The notes under the pieces were generated by a model. That model searched no databases. It was given only the letters and a program-made list of their open reading frames with translations, and had not been told where the DNA came from. A stretch of 64,000 bases of DNA from contig JABAKD010000010.1 of assembly GCA_012845835.1 (NCBI GenBank), forward strand, positions 9,233,599 to 9,297,598, in the 5' to 3' direction. A program made the translations under genes and the position numbers. This document shows positions 1-64,000 of the stretch, one piece after another (position 1 is the stretch's first letter; every line of letters starts with the position of its first letter). This DNA comes from Undaria pinnatifida (lineage: Eukaryota; Sar; Phaeophyceae; Laminariales; Alariaceae).

Positions 1-486
1 TCTCCCCTTGTTTCGCACGTACAGCATGGACGCCATGTTGGTGTCGCCCGCGAAGTCACGGTCGAGAGAGACGCAAAACCCTCCGCCCAGCTGGAAGTCA
101 GCTGGAACAACAGAATACCGACCACCATCCACGCACACCTCGACGTCGCGCGTCAGAGCCCGCCGCGTATGAGCCGGCGCGGAAATCCGGTTTGATCCAC
201 TGACAACAGAAACGGCGCCGAGCCGCCGCCACCCTTCCCCTCGGGGGGGCGGGACGTCTGACGGCGGCCGCGCGCAGATATCTGGTGACTTTTTGACGGG
301 AGTCTGGGCGGCATTGTTTTTCTTCTTGGGTCGATCCGGGCTGCCATGGATGGCGGCGATGCGGTGGCTGGCTTCGATCGTCGCTCTCTGGACGCCGTCC
401 GCCACGGTGCAGAGAGCGCGGGCCCTTTCTAGGAGACTCAGGCCGTCCAGACCCAGCGACGCGTTGTTGACTCGACGATGCTGCTG
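1..486 (-). CDS. Partial 3' exon of an unidentified protein gene (runs off the left edge)
   Basis: Reading leftward from about 486, one frame stays open for 162 codons to the window edge. It has no ATG near its start, as expected for an internal exon. A CAG acceptor follows a pyrimidine-rich stretch (TTCTCTCCAG) at about 487-496. The peptide begins with Gln/His, has a helical Ala/Arg/Leu stretch, then a Lys-rich PKKKNN patch, a Pro-rich linker, and a hydrophobic beta-like C-part containing GGGFCVSLDRDF and SMLYVRNKG. I recognise no family. Upstream, the frame meets a TGA at about 533-535, so the exon must start between there and 480. It may be joined to the candidate exon at 1194-1340, which ends in the matching phase. 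The length of open frame and the non-repetitive C-part argue for a real gene. Confidence 0.45.
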
Positions 487-1193
487 CTGGAGAGAATGTT
501 CGTTGTGTGTGTTGTGGTGGATGCGGCGGTGTCACGTCGTGGTAAAAAAGGGAGTGTTGTATTTTCGGTAGTACTTAAATGAGCGACTTATCGACGTTTG
601 GTAGGCACCGCAGGACCTCGCGAGCCGCACTGCACGGATAGACCAGTACCTGGTGTGACTGAATCCGAGCATACATGCACATATCCAAACCAGGTACGTC
701 GTACGTACATAGACTATAGTCTAGTCTATAAGGTATGCATCTGGTATAAGTATACGTGCTGTACAACAGGTACCTGGTGTACCTGGTACAATTTATCGAG
801 CAACAAAATTTCCTCTCAGAGGGTCACATGGTATCACAGAGACCTATCATCTTGAGCATCATGGAGATGGCGACCGGCTGCCTTTCTCATGGTCGGAGTT
901 GAAGGAGAGACCTAGACGCTTGAACGCTTCATGTACCAAAAACAAGAAGCCTTCGACCGCCGCGAATGTGCTGCAATTACAGTATGCCCCTCCAGTTTTA
1001 AAGGGACAAGCAGCGCACCGATCTTGTGTCAGAAGAGACATCGTCGTATGCCGCCAAGCTTCCCATGCGTTCGATGCCAAATTAGACTATATAAAATGCA
1101 TTTTGTAGGTATGGCGCCCTACAGCTCTTCTTATTATTGTCTTTGCTCTAGAGCCTAGATAGAGCAGTAGCAAAATAGAGTAAGCCCACTCAC
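487..1193. other. Likely intron or intergenic DNA with TACCTGG and TAGTCTA motifs
   Basis: No coding stretch was recognised. At 640-800 the palindrome-like words TACCTGGT and ACCAGGTA recur (for example ggtacctggtgtacctggtac near 770-790). TAGTCTAGTCTAT near 713-730 begins a cluster of that word which continues to about 3.7 kb. Confidence 0.4.
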
Positions 1194-1340
1194 CGGCTCT
1201 CCTTGAGATGAGGATGGCGGAGGCGGCCCGGGTGATCTCGAAGTAGGCTGTCGAGACTGCATTGCTGCCCCAAGACCTCCACAGTCAGCCACTCTCGGGG
1301 CGGGGTGCGCTGGCGGTTCCAAAGCACAATCTTGATCGAC
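1194..1340 (-). CDS. Candidate upstream exon of the left-edge gene
   Basis: A 49-codon open stretch is bounded by an acceptor-like CAAG and a strong donor, GAGCCG|GTGAGT. It ends in phase 0, which suits the 1-486 exon. The peptide is Pro/Ser/Gly-rich (for example PGPPPPSSSQGEP), typical of a disordered linker. No family was recognised. The donor is convincing but the coding content is weak. Confidence 0.25.
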
Positions 1341-1837
1341 CTTGCAACTTGGAAGGTTCCACAACTATTAATATTACTATTAATGACTGTTGTTATATTA
1401 GACTAAGAGTCTACAATTGTACGAGCTTTACGAGTACTCTGCTTGCAGCGGTAAACGACTGTGCGGGTATGATCTCGTGTCAAGGCAGCGCTATCGGCCT
1501 GATTGCGTAGTAGTATCGCCGCTCATCATGCGTGCGACTCATGATAACCTCATCATGATGCGCATGAGGTGGTTGCAGCCTTCTTTTTATCAGAGCTTCG
1601 GCGGAGGCTACGAGAGGCTGGCCGAGTAAGATTTGTCGGTTGTTGTCGGCCATCGGGTAATGACGTGAAACCGATTTGTCGACTAAATGTAGATGTGACA
1701 AGACAAGATCCAGGTTTTTCGCACGAGTAGTCGAAGTCGAAGAGGCAGGTGTTACCCCGCGCGCAACATTTTTTGGATTTTTGGGGATCTGGATTGTTCA
1801 GACTTCATGTTTTGGATTAGTCTAGACTCTCTAGGTT

Positions 1838-1939
1838 AATCTTTTTATCAGCCAGTCTCGCCAGTCAGGTAAATCTTCTTATCAGCCAGTCTCGCCAGTC
1901 AGGTAAATCTTTTTATCAGCCAGTCTCGCCAGTCAGGTG
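1838..1939. repeat. 34-bp tandem repeat, three copies
   Basis: Three adjacent 34-bp units are nearly identical, each containing TTATCAGCCAGTCTCGCCAG. They differ at only a few positions (cttcttat versus ctttttat, and the last base). No gene overlaps them. Confidence 0.9.
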
Positions 1940-2738
1940 GGATCAACCAGTCTAATGGGCCCGATTTTACCCCAGTACAGCAGTGCAAATAAATCGACAA
2001 CAACAGCAGAATATGAACAGGTGTCTGGTCGCACCAGGCAACGTTCTACTTCTTCCGTTGTCGTAGCGCTTGCTGCTGCTGTTGGCTTTTCAGCTGTGGC
2101 CTTTACCGAGGCACGTGCGATGGGTACAATCGTGTTCCTTTTTTTTTTTCCCACTATAATATATTAGTCTAGTCTATATTTACAACCAAATGTGCACAAC
2201 ACAACGACAACACCCAAGCAACAATCGCCACACAAATCGCTCTGTCTGGGGGGTGGCTCCCGCAGCAGTATGGGTTATGCTCACAACGTACCAGGTAGCC
2301 CTCTTGACGGGGCAACGAATCGGGCACTGAAAAAACTAGACTATATCGCACTCTTCTTCTCGTGATGCGATCTTCTTAGAAACAAGACAGATATATAGAT
2401 AGACCATAGTCTACTTGTATACGGATCAAGAGCAGCAGCAGGTCAAACCCGCTCGGGTTCCGACGTTTTTCGCCACGATTTTCTGCGACTGTCCGTAACC
2501 TTTTTCGAATTTTTGGTGAGGGAGCATAACTCCACATCATGTTTCGCTGTTTGTTTGTGTACCATGTCGGGACCGAGCTCCATTATGTTACTTGTAATAG
2601 ATAGGAGGGAGGCGCAGTCGAACCGCTCGCACGGAATAAGCGCAGCTAAAAAAACAGCAGTTGTGCAGCATGATGTACTGTAAATACCAGGTTCCGACAC
2701 CCTTTAGGAAGCTCAGGGCTTCCACAAAGAGTTGTTGT
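1940..2738. other. Non-coding stretch, nothing recognised
   Basis: Both strands carry short open frames of 60-85 codons, but none shows a domain, splice context or consistent composition. Scattered TAGTCTA words occur near 2160, 2335 and 2405. Confidence 0.4.
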
Positions 2739-2790
2739 GTTGGTTATATAGAACTACCCGCTGAGCTATGGGTAGTTCCATATAACCAAC
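2739..2790. repeat. Small foldback element: 21-bp stem, 10-nt loop
   Basis: The left arm at 2739-2759 begins GTTGGTTATATAGAAC and pairs with 2770-2790 with a single mismatch. The loop at 2760-2769 is gctgagctat. The same outer sequence (TTGGTTATATAGAACTACCC) and the GAGCTA core recur in the larger palindrome at 3308-3382, so this is a family of miniature foldback repeats. Confidence 0.85.
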
Positions 2791-2829
2791 AAAAGAAACT
2801 ACAAGCAGTAGTCTAGTCTATTAGTCTAG

Positions 2830-3085
2830 ACTAAATTTATAAAATAGATGTGATGTTTGATCTAGCTCGAAGTTCCCCACCTAATTTAATAAAGTATAAA
2901 TACCAACACTTAGTCTACCATTATATATATAGTGGACAGAAAATAGGAACCCTCCCAACAAAAACCCACCCATATAGTAGTCTATATTACAAGTACCAAC
3001 AACGCAGCTTGCAAAGATGAGTATTGACCTGAAATTCGTCGAACTCACGGCTGTCGTCCTTAATATTTTTTATAAAAGATATGTT
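2830..3085 (+). repeat. Interspersed repeat family R1, copy 1
   Basis: About 250 bp matches 20030-20265 along its length (aaaatagatgtgatgtt, ccctcccaacaaaaac, GCTTGCAAAGATGAGTATTG) with point differences and small indels. A third, shorter copy of the right part lies at 19690-19800. No coding capacity was recognised. The AT-rich composition and defined ends suggest a small non-autonomous mobile element. Confidence 0.7.
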
Positions 3086-3307
3086 TGGAAGTCCGCGAAT
3101 CCCACCGACTTCATATTTCCGCTTTTTTCCGGGAAAAAGAAAAAAGGACATGACGTATTTGCAAGCGTGCGAGCTGGAGACGAGAATGGTTAAGATAGTT
3201 TGCCCCTGAACACTACGGTAGTGCGTGGCGAGGGGAGAGAGCCCAGGAGATCCCTGTTACGAAGTCGGTATCAAGAGTCAATTTTGGCGGACTCCCAAAC
3301 ATCTATT

Positions 3308-3382
3308 TTGTTGGTTATATAGAACTACCCACTGAGCTACGTAGTCACGTGACTACGTAGCTCAGTGGGTAGCTAACCAACA
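3308..3382. repeat. Perfect 48-bp palindrome inside a longer foldback
   Basis: Positions 3325-3348 and 3349-3372 are exact reverse complements centred on CAC|GTG. Outside them TTGTTGGTTA pairs with TAACCAACAA, giving a foldback of about 75 bp. The right arm reads GTAGCTCAGTGGGTAG, which resembles a tRNA D-arm/A box. It shares outer sequence with the smaller foldback at 2739-2790. Confidence 0.9.
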
Positions 3383-3669
3383 AGTTGTCATATAAATAGT
3401 CTACGCCTTTACGTACCCGCTGACCCCTTCATGACGGGGGTTCGTCGTCGGGACATCCGATAGCCGGCCAAAGCCCTCACACGCCCACAAAGCTGAGAGC
3501 CTTCACAACGACCGGTTATGCGTCTATACGCGCCCACTTGCGGCGACAGCCGCCTACGAGTAGAGACCACACCCTGGACAAAAGACACGACAAAATGGTC
3601 AATTGCGTCGACAATGGACTAGCAAACTATCTAGTCTATCGATGTACATTGTCCGCAGCAATGCATTTT
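3383..3669. other. Short non-coding interval
   Basis: No gene or repeat was recognised between the palindrome and the left LTR, apart from a TAGTCTA word near 3630. The last four bases (TTTT, 3666-3669) form the left target-site duplication of the LTR element. Confidence 0.4.
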
Positions 3670-3938
3670 TGTTAAGATACGGCCTCGAAAGGCCTGTAGG
3701 TATCCGAATTTGAGATCATTTGGATGGGTTTCGTATGATAAGGTTGGCGGTTTATATTCGGGGAAGTTAGGAATTAGATCGGAGGCACGCGCCTCCGATC
3801 TCAGAAGCTATCCCGGGCTCTGGTGGAAACGAATAAAGCTACATCTCTACGAAGGAACGAAAGTGAGTACTCTCCGAAGACCTGCTCAATTGGCAGACCT
3901 GCAGGGGGCACTCTGTGTCCCCACCTATTAATTTCACA
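3670..3938 (+). repeat. 5' LTR of element A
   Basis: This 269-bp LTR has TG...CA ends. It contains an 11-bp perfect stem at about 3777-3802 (AGATCGGAGGC, loop ACGC, GCCTCCGATCT), which is conserved in the other full LTR copies and could act in RNA folding or termination. Confidence 0.9.
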
Positions 3939-4446
3939 AGTGGCGTCGTCGGCAGGACGGATGTCGTGCTGGAGGTGGTTAGGATGGCGGTCAACGAGCA
4001 GTTTCCGACGCTCATGCCTACGTTATACCCTGGCTCGAAGGCTACGGACCCACGGCCATACGCTTCGTTAGATGCCATGTGGAAAGCGTTCAGTGACTTG
4101 GCGCATAATAAGACACCTGCCGTCAACGGCGAAAAACATTTTACTCTACCTGTTTCGCTACCACGACACAGTACTCCTTAAGGGAGCCCACTTTTGGTAC
4201 AAGGGAGACGATGGTTTATGGTGGCTAGGAAAAATCAGCGCGAGCACTACTGAGGACAAGGTATACCTGGTCCGCTTTATGGACGACCCGGGACCGATTA
4301 AACTCCCTCTTCCCCCGGCGCGCTACACGACTTCAACGGGAGCCGTACGAGGCTCTTGGTGCTTGCAAGTTCACATCGCCAGTGCGTTTCCTCGGGGAAT
4401 CCAACGTAACGTAGACGAATCTCGAGGCGCGGCCGTGGCCAGTTGA
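3936..4446 (+). pseudogene. Fused gag-like and integrase-tail-like remnants of element A
   Basis: An open frame of about 75 residues after the LTR (TDVVLEVVRMAVNEQF...) is followed in another frame by a segment with FWYKGDDGLWWLGKIS and PLPPARYT. The second segment recurs, degraded, at about 11230-11420 in the related element. It resembles the small beta-barrel/chromo-like region often found after the integrase core of Ty3-type elements; that assignment is inference. The two pieces sit in different frames, as expected if an internal deletion removed pol. Confidence 0.5.
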
Positions 4447-5310
4447 CTTCCAAGCCACCACCGCTTCTCGATAGTTCTTCATTTTTTTGAGGTATGAGTT
4501 TTGCGTCTTTGTCTTTGGGTCGTTCGTAGTGTCCTGAGGGTCTTCATCGAGTTTTGGGGCGGTTCTTTCCATTTTTTTTCTCTTTTCTGTCCTGCCGAAC
4601 CCCCTGCTCAGTGCCGGGTCAGGGTTCGGGTAAAACGCCGCTATCTGAGGCGCAGGGCTGTCGCCTTTTTGTCATTAAATTCGCCCTGCCGACGCCCTCC
4701 TCAGCCCAGAGCCGGGGGGCGACCAGTGTACGGGTCTGTGTGTCTTCTTTTATGTTTTTGTGTTGTATTTGTTCTGCTTTGTTTTTTTTGTTTTTTTCGT
4801 CTAAACACTTCCTCCCCTAGCGGGGCTGTAGGTGTTGACACCTTCCATCCCGGGTATTCGTCGTTTCCTCGTCTAACCCCCCGCCTTGCCGATGGCCCGC
4901 GGGAGGTTTTTCGCATGACTTCTCCCTTGTATTAGCGCCTGTGTCCCCCTCTATATCGACGAGGGCTCGCCTCGCCATAGTACCTTTTCTGTGGTTGGTT
5001 TACCGTAGAGCCTTTCCTGCCCCCCCCCCGCCACACCGGCGGCATGCGGCAGGTTCTAGAGCCTTTTCTGCCCCCCCGCCACGCCGGCGGCATGCGGCAA
5101 GTTTTTGATGGGTGACTATTGCCTTGCTGTAGGGTCTGCTTTTCTTTCTACTGCTTTTCTTCGCGTGTTCCTGGCTCCATAGCCAGACGGTTAGAGGTGT
5201 GGGAGTGGGGTTTGAGGAGCCGCATCTTCGACTCATGGTCTAGTTCGTAGAACCGGAGTTTCCCCGAATCTCCCATATTTCTGCATATGCGACTCATCAG
5301 GGTGGGCTAG
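4447..5310 (+). other. Non-coding 3' interior of element A
   Basis: T-rich DNA with no coding pattern. A near-duplicate pair at about 5005-5105 repeats the words gagccttt.ctgcccccc and acaccggcggcatgcggca. The last 145 bp match 11627-11772, confirming that this is part of the retroelement. Confidence 0.5.
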
Positions 5311-5579
5311 TGTTAAGATACGGCCTCGAAAGGCCTGTAGGTATCCGAATTTGAGATCATTTGGATGGGTTTCGTATGATAAGGTTGGCGGTTTATATTC
5401 GGGGAAGTTAGGAATTAGATCGGAGGCACGCGCCTCCGATCTCAGAAGCTATCCCGGGCTCTGGTGGAAACGAATAAAGCTACATCTCTACGAAGGAACG
5501 AAAGTGAGTACTCTCCGAAGACCTGCTCAATTGGCAGACCTGCAGGGGGCACTCTGTGTCCCCACCTATTAATTTCACA
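5311..5579 (+). repeat. 3' LTR of element A
   Basis: Appears identical to 3670-3938, including the palindromic stem. It is followed directly by the TTTT target duplication. Confidence 0.9.
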
Positions 5580-5844
5580 TTTTGGTAATTTGGGCAATGG
5601 GCCGTTGGCGTTAAGGGATAGATTTTTATATGGTCACGTGCTTATACCCTGGACAATGGAAACGAAATCGAACATCGCCGCTACATGCAGTAGCCAGCCC
5701 CGGAAAAGTGCGTATCAACAATGAATGGACATATGTTAACCGCAATATAGTCTGGCAATGCTGTCTATCACTAAACACTGTGAGGGAACCATATATGGCA
5801 ATGGCCACAATACAGCTTTACTGTAACACTGAAGTGGTATGGTT

Positions 5845-6100
5845 GTCCATAGATGGCTATTCTCCTGAAAAATAGATGTCGGGGGAGCAACCGCGATAGA
5901 CGTTATTTGTCAAAATGGAGTCAACATGATTGTCAATAGATGGCCGTTGTCCTGAACAAGAGACGGCGGGGAAGCAAGCGCGATAGATATTGTTTTGTCA
6001 CAATGGAGTACCATGGTTGTCAATAAATGGCTGTTGCCCTGTACCATAGAGATCGGGGAAGCAACCGCGATATACATTTGTTTGAACAATGAATCAAACA
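5845..6100. repeat. Tandem repeat of about 85 bp, three units
   Basis: Units start near 5848, 5931 and 6016 with tgtc.atagatggc and continue into gggg.agca..cgcgatag. The period is about twice that of the 43-bp satellite at 6940-7310 and the words (tcgatag, tgtcaatag) are related, so these may be a diverged dimeric form of it. Confidence 0.6.
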
Positions 6101-6940
6101 AGGTTGACTACCGATATCAACTGCCGCCTACAAAAGACATGTCGTTGTGTCCGTGAATAGCCATCGACACCCACGATAGACAATTGGGCGTATTTCCACA
6201 ACAGAATTATTGTTTAAAACTATTGCATATCGTGAAGTGGTGTGTATCAATGGCCATTGTTGCCTACCGCCGATGTTTGCGAATGCCGCCAACAATAGAT
6301 ACCCAATAGTGTCTGTCAATACCCACCGCCACCCACAACACATTATTTGGCTAACCAGAGTAGATTATTGGGGGTGTTCCACAAGAGACTATTGCTTAAC
6401 CTATGGTATATCGTGGAGCGGAATATCGATGGTCATTGTTGACGACCGCGGTTAGTTGTAGTTTGCATGTACGCTTAACGCTAAGTGGCAGTGGTTCGAA
6501 TTGCCGGTGTATACGTACTTTGTCGTCAAATTACTACTACTATGGACGGTATTGTTACGGTAGCGTTGGTGATGTTTCTCGTTCGAAACCCATGGACGCT
6601 AGGCAGCAGCCCATTCTTGCTTCTTCAACGAATGTCTTGGAAGCGGTACTTCAGAAGCACTCTCCCAGTCGGAAGAGCGCGGTCCTTCTGCTTTGTTGTT
6701 CTTCATCTCCCAACAGTACGCCGCCGTCTATGCCTGAAACTGTTGTCTCAACAATGCACAATCGTTGGTTTTCCCCAAAACCACGAAGTCCACCACCGCA
6801 CACAGCAGTGAATGGCTATCGATTGACAGCTTGCACAATCCATTGCGGCCGACAATGGCCATCGATAGACATGTCGCACACTCTACTGTGGGCGGCAATG
6901 GCCGTTGATTGACACGGTTGGCATCTAATGTCGCCGACAA
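6100..6940. other. Diverged satellite-like DNA, no gene seen
   Basis: Words such as atggccatcgatagac, tgtcaatacc and ccaca recur irregularly. Open frames here (up to 169 codons) follow the repeat and show no domain. Confidence 0.35.
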
Positions 6941-7310
6941 CATCTATCGACGGGCACCCTCCAAAATCGACAACATTTATCGATAGACACCTTCCACAAT
7001 CTAATGTCGATGACAATGTATATCGATAGACACCTCTCCGACAATCTATTGTCGACGACAGTATCTATTGATAGAGACCTTCAACAATATATTGTCGACA
7101 ACAGTATCTATCGATAGACACCTCCAACAATCTATTGTCGACGACAATATCTATCGATAGACACCTTCCACAATCTATTGTGGACAACGATATCTATCGA
7201 TAGACACCTTCCACAATCTACTATCGTCGGCAATGTCTATTGATAGGCACCTTCCACAATCCATTGTCGCTGACAATGGCTATCGATAGATTGCCCCCCT
7301 CATCTATTGT
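6940..7310. repeat. 43-bp satellite array
   Basis: About eight tandem units contain ATCTATCGATAGACACCTTC, CACAATCTATTGTCG and GACAA. Each unit carries its own small palindrome (TATCGATA, and CAATCTATTG-like). Units differ by several substitutions. Confidence 0.85.
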
Positions 7311-9179
7311 CGACGCAATATACCACTGTTGTGTCTATTGTCCAGGGTGTGCTTCCTTGACAACGATATGGCGCCTCCGAGGTAGGCGGCATCGCAGAAG
7401 GAAACGCAGCAGAGGCCCCGGTGGATTGGACGAGACGGGGGATAACGGCCTTTCCGGCGGCGGGCGGTGCACCGATCGCCTCGGGGGCCGCGACTCTCCG
7501 CTTGGCAACCGTTAGCTGCTTATTATCCTAGTCGTGGGCCTGGTGGTCCGCGGCCTCCGCATTTTTTTTGTTTTGCAGGCGGCTGCCTTGGTGGCGGCGC
7601 TCACCCGTGCCTTGAGATCGCCGCTTTCCGTTCTTCCTCCCTCGTCTTGTTGGCTTCGACGGAAAGGGGGGGGGGGGAGGCTGTTCATTTTTCAACGGTA
7701 GCGGACTTTTATGGTTGTCTGGAAGAAACAACAGGTTGATGAAAGTATACCAGTCTCGATCGCTCTGACCTCGGGGACGGTGAACCAGCTCTGGAGCTGA
7801 TCGAGGGACCATTTTGGACGGATTGATGGCACACCTCGATATCTTACCGCTCCCGCTAACAGAAAGATTGTCTCACCCACGCCGATTGGGCCATGCGCTA
7901 GCAACACCAGTCAAGGACAAGGAACGGCAGAAGGTGAAAGCAAGATCGAACAACAGGTTGTACATGGCTGGTTGTCGGAATAGCAGAAGGAGCAGGATAT
8001 CGAGGAGGTGCGCACTTGCTCCGGCAGCGTCTACCGCCGTAGCTCAACAGGAATAACGCCCCCCACAGGTCTGCGAGATCCCTCCTATCGCGCCGCCCTA
8101 AAAGAAACATCAGCGCCGGCAAATACAGAAGGGACAATGTCAGGCCGATATGACAGCAGGAGTAGTAGAGCGTGAGAAGACAGGAGATACATGAAGCAGG
8201 TAACGGGTACGGGTATCGCCCCTTAGGGCACCGATGGAAGGCTAGGGGGAATGGCTGATCGGTTGGCTGCCCGCCATCACGCTGTGGTTGAGAAACTACG
8301 AAGTGTTTGTGTGTATGCGATTTCACTCATGATTTTCTCCGTTGGGATACGGCTACGACCGCGGTTCGGCTGGACACTGTCCTGTCAGCTTGCTGCAGCT
8401 GAGGAGGGGAAAAGGAAGACGAGCTACCCTGGGCGGGGCGAGCGGATGTTGACGCGTCTTGCCTCCCCCGTGATGCTGCTTGTTCCGCTGCCCCCCCCGG
8501 CAGCACGGGCGGCAAAGGAGATTTTTGGCGCCATGAGGCTGTTTTTTTTTTGTTTCAAATTGTTGCGATGGAGCCTAAAGAAAAAAGCGCCGATATTCGG
8601 CTCCGACCACCGCTACGACGCTACTGCCAGCTTGCACCGTTGCTCTCACTGCCGACGCCGCAACTGTTTTGCGTCAACGCTGTAGACCTCTGTGCTCTCG
8701 ATTCCTAGACTATTGTGTTCTTGCACAAGCAAGGGGGCGATACTGATTGGTGCGAGAAATCCCAATCGAATCGATCTATATTATTGGTCTGTATAGGTTT
8801 GTAGTCTAACATTTGTCGATGTTGATTTCGACAGTGGCGACGTGAACAGCAGCTTCCTGGTGACTACCACATAGATCTACTCCTACAAGATCAGCATCGT
8901 ACTTCTGTACCTCGTACTGGTGAGCAAGCGGTTTCAATATCGTCCACGCAAAATGGCTCCAGGCACCACAGAACAATACGTGGCTGAGCGCCGCGGGCTT
9001 AGAAGCGCCTTTTTATCATCTTGTATCGATCGTTCGAAAAATCAGTACGATACCGACTGATTCTTACTACGATAGCCCCCTCCCAAAAAACCAGCGATTT
9101 TCTTGAACGAACGAATGTTCCATGGCTGCTCGACACAAGGAAGGATAATATTGACCAAAAATGTATCCATTCTTCTTGT
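7311..9179. other. Gene-free stretch, nothing recognised
   Basis: GC-rich at 7370-7680 and mixed afterwards. Open frames of 80-145 codons occur on both strands (for example 7898-8326 minus and 8251-8685 plus), but they overlap each other, lack domains and have no convincing splice pattern. Confidence 0.35.
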
Positions 9180-9267
9180 GTGCAAAGGCCTGACGATCGA
9201 CGACGTCAGGGTGTCGAACACCGGTGCAAAGGCCTGACGATCGACGACGTCAGGGTGTCGAACACCG
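9180..9267 (+). repeat. Exact 44-bp tandem duplication with internal hairpin
   Basis: Positions 9180-9223 and 9224-9267 are identical. Each contains CCTGACG...CGTCAGG, able to form a short stem, then tgtcgaacaccg. Confidence 0.9.
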
Positions 9268-10509
9268 TATTTAAGGAGATACGGCCTGGAGTTGGTTTTT
9301 GAAACCGTCGATTTTGTTTGAAGAAAATTTGGGGGCGGCTACCGTAGAACGACTCTACCGTGCAGACACTTCGATAGTTCAACAACTCAAAAATTGATCG
9401 TTCGACAAGTCGATAATTCAATAATTCGATAATTCGATATCTCGATAATTCCCAACTCAGTGCACTTTTTGCCCTCGGTGGAACGGGAGGGGAGGGGAGA
9501 GTTAGGGAGAGGGGCAGATTATTCGGAAGTGATGAGCCATGCGCGCCATAAACCTTCATCACTGACTCTGGAAATGACGTGGAGGCTCTGCACGCCTGCC
9601 CTCAGCGGTGGTGGACAGGGGTAGGCCAGCGCGAGAGGGCAGATAAATGAACTTTTCATAAGCTGCGCAAGGTTGACGAGGAACGTCTTACTTGGGAGCG
9701 TGTGTGCAGGTGCGCGAGTGAGAGTGCACGGCTCTCCCTCCTCCCGCCGCATTTCTAGGTCCATGCCGCGCCACGCTCTCTGCGCGTTTGCACATTGTTG
9801 TACATCCCTGAAGTCCTATCGCATATATATGGTGTGGGTGCATTGCTGCTGGGCTAAACTACCGCAGGTGTGTGTGCGCGCGTTGTTCAATGGAAGTAGT
9901 CGGTGCCGCAGCAACTATCGCAGGTTGTCCGCGTGCGTTTTCTCCATGGAAACAGTCGGTGCCGCTGTTGTTGCTCTCTAGATCCCTATAACTTACGGTT
10001 GCTCGGTCTGTGCGTGCCGCTTGGCCTGCCTACCGCGTTCAAAGACAAATAAATAGTGTTGTTCTCCATTTCTTACGCGGCGGTACTCCATGAATCGCCA
10101 TTGTGCAGCATGACCTTCAACGTCGATCACTCGCAGACATCTCCAGAAAGAACATTTCTTCATGATTCGCTGATTCCACCCTTGGCGCGGTCGGCAAAGC
10201 ACTTGCACTCCTTAAGGCACCTATCTCCAGCTACAACAACCGCGTTAGCTCCCAACAAGATCCATATCATGGGCAATTTTCCACGTATCCCACTGACAAT
10301 TTTTTCGAACATACCCGGGGTCGCCGGACAGCAGGGTTTAGTTCGTGAGAATATCAGCTCGCATATTGCAACCTGGCCACGAGCTGAAAAAATCGCGTCT
10401 ACGACATCGTTCGTGAAGCTTATGTTCTTAAATTGCTGTCGCGTGCACCACCGAAATTTCCGCCTTATCGGACGTCTTACGCTGGATTCCGATGTTCGTT
10501 TCGGGGGAT
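9268..10509. other. Gene-free stretch with AT-rich ...attcgataa... repeats
   Basis: At 9370-9450 the word attcgata/aattcgat repeats irregularly. The rest shows no recognised coding signal. A minus-strand frame at 10160-10522 has some protein-like composition but no recognised domain. Confidence 0.3.
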
Positions 10510-11430
10510 TGATGGCCTCCACTTTTCGTCAGGACGTGGAGGCGGCAACGGACGCGCAGGTGCTCAAGGCCAACCTTTCGCCACATTGGACGGGCGCCTA
10601 CAAGATTAGTGCGGTGGGCCCCTGCTCTTCCAGTGACACATCCGGCGGTTTCCGTCTCAAACCTACGTTCTTCTATTTCGATCTGCCCTCAAACATGCCC
10701 GGCACAGGTGCACACCACCGAGTCTCCGTGGCGCGCTGCAAGCTTTGTGCCAGTTCCCACGACAGCGAAGACATGCCGACATATTTACCGACGAGGCTAA
10801 CGCCGCGTGCGTGTTCAACAAGTTTACCCAAAAATCCTCCCCGTACCACGTTACTCAGGACGGCGTTTCGCCACCCCTCCAGCGTTTTGAAGTGGGGAAG
10901 ACCATCGGCCACCACTCCGTCCGTATTCGAGGTGGTGCGATCATGGTCCTGTATGAGATGCACTCTGGACGTGACTCTCCGGCCTATCTTGGGAGCGGGA
11001 GATGGACGTCCACTTCTCTCGACAGCAGATTTTTCTCTATAGAGTCGGCACGAGGAACCGATATCGACCAAAACCAACCGCTTGTACCGCCATGGGGATG
11101 AGATCCAGGGCTATCCAACGGGAGATTTCTCGAGGGGACGGTGGGCGTTTTCTGGCACCCGGTTTCGGCTGCAGCATGCCTCGGGTTGGCTGGCTCCGTC
11201 GTTACCGCACTACGGTGTTTGCCAACGAACCCCGTTTCCGGTACAAAGGCGACGACAGTTTGTTGTGACTCTGGACAAAAATCAGCGCACGTACGGCCAC
11301 CGATGATGGTTATTTAGTGCATATTCTGGACGAACCGGGACCGTTCAAGGTTCCGCTCCCGCCGGCTCGTTACACGAGGTCAACGGGAGCCGTGCATAAT
11401 TTCATGGTGTCTGCCAATCCACATGCCTAG
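10510..11430 (+). pseudogene. Frameshifted integrase C-terminal remnant
   Basis: At least three frames are needed to follow the protein-like signal. The order is: integrase-tail segment, a stretch with HVTQDGVSPPLQRFEVGKTI, a segment with FSRGRWAFSGTRFRLQHASG, then the YKGDD/PLPPARY block shared with 4190-4370. Stops and frameshifts show it is inactive. Confidence 0.55.
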
Positions 11431-11772
11431 CGATTTTAGACGAGGAAATCAGCGCAGCGCAGACTAACTAGACATACACGTAAACAGCTGCCTTTCATAC
11501 AAGCACAGCACTCGGTTTTTGTTCCCGTTTGTCTGAATTTTGGGCAGGGTTTATTGATTCATGTGCCATCCCATTTTCCCGACTCGGTTTCGCGTCGTTT
11601 CCGCCGGGAAACGAACGACATGTCGCGTGTTCCTGGCTCCATAGCCAGACGGTTAGAGGTGTGGGAGTGGCTTTTGAGGAGCCGCATCTTCGACTCATGG
11701 TCTAGTTCGTAGAACCGGAGTTTCCTCGAATCTCCCATAATTCTGCATATGCGACTCATCAGGGTGGGCTAG

Positions 11773-12043
11773 TGTTAAGATACGGCCTCGAAAGGCCTGT
11801 AATTATCCGAATTTGAGATCATTTGGATGGGTTCCGTATGATAAGGTTGGCGTTTTACATTCGGGAAAGTTAGGAAATAGATCGGAGGCACGTGCCTCCG
11901 ATCTCAGAAGCTATCCGGGGCTCTGGTGGAAACGAATAAAGCTACGTCTCTACGAAGGAAACGAAAGTGAGTACTCTCCGAGGACCTGCTCAATTGGCAG
12001 ACCTGTAGGGGGCACTCTGTGTCTCCCCACCTATAACGTAACA
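11773..12043 (+). repeat. 3' LTR of element B
   Basis: About 95% similar by eye to the LTRs of element A. It starts TGTTAAGATACGG, keeps the GATCGGAGGC/GCCTCCGATC stem (here a perfect palindrome through ACGT) and ends in an altered cctataacgtaaca. Confidence 0.8.
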
Positions 12044-12809
12044 ACCTACTTCGTTTCGCGTGCAAAATCTTCCATTGTTGTCCTGCAGTGTGCCGGTAGC
12101 TTGTGTGACCGCTCCGGGGTTTGTGGCCAAGTTTTTATTACCTTGTGTTCAACCTCAGCGTTTTCACCGTGTACTGTTGGTCACACGCGTTCGTTTTCCT
12201 GCCCGCCCCCCCGCCCCTCCCGCCCCCCCCGCCGCGCGGCACATAATTAAATTTTTATGTTCTACCTTCCTCAACGATGCGTTCTCGCCCGCCCAACCCC
12301 CACTGGAAATGTCACGGTAGCTACAGCAGTACTGTCTTCTGTTGCTCTAGAGGTGTCTTGCAGTTTTCTGAAATATTTTTCGCCCCCCCCCGTCGTCGGG
12401 GATGTGGGTGGTGGTATAGTTGTTTATTTTCATTCCCCATGATGGATGTTTTGGCGCCCCGCCCCCGATGGGGCTTCTTTTGGTGTCTGTCGCTTTCGAG
12501 CCCATTGCGGGTAGGCTTCCTTTGCTTTTCTCCTTTTGCCGCCCCTTCGCGAGGATTCGAAGCCTCTCACAGGTCAGAGGCGTAGAACGCGTGTCTTCCG
12601 TGAGTCTGCGTGCTAGTAGTCCTGTTTATGTTGACATTATCCATTGTAGTAACGTTTAATTATTTTTATGGATAAAAGGGCAGGGGTCCATCAATAGAAA
12701 TATATGCACGCCCGAAACCACTGAAGAATTAATGGCCTTGTGAACAACGACGTGCAGCACCTGTGTACAGCTACTATTACGGCAAGCACCTATATTATCT
12801 ACTACTACA
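12044..12809. other. Gene-free stretch with C-rich tract
   Basis: A poly-C/CCG-rich tract lies near 12200-12240. No gene was recognised. Confidence 0.35.
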
Positions 12810-13003
12810 TGTTAAGATACGGCCTCGAAAGGCCTGTAGGTATCCGAATTTGAGCGCCTCCGATCTCAGAAGCTATCCCGGGCTCTGGTGGAAACGAATA
12901 AAGCTACACCTCTACGAAGGAACGAAAGTGAGTACTCTCCGAGGACCTGCTCAATTGGCAGACCTGCAGGGGGCACTCTGTGTCCCCCACCTTTAATTTC
13001 ACA
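12810..13003 (+). mobile_element. Solo LTR with internal deletion (element C)
   Basis: The same TGTTAAG...TTTCACA LTR, but 68 bp between tttgag and cgcctccg is missing, which removes the left arm of the hairpin. It is flanked by a perfect 4-bp target duplication TACA (12806-12809 and 13004-13007). That confirms both the LTR ends and the 4-bp duplication length for this family. Confidence 0.9.
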
Positions 13004-13044
13004 TACAGCACCCATCGTACTACTACGAGCACTGATGTACCAGG

Positions 13045-13245
13045 TTTATTATAAAAATAAAAATACACTCCAGCTAGCTGTGAGATCGAAGGTTTTGTCG
13101 AAACTCATCTTTGCAAGCTTGTGTGATACTCCGATCGCGCGTATTACGGGTTGTGTGTCCTCATTAAGGATATAGGTCGGCGACTCCCCTTGCAACTACA
13201 GTGTACTGGTAGCTATCAGGGTCTATAAACTACACCAGAGTCATC
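13045..13245 (+). repeat. Interspersed repeat family R2, copy 1
   Basis: Contains tgtgagatcgaaggttttgt, aaactcatctttgcaag, and ggatataggtcggcgact. Copies lie at about 48135-48330 and 55345-55550, colinear with small differences. No coding function was recognised. Confidence 0.8.
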
Positions 13246-13525
13246 CCACGGTACGTAGGGGTTGTACTTGTTTGAGCCCGAAGATTTCTGGCATTCTGGT
13301 TGGTTGAGCTCACTCTCAACTGAGGAACTACCGGTCGGTCTAATCATTTTACGAGTGAGTATAATTTGTTGTATTATTACTAACATAATAATGGGACTAG
13401 GGCATAGAAACTTGGTCGGGTTGCGAGAAATAATGCCTTCGAAGTCATTTTTCGGGTGAGATATTGAGCTCCTCATGTTAGGAGCTCAGGAATGGTTTGC
13501 TGGACCCCTACCGTTGGATGGCTCA

Positions 13526-13565
13526 CCATTTGTAGTAGTAGTAGTAGAGTAGTAGTAGTAGTAGT
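13526..13565. repeat. GTA microsatellite
   Basis: A (GTA)n run with one AGTAGAGTAG interruption. Confidence 0.9.
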
Positions 13566-13739
13566 ACTCAAGGTATACAATATGCATGTAGTCGTATGGC
13601 CTACTGCGAGGAAGTTACTATGTATACCCTGGTGGTGTGGTACTACTAATATTCGTCGTAGCATGTTACCAAACAGCACGAAGCAAGAACGGAGTTTGTA
13701 GAGTGCGCAGCGTATATTAATTCACATCTTCGTGTGGTT

Positions 13740-13900
13740 ATTTTTTTGTCTCACCCCTTGCTTTCTAGCTTCTTCTGGCCAAGTTGTGGTCACAGTCCGT
13801 AGTAGCAGCCGTCGTCCCTTCTTCCCCCCAGTATGTGCCTCCATTTTCATGGCGTACGTAACGGGTGCAGCATTCCCGCTGCTCGTCGATTGTCATCAAT
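13740..13900 (-). mobile_element. SINE tail fragment (copy 1)
   Basis: On the minus strand this shares ATTGTCGATGAGCAGC-like, GACCAC and ggccagaag words with the better copies at 57510-58084 and 37960-38150 (tcgacgagcag, gtgaccac). Only the tRNA-unrelated body is present. It lies immediately 3' of the tRNA-Ser gene at 13950-14030 on the same strand. Confidence 0.55.
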
Positions 13901-13934
13901 TTTTACATTTTTTTCTTTGTAAGAAGACATCCAC

Positions 13935-13943
13935 AAAAAAAAA
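13935..13943 (-). terminator. Pol III terminator of tRNA-Ser(UGA)
   Basis: Nine A on the plus strand give T9 seven bases after the tRNA 3' end, ample for Pol III termination. Confidence 0.85.
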
Positions 13944-13949
13944 CTCTAA

Positions 13950-14030
13950 CGTCGGCGACGGGATTTGAACCCGCGCGTGAGATCACAATGGGTTTCAAGT
14001 CCATCTCCTTAACCACTCGGACACACCGAC
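13950..14030 (-). tRNA. tRNA-Ser (anticodon UGA)
   Basis: An 81-nt cloverleaf without CCA or intron. The acceptor GTCGGTG pairs with CGCCGAC (one G-T) and the discriminator is G. The D arm reads TCCGAGTGGTTAAGGA, the anticodon loop CTTGAAA, a long serine-type variable arm follows, and the T arm has GGTTCAAATCC (B box). The anticodon stem ATGGA/CCCAT has an A-C mismatch at its base. The gene decodes UCA and other UCN codons. Confidence 0.95.
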
Positions 14031-14877
14031 ACAGTACGGAAACGTCGAGATTTTTGGTCTTCTGAACTAGGTCTATTAAACTGAGAAGATACCGGTGCTC
14101 ATTCGTCACGTAATTTCTGTGTATGGTGGGCAAAGAGTACTTGCACACACACCTGTTTGTATATGCGTTTATCTGCTTTGTGTTGTCTGCGTGTGCGTGC
14201 ACGAATTCCCTGCAGGCACGGATCCACTATTATATTCGGCGAAAACACGAAAATATGACAAAGAAAGCGAGGTTCTTCAAGAAACGAAAAAAATCCCCAA
14301 CGTGAAAGGATACGAGAGTGCGACACATCCTAGGGGAAGCTGCTGATACACACACCGGTAGTAGCGGCAGTGTGTTATATGGAAAGGAGAGCTATACGAT
14401 GCTGCTGTAAAAGAGAGGTGGCAAGCTGGGATAAAAAGGAGTCAAAGGAGTCTAACTTATACTGGTATGCCACACTGAACGCTACTGCTACTACTGCTGC
14501 TGCTGCTGTGCGTGACGATATACCTGCCGGCGTGAGATTGTGCGTATCATATACCTGTGGTACATTTTGTTGCTGTCATAGTAATATATTTCGGGTCGGC
14601 GTGCTGTGCTATTTTTGTGAGACCATGGTACCTGGTTGCAAGGTGCTGTTATTGCACACTCGAAGGGAGCCATGTCTTTTCCTCTGTGCTCTGTGCATGC
14701 TCTGGGCGGGCACTCTCTCGCATAAGCAATGCCGGGGGTAGAAAATACACGTACCAGGTACATGTACAAGGTATGTGTCTCCTATTAATATAATAATAAT
14801 ACTTGTCAACGCTGTTGATTGTCATGTACCAGGTATGTTTTATATTCTGAAATTGGCCCGTTGTTGCACACTTATTC
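14031..14877. other. Intergenic DNA between the two tRNA-Ser genes
   Basis: No gene was recognised. TACCTGGT/ACCAGGTA words occur at about 14627, 14752 and 14826. Confidence 0.4.
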
Positions 14878-14959
14878 GGCGCCGTGACCGAGTGGTTAAG
14901 GTGATGGACTGCTAATTCATTGGGCTCTGCCCGCGTGAGTTCGAATCTCACCGGCGTCG
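14878..14959 (+). tRNA. tRNA-Ser (anticodon GCU)
   Basis: An 82-nt cloverleaf. The acceptor GGCGCCG pairs with CGGCGTC (one wobble) and the discriminator is G. The D arm contains ACCGAGTGGTTAAGGT, the anticodon loop is CTGCTAA, a long variable arm is typical of serine, and the T arm is GTGAG-TTCGAAT-CTCAC. It decodes AGC and AGU. No intron. Confidence 0.96.
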
Positions 14960-14960
14960 A

Positions 14961-14965
14961 TTTTT
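14961..14965 (+). terminator. Pol III terminator of tRNA-Ser(GCU)
   Basis: A T5 run starts one base after the discriminator base. Confidence 0.8.
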
Positions 14966-15985
14966 ATATTTGGTGGTAATATACTCATTTCACAGCAAGT
15001 CATTGCCCGCCCGTCGCTCGTGTATTTTTTTCCGTCAGTACTCTCAGAGAAGTTGGGGAACGGCAGAGAACCCGAGGTTTGCGGATCAAACCTGCCTACT
15101 GTAATAATAGCATTGTTTGGCTTCTACTTGTCGTGGTGGCTCAGAGGTAATTTCACACAAGAAAAACTGAAGCTGCTGCTGCTTCTTCTGCTGCTCGGAC
15201 TTTTTTTTTTTGTTGCTTTCTGCTTCTCCTTTATTTCGCGCGCGTTCGTTCGGCATTATTTTTGATCACCAATCGATGCTGTTATATTATTATTGCGGTA
15301 ACTGCTAGCGCTACTATTATTAATACTAATAACTGCTGATGCTGCCGCTGCGTGTACGCTCGCTGTATCGTATACCTCGTATTCACGGGCCTCGCATGCA
15401 TCTCTGAAGCATTTAGGGAGACTTTTTTTTTTTTTTTTCATCCTCCGGCGGATGAGGGAAAATGAAGCTCAAGCTCACCACACTTCCACGTATTTTCATA
15501 CGCGTCGTGTGTCGACGCATCAGCACAGGACCCTGTTTCTGGGTGGATGCGTACGATGACGTTCACTGGGATCACGTTTTTTTTATTTAAACTCGCACAA
15601 CAAAATAAACAAACGTACTTCCTCTCTGCTATTATACTCAGAGTAAGCATTTTACGTTTTTTTTTATGATACAGGCCTTTACCATTATTTATGGCACAGA
15701 GGAAGTAAAAACAGCAACGGCAACGAACCCTGGCGTTGAGCTTTCGACAAGATTGCTGACGAATACCTGGTGGTGGTACATGGTGCATAGAAAAAAAAAA
15801 AAATGCAGTGGGAAACGCCAACAACTTAACAACACACTAATTAATGTGCCAGATTTCGTACCAGGTGCGGTATTCGAATGGATTTCAACATTGAAAATCG
15901 ACGCGATTTCTCACGGGTTGCACCGACGCAGATCGCCTTCGTTCTTAGCATTAATTAATTCAGAGCCTCACTGCTACTACTACTT

Positions 15986-16016
<31 letters not shown>

Positions 16017-17379
16017 AACAGTAAAAGTGGCACCAATGACTAGCATTGCCAAACTGTTGCCCACAGTGTCAGTTTTTTTTCAGATTGCTCGTGCTGTCGT
16101 AGAAAGCAGTACATACATGCAAACCGAGTGTTCCAAGTGAGACCGAGGGGCGCTGGGAACGAACCTACAAGACGAAGACACTGGGAACAGCGTGCCTCTT
16201 GACGGCGGGAGTCGCGTACGGCAATGTCAAGCAGGATTCGTAGAGTCGGGGTCAATCTTTGTCGATTGACGAGGCTGAGGAAGGGGCAACAGAACAGATT
16301 AAAATACTTTGTAAAAATCGGGAATGCCGGCCTTAAGTTGGATACCTTAAGTGAGAAATGGAAATTTCTACGCACACTTAACATCACCGCGTTCGATTTT
16401 ACCAGCTGCAGTATCCTATTGCCGACAAGCGTGAAAACGGCAGCGAGGACCGGACGCTGTGATATTGGCGCACGCTTAAGGTTGGTCGACTGCGCGTGGT
16501 CACCACATAGGGTTAATGAATTTAAAACGAACGAATTGCCACAGGAACTAACAATCGCTTGTTATCCTTGAGGCTGCTAGAGGGGAGGGCGACGATGTCA
16601 ACATCCCTGCTCTCACCAACTACGGCGTGCAAACACACCATATAGGCGAAGCAATAATCCACTCCGATCGTTCCCCGCAACGAACACCGCCCACGCAAGC
16701 ATGCGCCCAAATGTGTCTTCACGAGAGTTTCTTTTCGATGTCATGTCCTCCAAGAATGTCGCACTGCAAGTCTTACGCTACAACTGTGCTCAACTCTGGG
16801 TCACTCCTATTGAGCCACCACCCCCGTGACGACGGTGTCCCTACTCTCGCAAAAGGCTTACCCTTTTAGAACCCATGTATAGCAACCCAATAAAGGACAA
16901 GTCCGATCTGATCACGCGACTGGGAAGAGCATGCAACAGTTCAAGTACCACCATGCTGTGCGCATGAGGCACAGCTCCTTACAGTTCGTGCACACACCCT
17001 ACCCCGCTAGCTCCGGCTGCTTCGTGTGGTAGATGCTGTAATCGTTGCCGGTATTGTCTTTCAACAGTTTCCCCTCTCAAGTCCCGAAGGAGTTAACACT
17101 GCCACAAAAAGTGCCCAATTCTTAATCCAAGTACCTTGTGACCGAAGCGTGGGTGCAGCAGTAAAGGGGTGTTAACACCTCTTCAATACTGCAAATAAAC
17201 GTCCAACACTTTCCAACCATACTGCAAAAAAAACGCTCAACTCCGAATCCATGTCGATCGCACCCGCGTCGTGAAAGTGCAGGTGTATATATGTATAAAC
17301 CAAAATTTTCTTGAACCAACCATGGTGTCAAAAACAAAAAGTTCCCACCAACCAAATCAACCAAAAAATATCTCAGCAT
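14966..17379. other. Gene-free stretch, nothing recognised apart from microsatellites
   Basis: Several open frames of 60-130 codons lie on both strands (for example 16040-16387 minus, 16224-16571 plus). They have no domain, no preferred strand and no splice context. Confidence 0.35.
15968..16020. repeat. TAC microsatellite
   Basis: A (TAC)n tract with one TTC interruption. Confidence 0.9.
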
Positions 17380-17730
17380 TGTGCGTAATAAGGTTCCAAC
17401 CAATCATTGTTCACCAATATTGATCCAACTAACCATGATGCCCACTAACAACGGCCCAACCAACCTTGATATCCACAATGCTCCAACCAACCATTTTCCA
17501 TCAAAATGTCTCAACAAACCATTGCCCATCAACCATGTAACCAGCCTTCGTCCATTAACAACATTCCGACCAATCATTGCACATCAGCAATAATCCAATC
17601 ACTATTGTCCATCGCCAATAATCCAACCAACCAGTGTATATCAATCACCATCCAAACAACCATTATTTCCCCCATCAACCATTGTCCAATAACAACATTT
17701 TAATTCACCATGGTGCTCGAACCAAACCAT
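17380..17730. repeat. Degenerate CCAACCAACCATT-type tandem repeat
   Basis: Words such as ccaaccaaccat, caaccattgtcc and ccatcaacc recur every 25-33 bases over about 350 bp with heavy divergence. Confidence 0.7.
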
Positions 17731-18456
17731 GCCCATTAAATATGTTAAGCACCGCCGTGCGGCGAGACACCCGGAAGGCCAAAAAAGACGCTCATCTCCA
17801 CAATCACGACAACTTTGTCACAAGCGACTCAACGCCAGCAACGGCAGCAGACTAGACAGCGCAGGTCGCGCTTCATTTAAGCCATCGCGCTTCATTTAAG
17901 CAAGAACGTAGCAACCACTTCCCTGTTATCATACCACGACGTCCACAGCAAACGCACCGACGACCTGCATCATGGCTCCGTGTCACTATCTACACAAACT
18001 AAATGCTACCACTGCATCCGACACAGTTTATATCTCATTTGCTTTGAGAATTACCACAATCATGACGTCATATTTTCGACACGATTAGGGTCCCTACTGG
18101 TACGCTCTGTGCACGTTGGAACCCCCCCCGCGCATTGCTGCTGCCTTTCCCACCTATTACGAGGTGTGGCGGTGGTAGAGATAGTACGGCGCCCGATTGG
18201 GAAGCGCGGATTTGTGCAAGCTCCTGAAGTAAGAGAGAGGGAGGGAGGGAGGTTGAAGCCGGTTCGAGTGCACAAGAAACGGAAGACTTGAGCCCAAGGG
18301 GATCGAATAACGAGGATATGCGCCATGTATATGATGCCACGTAAAGTGTCTAGACTGGAATGGAGACCGTGATCATCCCATATAATGCGTCCGCGGATCG
18401 AAAAAAGATACACCGCCTGCTACCGTTGCCCTGTGCTGCCACGGCCGCGGCCTGGG

Positions 18457-18544
18457 CTAACGTGCGATGTCTATTCGTGAGGGGAGCCCCACACGCGTCC
18501 TTTCGCTTTTTTTTGCGTCCAGTAAATCTCTTCTGGCAGTTTTA
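18457..18544 (-). CDS. Possible last Nudix exon
   Basis: Acceptor CATACAGTCTAG is followed by a phase-compatible frame of 28 codons, rich in Lys/Arg, ending in TAG at 18457-18459. An alternative frame from nearly the same acceptor gives a similar length, so this exon is tentative. Confidence 0.35.
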
Positions 18545-21500
18545 CTAGACTGTATGCACAATATTATAAGGCACATCCTAGATGCACACAAGGTGCAGCG
18601 ATAGCCAATCCTACGCTGCACCACCGGGCTTTACGTACAACATCCACCTCTAAAACAAATCTCGCAAGTTGAAGCGCGCCGAAACCAGCGTTATCCCGTG
18701 TATTTCCTCGGCCGGCGCTATACACTTTCGGAGAAGAGCACGGTCGGAATCCGGGTCGCAATCTGGGTCGCAAGGTAGGTCGCAAGGTCGTATGCTACGT
18801 CGCTACGAATCTAGGTCATAAGGCTCACCTTGTCAGCTCCCTCTCCTCCGGCTTGTCAAGCATGTCCGCAACGACCGCCAGCATCGAATGCCGGGTCTCC
18901 TTCTTGAACTGCTCGAGCGGCATCCAGCACGCGTCGGCGATCTCGTCAATGCACTTGTTGATGTCCAGCACCCCTCCTGCCTTCGGCATCAGACGACAAA
19001 TGAAGTACAGATCGCTGTTCCCGAACTGCACATCGTGTTGGTGCCGCATGCTCAGCACCGACCGGAATTCCGTCTCCACCCCCGTTTCCTCCCACACCTC
19101 ACGAACCGCCGCCTCGCCGATCCCCTCACCCTGGTCAGCCAGACCTCCCGGAAACTTCCACATGGCGCCCTTGTGCTTGTCCTTCACCAGCAAGACTTCG
19201 TGTTCGTCGTTAATCACACAACCTAGACATGAAACAAACTCGTACTGTTAGAATTGTGTTTTTCTCACGATATGTAATGATTGTCTAAATCTAGTCCGTG
19301 GTCACAGCACAGACTCCAATCACTCGAGAGTGGAAGGATACCATCAGGAAAATAAATAAATAAATGTGTGAACTGTGACCGCGGCGCAGAGGTGAACGGA
19401 ACTTCGAGAACGAGGTTAGATCGACGAGCAGCACGGTTACGCGTACTAAACTGAGGCAATTGAGGGATTTTCTGTTTCCTGGAGTGTTGCTTCGTCGGTA
19501 GAAGAGAGAAGGGACCACAAATTGTACGAGCTGCGTTGCTGCAAGCACAGAGGGAAACTCCCGAGGAAACATCTGGGCTCCACCAACAAGCGCTGCGAGG
19601 TGTCCGTCAAACCGCCGCACAACACCAATCATTGTAATGGAGAAAAACATTCTATTAATAAAGGAATAAGACACCTCCCATTAAGAATAATTTACGCACA
19701 TGGCATATTACAAGTACCAACAAGCAGCTTGAAAATATGAGTACTGACCCGAAATTCGTCGAACTTACACCTGACGTCCTGAAAATATTTTTATAATATG
19801 TTAGAGTAACAGCGTACCAATTTGGAACCGTGGGTTCGTGTCTCACAGAGGTTTTTTGGGGAGTAGCCGTCTTTTATTCTCGAATGCTGTTTTAATATTA
19901 ACATATTAGATAATAAATAATACTCTTGTATTCGTACTCCTCCCGATATTAAAGCGGGGGGGAGAAAAAAACAAAATAAACCACCTACCATACATATGAT
20001 AGAGCAGTATAGTGGAAACTACAGCAATAATTTTATAAAATAGATATGATGTTAGATCTAGCTGAAAATTCCCCGCCTGAAGTAAAAACACCAACACTAA
20101 CCATTATAGTGGACAAAAAATAAAAATAGGACCCCTCCCAAAAAAAACTCACCCATTTAGTATATTACCAGTATCAACAACGCAGCTTGCAAAGATGAGT
20201 ATTGACCTGAAATTCATCGAACTCACGGCTGACGTCCTTAAAATATTTTTAAAATAAAATATACCTGGTAATACGTATGCTTCGGAGAAAACCAGTATCG
20301 AACCGCCGGCGTTTTCAGTTGCACGCCCCCCACGTTCGCATTCGTTGGCCATATCAGCCGGCGGGGTATCACATTCTACTGCGGTTGTAACACCTGCTGA
20401 CCGTTACTTTTTAATCCTCTCATAAGTGGAGGCATTGTTCGCCGCGACGCGCGAACAAGTGACGACGAAAAATGGGGTAACCAAGGAATTTCGCGGAGGG
20501 ACCCTGCAGATTAGAGATCCTATGACAATTTATAAAATTGTTTCAAAGACGTCAGCTGTGAGTTCGATCAATCTAGTTGTTCAAGACAAAGCAGATTGAT
20601 CTGTAGGGATACGGTTTGTCCAACATGCGCAAGAGTTGCGCAGGAATGGAAAAGGACTACAACCACGCCGCAACATGTTGCAGCATGCATTTTGCTCGCC
20701 ATTTCGCCTTTGCCTTGCGTAATCGCCGCAAGCAACGGTCGGTCGTCATACCTGCCACGCCCAAATGATGCGTTCCATACGCGGGAATCTTGTTGGGGAC
20801 GTCCTCCGGTAACCACAGACTCATCATGACGTACTTGGGCTGGGTGTGGTGAAGCTGAAAGCCGTAATGAGCCGCTATCGAGATGTAGTGGCAAAAGTCC
20901 ACAGGCACCTTTAGCCACACCGCTGACGAAAGGAGCCGAGATCAGGCGCGGCGACGCGGGATGGGGGAGAAAGAGGCGGGGTCACAAGGGGCGGCGTGCG
21001 TCTGGCGCACAGTGAAACAGTTGCAAACGCGTGAATATATATACCTGTTATGTCCGTACAGGTGGCGTTTCCCCTCAAGTGCTCCAAAAGCGTGGGGGGC
21101 CTAATTGCAGCTACGTATTGCAAGAAAAATCTTGCAGGACCACCGTTTGGCTAACACCCACCATGTGGGGTTATAAGAAAACGTCAACCAAACGCGCAGC
21201 GAATCTACCCAAAGACTCCTGCGGGCGTGAGGTCGGGGTTAGGGTTAGGGTGAAGGTTGGGATTGGGTTATAGGCCGGGAGGCAGGAACAATCTGACAAG
21301 GCACGTTGACCAAAACGCTCCTGACAACAGGCTCGTGGTCCTGCACGGTTTGCTTGCAGAACGGTGCTTCAAGGGCCACCCCAAAGAGTGCAGATGCTTG
21401 CCAGGGAAGGGATTGCGGCGCGTCTGATTCCCGGGCAAACAAGCGTTACGTGTTACGTGACGTACGTGAGGTAACTTCTTGTTATTCGGCTGGCTGTCGC

Positions 21501-23685
21501 GGGCGCGACTATGAACACCAGGTATCATTTTGTATGAAACACTATTATACAGACACCTTACGTACGTAGTACTAAGCGGTCGACACGCTGGAGTTCCTTT
21601 CGTCTCACCTTTGTTCTTCATGTTTTAGTTTTTTCAGCCGTTAGCCCAAATCGGGCTTTCTTACGTACACAGTCGAAAAAGGGCTTTTTCGACTCAACTT
21701 TCTTCGACTGAGTTTTCCGTCTGGGGGATCCAGTCGAAAACTTTACTTTTTCGACCGGATCTGTCAGTCGAAAAGCTCAGTCGAAAAAAAATTACACCTG
21801 TTATTTAAACCCATCGCATCGCTCATCCCACCACAAAACACGCACCCACACACCCATACATACCAGGTATAACACAGCAGTATCATACAACAGCGCCGAC
21901 GCTGCCTTGGCTATCACCGCTGTTGCTTCTCGCCGCAAGTCAGCGTGGCGCGCTCCTAGCTCCGCTAGCCAGCAGCGTGTATCACACGACAGCAGTAGCG
22001 CGCGTTATCGATGCCCTTTTGCCAACAACGGCTACGCCTGCTGTAGCTTTGGCGGCTCTCGGCTGAGTGTAACGCCACGAATGTAGCTTTGGCGCCTTTC
22101 GGCTAAGCTCAACGCCACCAACCCGCTTGGACGAAGGTTCGTCGCGCGTGAAGCACGCGTTGCTCGCGAAGAACCCGCGAAGCACAGAGCTGCCAACCTA
22201 CTTTCGACTGCCATACAGCAGTACTCCCTCACACCAACCGCCTCTAGGAAAAGCACAAAAACTATAAAATCGACTCGACTGCCGATAAGAAGAAGGACCA
22301 GAAGAATCCAGTCCGAAAAAAGTCCAGTCGAAAAGGGCCGTTTTCGACTGGCGGAATCCGACTGTGTAAGAAATGGCCTTAGCCCACACGTATCATAGTT
22401 TACGCGCAAGGAACAAGATGCACAAGATGCACTGCTGCGCTTTTGAGGTGAGATGAGACAGGGCGACAGATTGTACGTGCGCTTACCCGCTTTGTGGTTC
22501 TTGCGCAATAGATTGACGGTTGAGAAGAGCTTAAGCGCAAAGTCGGCGGTGTCCTCCACCCTGATCCCGGACACGTCCACCGTTGCGCTGTTGAACCTGT
22601 GCAGCGGGTGGAAATATACGTTTTCAGATGAACGACGCACGTGGTCTAGGGTGGTCGGTGGTTCGCTTCTCGCAGTCAGGTGACGGTGTTTGCGCCATCC
22701 GGGGGTAAAACACTAAATGACCCGCCCGCCAATTGCTCGTCGGTGCGCGCCATCCTGTTACGGCAGGCTTCAGAACAACATCAGCTGCTGCGATCACACG
22801 ACTGTGTACTGCTATCCCGATGCATTCCCGACCGATCACGTGCGTATGCGTAGCCAAGGGAGGGATGCGGGGCGATGTGCGGCGGAGGGTCGAGGATGGA
22901 TGGCTGATTCGCAGACGGAATTCTTGCAGCAGCGAGGCACAATGCCTCAAGCCGTCATGCTGTATTGGGAACCTCCAATGCCATGGATTTTATCACTCCT
23001 CCATACGCAACCCTGGGTGCTGCACTATGATACCTTGTTGTGTGCATCGAGGGTGCAACAGCTCCGACAACGGCAGCAACAGCCGAGCAGTAACAGCGTC
23101 TGTCGTGATGCCATGATGTTCACATGATGTGTGTGCTTCATGAAAAAGGAGCCGCCTACAAGTAAGTATGATACGAATGAAACCGCGGCCATAAAACAGA
23201 ACCGCTTTTACCATTTTAAACGCAAACATAAGGGCCGTTTTTATTTAATATAAAATACAACCGGTCCTTACATTTACGTACATGCTGCTGTGGTGGTATT
23301 TGACACCACCACATACGCAAACCAGCATCACGGCCATGAGTAGGACGTTGCTACAAACAGAACACAGCCAGCCTCGTACCCCGCACGTAGCAGGCACTCA
23401 CTTGGTGTCTTCAAAGGGAAGTGGCACCGGGAGGCCAACGTTGGAGGTGGTCGTAGAGGAGGAGAACCTGCGCTTGCCAGTGCCAGTGTTGGAGTTTACC
23501 TGACACGACGACTTCACCGCAACAACGCTGTTGTTGCAGTTTCTGCTGCTCCCGCTGCTGTCGCTGTTCCGTCGACGCGACAAGGAATCACCCGCCCCTC
23601 TCGCTGCTGCATTTACATTTCTCACGATAACTCTTGGGCAGAAGACGCCAAGTGCTCTGGTGGCGAGACCGAGTCGCATTGTCAT
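18457..23685 (-). CDS. Nudix hydrolase, NUDT6/plant-NUDT-like, five-exon model
   Basis: Exons, in order of reading: 23402-23685, 22487-22596, 20752-20922, 18829-19222 and probably 18457-18544. All joins keep phase (2, 1, 1, 2) and use GT-AG sites. The N-terminal exon starts MTMRLGLATRALGVF and is Arg/Ala-rich without acidic residues, which suggests a mitochondrial or plastid presequence. The middle part (PLPFEDTKFNSATVDVSG, VWLKVPVDFCHYIS, MSLWLPEDVPNKIP) is the pre-Nudix domain of the NUDT6/AtNUDT group. The catalytic box GGLADQGE...REVWEETGV matches G-x5-E-x7-RE-U-x-EE-x-G-U exactly. Family members cleave ADP-ribose, NADH or related nucleoside diphosphates to nucleoside monophosphates using a divalent metal. 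The gene is divergent from the NADAR fusion gene with about 270 bp between them. Substrate choice cannot be read from sequence. The last exon is the weakest part of the model. Confidence 0.85.
18829..19222 (-). CDS. Nudix exon 4 (catalytic domain)
   Basis: Acceptor GTTTCATGTCTAG, donor ACAAG|GTGAGC. It carries the complete Nudix box and the following beta strands (SDLYFICRLMP, CWMPLEQF). The intron before it (19223-20751) contains R1 repeats. Confidence 0.9.
19285..19365 (+). repeat. Diverged head fragment of the CCGTGGTCACAG repeat family
   Basis: tagtccgtggtcacag.acag.ctcca.tcactc matches 30605-30645 and 53395-53435 with substitutions, then runs into an AAAT-rich tail (aaataaataaataaat). 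It lies in the Nudix intron. Confidence 0.6.
19690..19800 (+). repeat. Repeat family R1, partial copy
   Basis: Matches 2990-3085 (acaagtaccaacaa.cagctt, gaaattcgtcgaact) inside the Nudix intron. Confidence 0.65.
20030..20265 (+). repeat. Repeat family R1, copy 2
   Basis: Colinear with 2830-3085. Lies in the 1.5-kb intron of the Nudix gene. Confidence 0.7.
20752..20922 (-). CDS. Nudix exon 3
   Basis: Acceptor CTCCTTTCGTCAG, donor GGCAG|GTATGA. It encodes VWLKVPVDFCHYIS...HHTQPKYVMMSLWLPED...HHLGVAG, the most family-diagnostic part outside the Nudix box. Confidence 0.85.
21236..21270 (+). repeat. Short telomere-like tract
   Basis: ggggttagggttagggtgaa contains two TTAGGG units and degenerate neighbours. 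An interstitial trace, too short to be a telomere. Confidence 0.5.
21644..22378. mobile_element. Non-autonomous TIR DNA transposon, PIF/Harbinger-like, copy 1
   Basis: About 735 bp flanked by a 3-bp duplication TTA (21641-21643 and 22379-22381). The right end is AGTCGGATTCC...AAATGGCC in inverted form. Stacked AGTCGAAAA/TTTTCGACT inverted words occupy both ends. The middle matches 53926-54380 (ctgttgcttctcgc.gcaagtcagcg, ccgcctctaggaa). It has no transposase frame. The 3-bp TNA duplication suits the PIF/Harbinger superfamily. It lies in the intron between Nudix exons 2 and 3. Confidence 0.75.
22487..22596 (-). CDS. Nudix exon 2
   Basis: Acceptor ATTTCCACCCGCTGCACAG, donor GCGG|GTAAGC. It encodes FNSATVDVSGIRV and LLRKNHKA of the pre-Nudix domain. 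Length 110 nt keeps frame with both neighbours. Confidence 0.8.
23402..23685 (-). CDS. Nudix exon 1 (presequence)
   Basis: ATG at 23685-23683. The open frame continues upstream to 23874 with other possible starts, but this ATG begins the best presequence. It ends ...PLPFEDTK with donor CAA|GTGAGT, phase 2. Confidence 0.7.
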
Positions 23686-23951
23686 GGGTATGGGTGCGAA
23701 GTAAGGTCGCAAAGTTGTACGTGGACTGCTGTAGGAGAGTGGTCGAGAGGAAAAGAGGCGGAGGTTTTGCGCTATATGATTGTCGGTGGCGTGTTTCATG
23801 CGGGAGGTTTTCGTCCAACTACAGGGGAGGGCCTCGTGTGGTGGAAGCTGGAGCATCAGGCGTGGTAGCAGCACACACAGCAGTGAGATCAGTGGCAGTT
23901 GTTGCTAGCTTGTGAAAGTTCAGATCTCCCGCTTTTACGTGCTTCCCGCAG
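23686..23951. promoter_or_regulatory. Putative bidirectional promoter between Nudix and NADAR-fusion genes
   Basis: The Nudix start (23685, minus) and the first recognised coding exon of the NADAR fusion (23952, plus) face away from each other with 266 bp between. No TATA box or named site was recognised. A short non-coding or coding first exon of the plus-strand gene may also lie here or overlap the Nudix 5' end. The promoter call is inferred from arrangement only. Confidence 0.4.
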
Positions 23952-24049
23952 GAAGGAGTGCCCAGTACGCGAACAAAGAGCATACCCATCTACTGATCGC
24001 CGGGGAAATGTCTGTTGACCCCGATAAGCTGCATATCATCCGCTCTAAG
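23952..24049 (+). CDS. NADAR-fusion exon A
   Basis: Acceptor after TTTTACGTGCTTCCCGCAG, donor AAG|GTGGGT. Encodes [20 protein letters not shown] and [10 protein letters not shown]. An in-frame ATG at 24008 could be the start if no upstream coding exon exists. Otherwise one base comes from an upstream exon. Confidence 0.6.
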
Positions 24050-27000
24050 GTGGGTTGCACGGAGCGCTCTCCGGTTTGCATGTGTAATGCTGCTTTATAA
24101 TCCTCCTATATGAGTACCTACCAACCCTCAGTTTGCCCTGCGGGTATATAGCAGGAGCGACAAGTCGGTTCTTACTTGTCCGTAGTATTGCATGCCCCGT
24201 AGGCATCTACCATGCACGGACGTATCGGTCCGCTTTCAATTCCTATCCCTTGACCAACAAAACGGACGCCTATTCGCCTGATCGTCACGTGTTGCTTTGC
24301 TTGTCCCAGTATGTACCGGTACCCGGTAAGTTGCTTGTCCCTACCCCACCAGCTGGTCTCCACAATGCCATTATACCGCTCTGGTGACTTGTTGTCTGTC
24401 GTCCACTCTACCTCCTCTTATCCCATAGCCGCGACATGACTCGCATTCGGATGCTATCCGTCACTTTGAGGGAGACTACGAGTGCTTGTCCAACACGTAC
24501 AAGTGCCCGGTGTCCTTGCGCGGGGATTCGGAACCCTACCCCAGCGTCGAGGTGAGGGCATCTGCTGCACCGCCGCCGCCGCCACCGCTGCCAAACTGCA
24601 GCTAGATTCGTCCCGAGGTCCCCGCGGGTGTGCTTCATACTGGTGTGTAATACGACGAATAGTTTTCGGTTCAGCGAGACTTGACATCGCCTTTCAGTTT
24701 GTTGGGGGTTGAGGGCACCGCCGCGGGGAAATGTAGAACGACTGCAACAGCAGCAGCAGCGACAACAACAGCAGTCAGTGTCCCCCCTGCGTGGCCGTTA
24801 CTGTAGCCAAAAGATTTCCCTAACACGAAGGATGTTTCATGCGTCTTTCGCATCGGTTGACGACGTACCGGGCACGATGTACCTGCTGCGGGTTCTGCTT
24901 GTATGGGTTCAGGGTCCTGAGTGGTAGACACACTTGCTTCGCGCGCACCCGACCTGTCCTCTGGGTGCGTCCGGACGCCCATATCACGCCTCGAATTGTG
25001 ACCTATAACATTCATTGGATCGTAGAAGCAACGAGGCTAACAACTACTAATGCTGTACGTACTGTAGTATTGCCAACAGGTACTAATAATACTATCGTAT
25101 CCGATTTACTACTCGTACCAGGCATCCTCGCTCTCTCCTGCCACATTGTTTGCCATCATTCTGATGCTGTACCGATCGACTCGCTCCATATCGATTTCAT
25201 TGCTGCTGCTCCTACAGCACGCCCTGCAAGCCTCGAAGACTGACGATGCCGAGCTGAAGAACAGCATACGGCAGGCCAAGAACGCCATCGAAGCAAAAAA
25301 AATCGCACGCGTAGTGAAGGTGACAACGACGATTAGCCGCTCTCAGCCAAAAATGTTACGATGGTTGACGCCCTTGGCAGACAGCCGTCAAAGGGCCGTC
25401 AAGCCTAGTATGTCGGTTGACGGGACCTCTGGCTCTTGACGAACAGCCATCGAGGACCCTTGACGGACAGCCGTCAAGGATCTCCCGCTCACGCTATTAT
25501 ATTAAGTCTAACGTGGCCTTGCGGGGCCAAACCTAGACCGTCAACTGAAACATGAATATTTTCTCTGAAATCAGCTATAACAAAAACGAAAGTCCTCTAC
25601 GACGTTTCATAACCGAAGCAGAAAGTAGAACAACAGCACGAGATGTACCTTTGGCAGTAAGCCCGCTGTTCCTTTGAAAGGCACGCGTCGCTCGATGTTT
25701 CAACACCGTAAGCGAAAAATTTGCCAGCGAATGTTAAAAGCAAGCAACAACTCCGTTTGCTCTCGCTGATCGTGTCGAATGAATTGTCGCGCGCTCGCGC
25801 GACACACTGCATGCAGCCCGCGCCGAAGTGGCGGGCCGAGTCGGAAAGAATCGTGGAGGCCCTCATACGAGACAAGTTTAGACGCAACGCCAAGGCCAGA
25901 GAGATTCTGATCGGAACGGGCCGCGTGAAACTGGTGTACACCAACAGCCACGAGGACAGAGTCTGGGGCGTGTGCGGCGGTGAGAGCAGCGGTGTGTTTT
26001 GCGACTTCCGCGCATGCATGTCATGTGGATGCTTGGTGTTGGTTGGCAGGAAAGACGCGCATCCCAGGTGGGTTCTTGACGGTCGTAAGAAGGAACTACC
26101 TGTTCTACTTCAGTCACGTGACTAAGTCGCCTCGTGCCGCGGCGTCGTCCCTGAATGATACCTGGTTGCTGGTAGCGTCTTTCAGCTGAAAGGAGAAGGT
26201 TGTTATAGTCTGGGAACCGAACTAAAAAGAAAAATTTTGTTTGTTGCGAGAACGAATCATGAATGATAGCGTCTTACGGGGCTAAACATCGCTTTTGATG
26301 CGCTCCTAAACGCTATGATGGGAACTCGCCAGGGGTTTGCCCGGAGATTGCTAGCCTGAGAGGATTCGAACCCAAAAATATAGTTTTTGGTTGTCAGAAG
26401 GAACTACATGTTGGGCGGCTCCAGTCACGCGACTCAAACACTTCACTCACGCACCTCAAATAGCCCATCAGTTAGTTATTGCTAATAAGCACTTGGTAGA
26501 GCGGCGCTTGGTAGTTCTCTCGCGCGAGACCAGTACTTGGCTACTGGGTGTGGGAGCGCTGACTCAGCGCAGCTCGGCGCCGCAGGTATGCCCCCCCCAG
26601 CTGCGTCGTTCTATCGACAGGTCCATGACATCGGCGCGTCAGGACGAAGGTAACGACTGACGGTTTTTAATTTTCAGCCGCGCCCGCCAGCGAGTGGAGA
26701 GCATGGGCGGCACGATTATTACGTTTACGTGTCGCAATTACAAGCAATACGGGGCGGGGGAAGGGGGGGGTGATGAGTTAATATTTCGACGCGTAAACCT
26801 TGCATCCCGTGTTTTATTGTGGGCGTGCGTTCTTTGGCTTCCTTTCGTTGAACCGCTTTCTCGGCTTTCTGTTGCTCCTTATTATTTTAGGCAAGGGTGA
26901 AAACAAGCTTGGGAAGCTGCTGGAGCGGGTCCGGGCGGACGCACTTGCTGGCAAGGACACCGACGTGTGGTGCTCCATGCGCTTCCAGCTGGCCACCCCG

Positions 27001-30000
27001 CTGGATGTTGCGGTGGATTTTGCGGTGACCAAGGGCGGAGAGGTTGTGGCGGAGCCCTCCTTCGAGGGAAAGCCGATCGTTAGGATGGGTGAGACCAACA
27101 ACGTAAAGTGATAAAACTCAACTCTGCTAACCCGTTTTGGAATTCAAGTTTTTACTGGATGAATAGTTCCGTAGGCGTAAGTTTTCTCAAAGGGGAAAAA
27201 TGGTCGAAACAGTGCGACGATTACAACATATTTCACGCGAATTAGCCCGGGCTGCTGAGATAGAAGATGACGCGTGCTGCGATATCTAGGTAGCGCTTTT
27301 CGGCAAAATGTTTTCTGAATGACGGGCCCCCTTAAGCCACAACCCTTGGAAGGTCATTCTTGTTTTCCAATGTGTGTGTGTGTGTTTTTTTTATGCCTAA
27401 GCCGTTGATTTGGTCATGGGGGTGCACTTTCATTTTGCTCATTTTATTAGTATTTTTTTCGGGCCATGTGTAGAGCTCCTCGCGTGAAAAGCCTCAGAAG
27501 CAAAATGGTGCACCGATACCGTACTACACAATGGTGCACCGTTACCGTACTGTTAGTAGCATGTGCCCGAAGTGCAATGGAAAGACATGTACGACACGCG
27601 CGAAGCACGCAGCATGAAGATATTTTGTGTTGCCACCGGCCCTCTGTTGAAGGTTGACTAAACCGCAACAAGTGCCGCTTCTTTGGACGCTAGACTGGGT
27701 CCTGAAAGGGTGAATAGTGCTGCCGGTCTTGTGTTGCACGCGTAGTTGCTTACCTTCGTTGTCACTCAGCTGTGCTTACGCCGTAGGGGACAACTCGTAC
27801 AGACTGCGGATGTCCTGAAATGTCGCTGTTGTGGGATTCCTATGTCTCGCCCGAAATTCGAATATGAAGGTATTGACCGCAGGAACAGTCGACCCTTCCT
27901 CCGAGAGGTGTCCCGAGCATGTTATGGTTCCGTAAGGGGCTATGTATGACACGTTTACAAGTCGCGGAAGTTTTTGAATGAGCACACGGGCATTCAAAAC
28001 GCGTTCGGAGGTCGGTGCCTTCAATTTCGAGTTTCGGGCGGGATGTCTAGCAGTCCATAGTTCAAAGTGTAGGCATCAGCATTATGTTGCTATGCCCAAT
28101 TGGTCTTGTCGCTTGTGAGCACGTGGGGGTAAGGGAGGGAATGTAGGCGGAGGAGTTGTCGGCCTAAAAGGCTCGACGCAAACTCGACCACCACCCGTTA
28201 GAGCGCATTCTGTGTTTGTCGAATTCCTTTTCACACAAATGCTTCGGCCGCATCTTTTGGGATTTCGACCGAGCGGTTTCGAAAACGCGAACGGGAAAAC
28301 GCTGTTCTCACGGGCATTTTCGCCAAGTTTACGCAAAACCCGTCCTTGAAACTTAGCACTGGTAATTAGCTCTCTCTCTTCTTTGGCTCACCACCAGCGC
28401 TTAAAAGATGATGTTCCACGGCCGGGTTTCGTGTAGACTTGGCGAAAGCGCCCGCGAAAGCAACGCGACCGGGAATTCGATTAGCGCATAATTGCGTTCC
28501 AACACGTGGTGGTCGGATCCCCAGTCGCTCAAAGGCGTCGGCGGCAGCGTTCGGGGGGTTCGACCACGCGGTTTTGGGAGCAAGTTTATGCAAATCCGGC
28601 CGTGAAACAGCACCTTTTTGAGCAGTCATGATGGACTTTAATTGTTTTTAAAGCATATCACCAGTGCTCAGAAGGTGTTGTCATACAGCCGGATATGCAT
28701 AAACTTGCGAAAGGGCCTGCGAGAACAGCGTTTTCCCGTTCGCGTTCTCAAATCGCGTGGCCGAAACCCAGCCGATGCGTCTGTTCAACTGGGGGTCCGA
28801 CGAGCATATGCTGCGCTCTGATTTGTGGTGGTCGTGGAAGAGGTGAGCCTTTGGAACGCGAACGGGAACACGCTATTCTCGCAGTCGCTTTACGCAAAAC
28901 CCGGCCGTGAAACAGCACCTTTTTAGCACTGATGATAAAATCTTTTTTTTTTCAAGTTATCAGCAGTGTTCAGAGGGTGCTGTTCCATGACCGGGTTTTG
29001 TGTAAAGCATCGAAAACAACGCGACGGGGGATTCGACGTTCACATACTGCGATCCAAAGCGTGGTGGTCGGACCTCCAGCCACACAAACGCATAGGCCAC
29101 AGCGTTCGCGGTTTCGACCCCGCGTTTTTGGGAACGCGAACGGGAAAACGCTCTTGCATCGGGCACGTTCACCAAGGTTACGCGAATCCAGCCGTGAAAC
29201 AGCACCTTTTTGAGCACCGGTGACAAGGTTTGGTTGTTTTTAAAGTTTATCACCAGCGCTCAGAAGGTGTTGTCACACGGCCGGATTTGCGTAAACCTGG
29301 CGAACGTACTCACGAGAGCAGTGTTTTCCTGTTCACGTTTCCAAATTGCATGTTCGAAACCCCGAATGCTGCAACCGATGGGCCTTTTTTTGCCAGTGCT
29401 ATCAGCAGTGCTTCGCAAAGGGGATAGACGTTGGGGGGGGTCGGCCGAAAAGTCTCGACTCTACCACAACCACCACGCCTTGGAACATATAACGTGGAAC
29501 ACGCTATGCGCCCGACGGATCCCCCGCAGTACGCATCGGCCGCAGTGTTCGGGGTTTCGACCATGCAGTTGTGAGAAACGCGAACGGGAAAGCGCTGTTC
29601 TCGCAGGCATTGTGGCGAAGTGTAGGCAAAACCCGACCATGAAACAGCACCTTCTGAGCACCACTGATAAGCTCTTTTTTTTGCAAAGCTCATCAGCAGT
29701 GCTGCGCAAGTGCTGCTCCATGACCGGGTTTTGTGTAGACTTGGCGAATGTGCCGGGGAGGACAGCATTTTCCCGTTCGTGTTCCCCAATCGCGTTTTTG
29801 TTGAAACCTCGCCGATGTATTTGTGCGACTGGGGATCCGACGAGCACGTACTACGCGCCAACGCGTGGTGGTCGTGGAAGAGTTGAGCCTTTTCTGCCGT
29901 CGTCGTTTTTTTTTTTTTTTCTCAGCGTTTCTCTTCAGCATTAGCTTGGGCGACCGCGGACGGCTCTGTGTCAAAAGTTAGGTTTTCCTTATTTTAAGCG

Positions 30001-33000
30001 AAGCGAGTTTCTAACTTACGGCGGCGCCCCAAAAACAGGGGCTCTTTTCCTACCTCGCGTGCCCGAACCTCCGTGTCCCACCCAACGACCGGCATATAAA
30101 AAAAGAAAAGATAAAAACGAGGAGCGGTCGAGGTATTTCTTTCATAACACACTTTTCTGCTTCCCGCTAACCCACGTTGTTGATGACAGTGACAAATAGC
30201 CACTGGCATTAGCTCCTGCGAAGCTACGAAGAGCGTGTGAAAATATGTTGTCCTTGTTTTGTTCTGCGGTTCGGTAATGGTGAGGACGTCGTTCGGATAA
30301 TACTACGCGTAGCATCAGGTAGTTCTTGTGTCGGATACCAGTGCCATGTGCAGCTTTTTTTTTTTACTCGTCCTTTGCTGTTGGTGTGAAGTGTGTTGGT
30401 GCATTTTCACCGACCATGAATTACTGTGATACTGACACAGGTATTCTGAGGGGGCGCCTTTTTTTTGCTTTTTGTAGAGATTGCGTGTTCCAGAATTCCT
30501 GTTGTTTGTTTTTTCGCCTCCGACCGGCTGTGGTCGATTTACAGCCCAAGATAGCCGTATATTACGCGAAGTAACAGTTGTTGTTCTCACATTAACTCGC
30601 ATAATCAAGTCCGTGGTCACAGGACAGGCTCCAGTCACTCTGGAGCTGAGGAATACCCCAGGGAAAAACACACAACCCAAGGTGGTACACGCATATATCA
30701 TAGCTGACGCAATTCATGCCTCCACCAGAAACATATAAAAGTGAAATCGGGAGTCAGTCTACGATGTGCCAGGTCCATGCCGGTGCATACGTCTCATTAC
30801 TCACGCCTGGAGAAACCAACTATTCCGATTGCCACCCAAGGAAGACTACCACGTATATATTACACGTAGTATCTATCACTACGCATACGCACGACAGGCG
30901 TAAGTCAAGAAAAAGGAAACAAAGAAAAGAAGAAAAGATGAAGGAAAGGAAAGAAGAGAGAAGAAAACGAAACAAAACGAAAAAGGCAAGAAAAGAGAAG
31001 AAAAAGACAAGAAAAGCAAGAAAAGAGAAGACAAGAAGAGGAAGCAAGGCAAGGAAAAAAGAAGAGAAAAAAGAAGAAAGAAGAAAAGAAAGAAAAATGT
31101 CATACTAGGAGACCCTAGGAACTGGCTAAGGATGGCATTGGGCTCACAGAGGGTATCACGTCCATCATCAATGGCACCTGGGAGAGAACGCAACATGGCG
31201 TAGAAGTCAGGGCGGTCTTATGCTATCTTGTGACGGCCATTAGAAGGCCCACAACTTTCAATACGATGATGGCCAAACCCAGACTTCAGTCTCTTGGGCA
31301 CGACGCTCCTCCTTCCCCCCGTCCCCCCTTCCTCCCTTTCCCCCTCCCCCCTCCCCCCCTCCGCCCCTCCCCCAGTCCCCTCCCCGCCCCCCCCCCCTTC
31401 CCCCTCCCCCCGGCTGCTTAGAGATGCCAACGGTGGATGGCGCTGCCGCAGCCTTTGCGCGTCGCTCTGCAGCTTTGCGTCTCTCCGTTTCATGCATGAA
31501 CAACTCGGCTCCCTCCTCTACCCGTCGAAACCATCTGCCAGCCTTCTGAGCAGCCTTTCGCCATCCTTCGAATTTCATTCCAAAGACCGACATATCCTCC
31601 TTCAGATGATCCATCCAGCCTTTCTCTTGCCCCCCTGAGTAGCACTTACCCCCAACAAACTCCCCAAACATCACCCTCTGTGGCAGACGCTCCTCCCCCA
31701 TACGTGCCACGAATCCCGCAAACAAAATCCTCCGTTTGCGCACTATCGCCTCAACGCTCTCGGAAGCTGTCTGGGCAAACGCGTCGGCGTACGATAGGGT
31801 GTGGTCGTTGCGCTTCCGTTTCCGCCATTCAAGGCATCGGAGGAGCATGGAGCGGTGAACCCATCGTAGCCTGTCATAGTCAGGCTTCTTCGGGCTCCAC
31901 GTCATGCAACCGTACAGCAGTGTCTCGACCACCTCAGCTTTCAGCAACCGCACCTTCAACCGTAAACGCACACCCGGGCGATCATAGATTTCCATCTTGT
32001 ACCGCTGGAAGCACGCCCAGGCCCTCTGAAGACGCCGCGTTATTTCAATGCTAAGGTCTCTGTCTGCGGTGATAGCCCCGCCCAAGTATACAAACTGGAT
32101 TGTTTGTTTGTATACCTGGCCGTCTGCATTGATCGTGAAGGACACCTTACCCTCGCTTTTGGTTTCCAGGCACATTATCTCTGTTTTTGCCCCGGATACT
32201 GTAAGCCCGAACGACGAGCACGCAGTCATTATCACCGTCATCATCCTCTCCAGCCCTTCTGATGATCGCGACATGATGCCCGCATCGTCCGCGTACAGCA
32301 TACCCCACGATCTCTGCACCCCCTCCCCCTCCTTCCCCCTCCGTCCGTCGACTTTGCCTGTGCGTGAAGTGCCCTTCTTCTCGCCTTCCTCCTTTCGCTG
32401 GAGCTGCACCATGTTGTCCGTGATGGCTGCATCAGCGAGGAAGCGTTTCTCGCCCACACGCAATACCGCCGTGAAAAACATGTTGAACAGCAGTGGCGCG
32501 AGCACACATCCTTGCCTGAGACCTTGCCCCACGTCGACTTATCCGAGCACTCTCCATCATCCAGCCGCACGCATGCTTGCATACCGTCGTGGAATTGGCG
32601 GATGACGGCGAGCATTCTCGGTGGCACGCCAAAACGAGCAAGGACATCTCACAAAAGGCTTCGGTCGACGGAGTCGTACGCTTTCGTGAGGTCGATATAG
32701 CACATGTACAAGGGGATGTCCTTCTTCCGCGCCAGTTCCTGCAGTCGTCGTAATACGAACATCATGTCAACCGTCGAGCGTTGGGGTTTGAACCCACACT
32801 GTTCCTCCGGCGGAATGTTCTCGCGTTCGCAATAGTCACTCAGGCGACCCGCGATGACTTTGAGGAGTACTTTGCCGGCGTGAGCCACGAGGGAGATGCC
32901 ACGATAATTGCCACACTCAGTCCGATCTTTCTTTTTGTGAAGCACCTTAATCGTTGCATCTTTCTAGTGCTGCGGTACGCCACCTCCCCTCCACACGGCG

Positions 33001-36000
33001 ACGATGATATCGTGGAACTTTCGGAGGGTGTTTTCTCCGCCGGCCAAAACCTTCAAGAGCTCGGCCGGGAGACCATCGGGCCCTACCGCCTTTCGGTTCG
33101 CCAACGCCCGGATCGCCTCCTCTACTTCGTACCTAGACGGGACACCGTCCAGTGGTCTGCACGGGGGCCACTGCTTAAGCTCGTCCACAATGCTCGGATC
33201 AAGGGTCGGAGACTTGGTGTTGAGCAGTTTGTGAAACCACCTCACCTACCGCTCGCGGATGAGGGCATTATCCCGCAGCAATCGACCTTCCTCGTCCTTG
33301 ATGTACTGCGAGTTAAACGTCCTCTTCCCTTCCACATCCATCCCCTTGAGGTGTTGTAGAAGCCAAATTGATCACCTTCTCGGATACGCCCTTCGAGTTG
33401 GCTAACGTAATCTTTGAAGAACCTCTGAACAGCTTCCGCCCGCGTGCGTTTCAGCTGTTTGATGGTCGCCTTCAAGGCTTGCCGTAGACCACGATCGTTT
33501 GGAGCAGAACGGACCCGTTTCCTCGCGTCTTCCCTATCCTGCCATCGTGCATTCAACTCCGCTCTCGTCTCCTTGGTCGCACACCAGCCCCTCGGCACTT
33601 GTTTGCGCCGAATAGGGGGCGCTATGTCGGCGGCATTTGACAGTAGCGTCTCGGTCAGTAATGAGGCCATGTCATCATCGCTTCCGGCATTAGTACCGTG
33701 TGTTGGAGAGGCAAGGTTGGCTGCTATCGCATTTTGCAAATTTATCCGTAAATGCGGGTCCGCCATCAATCTTTGTAGATCAATAGCTCGCCGGTTTTTG
33801 ATAACTATATTTGGACGATTTGGTGCGATGCGGCCTAAGAGGCGAATATTTGCTATCACGAGGTTGTGGTCCGACTCGGCGTTCTCCCTGCATGGAGTCC
33901 GCACAGTGACATTACGTACCAATCGTCTATCCACTTGCCGTGTCAGTATGTAGTCAAGTCTGTACTGGGCCTTTCCTCGGTTAGGGCTCTAAAATGTATA
34001 CGATATACCACGAGCAGGTGTAGCATAGTACGTGTTGAGGAGTGCGAGTTTGTTATCAGTTGCGTGAGTCAATAGTCGCTCTCCGTTGTCGTTCAGCTCG
34101 TCACGTCCGTATGCACCCAATACCTTGCTGTCGGTCCACTCGATCCCTCTCGTGCGTGTACGAGCATTTGCGTCCACCAGGACAAGGAGGTGGTCCCTAC
34201 TGGGTACCTCCTTGACCACCTCGTCAAGTGAATTCCAAAAGTAATCCTTTTCGCTGGTGCTCTTGTCGAGAGTGGGAGCATAGCCTACAATGAAGGACAC
34301 ACCGTTAGATTTCCCTTTAAGTTGGATGCGAACCTTCATCAGTCTAGCACTGATGCACTCAACCGCGACGTCGCCCTTATCCATCCCTGCCACGATAGAC
34401 TCTCTAACAGCTAAGCCTACCCCGTGGTTCCCCTTCTTTTCGTACTTTCCTCCGTCTGCTCCTGAGCAAAACACAACATACCCCGCCGCCGTGAAAGCAC
34501 TTTTTCCATTGCGCCTCACCTCCTGCAATCCTATGACATCACAACCTGCGTCTTCGCAAGTCTTCATTATCACCTCGGCGTGGCCTATGCCGTTCGTGCC
34601 CTTGAAAGCTAGTGTTCGAACGTTGTACGTACCCACGACGAGTTCCCCTGCTCTCGACCTAGCCCTTGCATCTGAGCGGATTTTGTGAGAAGCCCTTCGA
34701 ATCCTCCTGCGTCTCCTCCTCTTCTTCCGAGCCTCCGATTTCCTCCATTCCACCCTCCGTTTTTCCCAGACAGAGTATTTCCCCCTCTCCGTCTCCCTTC
34801 GCCCAGCCCGGTTCTTGCTTAAGTGCCGACGTGAAGGGGGCAGCAGTCCCGACACGCCACGTCCATCTCCTTTCCGACTTTGGCGCTTACTCACGTGGGT
34901 TTGATCCTCTCTTCTCTGTTCGATACGCGCCTCATGCTTTCCGCGGCGGTGATGCGACACTGCGTCCGCAGGCAAGGCTGCTGCGTTAACAGTATGTCGC
35001 CACGGACCAACAAGCATGGTTGAATTGAAGCGTCAGCACCAGATCCACACCCTGACGTTTTACATGGTCTCCTCTTTGCCGCCAGTACAAACGCGCGCCG
35101 GGCGTATCTCGCTGCTTGCGAAAATGAATATCGACGACTCGATCGGTCGGACTCACAGCAGCCGACGTATTTGCACATGATTTGACAGAACTAAAAGGAC
35201 GCAGCTACGCACCAATCAGCGGGGTTGAGTTGAAGTGTTGACACGAGGCCCACGCCATGACGCTTTCACATGGTGCCCTCCTTGCCGCCAGTACGATCTA
35301 AAGGTACGCAACCACGCCTTAACCAGCGAATGGTGACCACGCGCCAACCAGCTTGCTTAACGGGTCAGCACAAGACGCCACCCTAGCGTTTGACATAGTG
35401 CTCTCCCTGCCTCCCGTTTCGAACTTCAAGTACGCAGCCACGCGCCCATCGCCAGCTCCTTAAGAACCACATCCTGAAGTTTTTTCATGGTGTCCTTGCC
35501 GTGGTTGGCTTCGATGTTTTGTTGTCGTCTTTGATGTTGTGTTGTTGTGCAGGTAAGCTGACCGACAATGAGGTGGTGATGGCCCACCCTTCGGTAAGCC
35601 GGTCGCACGCTCTTTTAGTGGTGGACAGGACCTTTGGGGCGTTTCTCGTGGATCTGGGTGCCTCCAACGGATCTTTCCTCGACGGCCGGGTGTGTGTGTC
35701 CGTTGTGTTGGTAGTTTTCGTTTTTTTTCCCGGCCGTTTGCTATAGTCTTGGTGTAACCCCTCTAGAGTTTGTGCCGCACCGATATTTTTTCATCGCCAA
35801 AACATGAAATAAACAAAAACATTGGCAGCGCGATCTGGTCAGTCTTCAAACCCTGTCTCGCCATGTTCGTAACCGCTCCTTGCATACGGATTTTTTTCAT
35901 GATGACCCAACCTTTTGTTCATTATGCTTGTTGTATTGAGGTCTCTCACACGATATCATCCGTGGACTACCAAACATGTCAGGAAACAGCGGTCTAGACC

Positions 36001-39000
36001 CGCGACGGACGGTGGTCTAGGCCTGTGACGGACAGCGGTCTAGACCTGTGACGGACGGTGGTCTAGACTTATGTACTAATTTTAATACTGTGGGAACTTC
36101 TAAAGGTGTGACTGAAGACGTCCAAAATTGCCGTCTCCAGGCATCTTTGTGAAACACCGGCCCTAAGCATTGACCCTCCCTCCCCCCCTCTCAACCACCC
36201 CGCCTCCCCCCGATCTGGTGCAGCGAGTGACGCCTTACGTCCCCGAGCCTGTGAAAGCAGGCGGCGCGCTTCTGACTTTCGCGAAGTCTAAGCGAACGTA
36301 CACGTTAACGCGGGTGGAGACGGATCTCAGGGAGGCCAAGAAAAACCTGCTTTACGCCAACATGTCGGACCCCACCGCGTCTGTCGGTCAGCCGGAACCG
36401 GATTCGACGGTAGGTTTGTTGTCTTTTCCTCTGCCCCACCCGAGGGTGCACGAAAACAAAATTGTCGACACTGCAGCTTTGGTTCAGAGGCTCAGACAAG
36501 GAGGGGGTGCTCATTCCATGCATACCTGTTCTCATGTCCGCTCTTGCAAGTTCTTGAATCGTTATTGGACCCGTTCTTGTTGTCAAAATTGGCGTTCGCA
36601 GTGCTAGCAGTTTGTTTATGCGTATGTGCTTGTTCGACGTGTGTCAGTGAAGAGCAGCGATTGCAATGAGTTTTCGGGGAGTGTCACTGAGATGTCGTTT
36701 GTTTCACTTTTTTTTTGCTCGGTCGGCTGCCAAGACCCACAATTTGATGTCTCGCTGTCGGCTGTGATTGCGCTGTCTTCGTTCACGACTTGTGTATTAT
36801 ATGGGAGTCTGAAACCCGTCAGTGCGTCACCGAGGCCTCGGAAATCACAGCAGCAACCCGCTCGCCCCAAGAAACTCTGATCGTTGTAATTCCGTACGAG
36901 TAGGATAGATTTTTTAATCCGGTATTTGCGTCTGGTTTGGGTATTTGTCTGCGCCTGCGCCAACCCTCTGCCTCCGCGTCCAATGTGCCGCATGAGCGGT
37001 CGTATATTGCAACGCGGCGCATGTTGCTACTGTATGATACACATTTTTTTTTCTGCTCGGTGGTGTTTGCGGATTGTCCGATTGTCCTTAGGTAGGGTGC
37101 GTGGATCAAGTCGTCTGTCGAGGAGAAACAACTGCCATGGCAAGAATGTCCGTTGTAGCTGTGATAAAAGTGTCAGGTGCTGTGACAAAAATGTCGGCTG
37201 CGTAGGCAAAGCTGTCAAACGCTGTGACAAGAGTGTCAATTGCTGAGGCAAACATGTCGATTGTTGTGACTAGAATGTCAATTGCTGTGGCTTGAGAGTT
37301 TCAATTTCCGTCATCAGAAATAAGTTGTTGTGACCAAAATGTCCATTGCTACGGCAGGAATGCCAATCGCTGTGACCATAATGCCAAGTGCTGACAAAAA
37401 TGTCCATCGCTGTGACAATAATAAAATTGCCATTTTGCTTTGACCAGAAACGTTTATTGCTGCGACAAGAATGTCTATTGCTGACAGGAAGGTCACTCAC
37501 TTTGACGAGAATGCCAATCACTCTGACGAGAATGTCAATTGCGATGACCGGAAATTCAGTTGCTGTGACCGGGATGCCATTGGCTGTGGCAAGAAATGTT
37601 ACTTACTGTGACTTTGTTGCGCCTACCGACTCCAGGTTTACGTGGGTAACCTGGAGCCGTCTGTGACGGAGGATGACCTCCGTGAGTTCTTCGCCGACTG
37701 CGGGAACATCGCGTCGGTACGTACCGCCGCCATATAGCTGGTGTTTTGTGCGCATGTGTGCTTAGCCTTGTGCTTTTTTTTTTCCACGATGTGTATAGTT
37801 GGAAGTGCGCTGGCGATAAATCTCAGCGCCCAACCGTCGTGTCCTTGAGCTTGAAAGCTCGCAAGCCTTAAAAGTGGAATATCTACTTGTTTCGTACTTG
37901 CATGCGCTACGTACCGTATCTCAATCGTGGGTGTGCTTCCCTCGTGTTGGACTACTCGGACCCTCTAACCTGGGGCGTCTGATGCATCTTCAGCCACCCA
38001 ACCAACCAATTCCATCCTCCCACCAACGTTGGATGGGAAATCGACGAGCAGCGGGAGCGCTGAACCCTATGCGCGATACAAATTATAAAACGTACAGGGG
38101 GGAAAAGAGACGACACCTGCGACCACGGGTTGTCTAGAAGGTCGCTGAGTTGTCCAGAACATCGGTGAGGTTGAAGCTTCCTACGAGTTGAGCTGGTAAG
38201 CAAAAAGCGATGATGAAAAATATAGAAGCTCGAGCTATCTCCAACCTCCTAGAACGCCAACCTCTAACCACCAACTCATCCGTTCTCGTGGTGCCCCTCG
38301 CTTTGGATGAAAAATTGTCTGCGCAGATCCGCATCCCGCAGGACAAGGACACGGGCAGGATGAGAGGCATCGCTTTCGTCGCATTCACCAAGCACGTGGG
38401 GGTGCTCCAAGCCCTCGCACTCCACATGGACGACTTGAAGGGGCAGAGCATCAAGATCAGGCGAGCCGACGCCAAGGCCGACAGCAACAAAAATACGGCC
38501 AAAAAATCTTCTCACACGCGACCCGGTGGCCCCGGGGGGGCTGATTCTACCAGCAGTGGCGCAGCATCAGGGGCCGCCAAGAGTAGTGCGGGATGGGGGG
38601 AGCAAGCTTCGGGGAGGGGACAAAGCGGCGGCGGTACGGGGGGGGTAGGCGCACCCGCGCAAAGCAGCGCGCTGGAGCTGGCAACGGCAGCAATTATTAG
38701 GGCGGCGGCGGCAGCAAGAGCTAACGCGGCGGCGGCGGAGGCGGCGGGAGCTCCACCTGCAAGCAGCGGCGATTCTAAGAGACGGACCATGGGCGACGAA
38801 CGACACATATCGAATTCTAAGGAGGAGCGAGCTGGAAGGGACAGCGGCCACAGGCGGAAGCGCGTTAATAGGTGGGGCGATTCTGGGGTCCAAGAAGGCG
38901 GTATCTCGTTGGCGACGGCAGCGGCGGCTAGCGTTGACCAGGTGGAGACGCAGGCGAAAAGGAGACGGATCGAGGACGGACAAAGAGGGGGGAAGGATGC

Positions 39001-39934
39001 TGGAGGAAGAGAGGAAAGGGACGCTGGAGCAAGAGGGGACAGGGACGCTGGAGGAAGAACGGAGAGAGACGCCGGACGACGGGAGACGAATGCTGGAAGA
39101 AGGGAGAGGGATGCTGGAGAAAGAGGGGAGAGGGATGCTGGAGGAAGACATGGGAGGAATGCTGGAGGAAGACAGGAGAGGGATGCTGGACGAAGAGAGG
39201 ATAGGGGTGCTGGAGGGGCATCTGGCCGTAAGAAGGGCGTGTCCCGCAACGAGAGCAGTCGTGGCGGGGGCCGGCATGGGGACTACGACGATGGAGGCCG
39301 TGATGGTGGGCATGGCCGGGTTCGCAAAGGAGAGGATGGGCGACGGGGCAGCGAAGACCGTGGTGGTGGTGGTAGTGGTGGTAGCGGTGGTGCAAGGGCC
39401 GCTCTCGACGGACGGGCTGAAGGAGAGAGAAATCGGGACGATCTAAGGGATGACGGCGTTGGTGGTGCCGGTGGTGGTGGCAGAGGTGATCGGAAAGGAG
39501 AGAGACAACGTGACAACAACAGTGCAAGCTCAGAGAGGCACGGCGCCAGGGATGGGCGTAGGCGAAGAGAAAACGGCGACAACGGGCACCGGGTTCACCA
39601 CGGTAAGACGGAGGGAGAGCGCAGGGAGCGTGAGGACGGAGACCGACGGCATGGGGAGACCTCTCGTCGCGAAGGGGATGGCAGGAAGGCGAGTCACAGA
39701 CAGAGCGAGGAGAGGGAGCATCGAGGCAGGGGTCACGGCAGTGTCGGCGACGAAGGACGACGTCGGGATGGCCATCGAGAGGGCCGGGCGGATAAAGAAG
39801 GCGGCACGAGGGGTGCTGAGGACGGCAGGACGGGGCGGGGGATCAGGGATCACAGCGGGCGCACAGTCAGGCGCGAGGAGCGACGGTCGAGGTCGAGATC
39901 GAGATCCCCTGCTGGCTCACGCAATCGACGGTGA
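23952..39934 (+). CDS. NADAR-FHA-RRM-RS fusion protein, nine-exon model
   Basis: Exons: 23952-24049, 24429-24551, 25218-25319, 25817-25979, 26891-27088, 35553-35689, 36224-36409, 37636-37716, 38327-39934. Every junction is GT-AG and phase-compatible, giving about 897 residues plus an unresolved N-terminus. Residues 42-178: complete NADAR domain ([59 protein letters not shown]). Residues 195-310: FHA ([18 protein letters not shown]). Residues 336-410: RRM (RNP2 VYVGNL, RNP1 RGIAFVAF). The remaining ~480 residues are Gly/Ala, then Arg/Asp/Gly repeats, ending in an RS-type tail. NADAR enzymes cleave N-glycosidic bonds of riboflavin-pathway intermediates or remove ADP-ribose from guanine. FHA binds phosphothreonine and RRM/RS point to nuclear RNA. 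Role as an RNA-linked glycohydrolase is inference. Confidence 0.85.
24429..24551 (+). CDS. NADAR-fusion exon B
   Basis: Acceptor CTTATCCCATAG, donor GAG|GTGAGG, 41 codons in phase 0. Contains the start of [23 protein letters not shown] and EPYPSVE. Confidence 0.8.
25218..25319 (+). CDS. NADAR-fusion exon C
   Basis: Acceptor TGCTGCTCCTACAG, donor AAG|GTGACA, 34 codons in phase 0. [10 protein letters not shown]... continues PSVE from exon B to give the family hallmark PSVEHAxQAxK. Confidence 0.85.
25370..25480. repeat. Short ttgacgg.cagccgtcaa inverted/direct repeats
   Basis: The word gacagccgtcaa and its complement-like ttgacggacag recur about five times in the intron after exon C. Confidence 0.5.
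25817..25979 (+). CDS. NADAR-fusion exon D
   Basis: Acceptor CACTGCATGCAG, donor GGCG|GTGAGA. Encodes [19 protein letters not shown] and [16 protein letters not shown], the C-terminal half of NADAR. Confidence 0.88.
26891..27088 (+). CDS. NADAR-fusion exon E (end of NADAR, start of FHA)
   Basis: Acceptor CTTATTATTTTAG, donor [25 protein letters not shown] completes [20 protein letters not shown] and EGKPIVRMG resemble the first FHA strands. Reading through the donor would give a stop at 27109-27111, so a shorter NADAR-only isoform by intron retention is possible. Confidence 0.82.
28190..29960. repeat. Array of alternating inverted repeats, about 250-450 bp apart
   Basis: Five junctions (about 28360, 28610, 28910, 29205, 29650) show gtgaaacagcacctttttgagca facing atcaccagtgctcagaaggtg, that is, head-to-head copies. 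Between them run arms with gaacgggaaaacgctgttctc and its inverse. The composite could fold into multiple hairpins. Confidence 0.75.
30580..31130 (+). mobile_element. Purine-tail repeat family P, copy 1
   Basis: Starts with a gttgttgttctcacattaac head, then ccgtggtcacaggacaggct, a central acatataaaagtgaaatcgg block, cacgtatatattacacgtag, and a roughly 200-bp almost pure A/G tract (30905-31097). It ends gtcatactaggagaccctag. Colinear with 53342-53926. No coding potential beyond the Lys/Arg or Phe/Leu-rich frames forced by the tract. The class of element is unknown. Confidence 0.8.
31258..35017 (-). pseudogene. LINE endonuclease-reverse transcriptase ORF, inactivated
   Basis: The endonuclease (about 34640-33930) is interrupted by TAG at 33989-33991 with the frame continuing unchanged. 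A frameshift lies near 33355 in the linker. TAG at 32964-32966 and TGA at 32649-32651 interrupt the RT in frame, and a second frameshift lies near 32537. After it a 424-residue open frame carries the YADD active site (about 32290) and the C-terminal region. The stops fit single transitions from Gln or Trp codons, as judged from the surrounding family pattern. Full-length intact copies elsewhere would be expected to be about 1,200 residues. Confidence 0.9.
31258..35178 (-). mobile_element. Decayed non-LTR retrotransposon (LINE), antisense in the host intron
   Basis: Reading leftward: a basic N-terminal region, an APE-type endonuclease domain ([40 protein letters not shown]), linker, reverse transcriptase ([49 protein letters not shown]), then a C-terminal region ending in a Gly-rich tail. 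Related small tandem units lie just 5' of it. Broken by three in-frame stops and two frameshifts. Confidence 0.92.
35026..35504 (-). repeat. Diverged tandem units 5' of the LINE
   Basis: Three to four related units (starts near 35026, 35232, 35359, 35462) share gaagcgtcagcac, ccctgacgttttacatgg and ctccttgccgccagtac words. Position directly upstream of the LINE coding region resembles 5'UTR promoter monomers of some LINEs. That role is inference. Confidence 0.5.
35553..35689 (+). CDS. NADAR-fusion exon F (FHA core)
   Basis: Acceptor GTGTTGTTGTGCAG, donor CGG|GTGTGT. Encodes [20 protein letters not shown] and [16 protein letters not shown]. The Ser, His and Asn of the phosphopeptide site are present. 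The usual GR is GK. Confidence 0.85.
35989..36069. repeat. 23-bp tandem repeat
   Basis: About 3.5 units of ggtctagacctgtgacggac in the intron between exons F and G. Confidence 0.8.
36224..36409 (+). CDS. NADAR-fusion exon G (end of FHA)
   Basis: Acceptor CCCCCCGATCTGGTGCAG, donor ACG|GTAGGT, 62 codons in phase 0. [20 protein letters not shown] and [11 protein letters not shown] supply the last FHA strands, followed by a linker. Confidence 0.82.
37140..37605. repeat. 22-bp tandem repeat, about 20 units
   Basis: Units of the form aatgtc.attgctgtgac.a with frequent substitutions fill most of the intron between exons G and H. Confidence 0.85.
37636..37716 (+). CDS. NADAR-fusion exon H (RRM first half)
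   Basis: Acceptor CTACCGACTCCAG, donor TCG|GTACGT, 27 codons in phase 0. Encodes [19 protein letters not shown] with RNP2, then ADCGNIAS. Confidence 0.88.
37860..38200 (+). mobile_element. SINE-like copy 2
   Basis: aaatcgacgagcagcgggag, gctgaaccctatgcgcgata and gaccacgggttgtctagaag match the body of the SINE at 57749-58084 in the opposite orientation. Lies in the intron before exon I. Confidence 0.6.
38327..39934 (+). CDS. NADAR-fusion exon I (RRM second half, RGG/RS tail, stop)
   Basis: Acceptor [35 protein letters not shown] carries RNP1. After [10 protein letters not shown] the sequence becomes low-complexity: Ala/Gly linker, repeated RDAGGRxE blocks (about 39000-39220), Arg/Gly/Asp-rich stretches and a final [11 protein letters not shown] before TGA at 39932-39934. 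The open frame continues 5' of the acceptor into SINE-derived sequence, which is not coding. Confidence 0.88.
   Translation: MRIPQDKDTGRMRGIAFVAFTKHVGVLQALALHMDDLKGQSIKIRRADAKADSNKNTAKKSSHTRPGGPGGADSTSSGAASGAAKSSAGWGEQASGRGQSGGGTGGVGAPAQSSALELATAAIIRAAAAARANAAAAEAAGAPPASSGDSKRRTMGDERHISNSKEERAGRDSGHRRKRVNRWGDSGVQEGGISLATAAAASVDQVETQAKRRRIEDGQRGGKDAGGREERDAGARGDRDAGGRTERDAGRRETNAGRRERDAGERGERDAGGRHGRNAGGRQERDAGRREDRGAGGASGRKKGVSRNESSRGGGRHGDYDDGGRDGGHGRVRKGEDGRRGSEDRGGGGSGGSGGARAALDGRAEGERNRDDLRDDGVGGAGGGGRGDRKGERQRDNNSASSERHGARDGRRRRENGDNGHRVHHGKTEGERREREDGDRRHGETSRREGDGRKASHRQSEEREHRGRGHGSVGDEGRRRDGHREGRADKEGGTRGAEDGRTGRGIRDHSGRTVRREERRSRSRSRSPAGSRNRR
39000..39225 (+). repeat. Coding minisatellite in the RD/G-rich tail
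   Basis: Units of about 24 bp (gggatgctggaggaagagag and variants) repeat about nine times inside exon I and encode RDAGGRxE-type octapeptides. Length variation between individuals would leave frame intact. Confidence 0.75.
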
Positions 39935-41807
39935 GCCCGGCGCCCAGGCCCCGGTTATCGACCGCGCGTGTTATACGTGTTTGCCTTTGCATCCAAGGAC
40001 GCCGATTTTAAGGCGTAGGTAAGCTACGCCTTGATATTGTGCTGGAGATGCCGTGCTGAGCTACGGTTCGGGAGCCGCATGCGACGGGAGTTCGACCACT
40101 TTTGCGCCGTTTTGTTGTCACCCCGAGACGTCGAGTCCAGTGCTAATGTTACGTAGGACGCTGGACTGTTGCTGCTGTGTCTGGAGGCGGAAAGGGTGTT
40201 GCTTTGTCTTGGGCTGCCCCTTGCACGGTTTTAGATCTAAGGGAGGTATGCCAGTGCGTGCGCCTAACCGAACGCGCCGATTTTAGTATAAGCATTTCGC
40301 CCGTAGTCTCGATGGTGTTTGCCCTGACGTATTGTTGCAGGGGTCATCGCTACATATATCTCGTGGTTTTCGAAAAAGTGAGGACGGCTTTTTAGATGGC
40401 TTTACCTTCGATTTTGTGTGCAAATGCACACCTCGTGCGAGAGCGACGTGGAGCACCGCAAGCAACAAGGTGTGCGGCATATTTGTTCGCTGTGCTGGAT
40501 CTCAATCGCCCTCTTTTTTCGCAGACTGTGTGATTGGACAACAGGCAACATCGCCAGACAACTAAGTTCAGGCAACTATCCACCCACGGGCATTTATAGA
40601 ACGGCTCTAGTTTTCAAATATATTTTGCGTTTTGGCGGTATATAACGTGTCCAACGCATTAAATAATTAATCGAGCATGCGCGAATCATGTCCTAGCGCG
40701 GCTACTGCGAGGTGTGTACTCTGGGGACTACGATTTTCGCTATAGGGGCGAGGAAACTGATACCGCAGATCGTTCGCCACCGTTAGAAGTGCATGTTTGT
40801 GCGCTTACGCCTCGTAATAATGTATCTGATGAGCGTTTGAGTCCCTCGCGCAGTTGAGAATATTTTCGGGGTCGCTCGCGTTGTGTTTGGAAACCCTTGG
40901 AACGTTCGTACCTCGTAGTTCCCATCGACTCGCAATAACACGGCAACAGGAAGGTGAGCGGCAAGCAAGGGCGTGGTTGTTGAGTCGCGCTCCGCTCACC
41001 GTGTACCCGTACGTGTTGGGTTGTTGGACTATTATTAATACGAAGTAAACTCTTCTTTTACGTGACGTAAAGCGTAATGCGCGTTTTAAAGCCCGATCGG
41101 TGGAGCGAAAGCTACTCGCGGTTCAATTGCCTCTCCATTCAGTAAAAGGGCCGTTGTGGGACTTGCAACAACAGCGAAACAAACCAGGGGATGATTCATT
41201 GTGAATCCGAACGTAGAATCCTAAGGAGTTGTAACACGCGCGCAGTATGATACTACTGAATATGGAGTATATTAACGGGTAGGGTGTCGGCGATTTCTCA
41301 ACTCTGTTGGGTTGGAAAAATGGAAAAATCAAGTATTGAAACCGATTAACATCATAATCACAACCCAAGGCCAACCAACACACACAAAAAAAACTAGGAT
41401 AAAAAATAAACAACGACTTTAGTATTGTATTGTTTTCCTACCCGCAACTTCTACCGGACCAAAAGTCGGTATCATGAATGAACACATCGCAAACACCCTG
41501 CCGCTCGCACGCTCACATTGACGGGAAGTTTGATATGAACGCAATTTATATTTTCGCTTGACACTCATGGGTTCTCCCAAAGGGATTTAGAGGGGGAAGC
41601 TAAACCGACGGGCTGAAATAATGCCGAATGATTGTAGCGTCTGCGAAATGAAGCAGCTGAAGCTCTCGGTTATTGTTTTCATATTGACTCTTCCGTGGTC
41701 GCACGACCGACTCCACCAACGTCAAAACTGTCCTTACCTAAAATGAAGCTAGTAGCTGCACGGCACGCAGCGAGGTATGAAAGCATGCGCACGCTTCGTA
41801 CTGCTCC
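39935..41807. other. 3' flank of the fusion gene and gene-free DNA
   Basis: Beyond the stop codon no coding stretch was recognised. The convergent MgtC-like gene ends at 43895. Short frames on both strands lack domains. Confidence 0.4.
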
Positions 41808-41948
41808 GTGATCACCCTCTGCACGGCTTACAAGACCACCCTCCGTACGGCATACAAGACCACCCTCCGTACGGCATACAAGACCACCCTCCGTACGGCC
41901 TACAAGACCACCCTCTGTACGGCTTACTAAACCACCCTCCGCATGGCT
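41808..41948. repeat. 24-bp minisatellite, six units
   Basis: Units of acaagaccaccctccgtacggc with small changes. Period 24 keeps an artificial 67-codon frame open. Confidence 0.9.
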
Positions 41949-43894
41949 TTTGTCATTATACCTGGGTCCCCAGAGGGTGAAAAACGAACACGGTTTTCGA
42001 TCTACCTGGCACGTGCGCTAATGTTTTACTTTTTGCCCCAACCTCCTCCCGCCTGCTGGTGCAGTATGGTGTGGATAGCCCTTCGCCAGCTCGCGTAATC
42101 CAAGGGGTGTACCAAAGCTGCTGCTGCTGACGTACGCATGTTACACAAAGCGCTTGTTTTGGCGTTCACTGAAGGTGTTCCCCGTTAGGGAAACGGGTAC
42201 TACGCGTCCCATCCGAACCTAACACAATACAAATACCACGGCCGTATTCACATAATCTTGGAACAAGAAGAAATACGGGATACCCCCGTGGGAAGAATAT
42301 TCCGACCATTTTTCTCCAAAACAAGAGGGGATTTACAGCACGCAACAACAAAAAATGTGGCTTTGAAATCGTCTTGTCGAGATGCCTCCACACACGCAAA
42401 ACGCTGGGCGTTTCTGCACTCACCTCATTTGTCCAAGAAAAAGTCAGCTTGGAAACTTGTCAGGGTGCGCGCGCTTTCGGGTGTTACACAAAATATCAAA
42501 TCTCGTACGTACGAGAGGCACGTAGACACGGCGGTATATATGCCTTCTTCGAATATCGGCCAACCAAACAAAAAGCAGATCGGCGCACAACGAACAGAGA
42601 GAGGTGATAGCGGCGCAAGGCCGAAGACCGGGGACTCCCCTCCCCCCCCCTCCCCCCAGGCGGAGTGTATCTACGCAATACATACCCAACCAGTTGGTGG
42701 GGGCAATTTTCAACCTACGAGATATGTACCAACCGAATCTCTACTTACCACTGAAAATCATCCAATCTAATTCCAAGTATTTTCCATCTCAACAGTGGGC
42801 GCGAAAATTGTGCAAAAACTATCCAACTCTACGAGTACCCCAAGTAAGTTTCTCTCCCAACGTGTTTGCAACTGTAAAGGGAAATTCCGAGACGCTGCCC
42901 TGTACATATGGCGATCGCAAACGTTGTACTTGGAGGTATTGCATCTACGGTACTTCGATATTTCAAGTACACTGGTACAGCGAGGTACCCGGATTACGAG
43001 CGTCCATAATAAGAGAAAACGGACGCAAACGCGGGCAGATCGGCTCGTCACGCTTTGTGACGCCTTTACCAAAATCTACCAGGCACCACATACATGATAC
43101 TCGGTCTAATATATGAGCGGTGACACCTACGTGTTCCAAGGGGCTCTCTGAAATCGGGCGTCCCACCGCATCACAATACGCTAAAGGTCAAGGCAAGAGC
43201 CACGCAGCCTACATTTGGCCGAACGGCAACGACTGCTGCTACGACAGGCGCATTAGGGCGGGCACGTGGCTCCGCCGCGCCGATACAGGCATATCACCAC
43301 GGAAAATAACACGTAACAAGACAAAGGACCGGCCCCACCCCATAATTAAGAACAGCACGGCATCCCCACCTAGAATATATTTGACACGTAACAAACAAGC
43401 CGTACTGCCACAATCAATCGCACAGGGGTTAGTAGCCGAGCTGCTGGCTAAGATAGCTCGCGAGATCCGTGCTGATGAACAAGCACGCGCAAGAGAGAAA
43501 CACCCGAACACAAACACGTTTCCTCGGAAGGGCCACATTGCGAGGACAAAACATACCTACAGTAGCTCCTTGAGCCCCACCGCCGTATGTACAACTCGCA
43601 GTACGCGTAAAAAAGAAGAAACAAAAAATGTACGAGACACGTGCTTTCGGTTACGGCTTGTGGTCGCCGCGGATGGCACGGCAAGATATATCTATTCTAT
43701 GCACAATCGCAAAATTGCGACCCTCTGGCCCTTCGCAGCAAGTTCCGAGTGTCTTGAAAAAAAACAAGCGCCGCAGAAAGCAGTATCAAGTGTCGCACAA
43801 AAGACCAAAAATATGGATCTATCCCGTCTGAAGATGATCACCCGCCATAGTACCAGGCGTCACCCGGGCTATTATCCGCACCCCTTTCCTTAGC
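41949..43894. other. Gene-free stretch with long chance-like frames
   Basis: Three consecutive plus-strand frames (42258-42770, 42604-43116, 43120-43893) reach 170-257 codons but lack recognisable domains or splice context. See rejected items. Confidence 0.3.
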
Positions 43895-45112
43895 TCAGCT
43901 ATCCGTCATTTTCCCTCTCGCGCTAGAGTCTAACGGCGCCGGAGTCACGGGCTTCGGGGCGCCGCCCTCCCCGCCGCCTGTCACAACATCACCATCACCG
44001 AGCACGCCCTCAGCGAGAGTCACAAGTTGCGGAGCAACCCCCACGTCCCCGATCACAACATCTCCATCAGCGTGCACGTTTACATGCGGACCAACCCCCA
44101 CATCCTCGGCCACAACTCGTCCATCCGCGACAACGCTCTCCGCGGGAGTTACGGTCTTTGGGGTGCCGCCCTCGGTGCTGCCCTCGGTGCCGCCAATCGC
44201 AACATCTCCATCGTCGAGCACGCTCGCGGTGTGAGTCACATGCGAAGCAACGCCTACGTCCTCTGTGTCAACATCTCCATCAGCGTGAGTCACATGACGC
44301 GGAGCAACTCCCCCGTCTTCCGTCACAGCATCTCCATCAGTCAGCACGCTCTCCGGGGGAGGTGCAGTTTTCGGGGCGCCTCCCTCCTCGTCGCCGTTCA
44401 ATACACCTCCAACGGGAACCACGATCTCGGCTAGGGTCACGTACTGCGGAGCAACCCCTACGTGTTCTGGCACAACATCTCCATCAGCGACCACGCTCTC
44501 CGCGGGAGTCATGGGCTTCACGGCGCCACCCTCCGTACCGCCATTCGCAGCATCTCCACCGTCGACCACGCTCTCGTCGAAAGTCGTACGGTTCGGATCA
44601 GCCTCCACGTCTTCGGCCACCCTCCCGCCCGCAACCTCCGTCCCGCTGTCGATGTGCCCAACACCACCACCACCACCACCCTGCCGTTGTCGGTTGTCCC
44701 CCTCCGATCCTACCGCAGCAACTCCTGTAGCACGCCCCGGCGCGCGTGGCGGCGCAGCTCCGGCAGCGTGCCCCGGAGCGCTCGGCGACGTAGGCAAGGC
44801 AACCCTAGCGTGTTCCTGCGCCGGTCGTTGATGCTGCTGCCGCTGATGCCGGCTTTGCTCTGCCGGGTCGGCCAAGTCCCCAGCTTGACGCACGTGACTC
44901 CCCGGCACAGAACCCCCCCCCGCCGGAGCCGACACGTCCGCCGCCGTGTGCCGGACGGCGGGGGGACGGGGGTCTGCGGGGCGGTTCGGGCGGGACACGA
45001 CGTACATTCCGCGGGTGCTGAGATGCTCTCGACGCGCGCGCGAGGGTATGACCCTGCTTCGCGTCCGAGTCTTTCGGATGGGCGGGGGTGGAGTCGGGAG
45101 CTTGTCCACCGG
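43895..45112 (-). CDS. Repetitive terminal exon, probably of the MgtC-like gene
   Basis: Acceptor CGCCTCCTCGCGTCAG after a long pyrimidine run, phase 0. Pro/Arg-rich start, then about 240 residues of imperfect repeats with TPAESVVADGDVV, EDVGVAP and GGAPKxVT motifs, ending KMTDS at TAG 43895-43897. The open frame extends 5' of this acceptor to 45271. Confidence 0.5.
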   Translation of the reverse strand, partial: PVDKLPTPPPPIRKTRTRSRVIPSRARREHLSTRGMYVVSRPNRPADPRPPAVRHTAADVSAPAGGGSVPGSHVRQAGDLADPAEQSRHQRQQHQRPAQEHARVALPTSPSAPGHAAGAAPPRAPGRATGVAAVGSEGDNRQRQGGGGGGVGHIDSGTEVAGGRVAEDVEADPNRTTFDESVVDGGDAANGGTEGGAVKPMTPAESVVADGDVVPEHVGVAPQYVTLAEIVVPVGGVLNGDEEGGAPKTAPPPESVLTDGDAVTEDGGVAPRHVTHADGDVDTEDVGVASHVTHTASVLDDGDVAIGGTEGSTEGGTPKTVTPAESVVADGRVVAEDVGVGPHVNVHADGDVVIGDVGVAPQLVTLAEGVLGDGDVVTGGGEGGAPKPVTPAPLDSSARGKMTDS

Positions 45113-48100
45113 CTGACGCGAGGAGGCGCGGGAGAGGGGTGGGAGGTTTGGGGGTGGGGCGAGTGGGGGGGGGGGGGCGGTGAGGTGTGGTGGCGCAGAT
45201 GGGCACTCACGTTCGGGGAGGGGGGGGGGCGTTCGAGCTGCGGTCAATTCAGACATAATTCGCATTACCACACGCGAGAGGGGCCTAGAGATGTGTCAGA
45301 TATGTAACCGAAACATCGCCGTTACCACACGAGAGAGGAGTGGATATTTCGTCAGATAAGGAAACTCAAACACGACTCTTTCGACATTCGGTGCAGCCGC
45401 CATGGAATTCGGTTGAGCGCATCGCAACTCATCGGGTTGTGTAGAGCATGTGCTCATTCGAGTGCTACTCAGCGGGTACAACGGCGTGCAGGGTCTATAC
45501 GAGTATCAGCTAAGTTTCTTGCCGATACTGGTTGTGTCCGTTTGTGCGTCCACGCAAACGTTGCGACCGCTTTCACTGGCGAGCAAGCAGGGGAATGGGT
45601 CCTATCAGACACCACACTAACATCGGGTCGTTTTGCTCACACACTGCGTCCTGTCTAAGTACGAAGAGTACAACCGTGACACGCCTTCGCGATTTCGTTA
45701 CACAGAGAAAATTCCAGCTGGAAAAATGCTCACAGTTTTCCTTCTTCCACCTCCCCTCTCATCATCAGGGTCAACGCCAACGACACAAGCACGAGCAAGA
45801 AAACCAAAAAACACAAACGCACAAACGCTCTACTGCACCTTTTCTTATCTTCCCTTGCTTGTGTACATTCCGATTTTCGTATCCAGTACGTTCGGCAGTG
45901 CATGGCCTGTTCTCCTTACTGTATCGCGAGGTACACACCAGGCACATCTTTGGCTCGTAGTTTGCGACCAGAGCTTGTATCCTCCTAGACTAATAATTAG
46001 CACGGACACTGGATGGGCTGGATATCGGTGGGTAAAACACAACAGTTGAATGTGAAGATAATACACACACCCCCTCTTTTCTTCAGGGTCAACGAGCAAC
46101 AAAATCATCGCTAGCAACACACAAGAAAAAAAAAATCGCATACACACACCAGGAGACCCCGTCACCTTAGTCGGAGACCCAGGCCACGCCTCGTCGAAAA
46201 ACGGATCATAAATGTGCTTCTCGTCGACCTCGCCGCCATCATAGTCATCGCTATCGTCCGAATCTTCCCCTCTCTGCACGCCCACAGCTTTCCGCTTCTC
46301 GGGGGGGGGTATCGGGCCGTCATCATCCGGCGACATCGCTCTCTTAAAGTCCTCCTCAGCTTTAGCCCTGAACTCCGCCTTATTCGCGTTTATCTCAGCA
46401 AGGATGGTGTCCGCCGACTCTTCCACCTCCACGGGCGCCTTCTCCCGATCACCTTTAGCCGGTTCCTTCTCCTCTTGCTCCTTGTCCTTGCCACCCTCGT
46501 TCCCGTCGTCGTCCGCGTTGCCGCTTTCTTTTTTCGCTTCCTCTGCCTCGGCGGCCGCCACCGCAGCGGCGGCGGCTGCAGCCGCCGCCGCCGCCTTTTG
46601 GGCCAGTCGCGGTCTCACAATCGCACGCAGTCGGTACCACTGAGTGCGAACGTGCGCGGTTTAGCAGGGACAACGGGAGACAGATGGGCACGGAAGGAAG
46701 AGCCAAGCAATGTGGTATAAGGGGTATAAGGGATACTTGCCGCAGCCTGGGCCGCTGGCAGCATTTGGCCCTGACGACAATGACGTACCAGCGTAGCAGC
46801 ACAAACGTCGATTACTCACAAACAGCCAAATAAGCAGTAAAATACATAACTTTTACCGTCCCTACGCATGCCGTTTCCTGCATGAACGGCAAACCTTACC
46901 CTACTGGGGAGGTGTATAACAGCCGAGCCCTCATGCCGAGATGCATGACGAACCAAGAACACATTTTTGCCCGCTACCTATGCGTACAGCCACGCTCAAA
47001 CCACCCCGGCATCACACCCGTACAGCACCAGCAGAAAGGGGGAACTTTCGTACACCCCCTTGACTTTCATTTCTTTTGCGGCGTTTTCCCTCGGGGGTGC
47101 GTTGTATCCTCCCTCCCAGGTTTGATTTTTTTTTTTTCTTAGTCCCTGGGATGGGGTTTTCCTGTATGTAGGCGTCGTTAATTTAAATTCTTCCATTGCA
47201 TATGTTCTATTATACTCGGTTCTGCAAAACCTCTACATTTCCCTTTAGCTGCTGCAAAAAATTATCCTACACTAATTCCAAGTTGATTGCCCCAAAAACG
47301 TGCATGCAACTGTAAGGCGGTTAAAAACCCCTTTGGGACTTCAGGGGGAAGCTTTGTCGGAAAAAACTGACGGCTACGGCAGCATCGACTACTCCTTTTT
47401 GTTGCAAGTAGTCTGGTGCGCTCGCGTGCATTTTTGTTTTCGCCCGCATGATCAGTGCGGTTCATTGCATGGCAAAATCCCCTTGCCGCATTTGCAATGT
47501 GCATCTCTGTCTCGTAGTTGGTGGCCACAGCAGTAGCAGAGCTCGTCTCTCCAGGAGGCATTGGCACGGACACTGGTTGTGCTGGATGTCGATGGGTGGA
47601 AAGAAAAGTCACTTTTCCGGTGAGCATACATGGGTCCTGACATGGTTCAACACCCCGTACACCACACCTTGGATTGAAGGGACTGCTGCACTCTGGAGAT
47701 CTTCAGGATAGCGACCGTCAAGACAGCCCCCAACGTCGCCGTAAAGAACAGCCCGGCTCCGCAAGCCATGCCGAGCCCTGCGGTGATCCAGATGGCGCTC
47801 GCCGTAGTCAATCCCCTCACATCACCGTCGACATCGTTCGCGCTCTGTCTCCCGCGGAGACTCTCCTTAGCGGACGTTGTGATGACCTTTTGGACATGCG
47901 ATGAGAGTCGGACCGTGGGCGAGACGTTTATTATCGGTGGGCGGGGGGGGAAGAGGGGAGGGAGGGGCAATGCAACCAACCGCGCGAGAATCGTGAGCGA
48001 AGAGAGAGTTGTCTAAATCTAACCCTAACAAGTCCTAACCCCGACCACCTGCAGACTTTCTCGGAAGGAATACGTCATGAAGAGGTAGTGTGGACTATCA

Positions 48101-51100
48101 ACCATTTGTCCAAGAGGGGCCAAGTCGCATCCTATTATCAATTATTAATAAAAGTTAAAATACACTACCGCTGTGAGATCGAGGATTTTGTCGAAACTCG
48201 TCGTTGCAAGCTGTGTGTGACACTACAGAATGGTCGCGCGAGTTGCGGGGTGTGAATGTCCTTATGAAGGATAATAGGTCGGCGACTTCCATAAGTACCA
48301 ACGATTACCAGGGTCAACAGGGTGATGCGAAAACCTTCAAGTTCGTGCCTGGAATTACATCCACTGCACTATTATTGTCTTGTTCGGGTTATTACGAACG
48401 AATGCGAGTTTCAAACTGTGACCGCACCCATAAAATGGGGACCCGTTTCGAGCAGCCTACAGCGTCCCCCGACCACCAACGAACACAAGTCAACGACAAT
48501 TACAACTACGCAGCTGATGGAGTTCCTAGATACAGTTGTATTAACTTAGACTTGGATTACCAGGGGGCGGAGGGGGGGGGGGGGGGGCGAGCGAGCGAGC
48601 GGAAACCATGAGCGAAGAGAGGGCTGTCGAACCATATACGGTTGTCTAATATATACAACTCGATTCCTATAAAGTAACCCCGACCTCTTGGGGCAATGTC
48701 TTGTGTAAACAAGAATTGAGGAGAAAGTGTGGACTATCAACCATTTTGTTCAAGTTGGGCCAAGCCGTACACACGGAGTTAAGATATCGGCGATCAGACA
48801 CCCAACTACAAATATTATACTTAGGGCATAGCTACTACTGCTTGTACATCGTAGAAGGGATATTGCAGTCGACGACTTCCACACCTTCGCGCAGTGAGCG
48901 CGACACGGAGCTCTTGCACATCACGTGCGTTGCGCCGGACAACGATCAAGGGTAAAAGAAGACGCTTCAAAGCAGAGCGCGTTTCACTTCTGTTATGACT
49001 ACAAAACCTACGATGACTACGTTGGTCCAGACATGCTTCCCAAGTCTCTTATCACGTACCTGGTACTATTGTGATAAGCACGCCGCCGCCGCCAAATCCA
49101 CACGCGTATCCCCCCCGCCCGTCCAAACGAAGGTAGGGTACCAAAAAATTACAACCATTCTTAAACCGAGAAGGTGAAGTGATTTGTGTGATATCACTGG
49201 TCACTGGTCACAACATTTCGGTGGCTCGCTTTGGCTAGAAGGCAAGTTGCACGCAACAACCCGTCAAGAGGTTTCTTGTGATGCCACAGGGTTTTTCGGG
49301 GCTCGATTTTGGCGAGGGGCTCGATTTTTGGCGAGAAGGCGGTCTTCGATAATAAAGCGGCCTGACACTGACAGCCCACTCACCCCAGCACCGATGAAGC
49401 CAACGCCAGACGCAACGCTAGCAGCTACGCGCGCCTGGTCCGCTCTCGAAAAACCGAACTGCGACACCAACGTGAACGTGCACGCGCCCATGGCCACGAG
49501 AGACCTTCGGAACGACACAAGACGACACAGCAACGGAGAGGGTTCGAGGAAGCAGCCGAGGGGGCAGGGCGGGTAGAGGGGGGGGAGGGGGGTGTTCGAG
49601 GTGGTGAAAAAGAGCGTCGCATGAGGCAGCGAGCGGGGAGCCGGAGGGGGGGGTGGGGGGAAAGTGGTACAGAGGCTGCCGACAATCTTACCCGGTGTGG
49701 TCGTACGTGGCAAGGTATTTGTGTCTTTTCTCGTAGGAAGACGGGACCATCAACGCTAACGATTAAAGAAAAAACGGAGGGTGGGTGAACCCCGTTGCTC
49801 TATGATAGCAGAATGCTCTGTAAATATCGGGTACATGGTATGCACTACTGGGGCCAATTGGAGCGTGTTACCTATCAGGTGTCTTGCTATTTGAAGCAAG
49901 GTTAGGCACGTACGGACCAGTGGTCGGAAGCTCTCACAAGCTGCGAGCGGGCAGGCCTGGTGGATGGGCCTTGTCATCTCACGGTCCGGGGTATCACCCA
50001 AAAAACATGGGTACCCTGGTGCACAACACCATTGTGTAAACAAACTCGTGCAACACATTTTGGACAATTTGTACCAATATCTCGCAAGTTGTCCCAGGCC
50101 CAACCTAATTCCTACCTTAACTGTAACCTATCGGAGATGGCATGTATAGAGAGACTTGAGTGCTATCATGTCCTATAAAAAAAAAATGGGGTGAAATATG
50201 GCACCCGGGGGGGGGGGGGCGTTTGCACACAGGCGTTCACAACCATAGGGGACGCATTTATTGCCCACGAAACACTCTCACAGGGGGCAGTTTGAGGCAA
50301 GATGACACGACCCTAGCGAAGAGACCACAGGCCCCAGCTGTACCAATCCTGCGAGGCAAAACCTGAGAGAAGGCTCTCGGCGAAAACATAATCGAAAAGG
50401 ACCTGACACAAGCTCCAAAAGGGACAATTTGACATTTCTGGCAACTCCTGGTTCGTTTTTTTTCTCGATTGTTGTGCGATATGCTACTTTTGGACCACGC
50501 CGTGAGACATCGCCGAGCGTGTTTGTCCACCAAGCTGCACCTTCGCACCGGTCCTATCACACAGAGCACGTAGGAAGAGACCGTTTGGGAATCGCCGTCG
50601 CGTGGGCAGAGAAATCGCCTGCGATGATGAAAAATTGATTAGTTTCTACTCGACGGCGGCTCGAGTGTACGAAATCCGTTGCAAGTACACGTGGAAATAA
50701 TGTTGTGGGGTTGAATTTGAGCGCCAAAAAAAAGAAGAAAAATAAATCACAACAACAAGAGAAGCAAAATCCCACAATACCTGTTATATGAATGGAACGA
50801 CCTGAAGCGAATATCAATTTTTCATCATCGCAGGCGATTTCTCTGCCCACGCGACGGCGATTCCCAAACGGTCTCTTCCTACGTGCTCTGTGTGATAGGG
50901 CCGGTGCGAGGGTGCAGCTCTTGGTGGACAAACACACTCGGCGAGGTGTCACGGCGTGGTCCAAAAGTGGCATATCGTACAACAATCGAGAAAAAAAACA
51001 AACCAGGAGCTGCCAGGAATATCAAGCTGTCCCTGTTGGAGCTTGTGTCAGTCAGGTCTCGTCGACTATGTTTTCGCCGAGAGCCTTCTCCATGGTGTTG

Positions 51101-51693
51101 CCTCGCAGGATTGGTACAGCTGGGGCGTGTGGTCTCTCCGCTAGAGTCATGTCGGGCTGCCTCAAACTGCTCTCTTTGAGGGTATTTCGTGGGCGATAAA
51201 TGCGTCCCCTATGGGTGTGAACGCCTGTATACAAACAACCCCCCCGGGTGTCCTGTTGTGCCCAAAGTTCACTTTTTTCCCGAGATGACACCCAAGGCTG
51301 GCTATATATACGTCATCTCCCATAGGCTGTAACCCCAACCTCAACCCCAACCCCTTGAGAATCTCGAGGTCGGCAGCGCCCGTCGCGCGGCTCCGCCGCG
51401 TGTATCGGTTGCGTTTTTCCACAAAAACGGGCGGCTAAGTGGCCAGGCTCGACACCCGCGACGCTGATTGGTCAACTCAGCCTCGTACCGGTTTTTGACA
51501 CCAACTCCTCGCGGTACATCGTACCGCGGCTTCTCGGCTCGGCCGTCACCGTTTCCTGACGCGAGCCATAACGCTTTCTGTCGCAAAATACACACGCGGA
51601 TCGATTATGCCCCAGGATCTTCACGGCCTATAGCCTTTAGTATTAATGGTAGTAGTAGTAGTAGTAGTAGTAGTAGTAATAGTAGAAGTAGTG

Positions 51694-51724
<31 letters not shown>

Positions 51725-53340
51725 CAGTAGTAGCAGTAGTAGCAGTAGCAGTAGTAGTAACAGCATTAGTAGTGGTAGTAGTGGTAGTAGCAGTAGCAGC
51801 AGCAGTTTGTAGGTACCGCGTCATACGCGACACCAACTGAACAATACACCAACTAAACAATCACAATTTGGACCACATGCATCAAGTAGTGGCGGGTTGA
51901 GGCGGGAACACTTTCCATCTAGCTCTTTCTCGGGGGATAAATGTGAAAAGGTCCTCGATCCCAGAACGGCCGAAGTCGCGAAGATGTCGAGGCGGAGGAT
52001 CCCTGGAGCCTTGGTCCCTTGTCACCACCGTTACGGTCGGTGTAGCCGAGCGTTTTCTTTAGTTTGTTTAGCAAGGAGAGGTGCCAGAGCTCAGTCTAAC
52101 CAAGCGGGGTCATGGAGGCTATCCCTACATGCCTCGCCTCTCGGTCTGGTTCCGTGCCGTGCTTTTCAGTTAGGTGCACGACGGAAGATCTCGTCAGAAT
52201 ATTGTACCAGATTTAGGACCAACCCTTTATGAAAACAGAGGGGTCTCAGAAATGATATCGGAAACGGGCAGGCTCTTTTAGGCCTGACGTTGGAGGTATC
52301 CATCCGTATACATGCGTAATCTGAATTCTACGATCTATACGTTATACGTCCTGTCATGTTCATCACATAAACGAGAAGCAAATCAAGATTTTTGGTTCCC
52401 TTCAAACACAGCAGTGCCAACGCGTTGAACATGACCTCCAACTTACGGCAAATTCTCCTCCCACGTACGCGGCACATACCGAAATTGTTGCCGCCAACAA
52501 TCAACAATCGGCCAACCAACTGCTGTACAACAACCAAAAGTGCGGCTGACATCCGCTGGTCAACACATGTGACGTACTATGAGTGAATACGCGTAGCACC
52601 ATTACATATGGGTGGAAAACTATTAAATATACCATGTGTCTCTCTTTTCGCCTTGCGACGCCCCCGGCATTTCACGTTACCCACATCCCGAAGGGAAACC
52701 TTGTACCGCTCTATCGTATCAAGTGAATGGTTTGCGGGTGGATGGCTTGGTCAGGGTTGTTGGTACTTTTGGTTAAATGCGTACCTGGTAAGTAGGTTTT
52801 CTCTACCTGAGGGTGGTCTTATTATTATCATATGACATGGTCAGTAGAACCCGCATAGAGGGCGGGGGTTATATTGAGGATGATATTATCACACGATAAT
52901 AAAAAAAACAGGCGGGTTGTAATTATCATTGTTATACATGTATTATTATATATACAGCCATTCTGCGTACCTTTACTGTTATAATCCAAATAGATGGGGA
53001 TGTAGGAAGAAAGGTTTTTCTATAAAGCACAGAATAAAAACAGCAGTCAGGCCATTTCTTAAGCAGTCGGAGTTGTCAGTCGAAAACGGCCTTTTTCGAC
53101 TGAAGCCCAAATCGGGCTTTCTTACGCAGTCGAAAAAGAGCTTTTTCGACTGAGAATTCCCACTGGCGGATCCAGTCGAAAAACTCGACGTTTTCGACTG
53201 GATCCTCCAGTCGAAAAACTCTGTCGAAAAAGTTTTACACGTGTTTTTTGAACCGATCGCATCGCCCATCCCACCGCCAAACACACACCCATGCGGCCAC
53301 ACCGCCACACACCCATATCAGGTACCAAACTGCAGTATCA

Positions 53341-53374
<34 letters not shown>

Positions 53375-56300
53375 CTCACATTAACCGGCATAATCAAGTC
53401 CGTGGGCACAGGACAGGCTCCAGTCACTCTGGAGTTGAGGAATACCCTAGGGAAAAACACAAACAACCCAAGGTGGTACACGCATATATCACAGCTGACG
53501 CAATTCATGCCTCCACCAGAAACATATAAAAGTGAAATCGGAAGACAGTCTACGATGTGCCAGGTCTATACCTTGTGCATACGTCTCATCAATCGCGCCT
53601 GGAAAAACCGACTATACGGCTTGCCACCCAAGAAAGACTACCACGTATATATTACACGTAGTATCTATCACTACGGATACGCACGACAGACGCGAGTCAA
53701 TTGGAAAAAAGAAACAAAGAACAAATAAGGAGAGAAAGGAAAGGAAAGAAAAGAGAAGAAAGCGAAAAAAGAAAACGAAAAAGGAAAAAGAAAGAAAAAA
53801 AAAGACAAGAAAAGCAAGAAAAGGCAAGACAAGAAGAGGAAGCAAGGAAAGGAAAAGAGAAAAAAAATGTCATACTAGCAGACCCTAGGAACTGACTAAA
53901 GACGGAATTGGTCTCATAGATAGAGGTCATACAAGGCGCTGACGCTGGCTTGGCTATCCCTGCTGTTGCTTCTCGCAGCAAGTCAGCGTGGCGCATTCCT
54001 AGTTCCGCTCGCCAGCAGCGTGTATCACACAACGGCAGCAGCGCGCGGTCTCGATCCCATGCTGCCAACAACGGCTACGCCTGTAGCTTTGGCGGCTCTC
54101 GGCTGAGTGCAACTCCACGAACGTAGCTTTGGCGGCTTTCGGCTAAGCCCAAAGCCACCAACTCGCTGGGACGAAGGTTCGTCGAGCCGTTGCTCGCGGA
54201 GACAGCGCGAAGCACAGAGCTGCCAACCTATTTCGCCTGCTGTACAGCAGTGGTACTCCCTCACACCAACCGCCTCTAGGAAGAGCACAAAAACTATAAA
54301 ATCAACTCGACTGCCGATAAGAAGGACCAGAAGAAGCCAGTCAAAAAAAAGTCCAGTCGAAAAGGGCCGTTTTCGACTGGCGGAATCCGACTGCATAAGA
54401 AATGCCCTCAGAGTGTGATTATCATACATGTATACGTACAATTGTCAAGAATTTTTTTCTTCGGGCATACAGTATCTCTTTGTGCTCGCACCTTTGTCCG
54501 AAAGGTCGGATGGGGTGAGCACAATTCGACCGTCGAGGCCACGATGCCGGAGGTTTGGGCGCGATCCGTGCAGTGTGATGCGCGTGGCAAGCCTTTTAAA
54601 CTATTTTGGCCTTGGGCACACTAGAGGCAAATCCCCGGGTTTCCGCAACATCACCGGGGTTTGGGTGTCTGCATCCCCTATCCCCGTGTACGCAAGATTT
54701 GGATGCCAACCGGGTTTTTCTGCTCGTAGAGGGTACTACACGTACATTTCCCTACTTTGCACAGAGCACCACGCTACGATCCTGCCGCCCAGCAGCAGTC
54801 CAGCCCCCTAGCAGCAGCCTGCAACTCTATGCGCGTGTGGCTGCTGTTGTAGCAGGTGATTACTTTGATCGGAGCCTGCGATGCTCTACCCGCCTATAAG
54901 CCACTACCTCTCACTGCTGCTGCTTCTGCTGATTCTGTCAAGTGACATGCCGACGTAAAGTGTAAGGATCGTTTAAATATCACATTAGCACTCAAATGGT
55001 CCTTATATTTATGTCTATATTGGTGTGCTTCTTATAAGATATCGAACCAAACCAAGAGAGCACAACGCTACAACTCTGCCGCACAGCGCCCAGCAGCAGT
55101 TCAGCCCCCTAGCAGCAGCAGCCTGCAACTCTATGCGCGTGTGGCTGCTGTTGTAGTAGGTGATTACTTTGATCGGAGCCTGCGACGCTCTACCCGCCTC
55201 TACGCCACTACCTCTCGCTGCTGCTGCTGCTTCTGCTGCTGTTTCTGCTGCTTCTGTCAAGTGACATGCCGACGTAAAGTGTAAGGATCGTTTGAATATC
55301 ACATTAGAACCCAAACGGTACTTATATTCAAGTTCATGTTTGTGTGCTTATTATTATAAAAAATGAAAATACACTCCAGCTGTGAGATCGAAGATTTCGT
55401 CGAAACTCATCTTTGCAAGCTGTGTGCGATACTCCGATCGCGCGCATTACGAGTTGTGTGTCCTCATTAAGGATATAGGTCGGCGACTCCCCTTACAACT
55501 ACAGTGTAGCTATCAGGGTCAACAGGGTGATTTTAGTCAGTCTGTGCGCGGAAACTATAAAACCCGTTTCTGAGGGGGACAAAATCTGACAGCTGTGGAG
55601 GGAAATGTATCCTTTTATCAAGTGAATCTTGTAAGTCGTAATAACCGGTGAGATATCGTACCATACCAAGAGAGCACAACGCTACAACTCTGCCGCACAG
55701 CAGCAACGGTAGGCAACACCTTTTACGTAAGGTCACAGATGACAGACAGCAGACAACATGCGGAGAGCACAACGCTAGCCTGCGATGCTCTACCCGCCTA
55801 TACGCCACTACCTCTCGCTGCTGCTGCTACTGCTGCTTCTACTGCTTCTGTCAAGTGACATGCCGGCGTAAAGTGTAAGGACCGTTTGAATATCATATTA
55901 GTACTCAAACGATTCTTATATTCATGTTCATGTTGGTGTGCTTCGTATGTGATATCGTACCATATCAAGAGAGCACAACGCTACAACTCTATACCCCATA
56001 GCAGCAGCGGTAGGCAACACGATTTATGTAAGATCGCAGATGACAGACAGCAGACAACATGCGGAGAGCACAACGCTACAATCCTGCCGCACAGCAGCAG
56101 CGGTAGGTGACACCATTTATGTGCGCTTGGCGTGTCCTCGCTATGCTGCGGCGAGTTGCTTGTGTCGGAGCCTGTCATAATTTGTCACCCCACCATACCA
56201 CACGTTTCTGCTGTGCTGCCGCTCTGGGTGCGCGTGTCCATCGATGCGGAGACATGGGGAACTTTCTTTGTACTAGTAATAATTTAGATACCAACCCGTA

Positions 56301-59300
56301 CTTGTACATTTACGTCCACAGAGGCAGTTCTTTATCGAGTATTTTTTCTGTATTTTTTGCGAAGGTCGCAGATGGCAGACAGCAGACAACGTGCGGAGAG
56401 CAAAACGCTGCAAGTAGGACCATGTGTGTGCGGGTGCTGTATCCTCTCTTTACCGCGGCGAGTTGCTTTTTTTGTCATAGCATATGTCACGTGCTATTGT
56501 CCTCTTGCTCCCTCGGTGTCAATACGTGCCGCACCCCACGCCACACGTGTCCCTTCTCGCTTCCTGGCTGGAGTTCGAATTGTGACGCTCTTGAAATCAT
56601 ACATATCATACATGCGGTGTAAAAAGTTTTATGTGTTATCAAGTGGTGCTGCGTGTATTTTCTCAAGAACAGATCGGTCGAGGGCACATCTATATCGAGT
56701 ATACCCAAAAAGTGCTAAAGGTGCTGCTATTGAGTGCACCCAAGAAGTACTGTGCGGGTAAAACGCGAATTGACGAATTGATCACTTTTCCGGGCAAGAA
56801 TTTTCTTGTGTGATGTACAAACAAAAATGGCCATTGCGTCCGGTAGTGAAAATAATGTGTCCTTGCGCCACCCCCTAGGCACTTATAGGGGACCCTTGTA
56901 TATCACTTTAACTCAATATTAATAATACACATTGGTGATATACTTACCTCCAGTAGTTTAGGCACTACTAATAACGGTAACTGCTGTGACTTACGTGTTT
57001 TTTATATTATGAAGTTCACGTTTAATTGTGGATGCTCATGTGTGTATGTGTCTGGTATTGTTTGCCGTGAGAAAATATTTGTGAGCCGAGCAAAGTATTA
57101 CGAGGTACATACTATACCTGCCATGTACCATGTTATCAAGTACTGCATTGCTCGTGTCTCATGTCACAATTTTAATTTTGTGTACCTGGTTGTTTTTAAC
57201 GGTTGTTTTGTGTTCATAATTCATAAGTTTGATCTCTCTAGGAGGTAGAGTCAGCGTCAACATTGATTGGGTGTGCTGGAGGTCGATGAGTACTCGTTGC
57301 AAGAGCGGTTAGATGTGAAATACCTTTCCACTCCAGGTGCTACCTATATTAGTGTTAGGTCTACTGGTGGTATACTTGTATAATTCCGTCCTACTCATAC
57401 AGCAATGGTGCCACGGCTGCCTTTAGGTCTACTGGTGGTGCATAGTTCCGTAATACACAGATAGTAGCAGTGGTGCCACGCCTGTACGTACGTGTATTTT
57501 ATAGATTTCTCTTGTCCAGGGTGTCGTCCCTTCTCCCCCCCGGTTCTTGCCTTCAATATTTATCGCGCATAGGGTTCAGCAATCCCACTGCTCGTCAATC
57601 TTTCATCGAGTGTTGCTAACTCACGCTCTCGCGCTTTCCGCAAGTTAATTTGTGCGCAAGATAAAGTCCCAATGATTCTATACGAGTATGCACTCGGGGG
57701 GATTCGAACTCCCGAAACTGACCTTTTTTTTTTTTTTTTTTTTTTTTAGCACACTTTCACTTTCCAGCTTCTGGACAAGCCGTGGTCACAGGTGTCATCC
57801 CTTCTCCTCCCCGGTTCTTGCCTTCAATTTTTATCGCGCATAGGGTTCAGCAATCCCACTGCTCGTCGATTGTTCATCGAATGTTGCTGACTCACGCTCT
57901 CGCGCTTTCCGCAAGTCAATTTGTGCACAAGAAAAAGTCCCAACGAATTTATACGAGTATGCACTCGGCGGGGCTCGAACTCACGAAACTGACCTATACC
58001 AGGCTCGAGGATAACCTGATACGCCACCGGGGCGACCGGACCTATACCAGGCCGAGGATAACCTGATACGTCACCGGGGCGACCGGCGTACATACAGCAT
58101 ACCAGGATACTAGGTACCTGGTATACCAGCATGCCGTACGATATAGAGCATTCAATTTTTTGCCCAATCAACCTTGAACCAACCAGCAACTGCAACCCAC
58201 TTTGGGGCTTCAAAGGCAGACGAAAAAATTGACGCGAAAGGGTCAAGAAAAAACTCCCGGGTATACACAGCCATAGTATACTAGGGTCTGCTGGTATGAC
58301 ATTTTTTTCTCTTTTCCTTTCCTTGCTTCCTCTTCTTGTCTTGCCTTTTCTTGCTCTTCTTGTCTTTTCTTTTCTTTCCTTTCCCTCTTCGTTTTCTTTT
58401 TTCGCTTTCTTCTCTTTTCTTTCCTTTCCTTTCCTTTCTCTTCTTATATGGGTACCTAGGATGACGTTTTAGGCTGAGGGCTAACGAGAGAGCAGAACGC
58501 GGCTGACCAGAGCGAAGCGGCGAAACTTAGCCTACTCTGAAAACAGTATAGTAAAGGAACCCTTCACCTCTACGCGCCCTTACAAGTTGAAAGAACTTGA
58601 AAGGGCTGGGCGTGCTCTACAAAGTTTTTCCATCACGGCACGGTGTTCAGGCACGCCGACGAGTCCCAACTCCGCGAGCGCGGGGCATGAGAAGTCTCTC
58701 CCGGGGACGGCTAGCGATCTTCCCCGAAAGGTAGAGAATCGTAAAAAAAGTGCAAATCCCACCCAGCTCCTGGCGTACCACAGGACACAGGACCACAGGT
58801 GTACCGCTGCACTGCCGTATTGATACTCTGTATGCTGCCGTTATAGATTGGTCTGTACGTGCTGCTCCACTGCTGTTGTACTGCTGTTGTACTGCTGTGA
58901 TGATGGGGTGCGACCGTCCAATTTGCTCCGTACCGTCTCTTTCCGATAGACATGTGCCTGCATTTTTATCTCACCAAGTTTGTGTAATCGTACTCTTTGT
59001 CTTACCGAGTTCGGGTCCGAGTCCAACCCGTCGCCTAGCGACACCTTCTTCTTTTTCAGTCAACAGGAGTTGCCTAGCGACACCTCCTTCTTACGGGCAC
59101 TGCAGCTTGCAGCAAAAGTTTTCTTCATCGTACTCCTGTACCGTATGAGTCTCAGTTACGGTATAAGTACCCGTCGACTCGCGGCCGCTATGGATTGGTC
59201 GGTACGTGCTGCTCCACTGCTGTTGTACTGCTGTTGTACTACTGCTGTGATGGTGGGGTGCGACCGTCCAAGTGGCTCCGTACTGTCTTTGCCCGTAGAC

Positions 59301-62300
59301 ATGTGCCTTCATTTTTGTCCCACCGAGTTCGTGTCGTACGCTTTGTCTTACCGAGGTCGGGTCCAAGTCCAACCCCTCGCCTAGCGACACCTTCTTTTTT
59401 TCCAGTCAACAGGAGTTGCCTAGCGACACCTCCTTCTTACGGGCACTGCAGTTTGCAGCAAAAGTTTTCTCCACCGTACTCCTATTACCGTATGAGTCTC
59501 AGTTGCGTGCGGTATAATAACCCATCGACTCGCGGCAGCTTCTCCTTTCGACTATAGTGTGTTTTTCTAATTTGGCAGTTTTGCGGTATACCCGTCGACT
59601 AGCGGCAGCTTCTTCTCCAGAGTGTTGGGCGGTTCTTCAATTTCGCAGCCGACAAGAGTTGCCTATAGCTCCAGCTTCTATTGAATAAGGCTATGTACTG
59701 CATATGAAACCGGTTGCAACTTCTGAGTGCCTTTCGCTGTTCCGTACGAGTCTCGGTTTCGGTAGACTATACCCCGTCGCCTAGCGGCACCTTCTTCCAT
59801 GTATTAGGTTGATCCTTAGTATGACGGGCGACCGTCCAAGTCGCTCCGTACCGTCTCTTTCCCGTAGATATGTGCCTGCATGTTTGTCTTACCGAGTTCG
59901 TGTCGTAGTCTTTGTCTTACCGAGATCGGGTCGAAGTCCACCCCGTCGCCTAGCGACACCTTCTTCTTTTTCAGTCAACGGGAGTTGCCTAGCGACACCT
60001 CCTTCTCACGGGTACTGCAGTTTGCAGCAAAAGTTTTCTGCATCGTACTCGTGTACCGTATGAGTCTCAGTTACGGTATAAGTACCCGTCGATTCGCGGC
60101 AGCTTCTCCTTCCAAGGATTGGGTGCCTTTCTAATTTGGCAGTTTTGCGGTATACCCGTCGACTAGCGGCAGCTTCTTCTTCAGAATGTTGGGTGGTTCT
60201 TCAATTTCGCAGCCGACAAGAGTTGCCTAGCGCCAGCTTCTATTTTAGGTCATGTACTGCATATGAAACCGGTTGCAACTTCTGAGCGCCTTCCGCTGTT
60301 CCGCACGAGTCTCGGTTGCGGTAGAATATACCCCGTCGCCTAGCGGCACCTTCTTCTTGCATGTATTAGGTTGATCCTTACAGTAGTATCGCGGGCGACC
60401 GTCCAACTTGCTCCGTACCGTTTCTCACCCGTAGACATGAGGGTTCGGGTCGACGTCCACTCCGTCGCCTAGCGACACCTTCTTTTTTGTCAGTCAACAG
60501 GAGTTGCCTAGCGAGACCTCCTTCTTACGTGCACTGTAGCTTGCAGCAAAAGTTTTTGCGCTTGCAGAAAAAAGTGTTGGTTTTCTTTATGATTGACCTT
60601 CTTTAATACATGTTTTTTCAACTTTTGGAGACGACTCCGTCTCCTGCCGGCGTGCCATCCTTCCGAGGTTTGCCCGCTTCGTCAGCAACCGCCGACATAG
60701 TTCTCTTCCAAAATATCATCTTCTCCGACACAAATTGCACATCAACCTCTTGGTAGGAGTCATTACTTTTCACCTTTCTTTACTCTCCTCTTCCTCACAC
60801 CATCTTTAATAACAATCATGAGGGTGGGGCCGCCGAAGGCGGCGCCGCCCGATCCTTGTGGGTACCTAGGATGACGTTTTAGGCTGAGGGCTAACGAGAG
60901 AGCAGAACGCGGCTGACCAGAGCGAAGCGGCGAAACTTAGCCTACTCTGAAAATAGTATAGTAAAGGAACCCTTCACCTCTACGCGCCCTTACAAGTTGA
61001 AAGAACTTGAAAGGGCTGGGCGTGCTCTACAAAGTTTTTCCATCACGGCACGGTGTTCAGGCACGCCGACGAGTCCCAACTCCGCGAGCGCGGGGCATGA
61101 GAAGTCTCTCCCGGGGACGGCTAGCGATCTTCCCCGAAAGGTAGAGAATCGTAAAAAAAGTGCAAATCCCACCCAGCTCCTGGCGTACCACAGGACCACA
61201 GGTGTATCGCTGCACTGCCGTATTGATACTCTGTATGCTGCCGTTATAGATTGGTCTGTACGTGCTGCTCCACTGCTGTTGTACTGCTGTTGTATGTACT
61301 GCTGTGATGATGGGGTGCGACCGTCCAATTCGCTCCGTACCGTCTCTTTCCGATAGACATGTGCCTGCATTTTTATCTCACCGAGTTTGTGTAATCGTAC
61401 TCGTTGTCTTACCGAGTTCGGGTCCGAGTCCAACCCGTCGCCTAGCGACACCTTCTTCTTTTTCAGTCAACAGGAGTTGCCTAGCGACACCTCCTTCCTA
61501 CGGGCACTGCAGCTTGCAGCAAAAGTTTTCTTCATCGTACTCCTGTACCGTATGAGTCTCAGTTACGGTATAAGTACCCGTCGACTCGCGGCCGCTATGG
61601 ATTGGTCGGTACGTGCTGCTCCACTGCTGCTGTTGTACTGCTGTTGTACTACTGCTGTGATGGTGGGGTGCGACCGTCCAAGTGGCTCCGTACTGTCTTT
61701 TTGCCCGTAGACATGTGCCTTCATTTTTGTCCTACCGAGTTCGTGTCGTACTCATTGTCTTTCCGAGGTCGGGTCCAAGTCCAACCCCTCGCCTAGCGAC
61801 ACCTTCTTTTTTTCCAGTCAACAGGAGTTGCCTAGCGACACCTCCTTCTTACGGGCACTGCAGTTTGCAGCAAAAAAAGTTCTCTCCACCGTACTCCTAT
61901 TACCGTAAGAGTCTCAGTTGCGTGCGGTAAAATAACCCATCGACTCGCGGCAGCTTCTCCTTTCGACTATAGTGTGCTTTTCTAATTTGGCAGTTTTGCG
62001 GTATACCCGTCGACTAGCGGCAGCTTCTTCTCCAGAGTGTTGGGCGGTTCTTCAATTTCGCACACCTCCTTCTCACGGGTACTGCAGTTTGCAGCAAAAG
62101 TTTTCTGCATCGTACTCGTGTACCGTATAAGTCTATATGTCTACGGGCAAAAAGACAGTACGGAGCCACTTGGACGGTCGCACCCCACCATCACAGCAGT
62201 AGTACAACAGCAGTACAACAGCAGTGGAGCAGCACGTACCGACCAATCCATAGCGGCCGCGAGTCGACGGGTACTTATACCGTAACTGAGACTCACACGG

Positions 62301-64000
62301 TACAGGAGTACGATGAAGAAAACTTTTGCTGCAAGCTGCAGTGCCCGTAGGAAGGAGGTGTCGCTAGGCAACTCCTGTTGACTGAAAAAAAAAGAAGGTG
62401 TCGCTAGGCGACGGGTTGGACTCGGACCCGAACTCGGTAAGACAAAGAGTACGATTACACAAACTCGGTGAGATAAAAATGCAGGCACATGTCTATCGGA
62501 AAGAGACGGTACGGAGCGAATTGGACGGTCGCACCCCATCATCACAGCAGTACAACAGCAGTACAACAGCAGTGGAGCAGCACGTACAGACCAATCTATA
62601 ACGGCAGCATACAGAGTATCAATACGACAGTGCAGCGGTACACCTGTGGTCCTGACGGAGAAAGGGAAGGGAGAGAGACGGAGGGGAGGGACAGACATCT
62701 TCTTTGTGTTGCGAAGTCAAACTTTCCCTGCTGTCAACTGCTGCAGTACCAGTTCCGTTCATTTTTTCGCGTCTGCTTGCCTTCGTCTTCAATGCGGTTA
62801 ATGCAACAGAGTGCATTTATTTAATCAATGTTGTTGCCTACTAATATTTTTTTCTTTTTTCAGGAATCACACTAAATTCGGGCGTGATGACGTCCCTGTA
62901 CGTCACCATCAACCACCACAGCGCCACCCTCTTGGTATCCCCCGATACTGTTCAATACCTTACTACAACCATCTCTACTTTCATATATCTCCCACCCTCG
63001 CCCTCAGACCAGGGCGCCTCTACTTCAGGACGGGGCCGCCCTCAGGCGGCCCCGTCCGATCCTTGTTTGTTCTATTTCTTTCTTCCAATTGAGTTGCGTC
63101 TGTCGTGCGTATGCGTAGTGATAGATACTACCCCTGGTAGTATATATACGTGGTAGTCTTTCTTGGGTGGCACGCGGTATAGTCGGTTTTTCCAGGCGCG
63201 AGTAATGAGACGTATGCACCGGTATAGACCTGGAACATCGTAGACTGTCTTCCGATTTCACTTTTATATGTTCCTGGTGGAGGCATGATTTGCGTCAGCT
63301 GTGTTTATATGCGTGTACCACCTTGGGTTGTTTGTGTTTTTCCCTAGGGTATTCCTCAGCTCCAGAGTGACTGAAGCCTGTCCTGTGACCACGGACGTGA
63401 TTATGCGAGTTAATGTGAGAACAACAAACAACAACAACCAACAGGCAACATTGCAGTGCTACTTCAAGCTCAGAAGAGTGTTGAGGTATTTGGTTGGACA
63501 AATGCAGGATCAGCCACACGAAGCTGCACAGGCTACATAGCCTAGTGGGTGGTCGATCACTCTAATAAGGTAGGACTCGAACGCAAAGAGTCGCACCGAA
63601 ACACGCGTAGCATGTTACCAGGTATGGACTATCGTGTATTGGACGCTCAAGATTTCCTTTATCGCTATACATGGGCCCCAACAGGTCTCAGGGTGGAGCG
63701 CGGAGCGCACGCTTGCATTGAGCTGACCCTCATTCTCCTCTAGATATGCATGGGCATGACACGAGTCTGCGGCCGGCGGCCGTCGGCCACTTGAATTACC
63801 TGGTGTCCTGGATGGAAAAATAATACGGTCGCACCTCTCCTGTTGAAGACGCGAAAGCGTATGCTTGGAGTGCTGAGAAAAGCAAGCACTTGTCCAACCC
63901 CAAAGCACCGCACCCCGCACCCACTACCATCACGGAAGGCCAAACTCACATTGTTCGGACCCCTGCCGGCCTGTGCGACGTCCGCCTCTCCAGCCCGATC
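43895..64000 (-). CDS. MgtC/SapB-family membrane protein with long acidic C-terminal extension (partial)
   Basis: Exons in reading order: 63950-64000 (5' end beyond the window), 49384-49504, 47668-47886, 46166-46639, 43895-45112. The joins are GT-AG and phase-compatible. The first three give a near-complete MgtC core: IGLERRTSHRPAGVRTM, SLVAMGACTFTLVSQFGF, VASGVGFIGAG, VRGLTTASAIWITAGLGMACGAG, LGAVLTVAILK. The first transmembrane helix lies outside the window. MgtC proteins are multi-pass membrane proteins known from bacteria for survival at low Mg2+ and ATPase control. The eukaryotic role is unknown. The last two exons add an Ala-rich, highly charged region and a repetitive Val/Asp/Gly-rich tail ending ...GKMTDS. 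These tail exons are joined by phase and splice signals only. A bacterial origin of the core is likely. Confidence 0.8.
45113..46165 (-). other. Intron between the two C-terminal exons
   Basis: No feature was recognised except a G-rich run near 45160-45230. Confidence 0.4.
46166..46639 (-). CDS. Charged C-terminal exon, probably of the MgtC-like gene
   Basis: Acceptor ACGTTCGCACTCAG, donor AAG|GTGACG, 158 codons. WYRLRAIVRPRLAQK leads into an 11-Ala run, then acidic Glu/Asp/Lys stretches and DDSDDYDGGEVDEKHIYDPF. Phase 0 at both ends fits both neighbours. No known domain; likely a cytosolic disordered tail. Confidence 0.6.
47668..47886 (-). CDS. MgtC-like exon (last core helices)
   Basis: Acceptor CGCATGTCCAAAAG, donor AAG|GTGTGG. 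73 codons: VITTSAKES...GDVRGLTTASAIWITAG...AILKISRVQQSLQSK. Contains two hydrophobic helices. Confidence 0.88.
48135..48330 (+). repeat. Repeat family R2, copy 2
   Basis: Colinear with 13045-13245 (gctgtgagatcgaggatttt, ggtcggcgact) in an intron of the MgtC-like gene. Confidence 0.75.
49384..49504 (-). CDS. MgtC-like exon (helix and GFIGAG)
   Basis: Acceptor TTGTGTCGTTCCGAAG, donor GGG|GTGAGT. One base completes a Met codon with the previous exon. Then 40 codons give SLVAMGACTF...VASGVGFIGAG. Confidence 0.88.
50207..51246. repeat. Long inverted repeat, arms about 420 bp, spacer about 175 bp
   Basis: Arm 50207-50638 is the reverse complement of 50813-51246 with scattered differences (aggcgatttctctgcccacg, tttcgccgagagccttctc in both). 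In the right arm one frame reads FFIIAGDFSAHA, like the GDF/GDFN motif of APE-type LINE endonucleases, so the arms may be two opposed LINE 5' fragments. Confidence 0.8.
51645..51812. repeat. GTA/GCA microsatellite, about 165 bp
   Basis: Long (GTA)n with GCA and ATA interruptions. The poly-Ser and poly-Val frames here are artefacts of the repeat. Confidence 0.95.
51813..53049. other. Intronic DNA, nothing recognised
   Basis: Short frames only. The TACCTGGTA word occurs at about 52785. Confidence 0.35.
53050..54407. mobile_element. PIF/Harbinger-like TIR element, copy 2, interrupted
   Basis: Ends GGCCATTTCTTAAGCAGTCGG and, inverted, GGGCATTTCTTATGCAGTCGG, with about 50 bp of imperfect TIR. 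It is flanked by TCA (53047-53049 and 54408-54410), a TNA-type 3-bp duplication. The outer parts match copy 1 at 21644-22378. The interior is split by a family P insertion at 53342-53926. Confidence 0.82.
53342..53926 (+). mobile_element. Purine-tail repeat family P, copy 2, nested
   Basis: Starts with (TTG)n (53342-53373), then the same blocks as 30580-31130 and an A/G tract at 53702-53866. It sits exactly where copy 1 of the TIR element has cagtatcat|acaacagcg. TCAT lies on both sides (53338-53341 and about 53927-53930), suggesting a 4-bp target duplication. Confidence 0.82.
54750..56115. repeat. Segmental tandem duplications of 300-bp modules
   Basis: Blocks such as gtgtaaggatcgttt.aatatc, gagcacaacgctacaactct, gatgacagacagcagacaac and ctacccgcctatacgccact occur three or four times in the same order with insertions. 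A partial copy continues to about 56415. A family R2 copy lies within. Confidence 0.7.
55345..55550 (+). repeat. Repeat family R2, copy 3
   Basis: Colinear with 13045-13245 (gtgagatcgaagatttcgtc, ggatataggtcggcgactcc). Confidence 0.8.
56416..57509. other. Intronic DNA, nothing recognised
   Basis: AT-rich; open frames up to 79 codons without domains. Confidence 0.35.
57510..57723 (-). mobile_element. SINE copy 3
   Basis: Minus-strand body like copy 4. At its 5' side (57696-57713) it has GAGTTCGAATCCCCC, a good Pol III B box. It is cut off upstream by the poly-A of copy 4, which inserted into it. Confidence 0.7.
57724..58084 (-). mobile_element. tRNA-derived SINE, copy 4, with poly-A tail
   Basis: On the minus strand: two tandem 46-47-bp copies of a head with GGTGGCGTATCAGGTTA (A-box-like) and GCCTGGTATAGGT, then GAGTTCGAGCCCC (B box), a body shared with copies 1-3, and A24 at the 3' end (T24 on plus at 57724-57747). 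This is the standard SINE plan: internal Pol III promoter, unrelated body, poly-A. Confidence 0.8.
58282..58448 (-). mobile_element. Purine-tail family P, copy 3, tail part
   Basis: Reverse complement of the purine tract and the gtcatac end of family P. It is separated from its head (63066-63430) by the 4.6-kb insertion 58449-63065. Confidence 0.8.
61192..62653. repeat. Inverted repeat, arms about 520 bp, loop about 420 bp
   Basis: Arm 61192-61716 and arm 62135-62653 are reverse complements with only a few indels in (CTG/TTG)-rich parts. Both derive from the module also present at 58785-59300. Transcription across it would give a long double-stranded RNA. Confidence 0.9.
63028..63057. repeat. 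Perfect 13-bp hairpin near the end of unit 2
   Basis: GGACGGGGCCGCC, loop CTCA, GGCGGCCCCGTCC, followed 8 bases later by the end of the insertion. Confidence 0.95.
63066..63430 (-). mobile_element. Purine-tail family P, copy 3, head part
   Basis: Reverse complement of the family P head and middle (ccacgtatatata region, cttttatatgttcctggtgg, ctgtgaccacggac, gagaacaacaaac). Confidence 0.82.
63431..63949. other. Intronic DNA next to the last MgtC-like exon
   Basis: No feature was recognised beyond an ACCAGGTA word at 63619 and the donor site at 63948-63949. Confidence 0.35.
63950..64000 (-). CDS. MgtC-like exon with GLER..AGVRT motif (partial)
   Basis: Reading from the right edge: IGLERRTSHRPAGVRT then AT|GTGAGT donor, phase 2. 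The motif GLERE...AGLRT is the hallmark of MgtC after the first helices. Confidence 0.8.

Follow-up and report, generated by a model that had tools for sequence, protein, structure and literature searches.

A single gene of nine phase-consistent exons runs from 24008 to 39934 on the forward strand of the window, that is, of the whole 64,000-nucleotide stretch of Undaria pinnatifida DNA that was analyzed. GT-AG borders were found at all eight introns, and the spliced product of 879 amino acids is identical to P0001, the public gene model jgi/Undpi1 HiC_scaffold_10.g04297. This identity bears out the nine phase-consistent exons proposed in an earlier note on this DNA, and the three junctions that the note had singled out (27088|35553, 36409|37636, and 37716|38327) are all correct. 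Its start at 23952 was revised; coding begins at the ATG at 24008, and 23952 is at best 5' UTR.

Exon structure and the 8.5-kb intron

All exons lie on the forward strand. Exon 1 (24008..24049) provides the start codon and P0001 residues 1-14, as judged by identity to P0001 and by a DPD motif conserved in orthologues; the start MSVDPD is common to the brown-algal orthologues having an N-terminus. A candidate microexon near 24309 was rejected, as P0001 joins exon 1 straight to 24429. By Pfam and alignment, the NADAR domain starts in exon 2 (24429..24551), which contains Glu55, the counterpart of E43 of the P. nicotianae NADAR. Alignment further places Lys62 (K50 equivalent) in exon 3 (25218..25319), which begins HALQASK, and Trp94, Tyr130 (the catalytic-acid slot), Asp136, and Trp139 in exon 4 (25817..25979). 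Exon 5 (26891..27088) completes the NADAR domain and encodes the initial FHA strands, with the FHA match starting at residue 207 and the exon ending at codon 209.3. The FHA core, with its SxxH and SNG motifs, is found in exon 6 (35553..35689), and the end of this domain is followed by a linker in exon 7 (36224..36409). Exon 8 (37636..37716) holds the first part of the RRM with RNP2 (VYVGNL), while exon 9 (38327..39934) holds the remainder with RNP1 (RGIAFVAF), a mostly low-confidence Arg-rich tail, and the stop codon. A 24-bp coding minisatellite lies within the tail (38983..39216, forward strand). When P0001 was compared with its own genome, 8 of the 15 matches were exons at this locus, and the other 7 were weak matches elsewhere to the RRM, FHA, or tail; as far as seen, the gene is apparently single copy.

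Intron 5 (27089..35552, forward strand; GT-AG, 8464 bp) splits the FHA domain. On the opposite strand, it contains remains of a non-LTR retrotransposon (31258..35017), with reverse transcriptase and endonuclease frames in separate open reading frames (Pfam RVT_1, 43.5 bits; Exo_endo_phos, 20.9 bits, below the 24.5 cut-off). The NADAR and FHA-RRM parts belong to one gene, as the earlier note had held, because this intron cuts the FHA domain itself, leaving its first strands in exon 5 and its core in exon 6, and because 40 database proteins elsewhere carry NADAR, FHA, and RRM. A retrotransposon within an 8.5-kb intron, together with a read-through of the exon 5 frame that closes at 27109-27111, might speak for two adjoining genes or a gene-prediction artefact (NADAR alone and FHA-RRM alone), but the split FHA domain and the three-domain proteins, including P0031 (sources include mmetsp, label 'type:complete'), make this highly improbable.

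Domain architecture and distribution of the family

Pfam profiles placed NADAR (residues 29-159; 87.6 bits, curated cut-off 35.1), FHA (residues 207-266; 43.5 bits, cut-off 20.7), and RRM (residues 318-386; RRM_1, 61.5 bits, cut-off 20.7) in P0001 in the order that the earlier note had read, with all three over cut-off. A fold comparison likewise assigned the Undaria domain to the NADAR superfamily. The NADAR profile matched 35/35 members of alignment A4 at E 0.001, and the truncated P0085, which is outside A4, scored 33.4 bits; with tails included, A4 has a column identity of 21%.

A search of database proteins for the same architecture, a check of the kind that the note had proposed, retrieved all three domains in 40 of them. 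These were hand-picked from precomputed Pfam labels, with the near-identical Ectocarpus rows P0003-P0005 counted separately, the N-terminally partial P0006 and P0085 included, and P0007 (without NADAR) left out; one of the 40 is transcriptome-derived. Domain order was read from the Pfam coordinates of eight proteins (P0001, P0024, P0030, P0031, P0054, P0064, P0074, and P0085) and from the colinear alignment. Over the NADAR-FHA-RRM region (P0001 residues 15-409), three Ectocarpus proteins shared 83-84% identity across 96% of the region and three distant proteins 34-35% across 94-98%, levels far beyond chance. The architecture of NADAR, FHA, RRM, and Arg-rich tail is common to Undaria, Ectocarpus, Laminaria, Discosporangium, and distant eukaryotic entries. 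No description of the NADAR-FHA-RRM architecture was found in the open-access literature, in keeping with the note's statement that no described protein is known to have this order.

The NADAR domains were compared in a midpoint-rooted FastTree tree of 119 sequences (67 family hits, 40 prokaryotic, 8 retrotransposon, 2 phage, and 2 metagenomic). All family hits but P0084 (66/67) fell in one clade with a support of 0.986, and the eight retrotransposon domains formed another, for which no support value was given. Many retrotransposon NADAR copies exist in the Undaria genome, and NADARs of Gypsy retrotransposons have been described in brown algae (PMC12477816). These copies sit in retroelement-like open frames, and copy L002, unlike the gene family, keeps Glu at the catalytic slot. 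Descent of the gene from these abundant elements is thus unsupported, as the eight sampled copies group apart from it. A viral origin was also set aside, as a scan of viral contigs gave two relatives, both stand-alone NADARs (L010 with Glu at the slot; L009 with Asn, then Glu as the next residue). Another brown-algal NADAR gene, the stress-induced Ectocarpus DUF1768 protein Esi0017_0056, differs by its description, which in the portion of the source used here gives 391 amino acids, names only DUF1768, and lists as closest relatives two other Ectocarpus proteins and then prokaryotes (PMC7922944).

A retained pocket with an altered catalytic slot

The catalytic residue on the last strand, E125 in the P. 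nicotianae NADAR, corresponds to D171 in the E. coli C7 NADAR, for which D171A and D171N variants lost efficient hydrolysis; the mutation evidence at this slot in the portion of that report used here is for the E. coli C7 protein only (PMC11543638). By subfamily, the residue is reported as Glu in YbiA, Asp in BC4488, and His in phage NADARs, the last of which are active (PMC11125620). Tyr130 of Undaria falls outside this Glu/Asp/His pattern. In the alignment of the 40 three-domain proteins, the slot is occupied by Tyr in 23, Phe in 16, and His in 1. The distant members P0064 and P0074, which carry His, may mark intermediate steps in this replacement. In contrast, bacterial controls from the planctomycete phylum have Glu in 29/30 and His in 1/30; as these are the better-scoring matches (best 30 of 42), the control set leans toward canonical NADARs. 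Among 11 bacterial loci from named genomes, the slot holds Glu in seven, Tyr in two (L016 and L019), and Ser in one (L018), the remaining locus being a fragment (L021). L016, L018, and L019 also lack equivalents of K50 and D130. Thus, as aligned, Tyr at the slot can occur in other NADARs too (2/11 bacterial loci), in both cases without those two residues. The register here is open to some doubt, as in phmmer alignments the Glu of YbiA falls opposite Tyr130 and that of 8bau opposite Thr131; the Thr131 position is an acid in 2/40 of the three-domain proteins. The 8bau row, which is misaligned by one at E43, was left out of the pocket comparison.

Other parts of the pocket are well preserved. Glu55 and Lys62 of Undaria correspond to E43 and K50 of the ADP-ribose site, and across the 40 proteins the E43 equivalent is Glu in 37 and Gln in 1 (gap in 2), while the K50 equivalent is Lys or Arg in 38 (gap in 2). 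Equivalents of E43, K50, W89, D130, and W133 are kept in nearly all 40. Four of these five residues fall within the 23/137 NADAR columns in which at least 95% of proteins share one residue; the column of the fifth, Lys62, holds Lys or Arg in 38/38 proteins covering it. The mean pairwise identity in the NADAR region is 45%. This conservation suggests continued ligand binding, although some of the residues may owe their retention to the fold.

The earlier note had proposed an active N-glycosidase or ADP-ribosyl-guanine hydrolase, perhaps clearing ADP-ribose from RNA. Neither activity is supported by what occupies the E125/D171 slot, and clearing is the less likely half of the proposal because the catalytic acid is replaced by Tyr, Phe, or His; binding could nonetheless persist. 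Activity need not have gone with the acid, given the E43 and K50 equivalents and the active His-bearing phage NADARs. An eraser that FHA and RRM recruit to RNA, and in which Glu55 or the aromatic residue at the slot makes up for the lost acid, would fit the retained pocket and the tolerance of His in phages, as well as a report that, of the hydrolase families tested, NADARs alone reversed ADP-ribosylation of guanosine in RNA (PMC11833690). With Tyr or Phe in 39/40 proteins, a near-uniform Glu in the controls, and the effect of the D171 variants, we regard such an eraser as unlikely.

A second alternative is that the NADAR fold persists purely as a protein- or RNA-binding platform, with binding of ADP-ribose-like ligands gone. 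The lost acid is consistent with such a scaffold, and a precedent exists in SNA-3, an essential trans-splicing factor in which NADAR domain 1 is described as lacking conserved known catalytic residues (PMC9303266). The near-invariance of the remaining pocket residues at only 45% identity argues against it, and we consider a pure scaffold improbable.

A probable RNA-processing factor with a putative ADP-ribose pocket

The FHA domain points toward RNA processing. In sequence comparisons with the PDB, its first two matches were kanadaptin and NIPP1, and SNIP1 was ninth of 22, with several FHA domains of unrelated function placed between NIPP1 and SNIP1; by fold, kanadaptin, DDL, SNIP1/Pml1, and NIPP1 were among the best matches. 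None of these proteins is known to carry a NADAR domain. The phosphothreonine site of FHA domains comprises G-R, SxxH, and NG residues. In the 40 proteins, these are largely retained (G 40, S 40, R of SRxH 39, H 38, N 36, and G 37), but at the position following the first Gly, where FHA domains have a conserved Arg, 36 proteins have Lys, 2 have Arg, and 2 have Ser. Because of this Lys, phosphothreonine binding is not certain. RNP1 and RNP2 of the RRM are largely kept, with an aromatic residue at RNP2 position 2 in 40/40 and Phe at RNP1 position 5 in 39/40; position 3 of RNP1 holds Ile in 34/40. The RRM resembles many others about equally and points to no RNA target; for the same reason, a fusion of RES-complex parts (FHA of Pml1 and RRM of Snu17) was kept as a lead only.

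The tail, which the earlier note had called RS/RGG, is indeed Arg-rich but mostly Arg/Gly/acidic. Its 477 residues are 20% R, 22% G, 17% D/E, and 9% S, with 45 RD/RE/DR/ER versus 11 RS/SR dipeptides, 3 RGG, and a classical-looking RS stretch in only about the final 20 residues. SR proteins have a long domain of RS/SR repeats after their RRM, and the Ser and RS/SR content of the Undaria tail sets it apart from them. Some distant members are richer in RS/SR (36 in P0025 and 30 in P0010).

Taken from sequence and fold comparisons, an RNA-processing role for the protein is likely because its FHA domain is closest to those of kanadaptin and NIPP1. The tie to phosphorylation-dependent RNA processing drawn in the earlier note is thereby supported, also by the RNP motifs. 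We give about an even chance to the fuller reading of the protein as a conserved eukaryotic pre-mRNA/RNA-processing factor, in which the NADAR pocket would bind an ADP-ribose-like ligand and hydrolyze it little, if at all. In such a factor, the FHA domain would work like those of NIPP1 and SNIP1, docking on a phosphothreonine in a partner protein from splicing or mRNA surveillance; RNA would be held by the RRM, and the basic tail would supply RNA or protein contacts. The pocket would take an ADP-ribose-like group (ADP-ribosylated guanine, an NAD-type cap, or a free ADP-ribose derivative), and with weak or no hydrolysis the NADAR domain would act as a reader or ligand sensor.

Canonical NADARs (PF08719), such as YbiA, the P. 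nicotianae protein, and DarT1-linked NADAR, differ from the Undaria protein, which has a Tyr slot, an FHA-RRM fusion, and an Arg-rich tail. A functional likeness exists to SNA-3, a NADAR protein in nuclear pre-mRNA processing (nematode SL1 trans-splicing); it is set apart by its description, which in the portion used here gives three NADAR domains and homologues in nematodes only, with FHA and RRM unmentioned (PMC9303266). Among the matches listed in a search of the open-access literature for a NADAR-spliceosome link, SNA-3 was the only NADAR-domain case, as judged by title and counts.

Writers and erasers of RNA ADP-ribosylation are known. A more specific possibility, which we hold only tentatively, is that a hydrolase fold has become an ADP-ribose reader, its acid exchanged for an aromatic residue and its pocket kept, and is wired to pre-mRNA via a spliceosome-type FHA and an RRM; it might then sense ADP-ribosylated or NAD-capped RNA, or a free ADP-ribose stress signal, in brown algae and other eukaryotes. 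One chain, apparently single copy and widely conserved, unites a guanosine-ADP-ribose fold, a phospho-reader related to those of splicing factors, and an RNA-binding domain. The family would offer a natural test of the role of the last-strand acid in NADARs and a specific protein for probing the occurrence of ADP-ribose on nuclear RNA.

Gene model and the FHA-splitting intron

The window (G000:C2:9233599-9297598) lies in a host genome of 511 Mb and 68 contigs. Nine phase-consistent exons had been proposed for the gene, and this model held, with the coding exons at 24008-39934 on the plus strand: all eight introns are GT-AG with consistent phases, and the 879-residue spliced product is identical to P0001, gene model HiC_scaffold_10.g04297 of jgi/Undpi1, a label that we take to denote Undaria pinnatifida. 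A Pfam scan of the joined protein likewise placed NADAR (residues 29-159), FHA (207-266), and RRM (318-386) in one product in the expected order. Searched against its own genome, P0001 gave 15 matches. Because 8 of these are exons at the locus itself and the other 7 are distant regions with weak similarity to the RRM, FHA, or tail, the locus looks single-copy.

The earlier note had also read a single gene across the 8464-bp intron, and the evidence agrees. Exon 5 ends at codon 209.3, within the FHA match starting at residue 207, and the predicted structure places the first FHA strands at residues 184-210 and the remainder after the intron. On this sequence and model, two genes separated at the intron would each contain just a fragment of the FHA domain. 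Orthologues are uninterrupted in Ectocarpus (P0003-P0005; 83-84% identity across 96% of the searched region) and continuous in the partial Discosporangium sequence P0085, and the mmetsp-sourced P0031 holds NADAR, FHA, and RRM within 437 residues. Inside the intron lies a decayed non-LTR retrotransposon (31258-35017, minus strand) with separate reverse-transcriptase and endonuclease-like open reading frames, the endonuclease match scoring below the Pfam cutoff. These remains plausibly account for part of the intron length. A degenerate 21-bp minisatellite (37158-37422 and 37497-37548) occupies the intron preceding the RRM.

Distribution of the architecture and of other NADAR proteins

The combination of domains recurs: three protein searches retrieved 40 proteins with NADAR, FHA, and RRM, as assigned by precomputed Pfam labels. 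The named organisms among them are all brown algae (Undaria, by label, Ectocarpus, Laminaria, and Discosporangium), the remaining members being eukprot, mmetsp, and metagenome entries. P0074 of Chrysophaeum taylorii falls outside the 40: it has NADAR and FHA, but its RRM match, at 18.9 bits, stays below the threshold of 20.7. In an alignment of 35 of the 40 (P0004, P0005, P0029, P0042, and P0085 left out), a Pfam scan recovered each of the three domains in 35/35 members. One of these, P0030, carries a CCCH zinc finger C-terminal to the RRM; P0029 bears a precomputed label for a finger of this type.

Other NADAR arrangements were also observed. P0079 bears, in addition to NADAR, the precomputed label PF01467 (CTP-transferase-like), and P0075, in which a KdpD sensor piece follows NADAR, is possibly a gene-model chimera. 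A related side group of short NADAR proteins (P0057-P0063, P0065-P0070, P0072, and P0073) has Arg at the position of K50 and often Glu at that of D130 (P. nicotianae numbering); these are perhaps truncated gene models of the three-domain family.

The Undaria genome itself contains at least 150 scored NADAR matches (1454 first-look candidates), many of them, including L001-L008, in open frames of up to 2473 aa. Within the 1036-aa frame of L002, which keeps the catalytic Glu, NADAR (387-536) is the sole Pfam match; a retropepsin-like DTG and a reverse-transcriptase-like stretch, both recognized by eye, follow it. L002 resembles NADAR-bearing Gypsy elements described in Ectocarpus (PMC12477816), a lineage that would be present in high copy in Undaria.

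An aromatic residue at the catalytic-acid position

ADP-ribose contacts in P. nicotianae NADAR include E43, K50, W89, E125, D130, and W133 (PMC11543638, PMC11125620). The P0001 equivalents are Glu55, Lys62, Trp94, Tyr130, Asp136, and Trp139, mapped with the chain count of structure 8bau two higher than the published numbers and spacing unchanged. E125 marks the YbiA subfamily, its place being taken by Asp in BC4488 and by His in phages; changing its equivalent in E. coli C7 NADAR, D171, to Ala or Asn abolished efficient hydrolysis (PMC11543638, PMC11125620). Among the 40 three-domain proteins, this position is Tyr in 23, Phe in 16, and His in 1. In 30 planctomycete-phylum loci (those assigned locus ids among 42 listed matches from 34/294 genomes), it is Glu in 29 and His in 1, and all 30 keep Glu, Lys, and Asp at the positions of E43, K50, and D130. 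Eleven bacterial loci of named genomes gave Glu in 7, Tyr in 2, Ser in 1, and one fragment; the three deviant loci also lack K50 and D130 equivalents. These three, L016, L018, and L019 (Myceligenerans, Nocardia, and Actinomadura), are NADAR-like without the K50, acid-position, and D130 residues together, and perhaps represent degenerate or repurposed NADARs.

The register at this position is open to some doubt, as phmmer pairs the YbiA Glu with Tyr130 and the 8bau Glu with Thr131. Because position 131 is acidic in 2/40 proteins (one Asp, one Glu), the aligned sequences indicate no conserved acid among the 40 in either register. Over this stretch P0011, P0012, and phage L010 share the pattern E-x-N-x-x-x-D-x-x-W-G, and MAFFT aligned the family to them without gaps, which favors Tyr130; phage L009 has Asn-Glu here. 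Across the NADAR region of the 40 (mean pairwise identity, 45%), the E43, W89, D130, and W133 positions all fall within the 23/137 columns with at least 95% one residue. The K50 position is 89.5% Lys and otherwise Arg, and the Tyr130 column is 57.5% Tyr.

RNA-processing kinship and proposed role

The best sequence matches of the FHA domain are kanadaptin and NIPP1, and its fold matches include these two as well as DDL, Pml1p, and, in Bact-type human spliceosomes, chain X (entry 7dvq was grouped under the SNIP1 sequence by sequence search). FHA domains of other functions match too, as expected of a common fold. By this kinship, the domain belongs to a type that occurs in RNA-processing proteins. 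The NIPP1 FHA binds phosphorylated TP motifs of SF3B1 and CDC5L (PMC12994818), and SNIP1-RNPS1 binding requires the SNIP1 FHA (PMC10166177). The RRM is aromatic at RNP2 position 2 in 40/40 proteins and at RNP1 position 5 in 39/40. A P0001 structure model built on the 35 aligned sequences has pLDDT of 91-98 as a block over residues 21-300, NADAR-FHA linker included, which suggests that the two domains may form a rigid unit; values are 94-97 across 321-390, and 444 residues, mainly tail, fall below 50.

The tail had been described as RS/RGG. It is Arg-rich with a short terminal RS stretch; its composition is mainly Arg, Gly, and acidic residues, and a 24-bp coding minisatellite (38983-39216) encodes repeated RERDAGGR-like units. 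Tail length is 477 aa in Undaria versus 370-373 in Ectocarpus. Since RS/SR dipeptides range from 0 to 36 per motif-cut family tail (none obtained for P0042, P0047, P0050, and P0074), a basic tail is common in the family, but a true RS domain does not characterize it.

A NADAR protein that is an essential nuclear trans-splicing factor, SNA-3, is already known (PMC9303266), and among the hydrolase families tested, NADARs alone reversed ADP-ribosylation of guanosine RNA (PMC11833690). We found no description of NADAR with FHA and RRM in the open-access literature, older subscription papers being outside the search. The NADAR superfamily, this kind of FHA, and the RRM are known; the architecture and the aromatic residue are new. 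Of the N-glycosidase or ADP-ribosyl-guanosine hydrolase tied to RNA processing that the earlier note envisaged, the tie is supported by domain kinship, while hydrolysis is disfavored by Tyr or Phe at the acid position in 39/40 proteins. Because FHA kinship, RRM residues, SNA-3, and NADAR erasers combine, and with a reader role suggested by the pocket residues kept versus lost, the protein is most likely a pre-mRNA-associated factor whose NADAR pocket would hold an ADP-ribose-like group with little or no hydrolysis.
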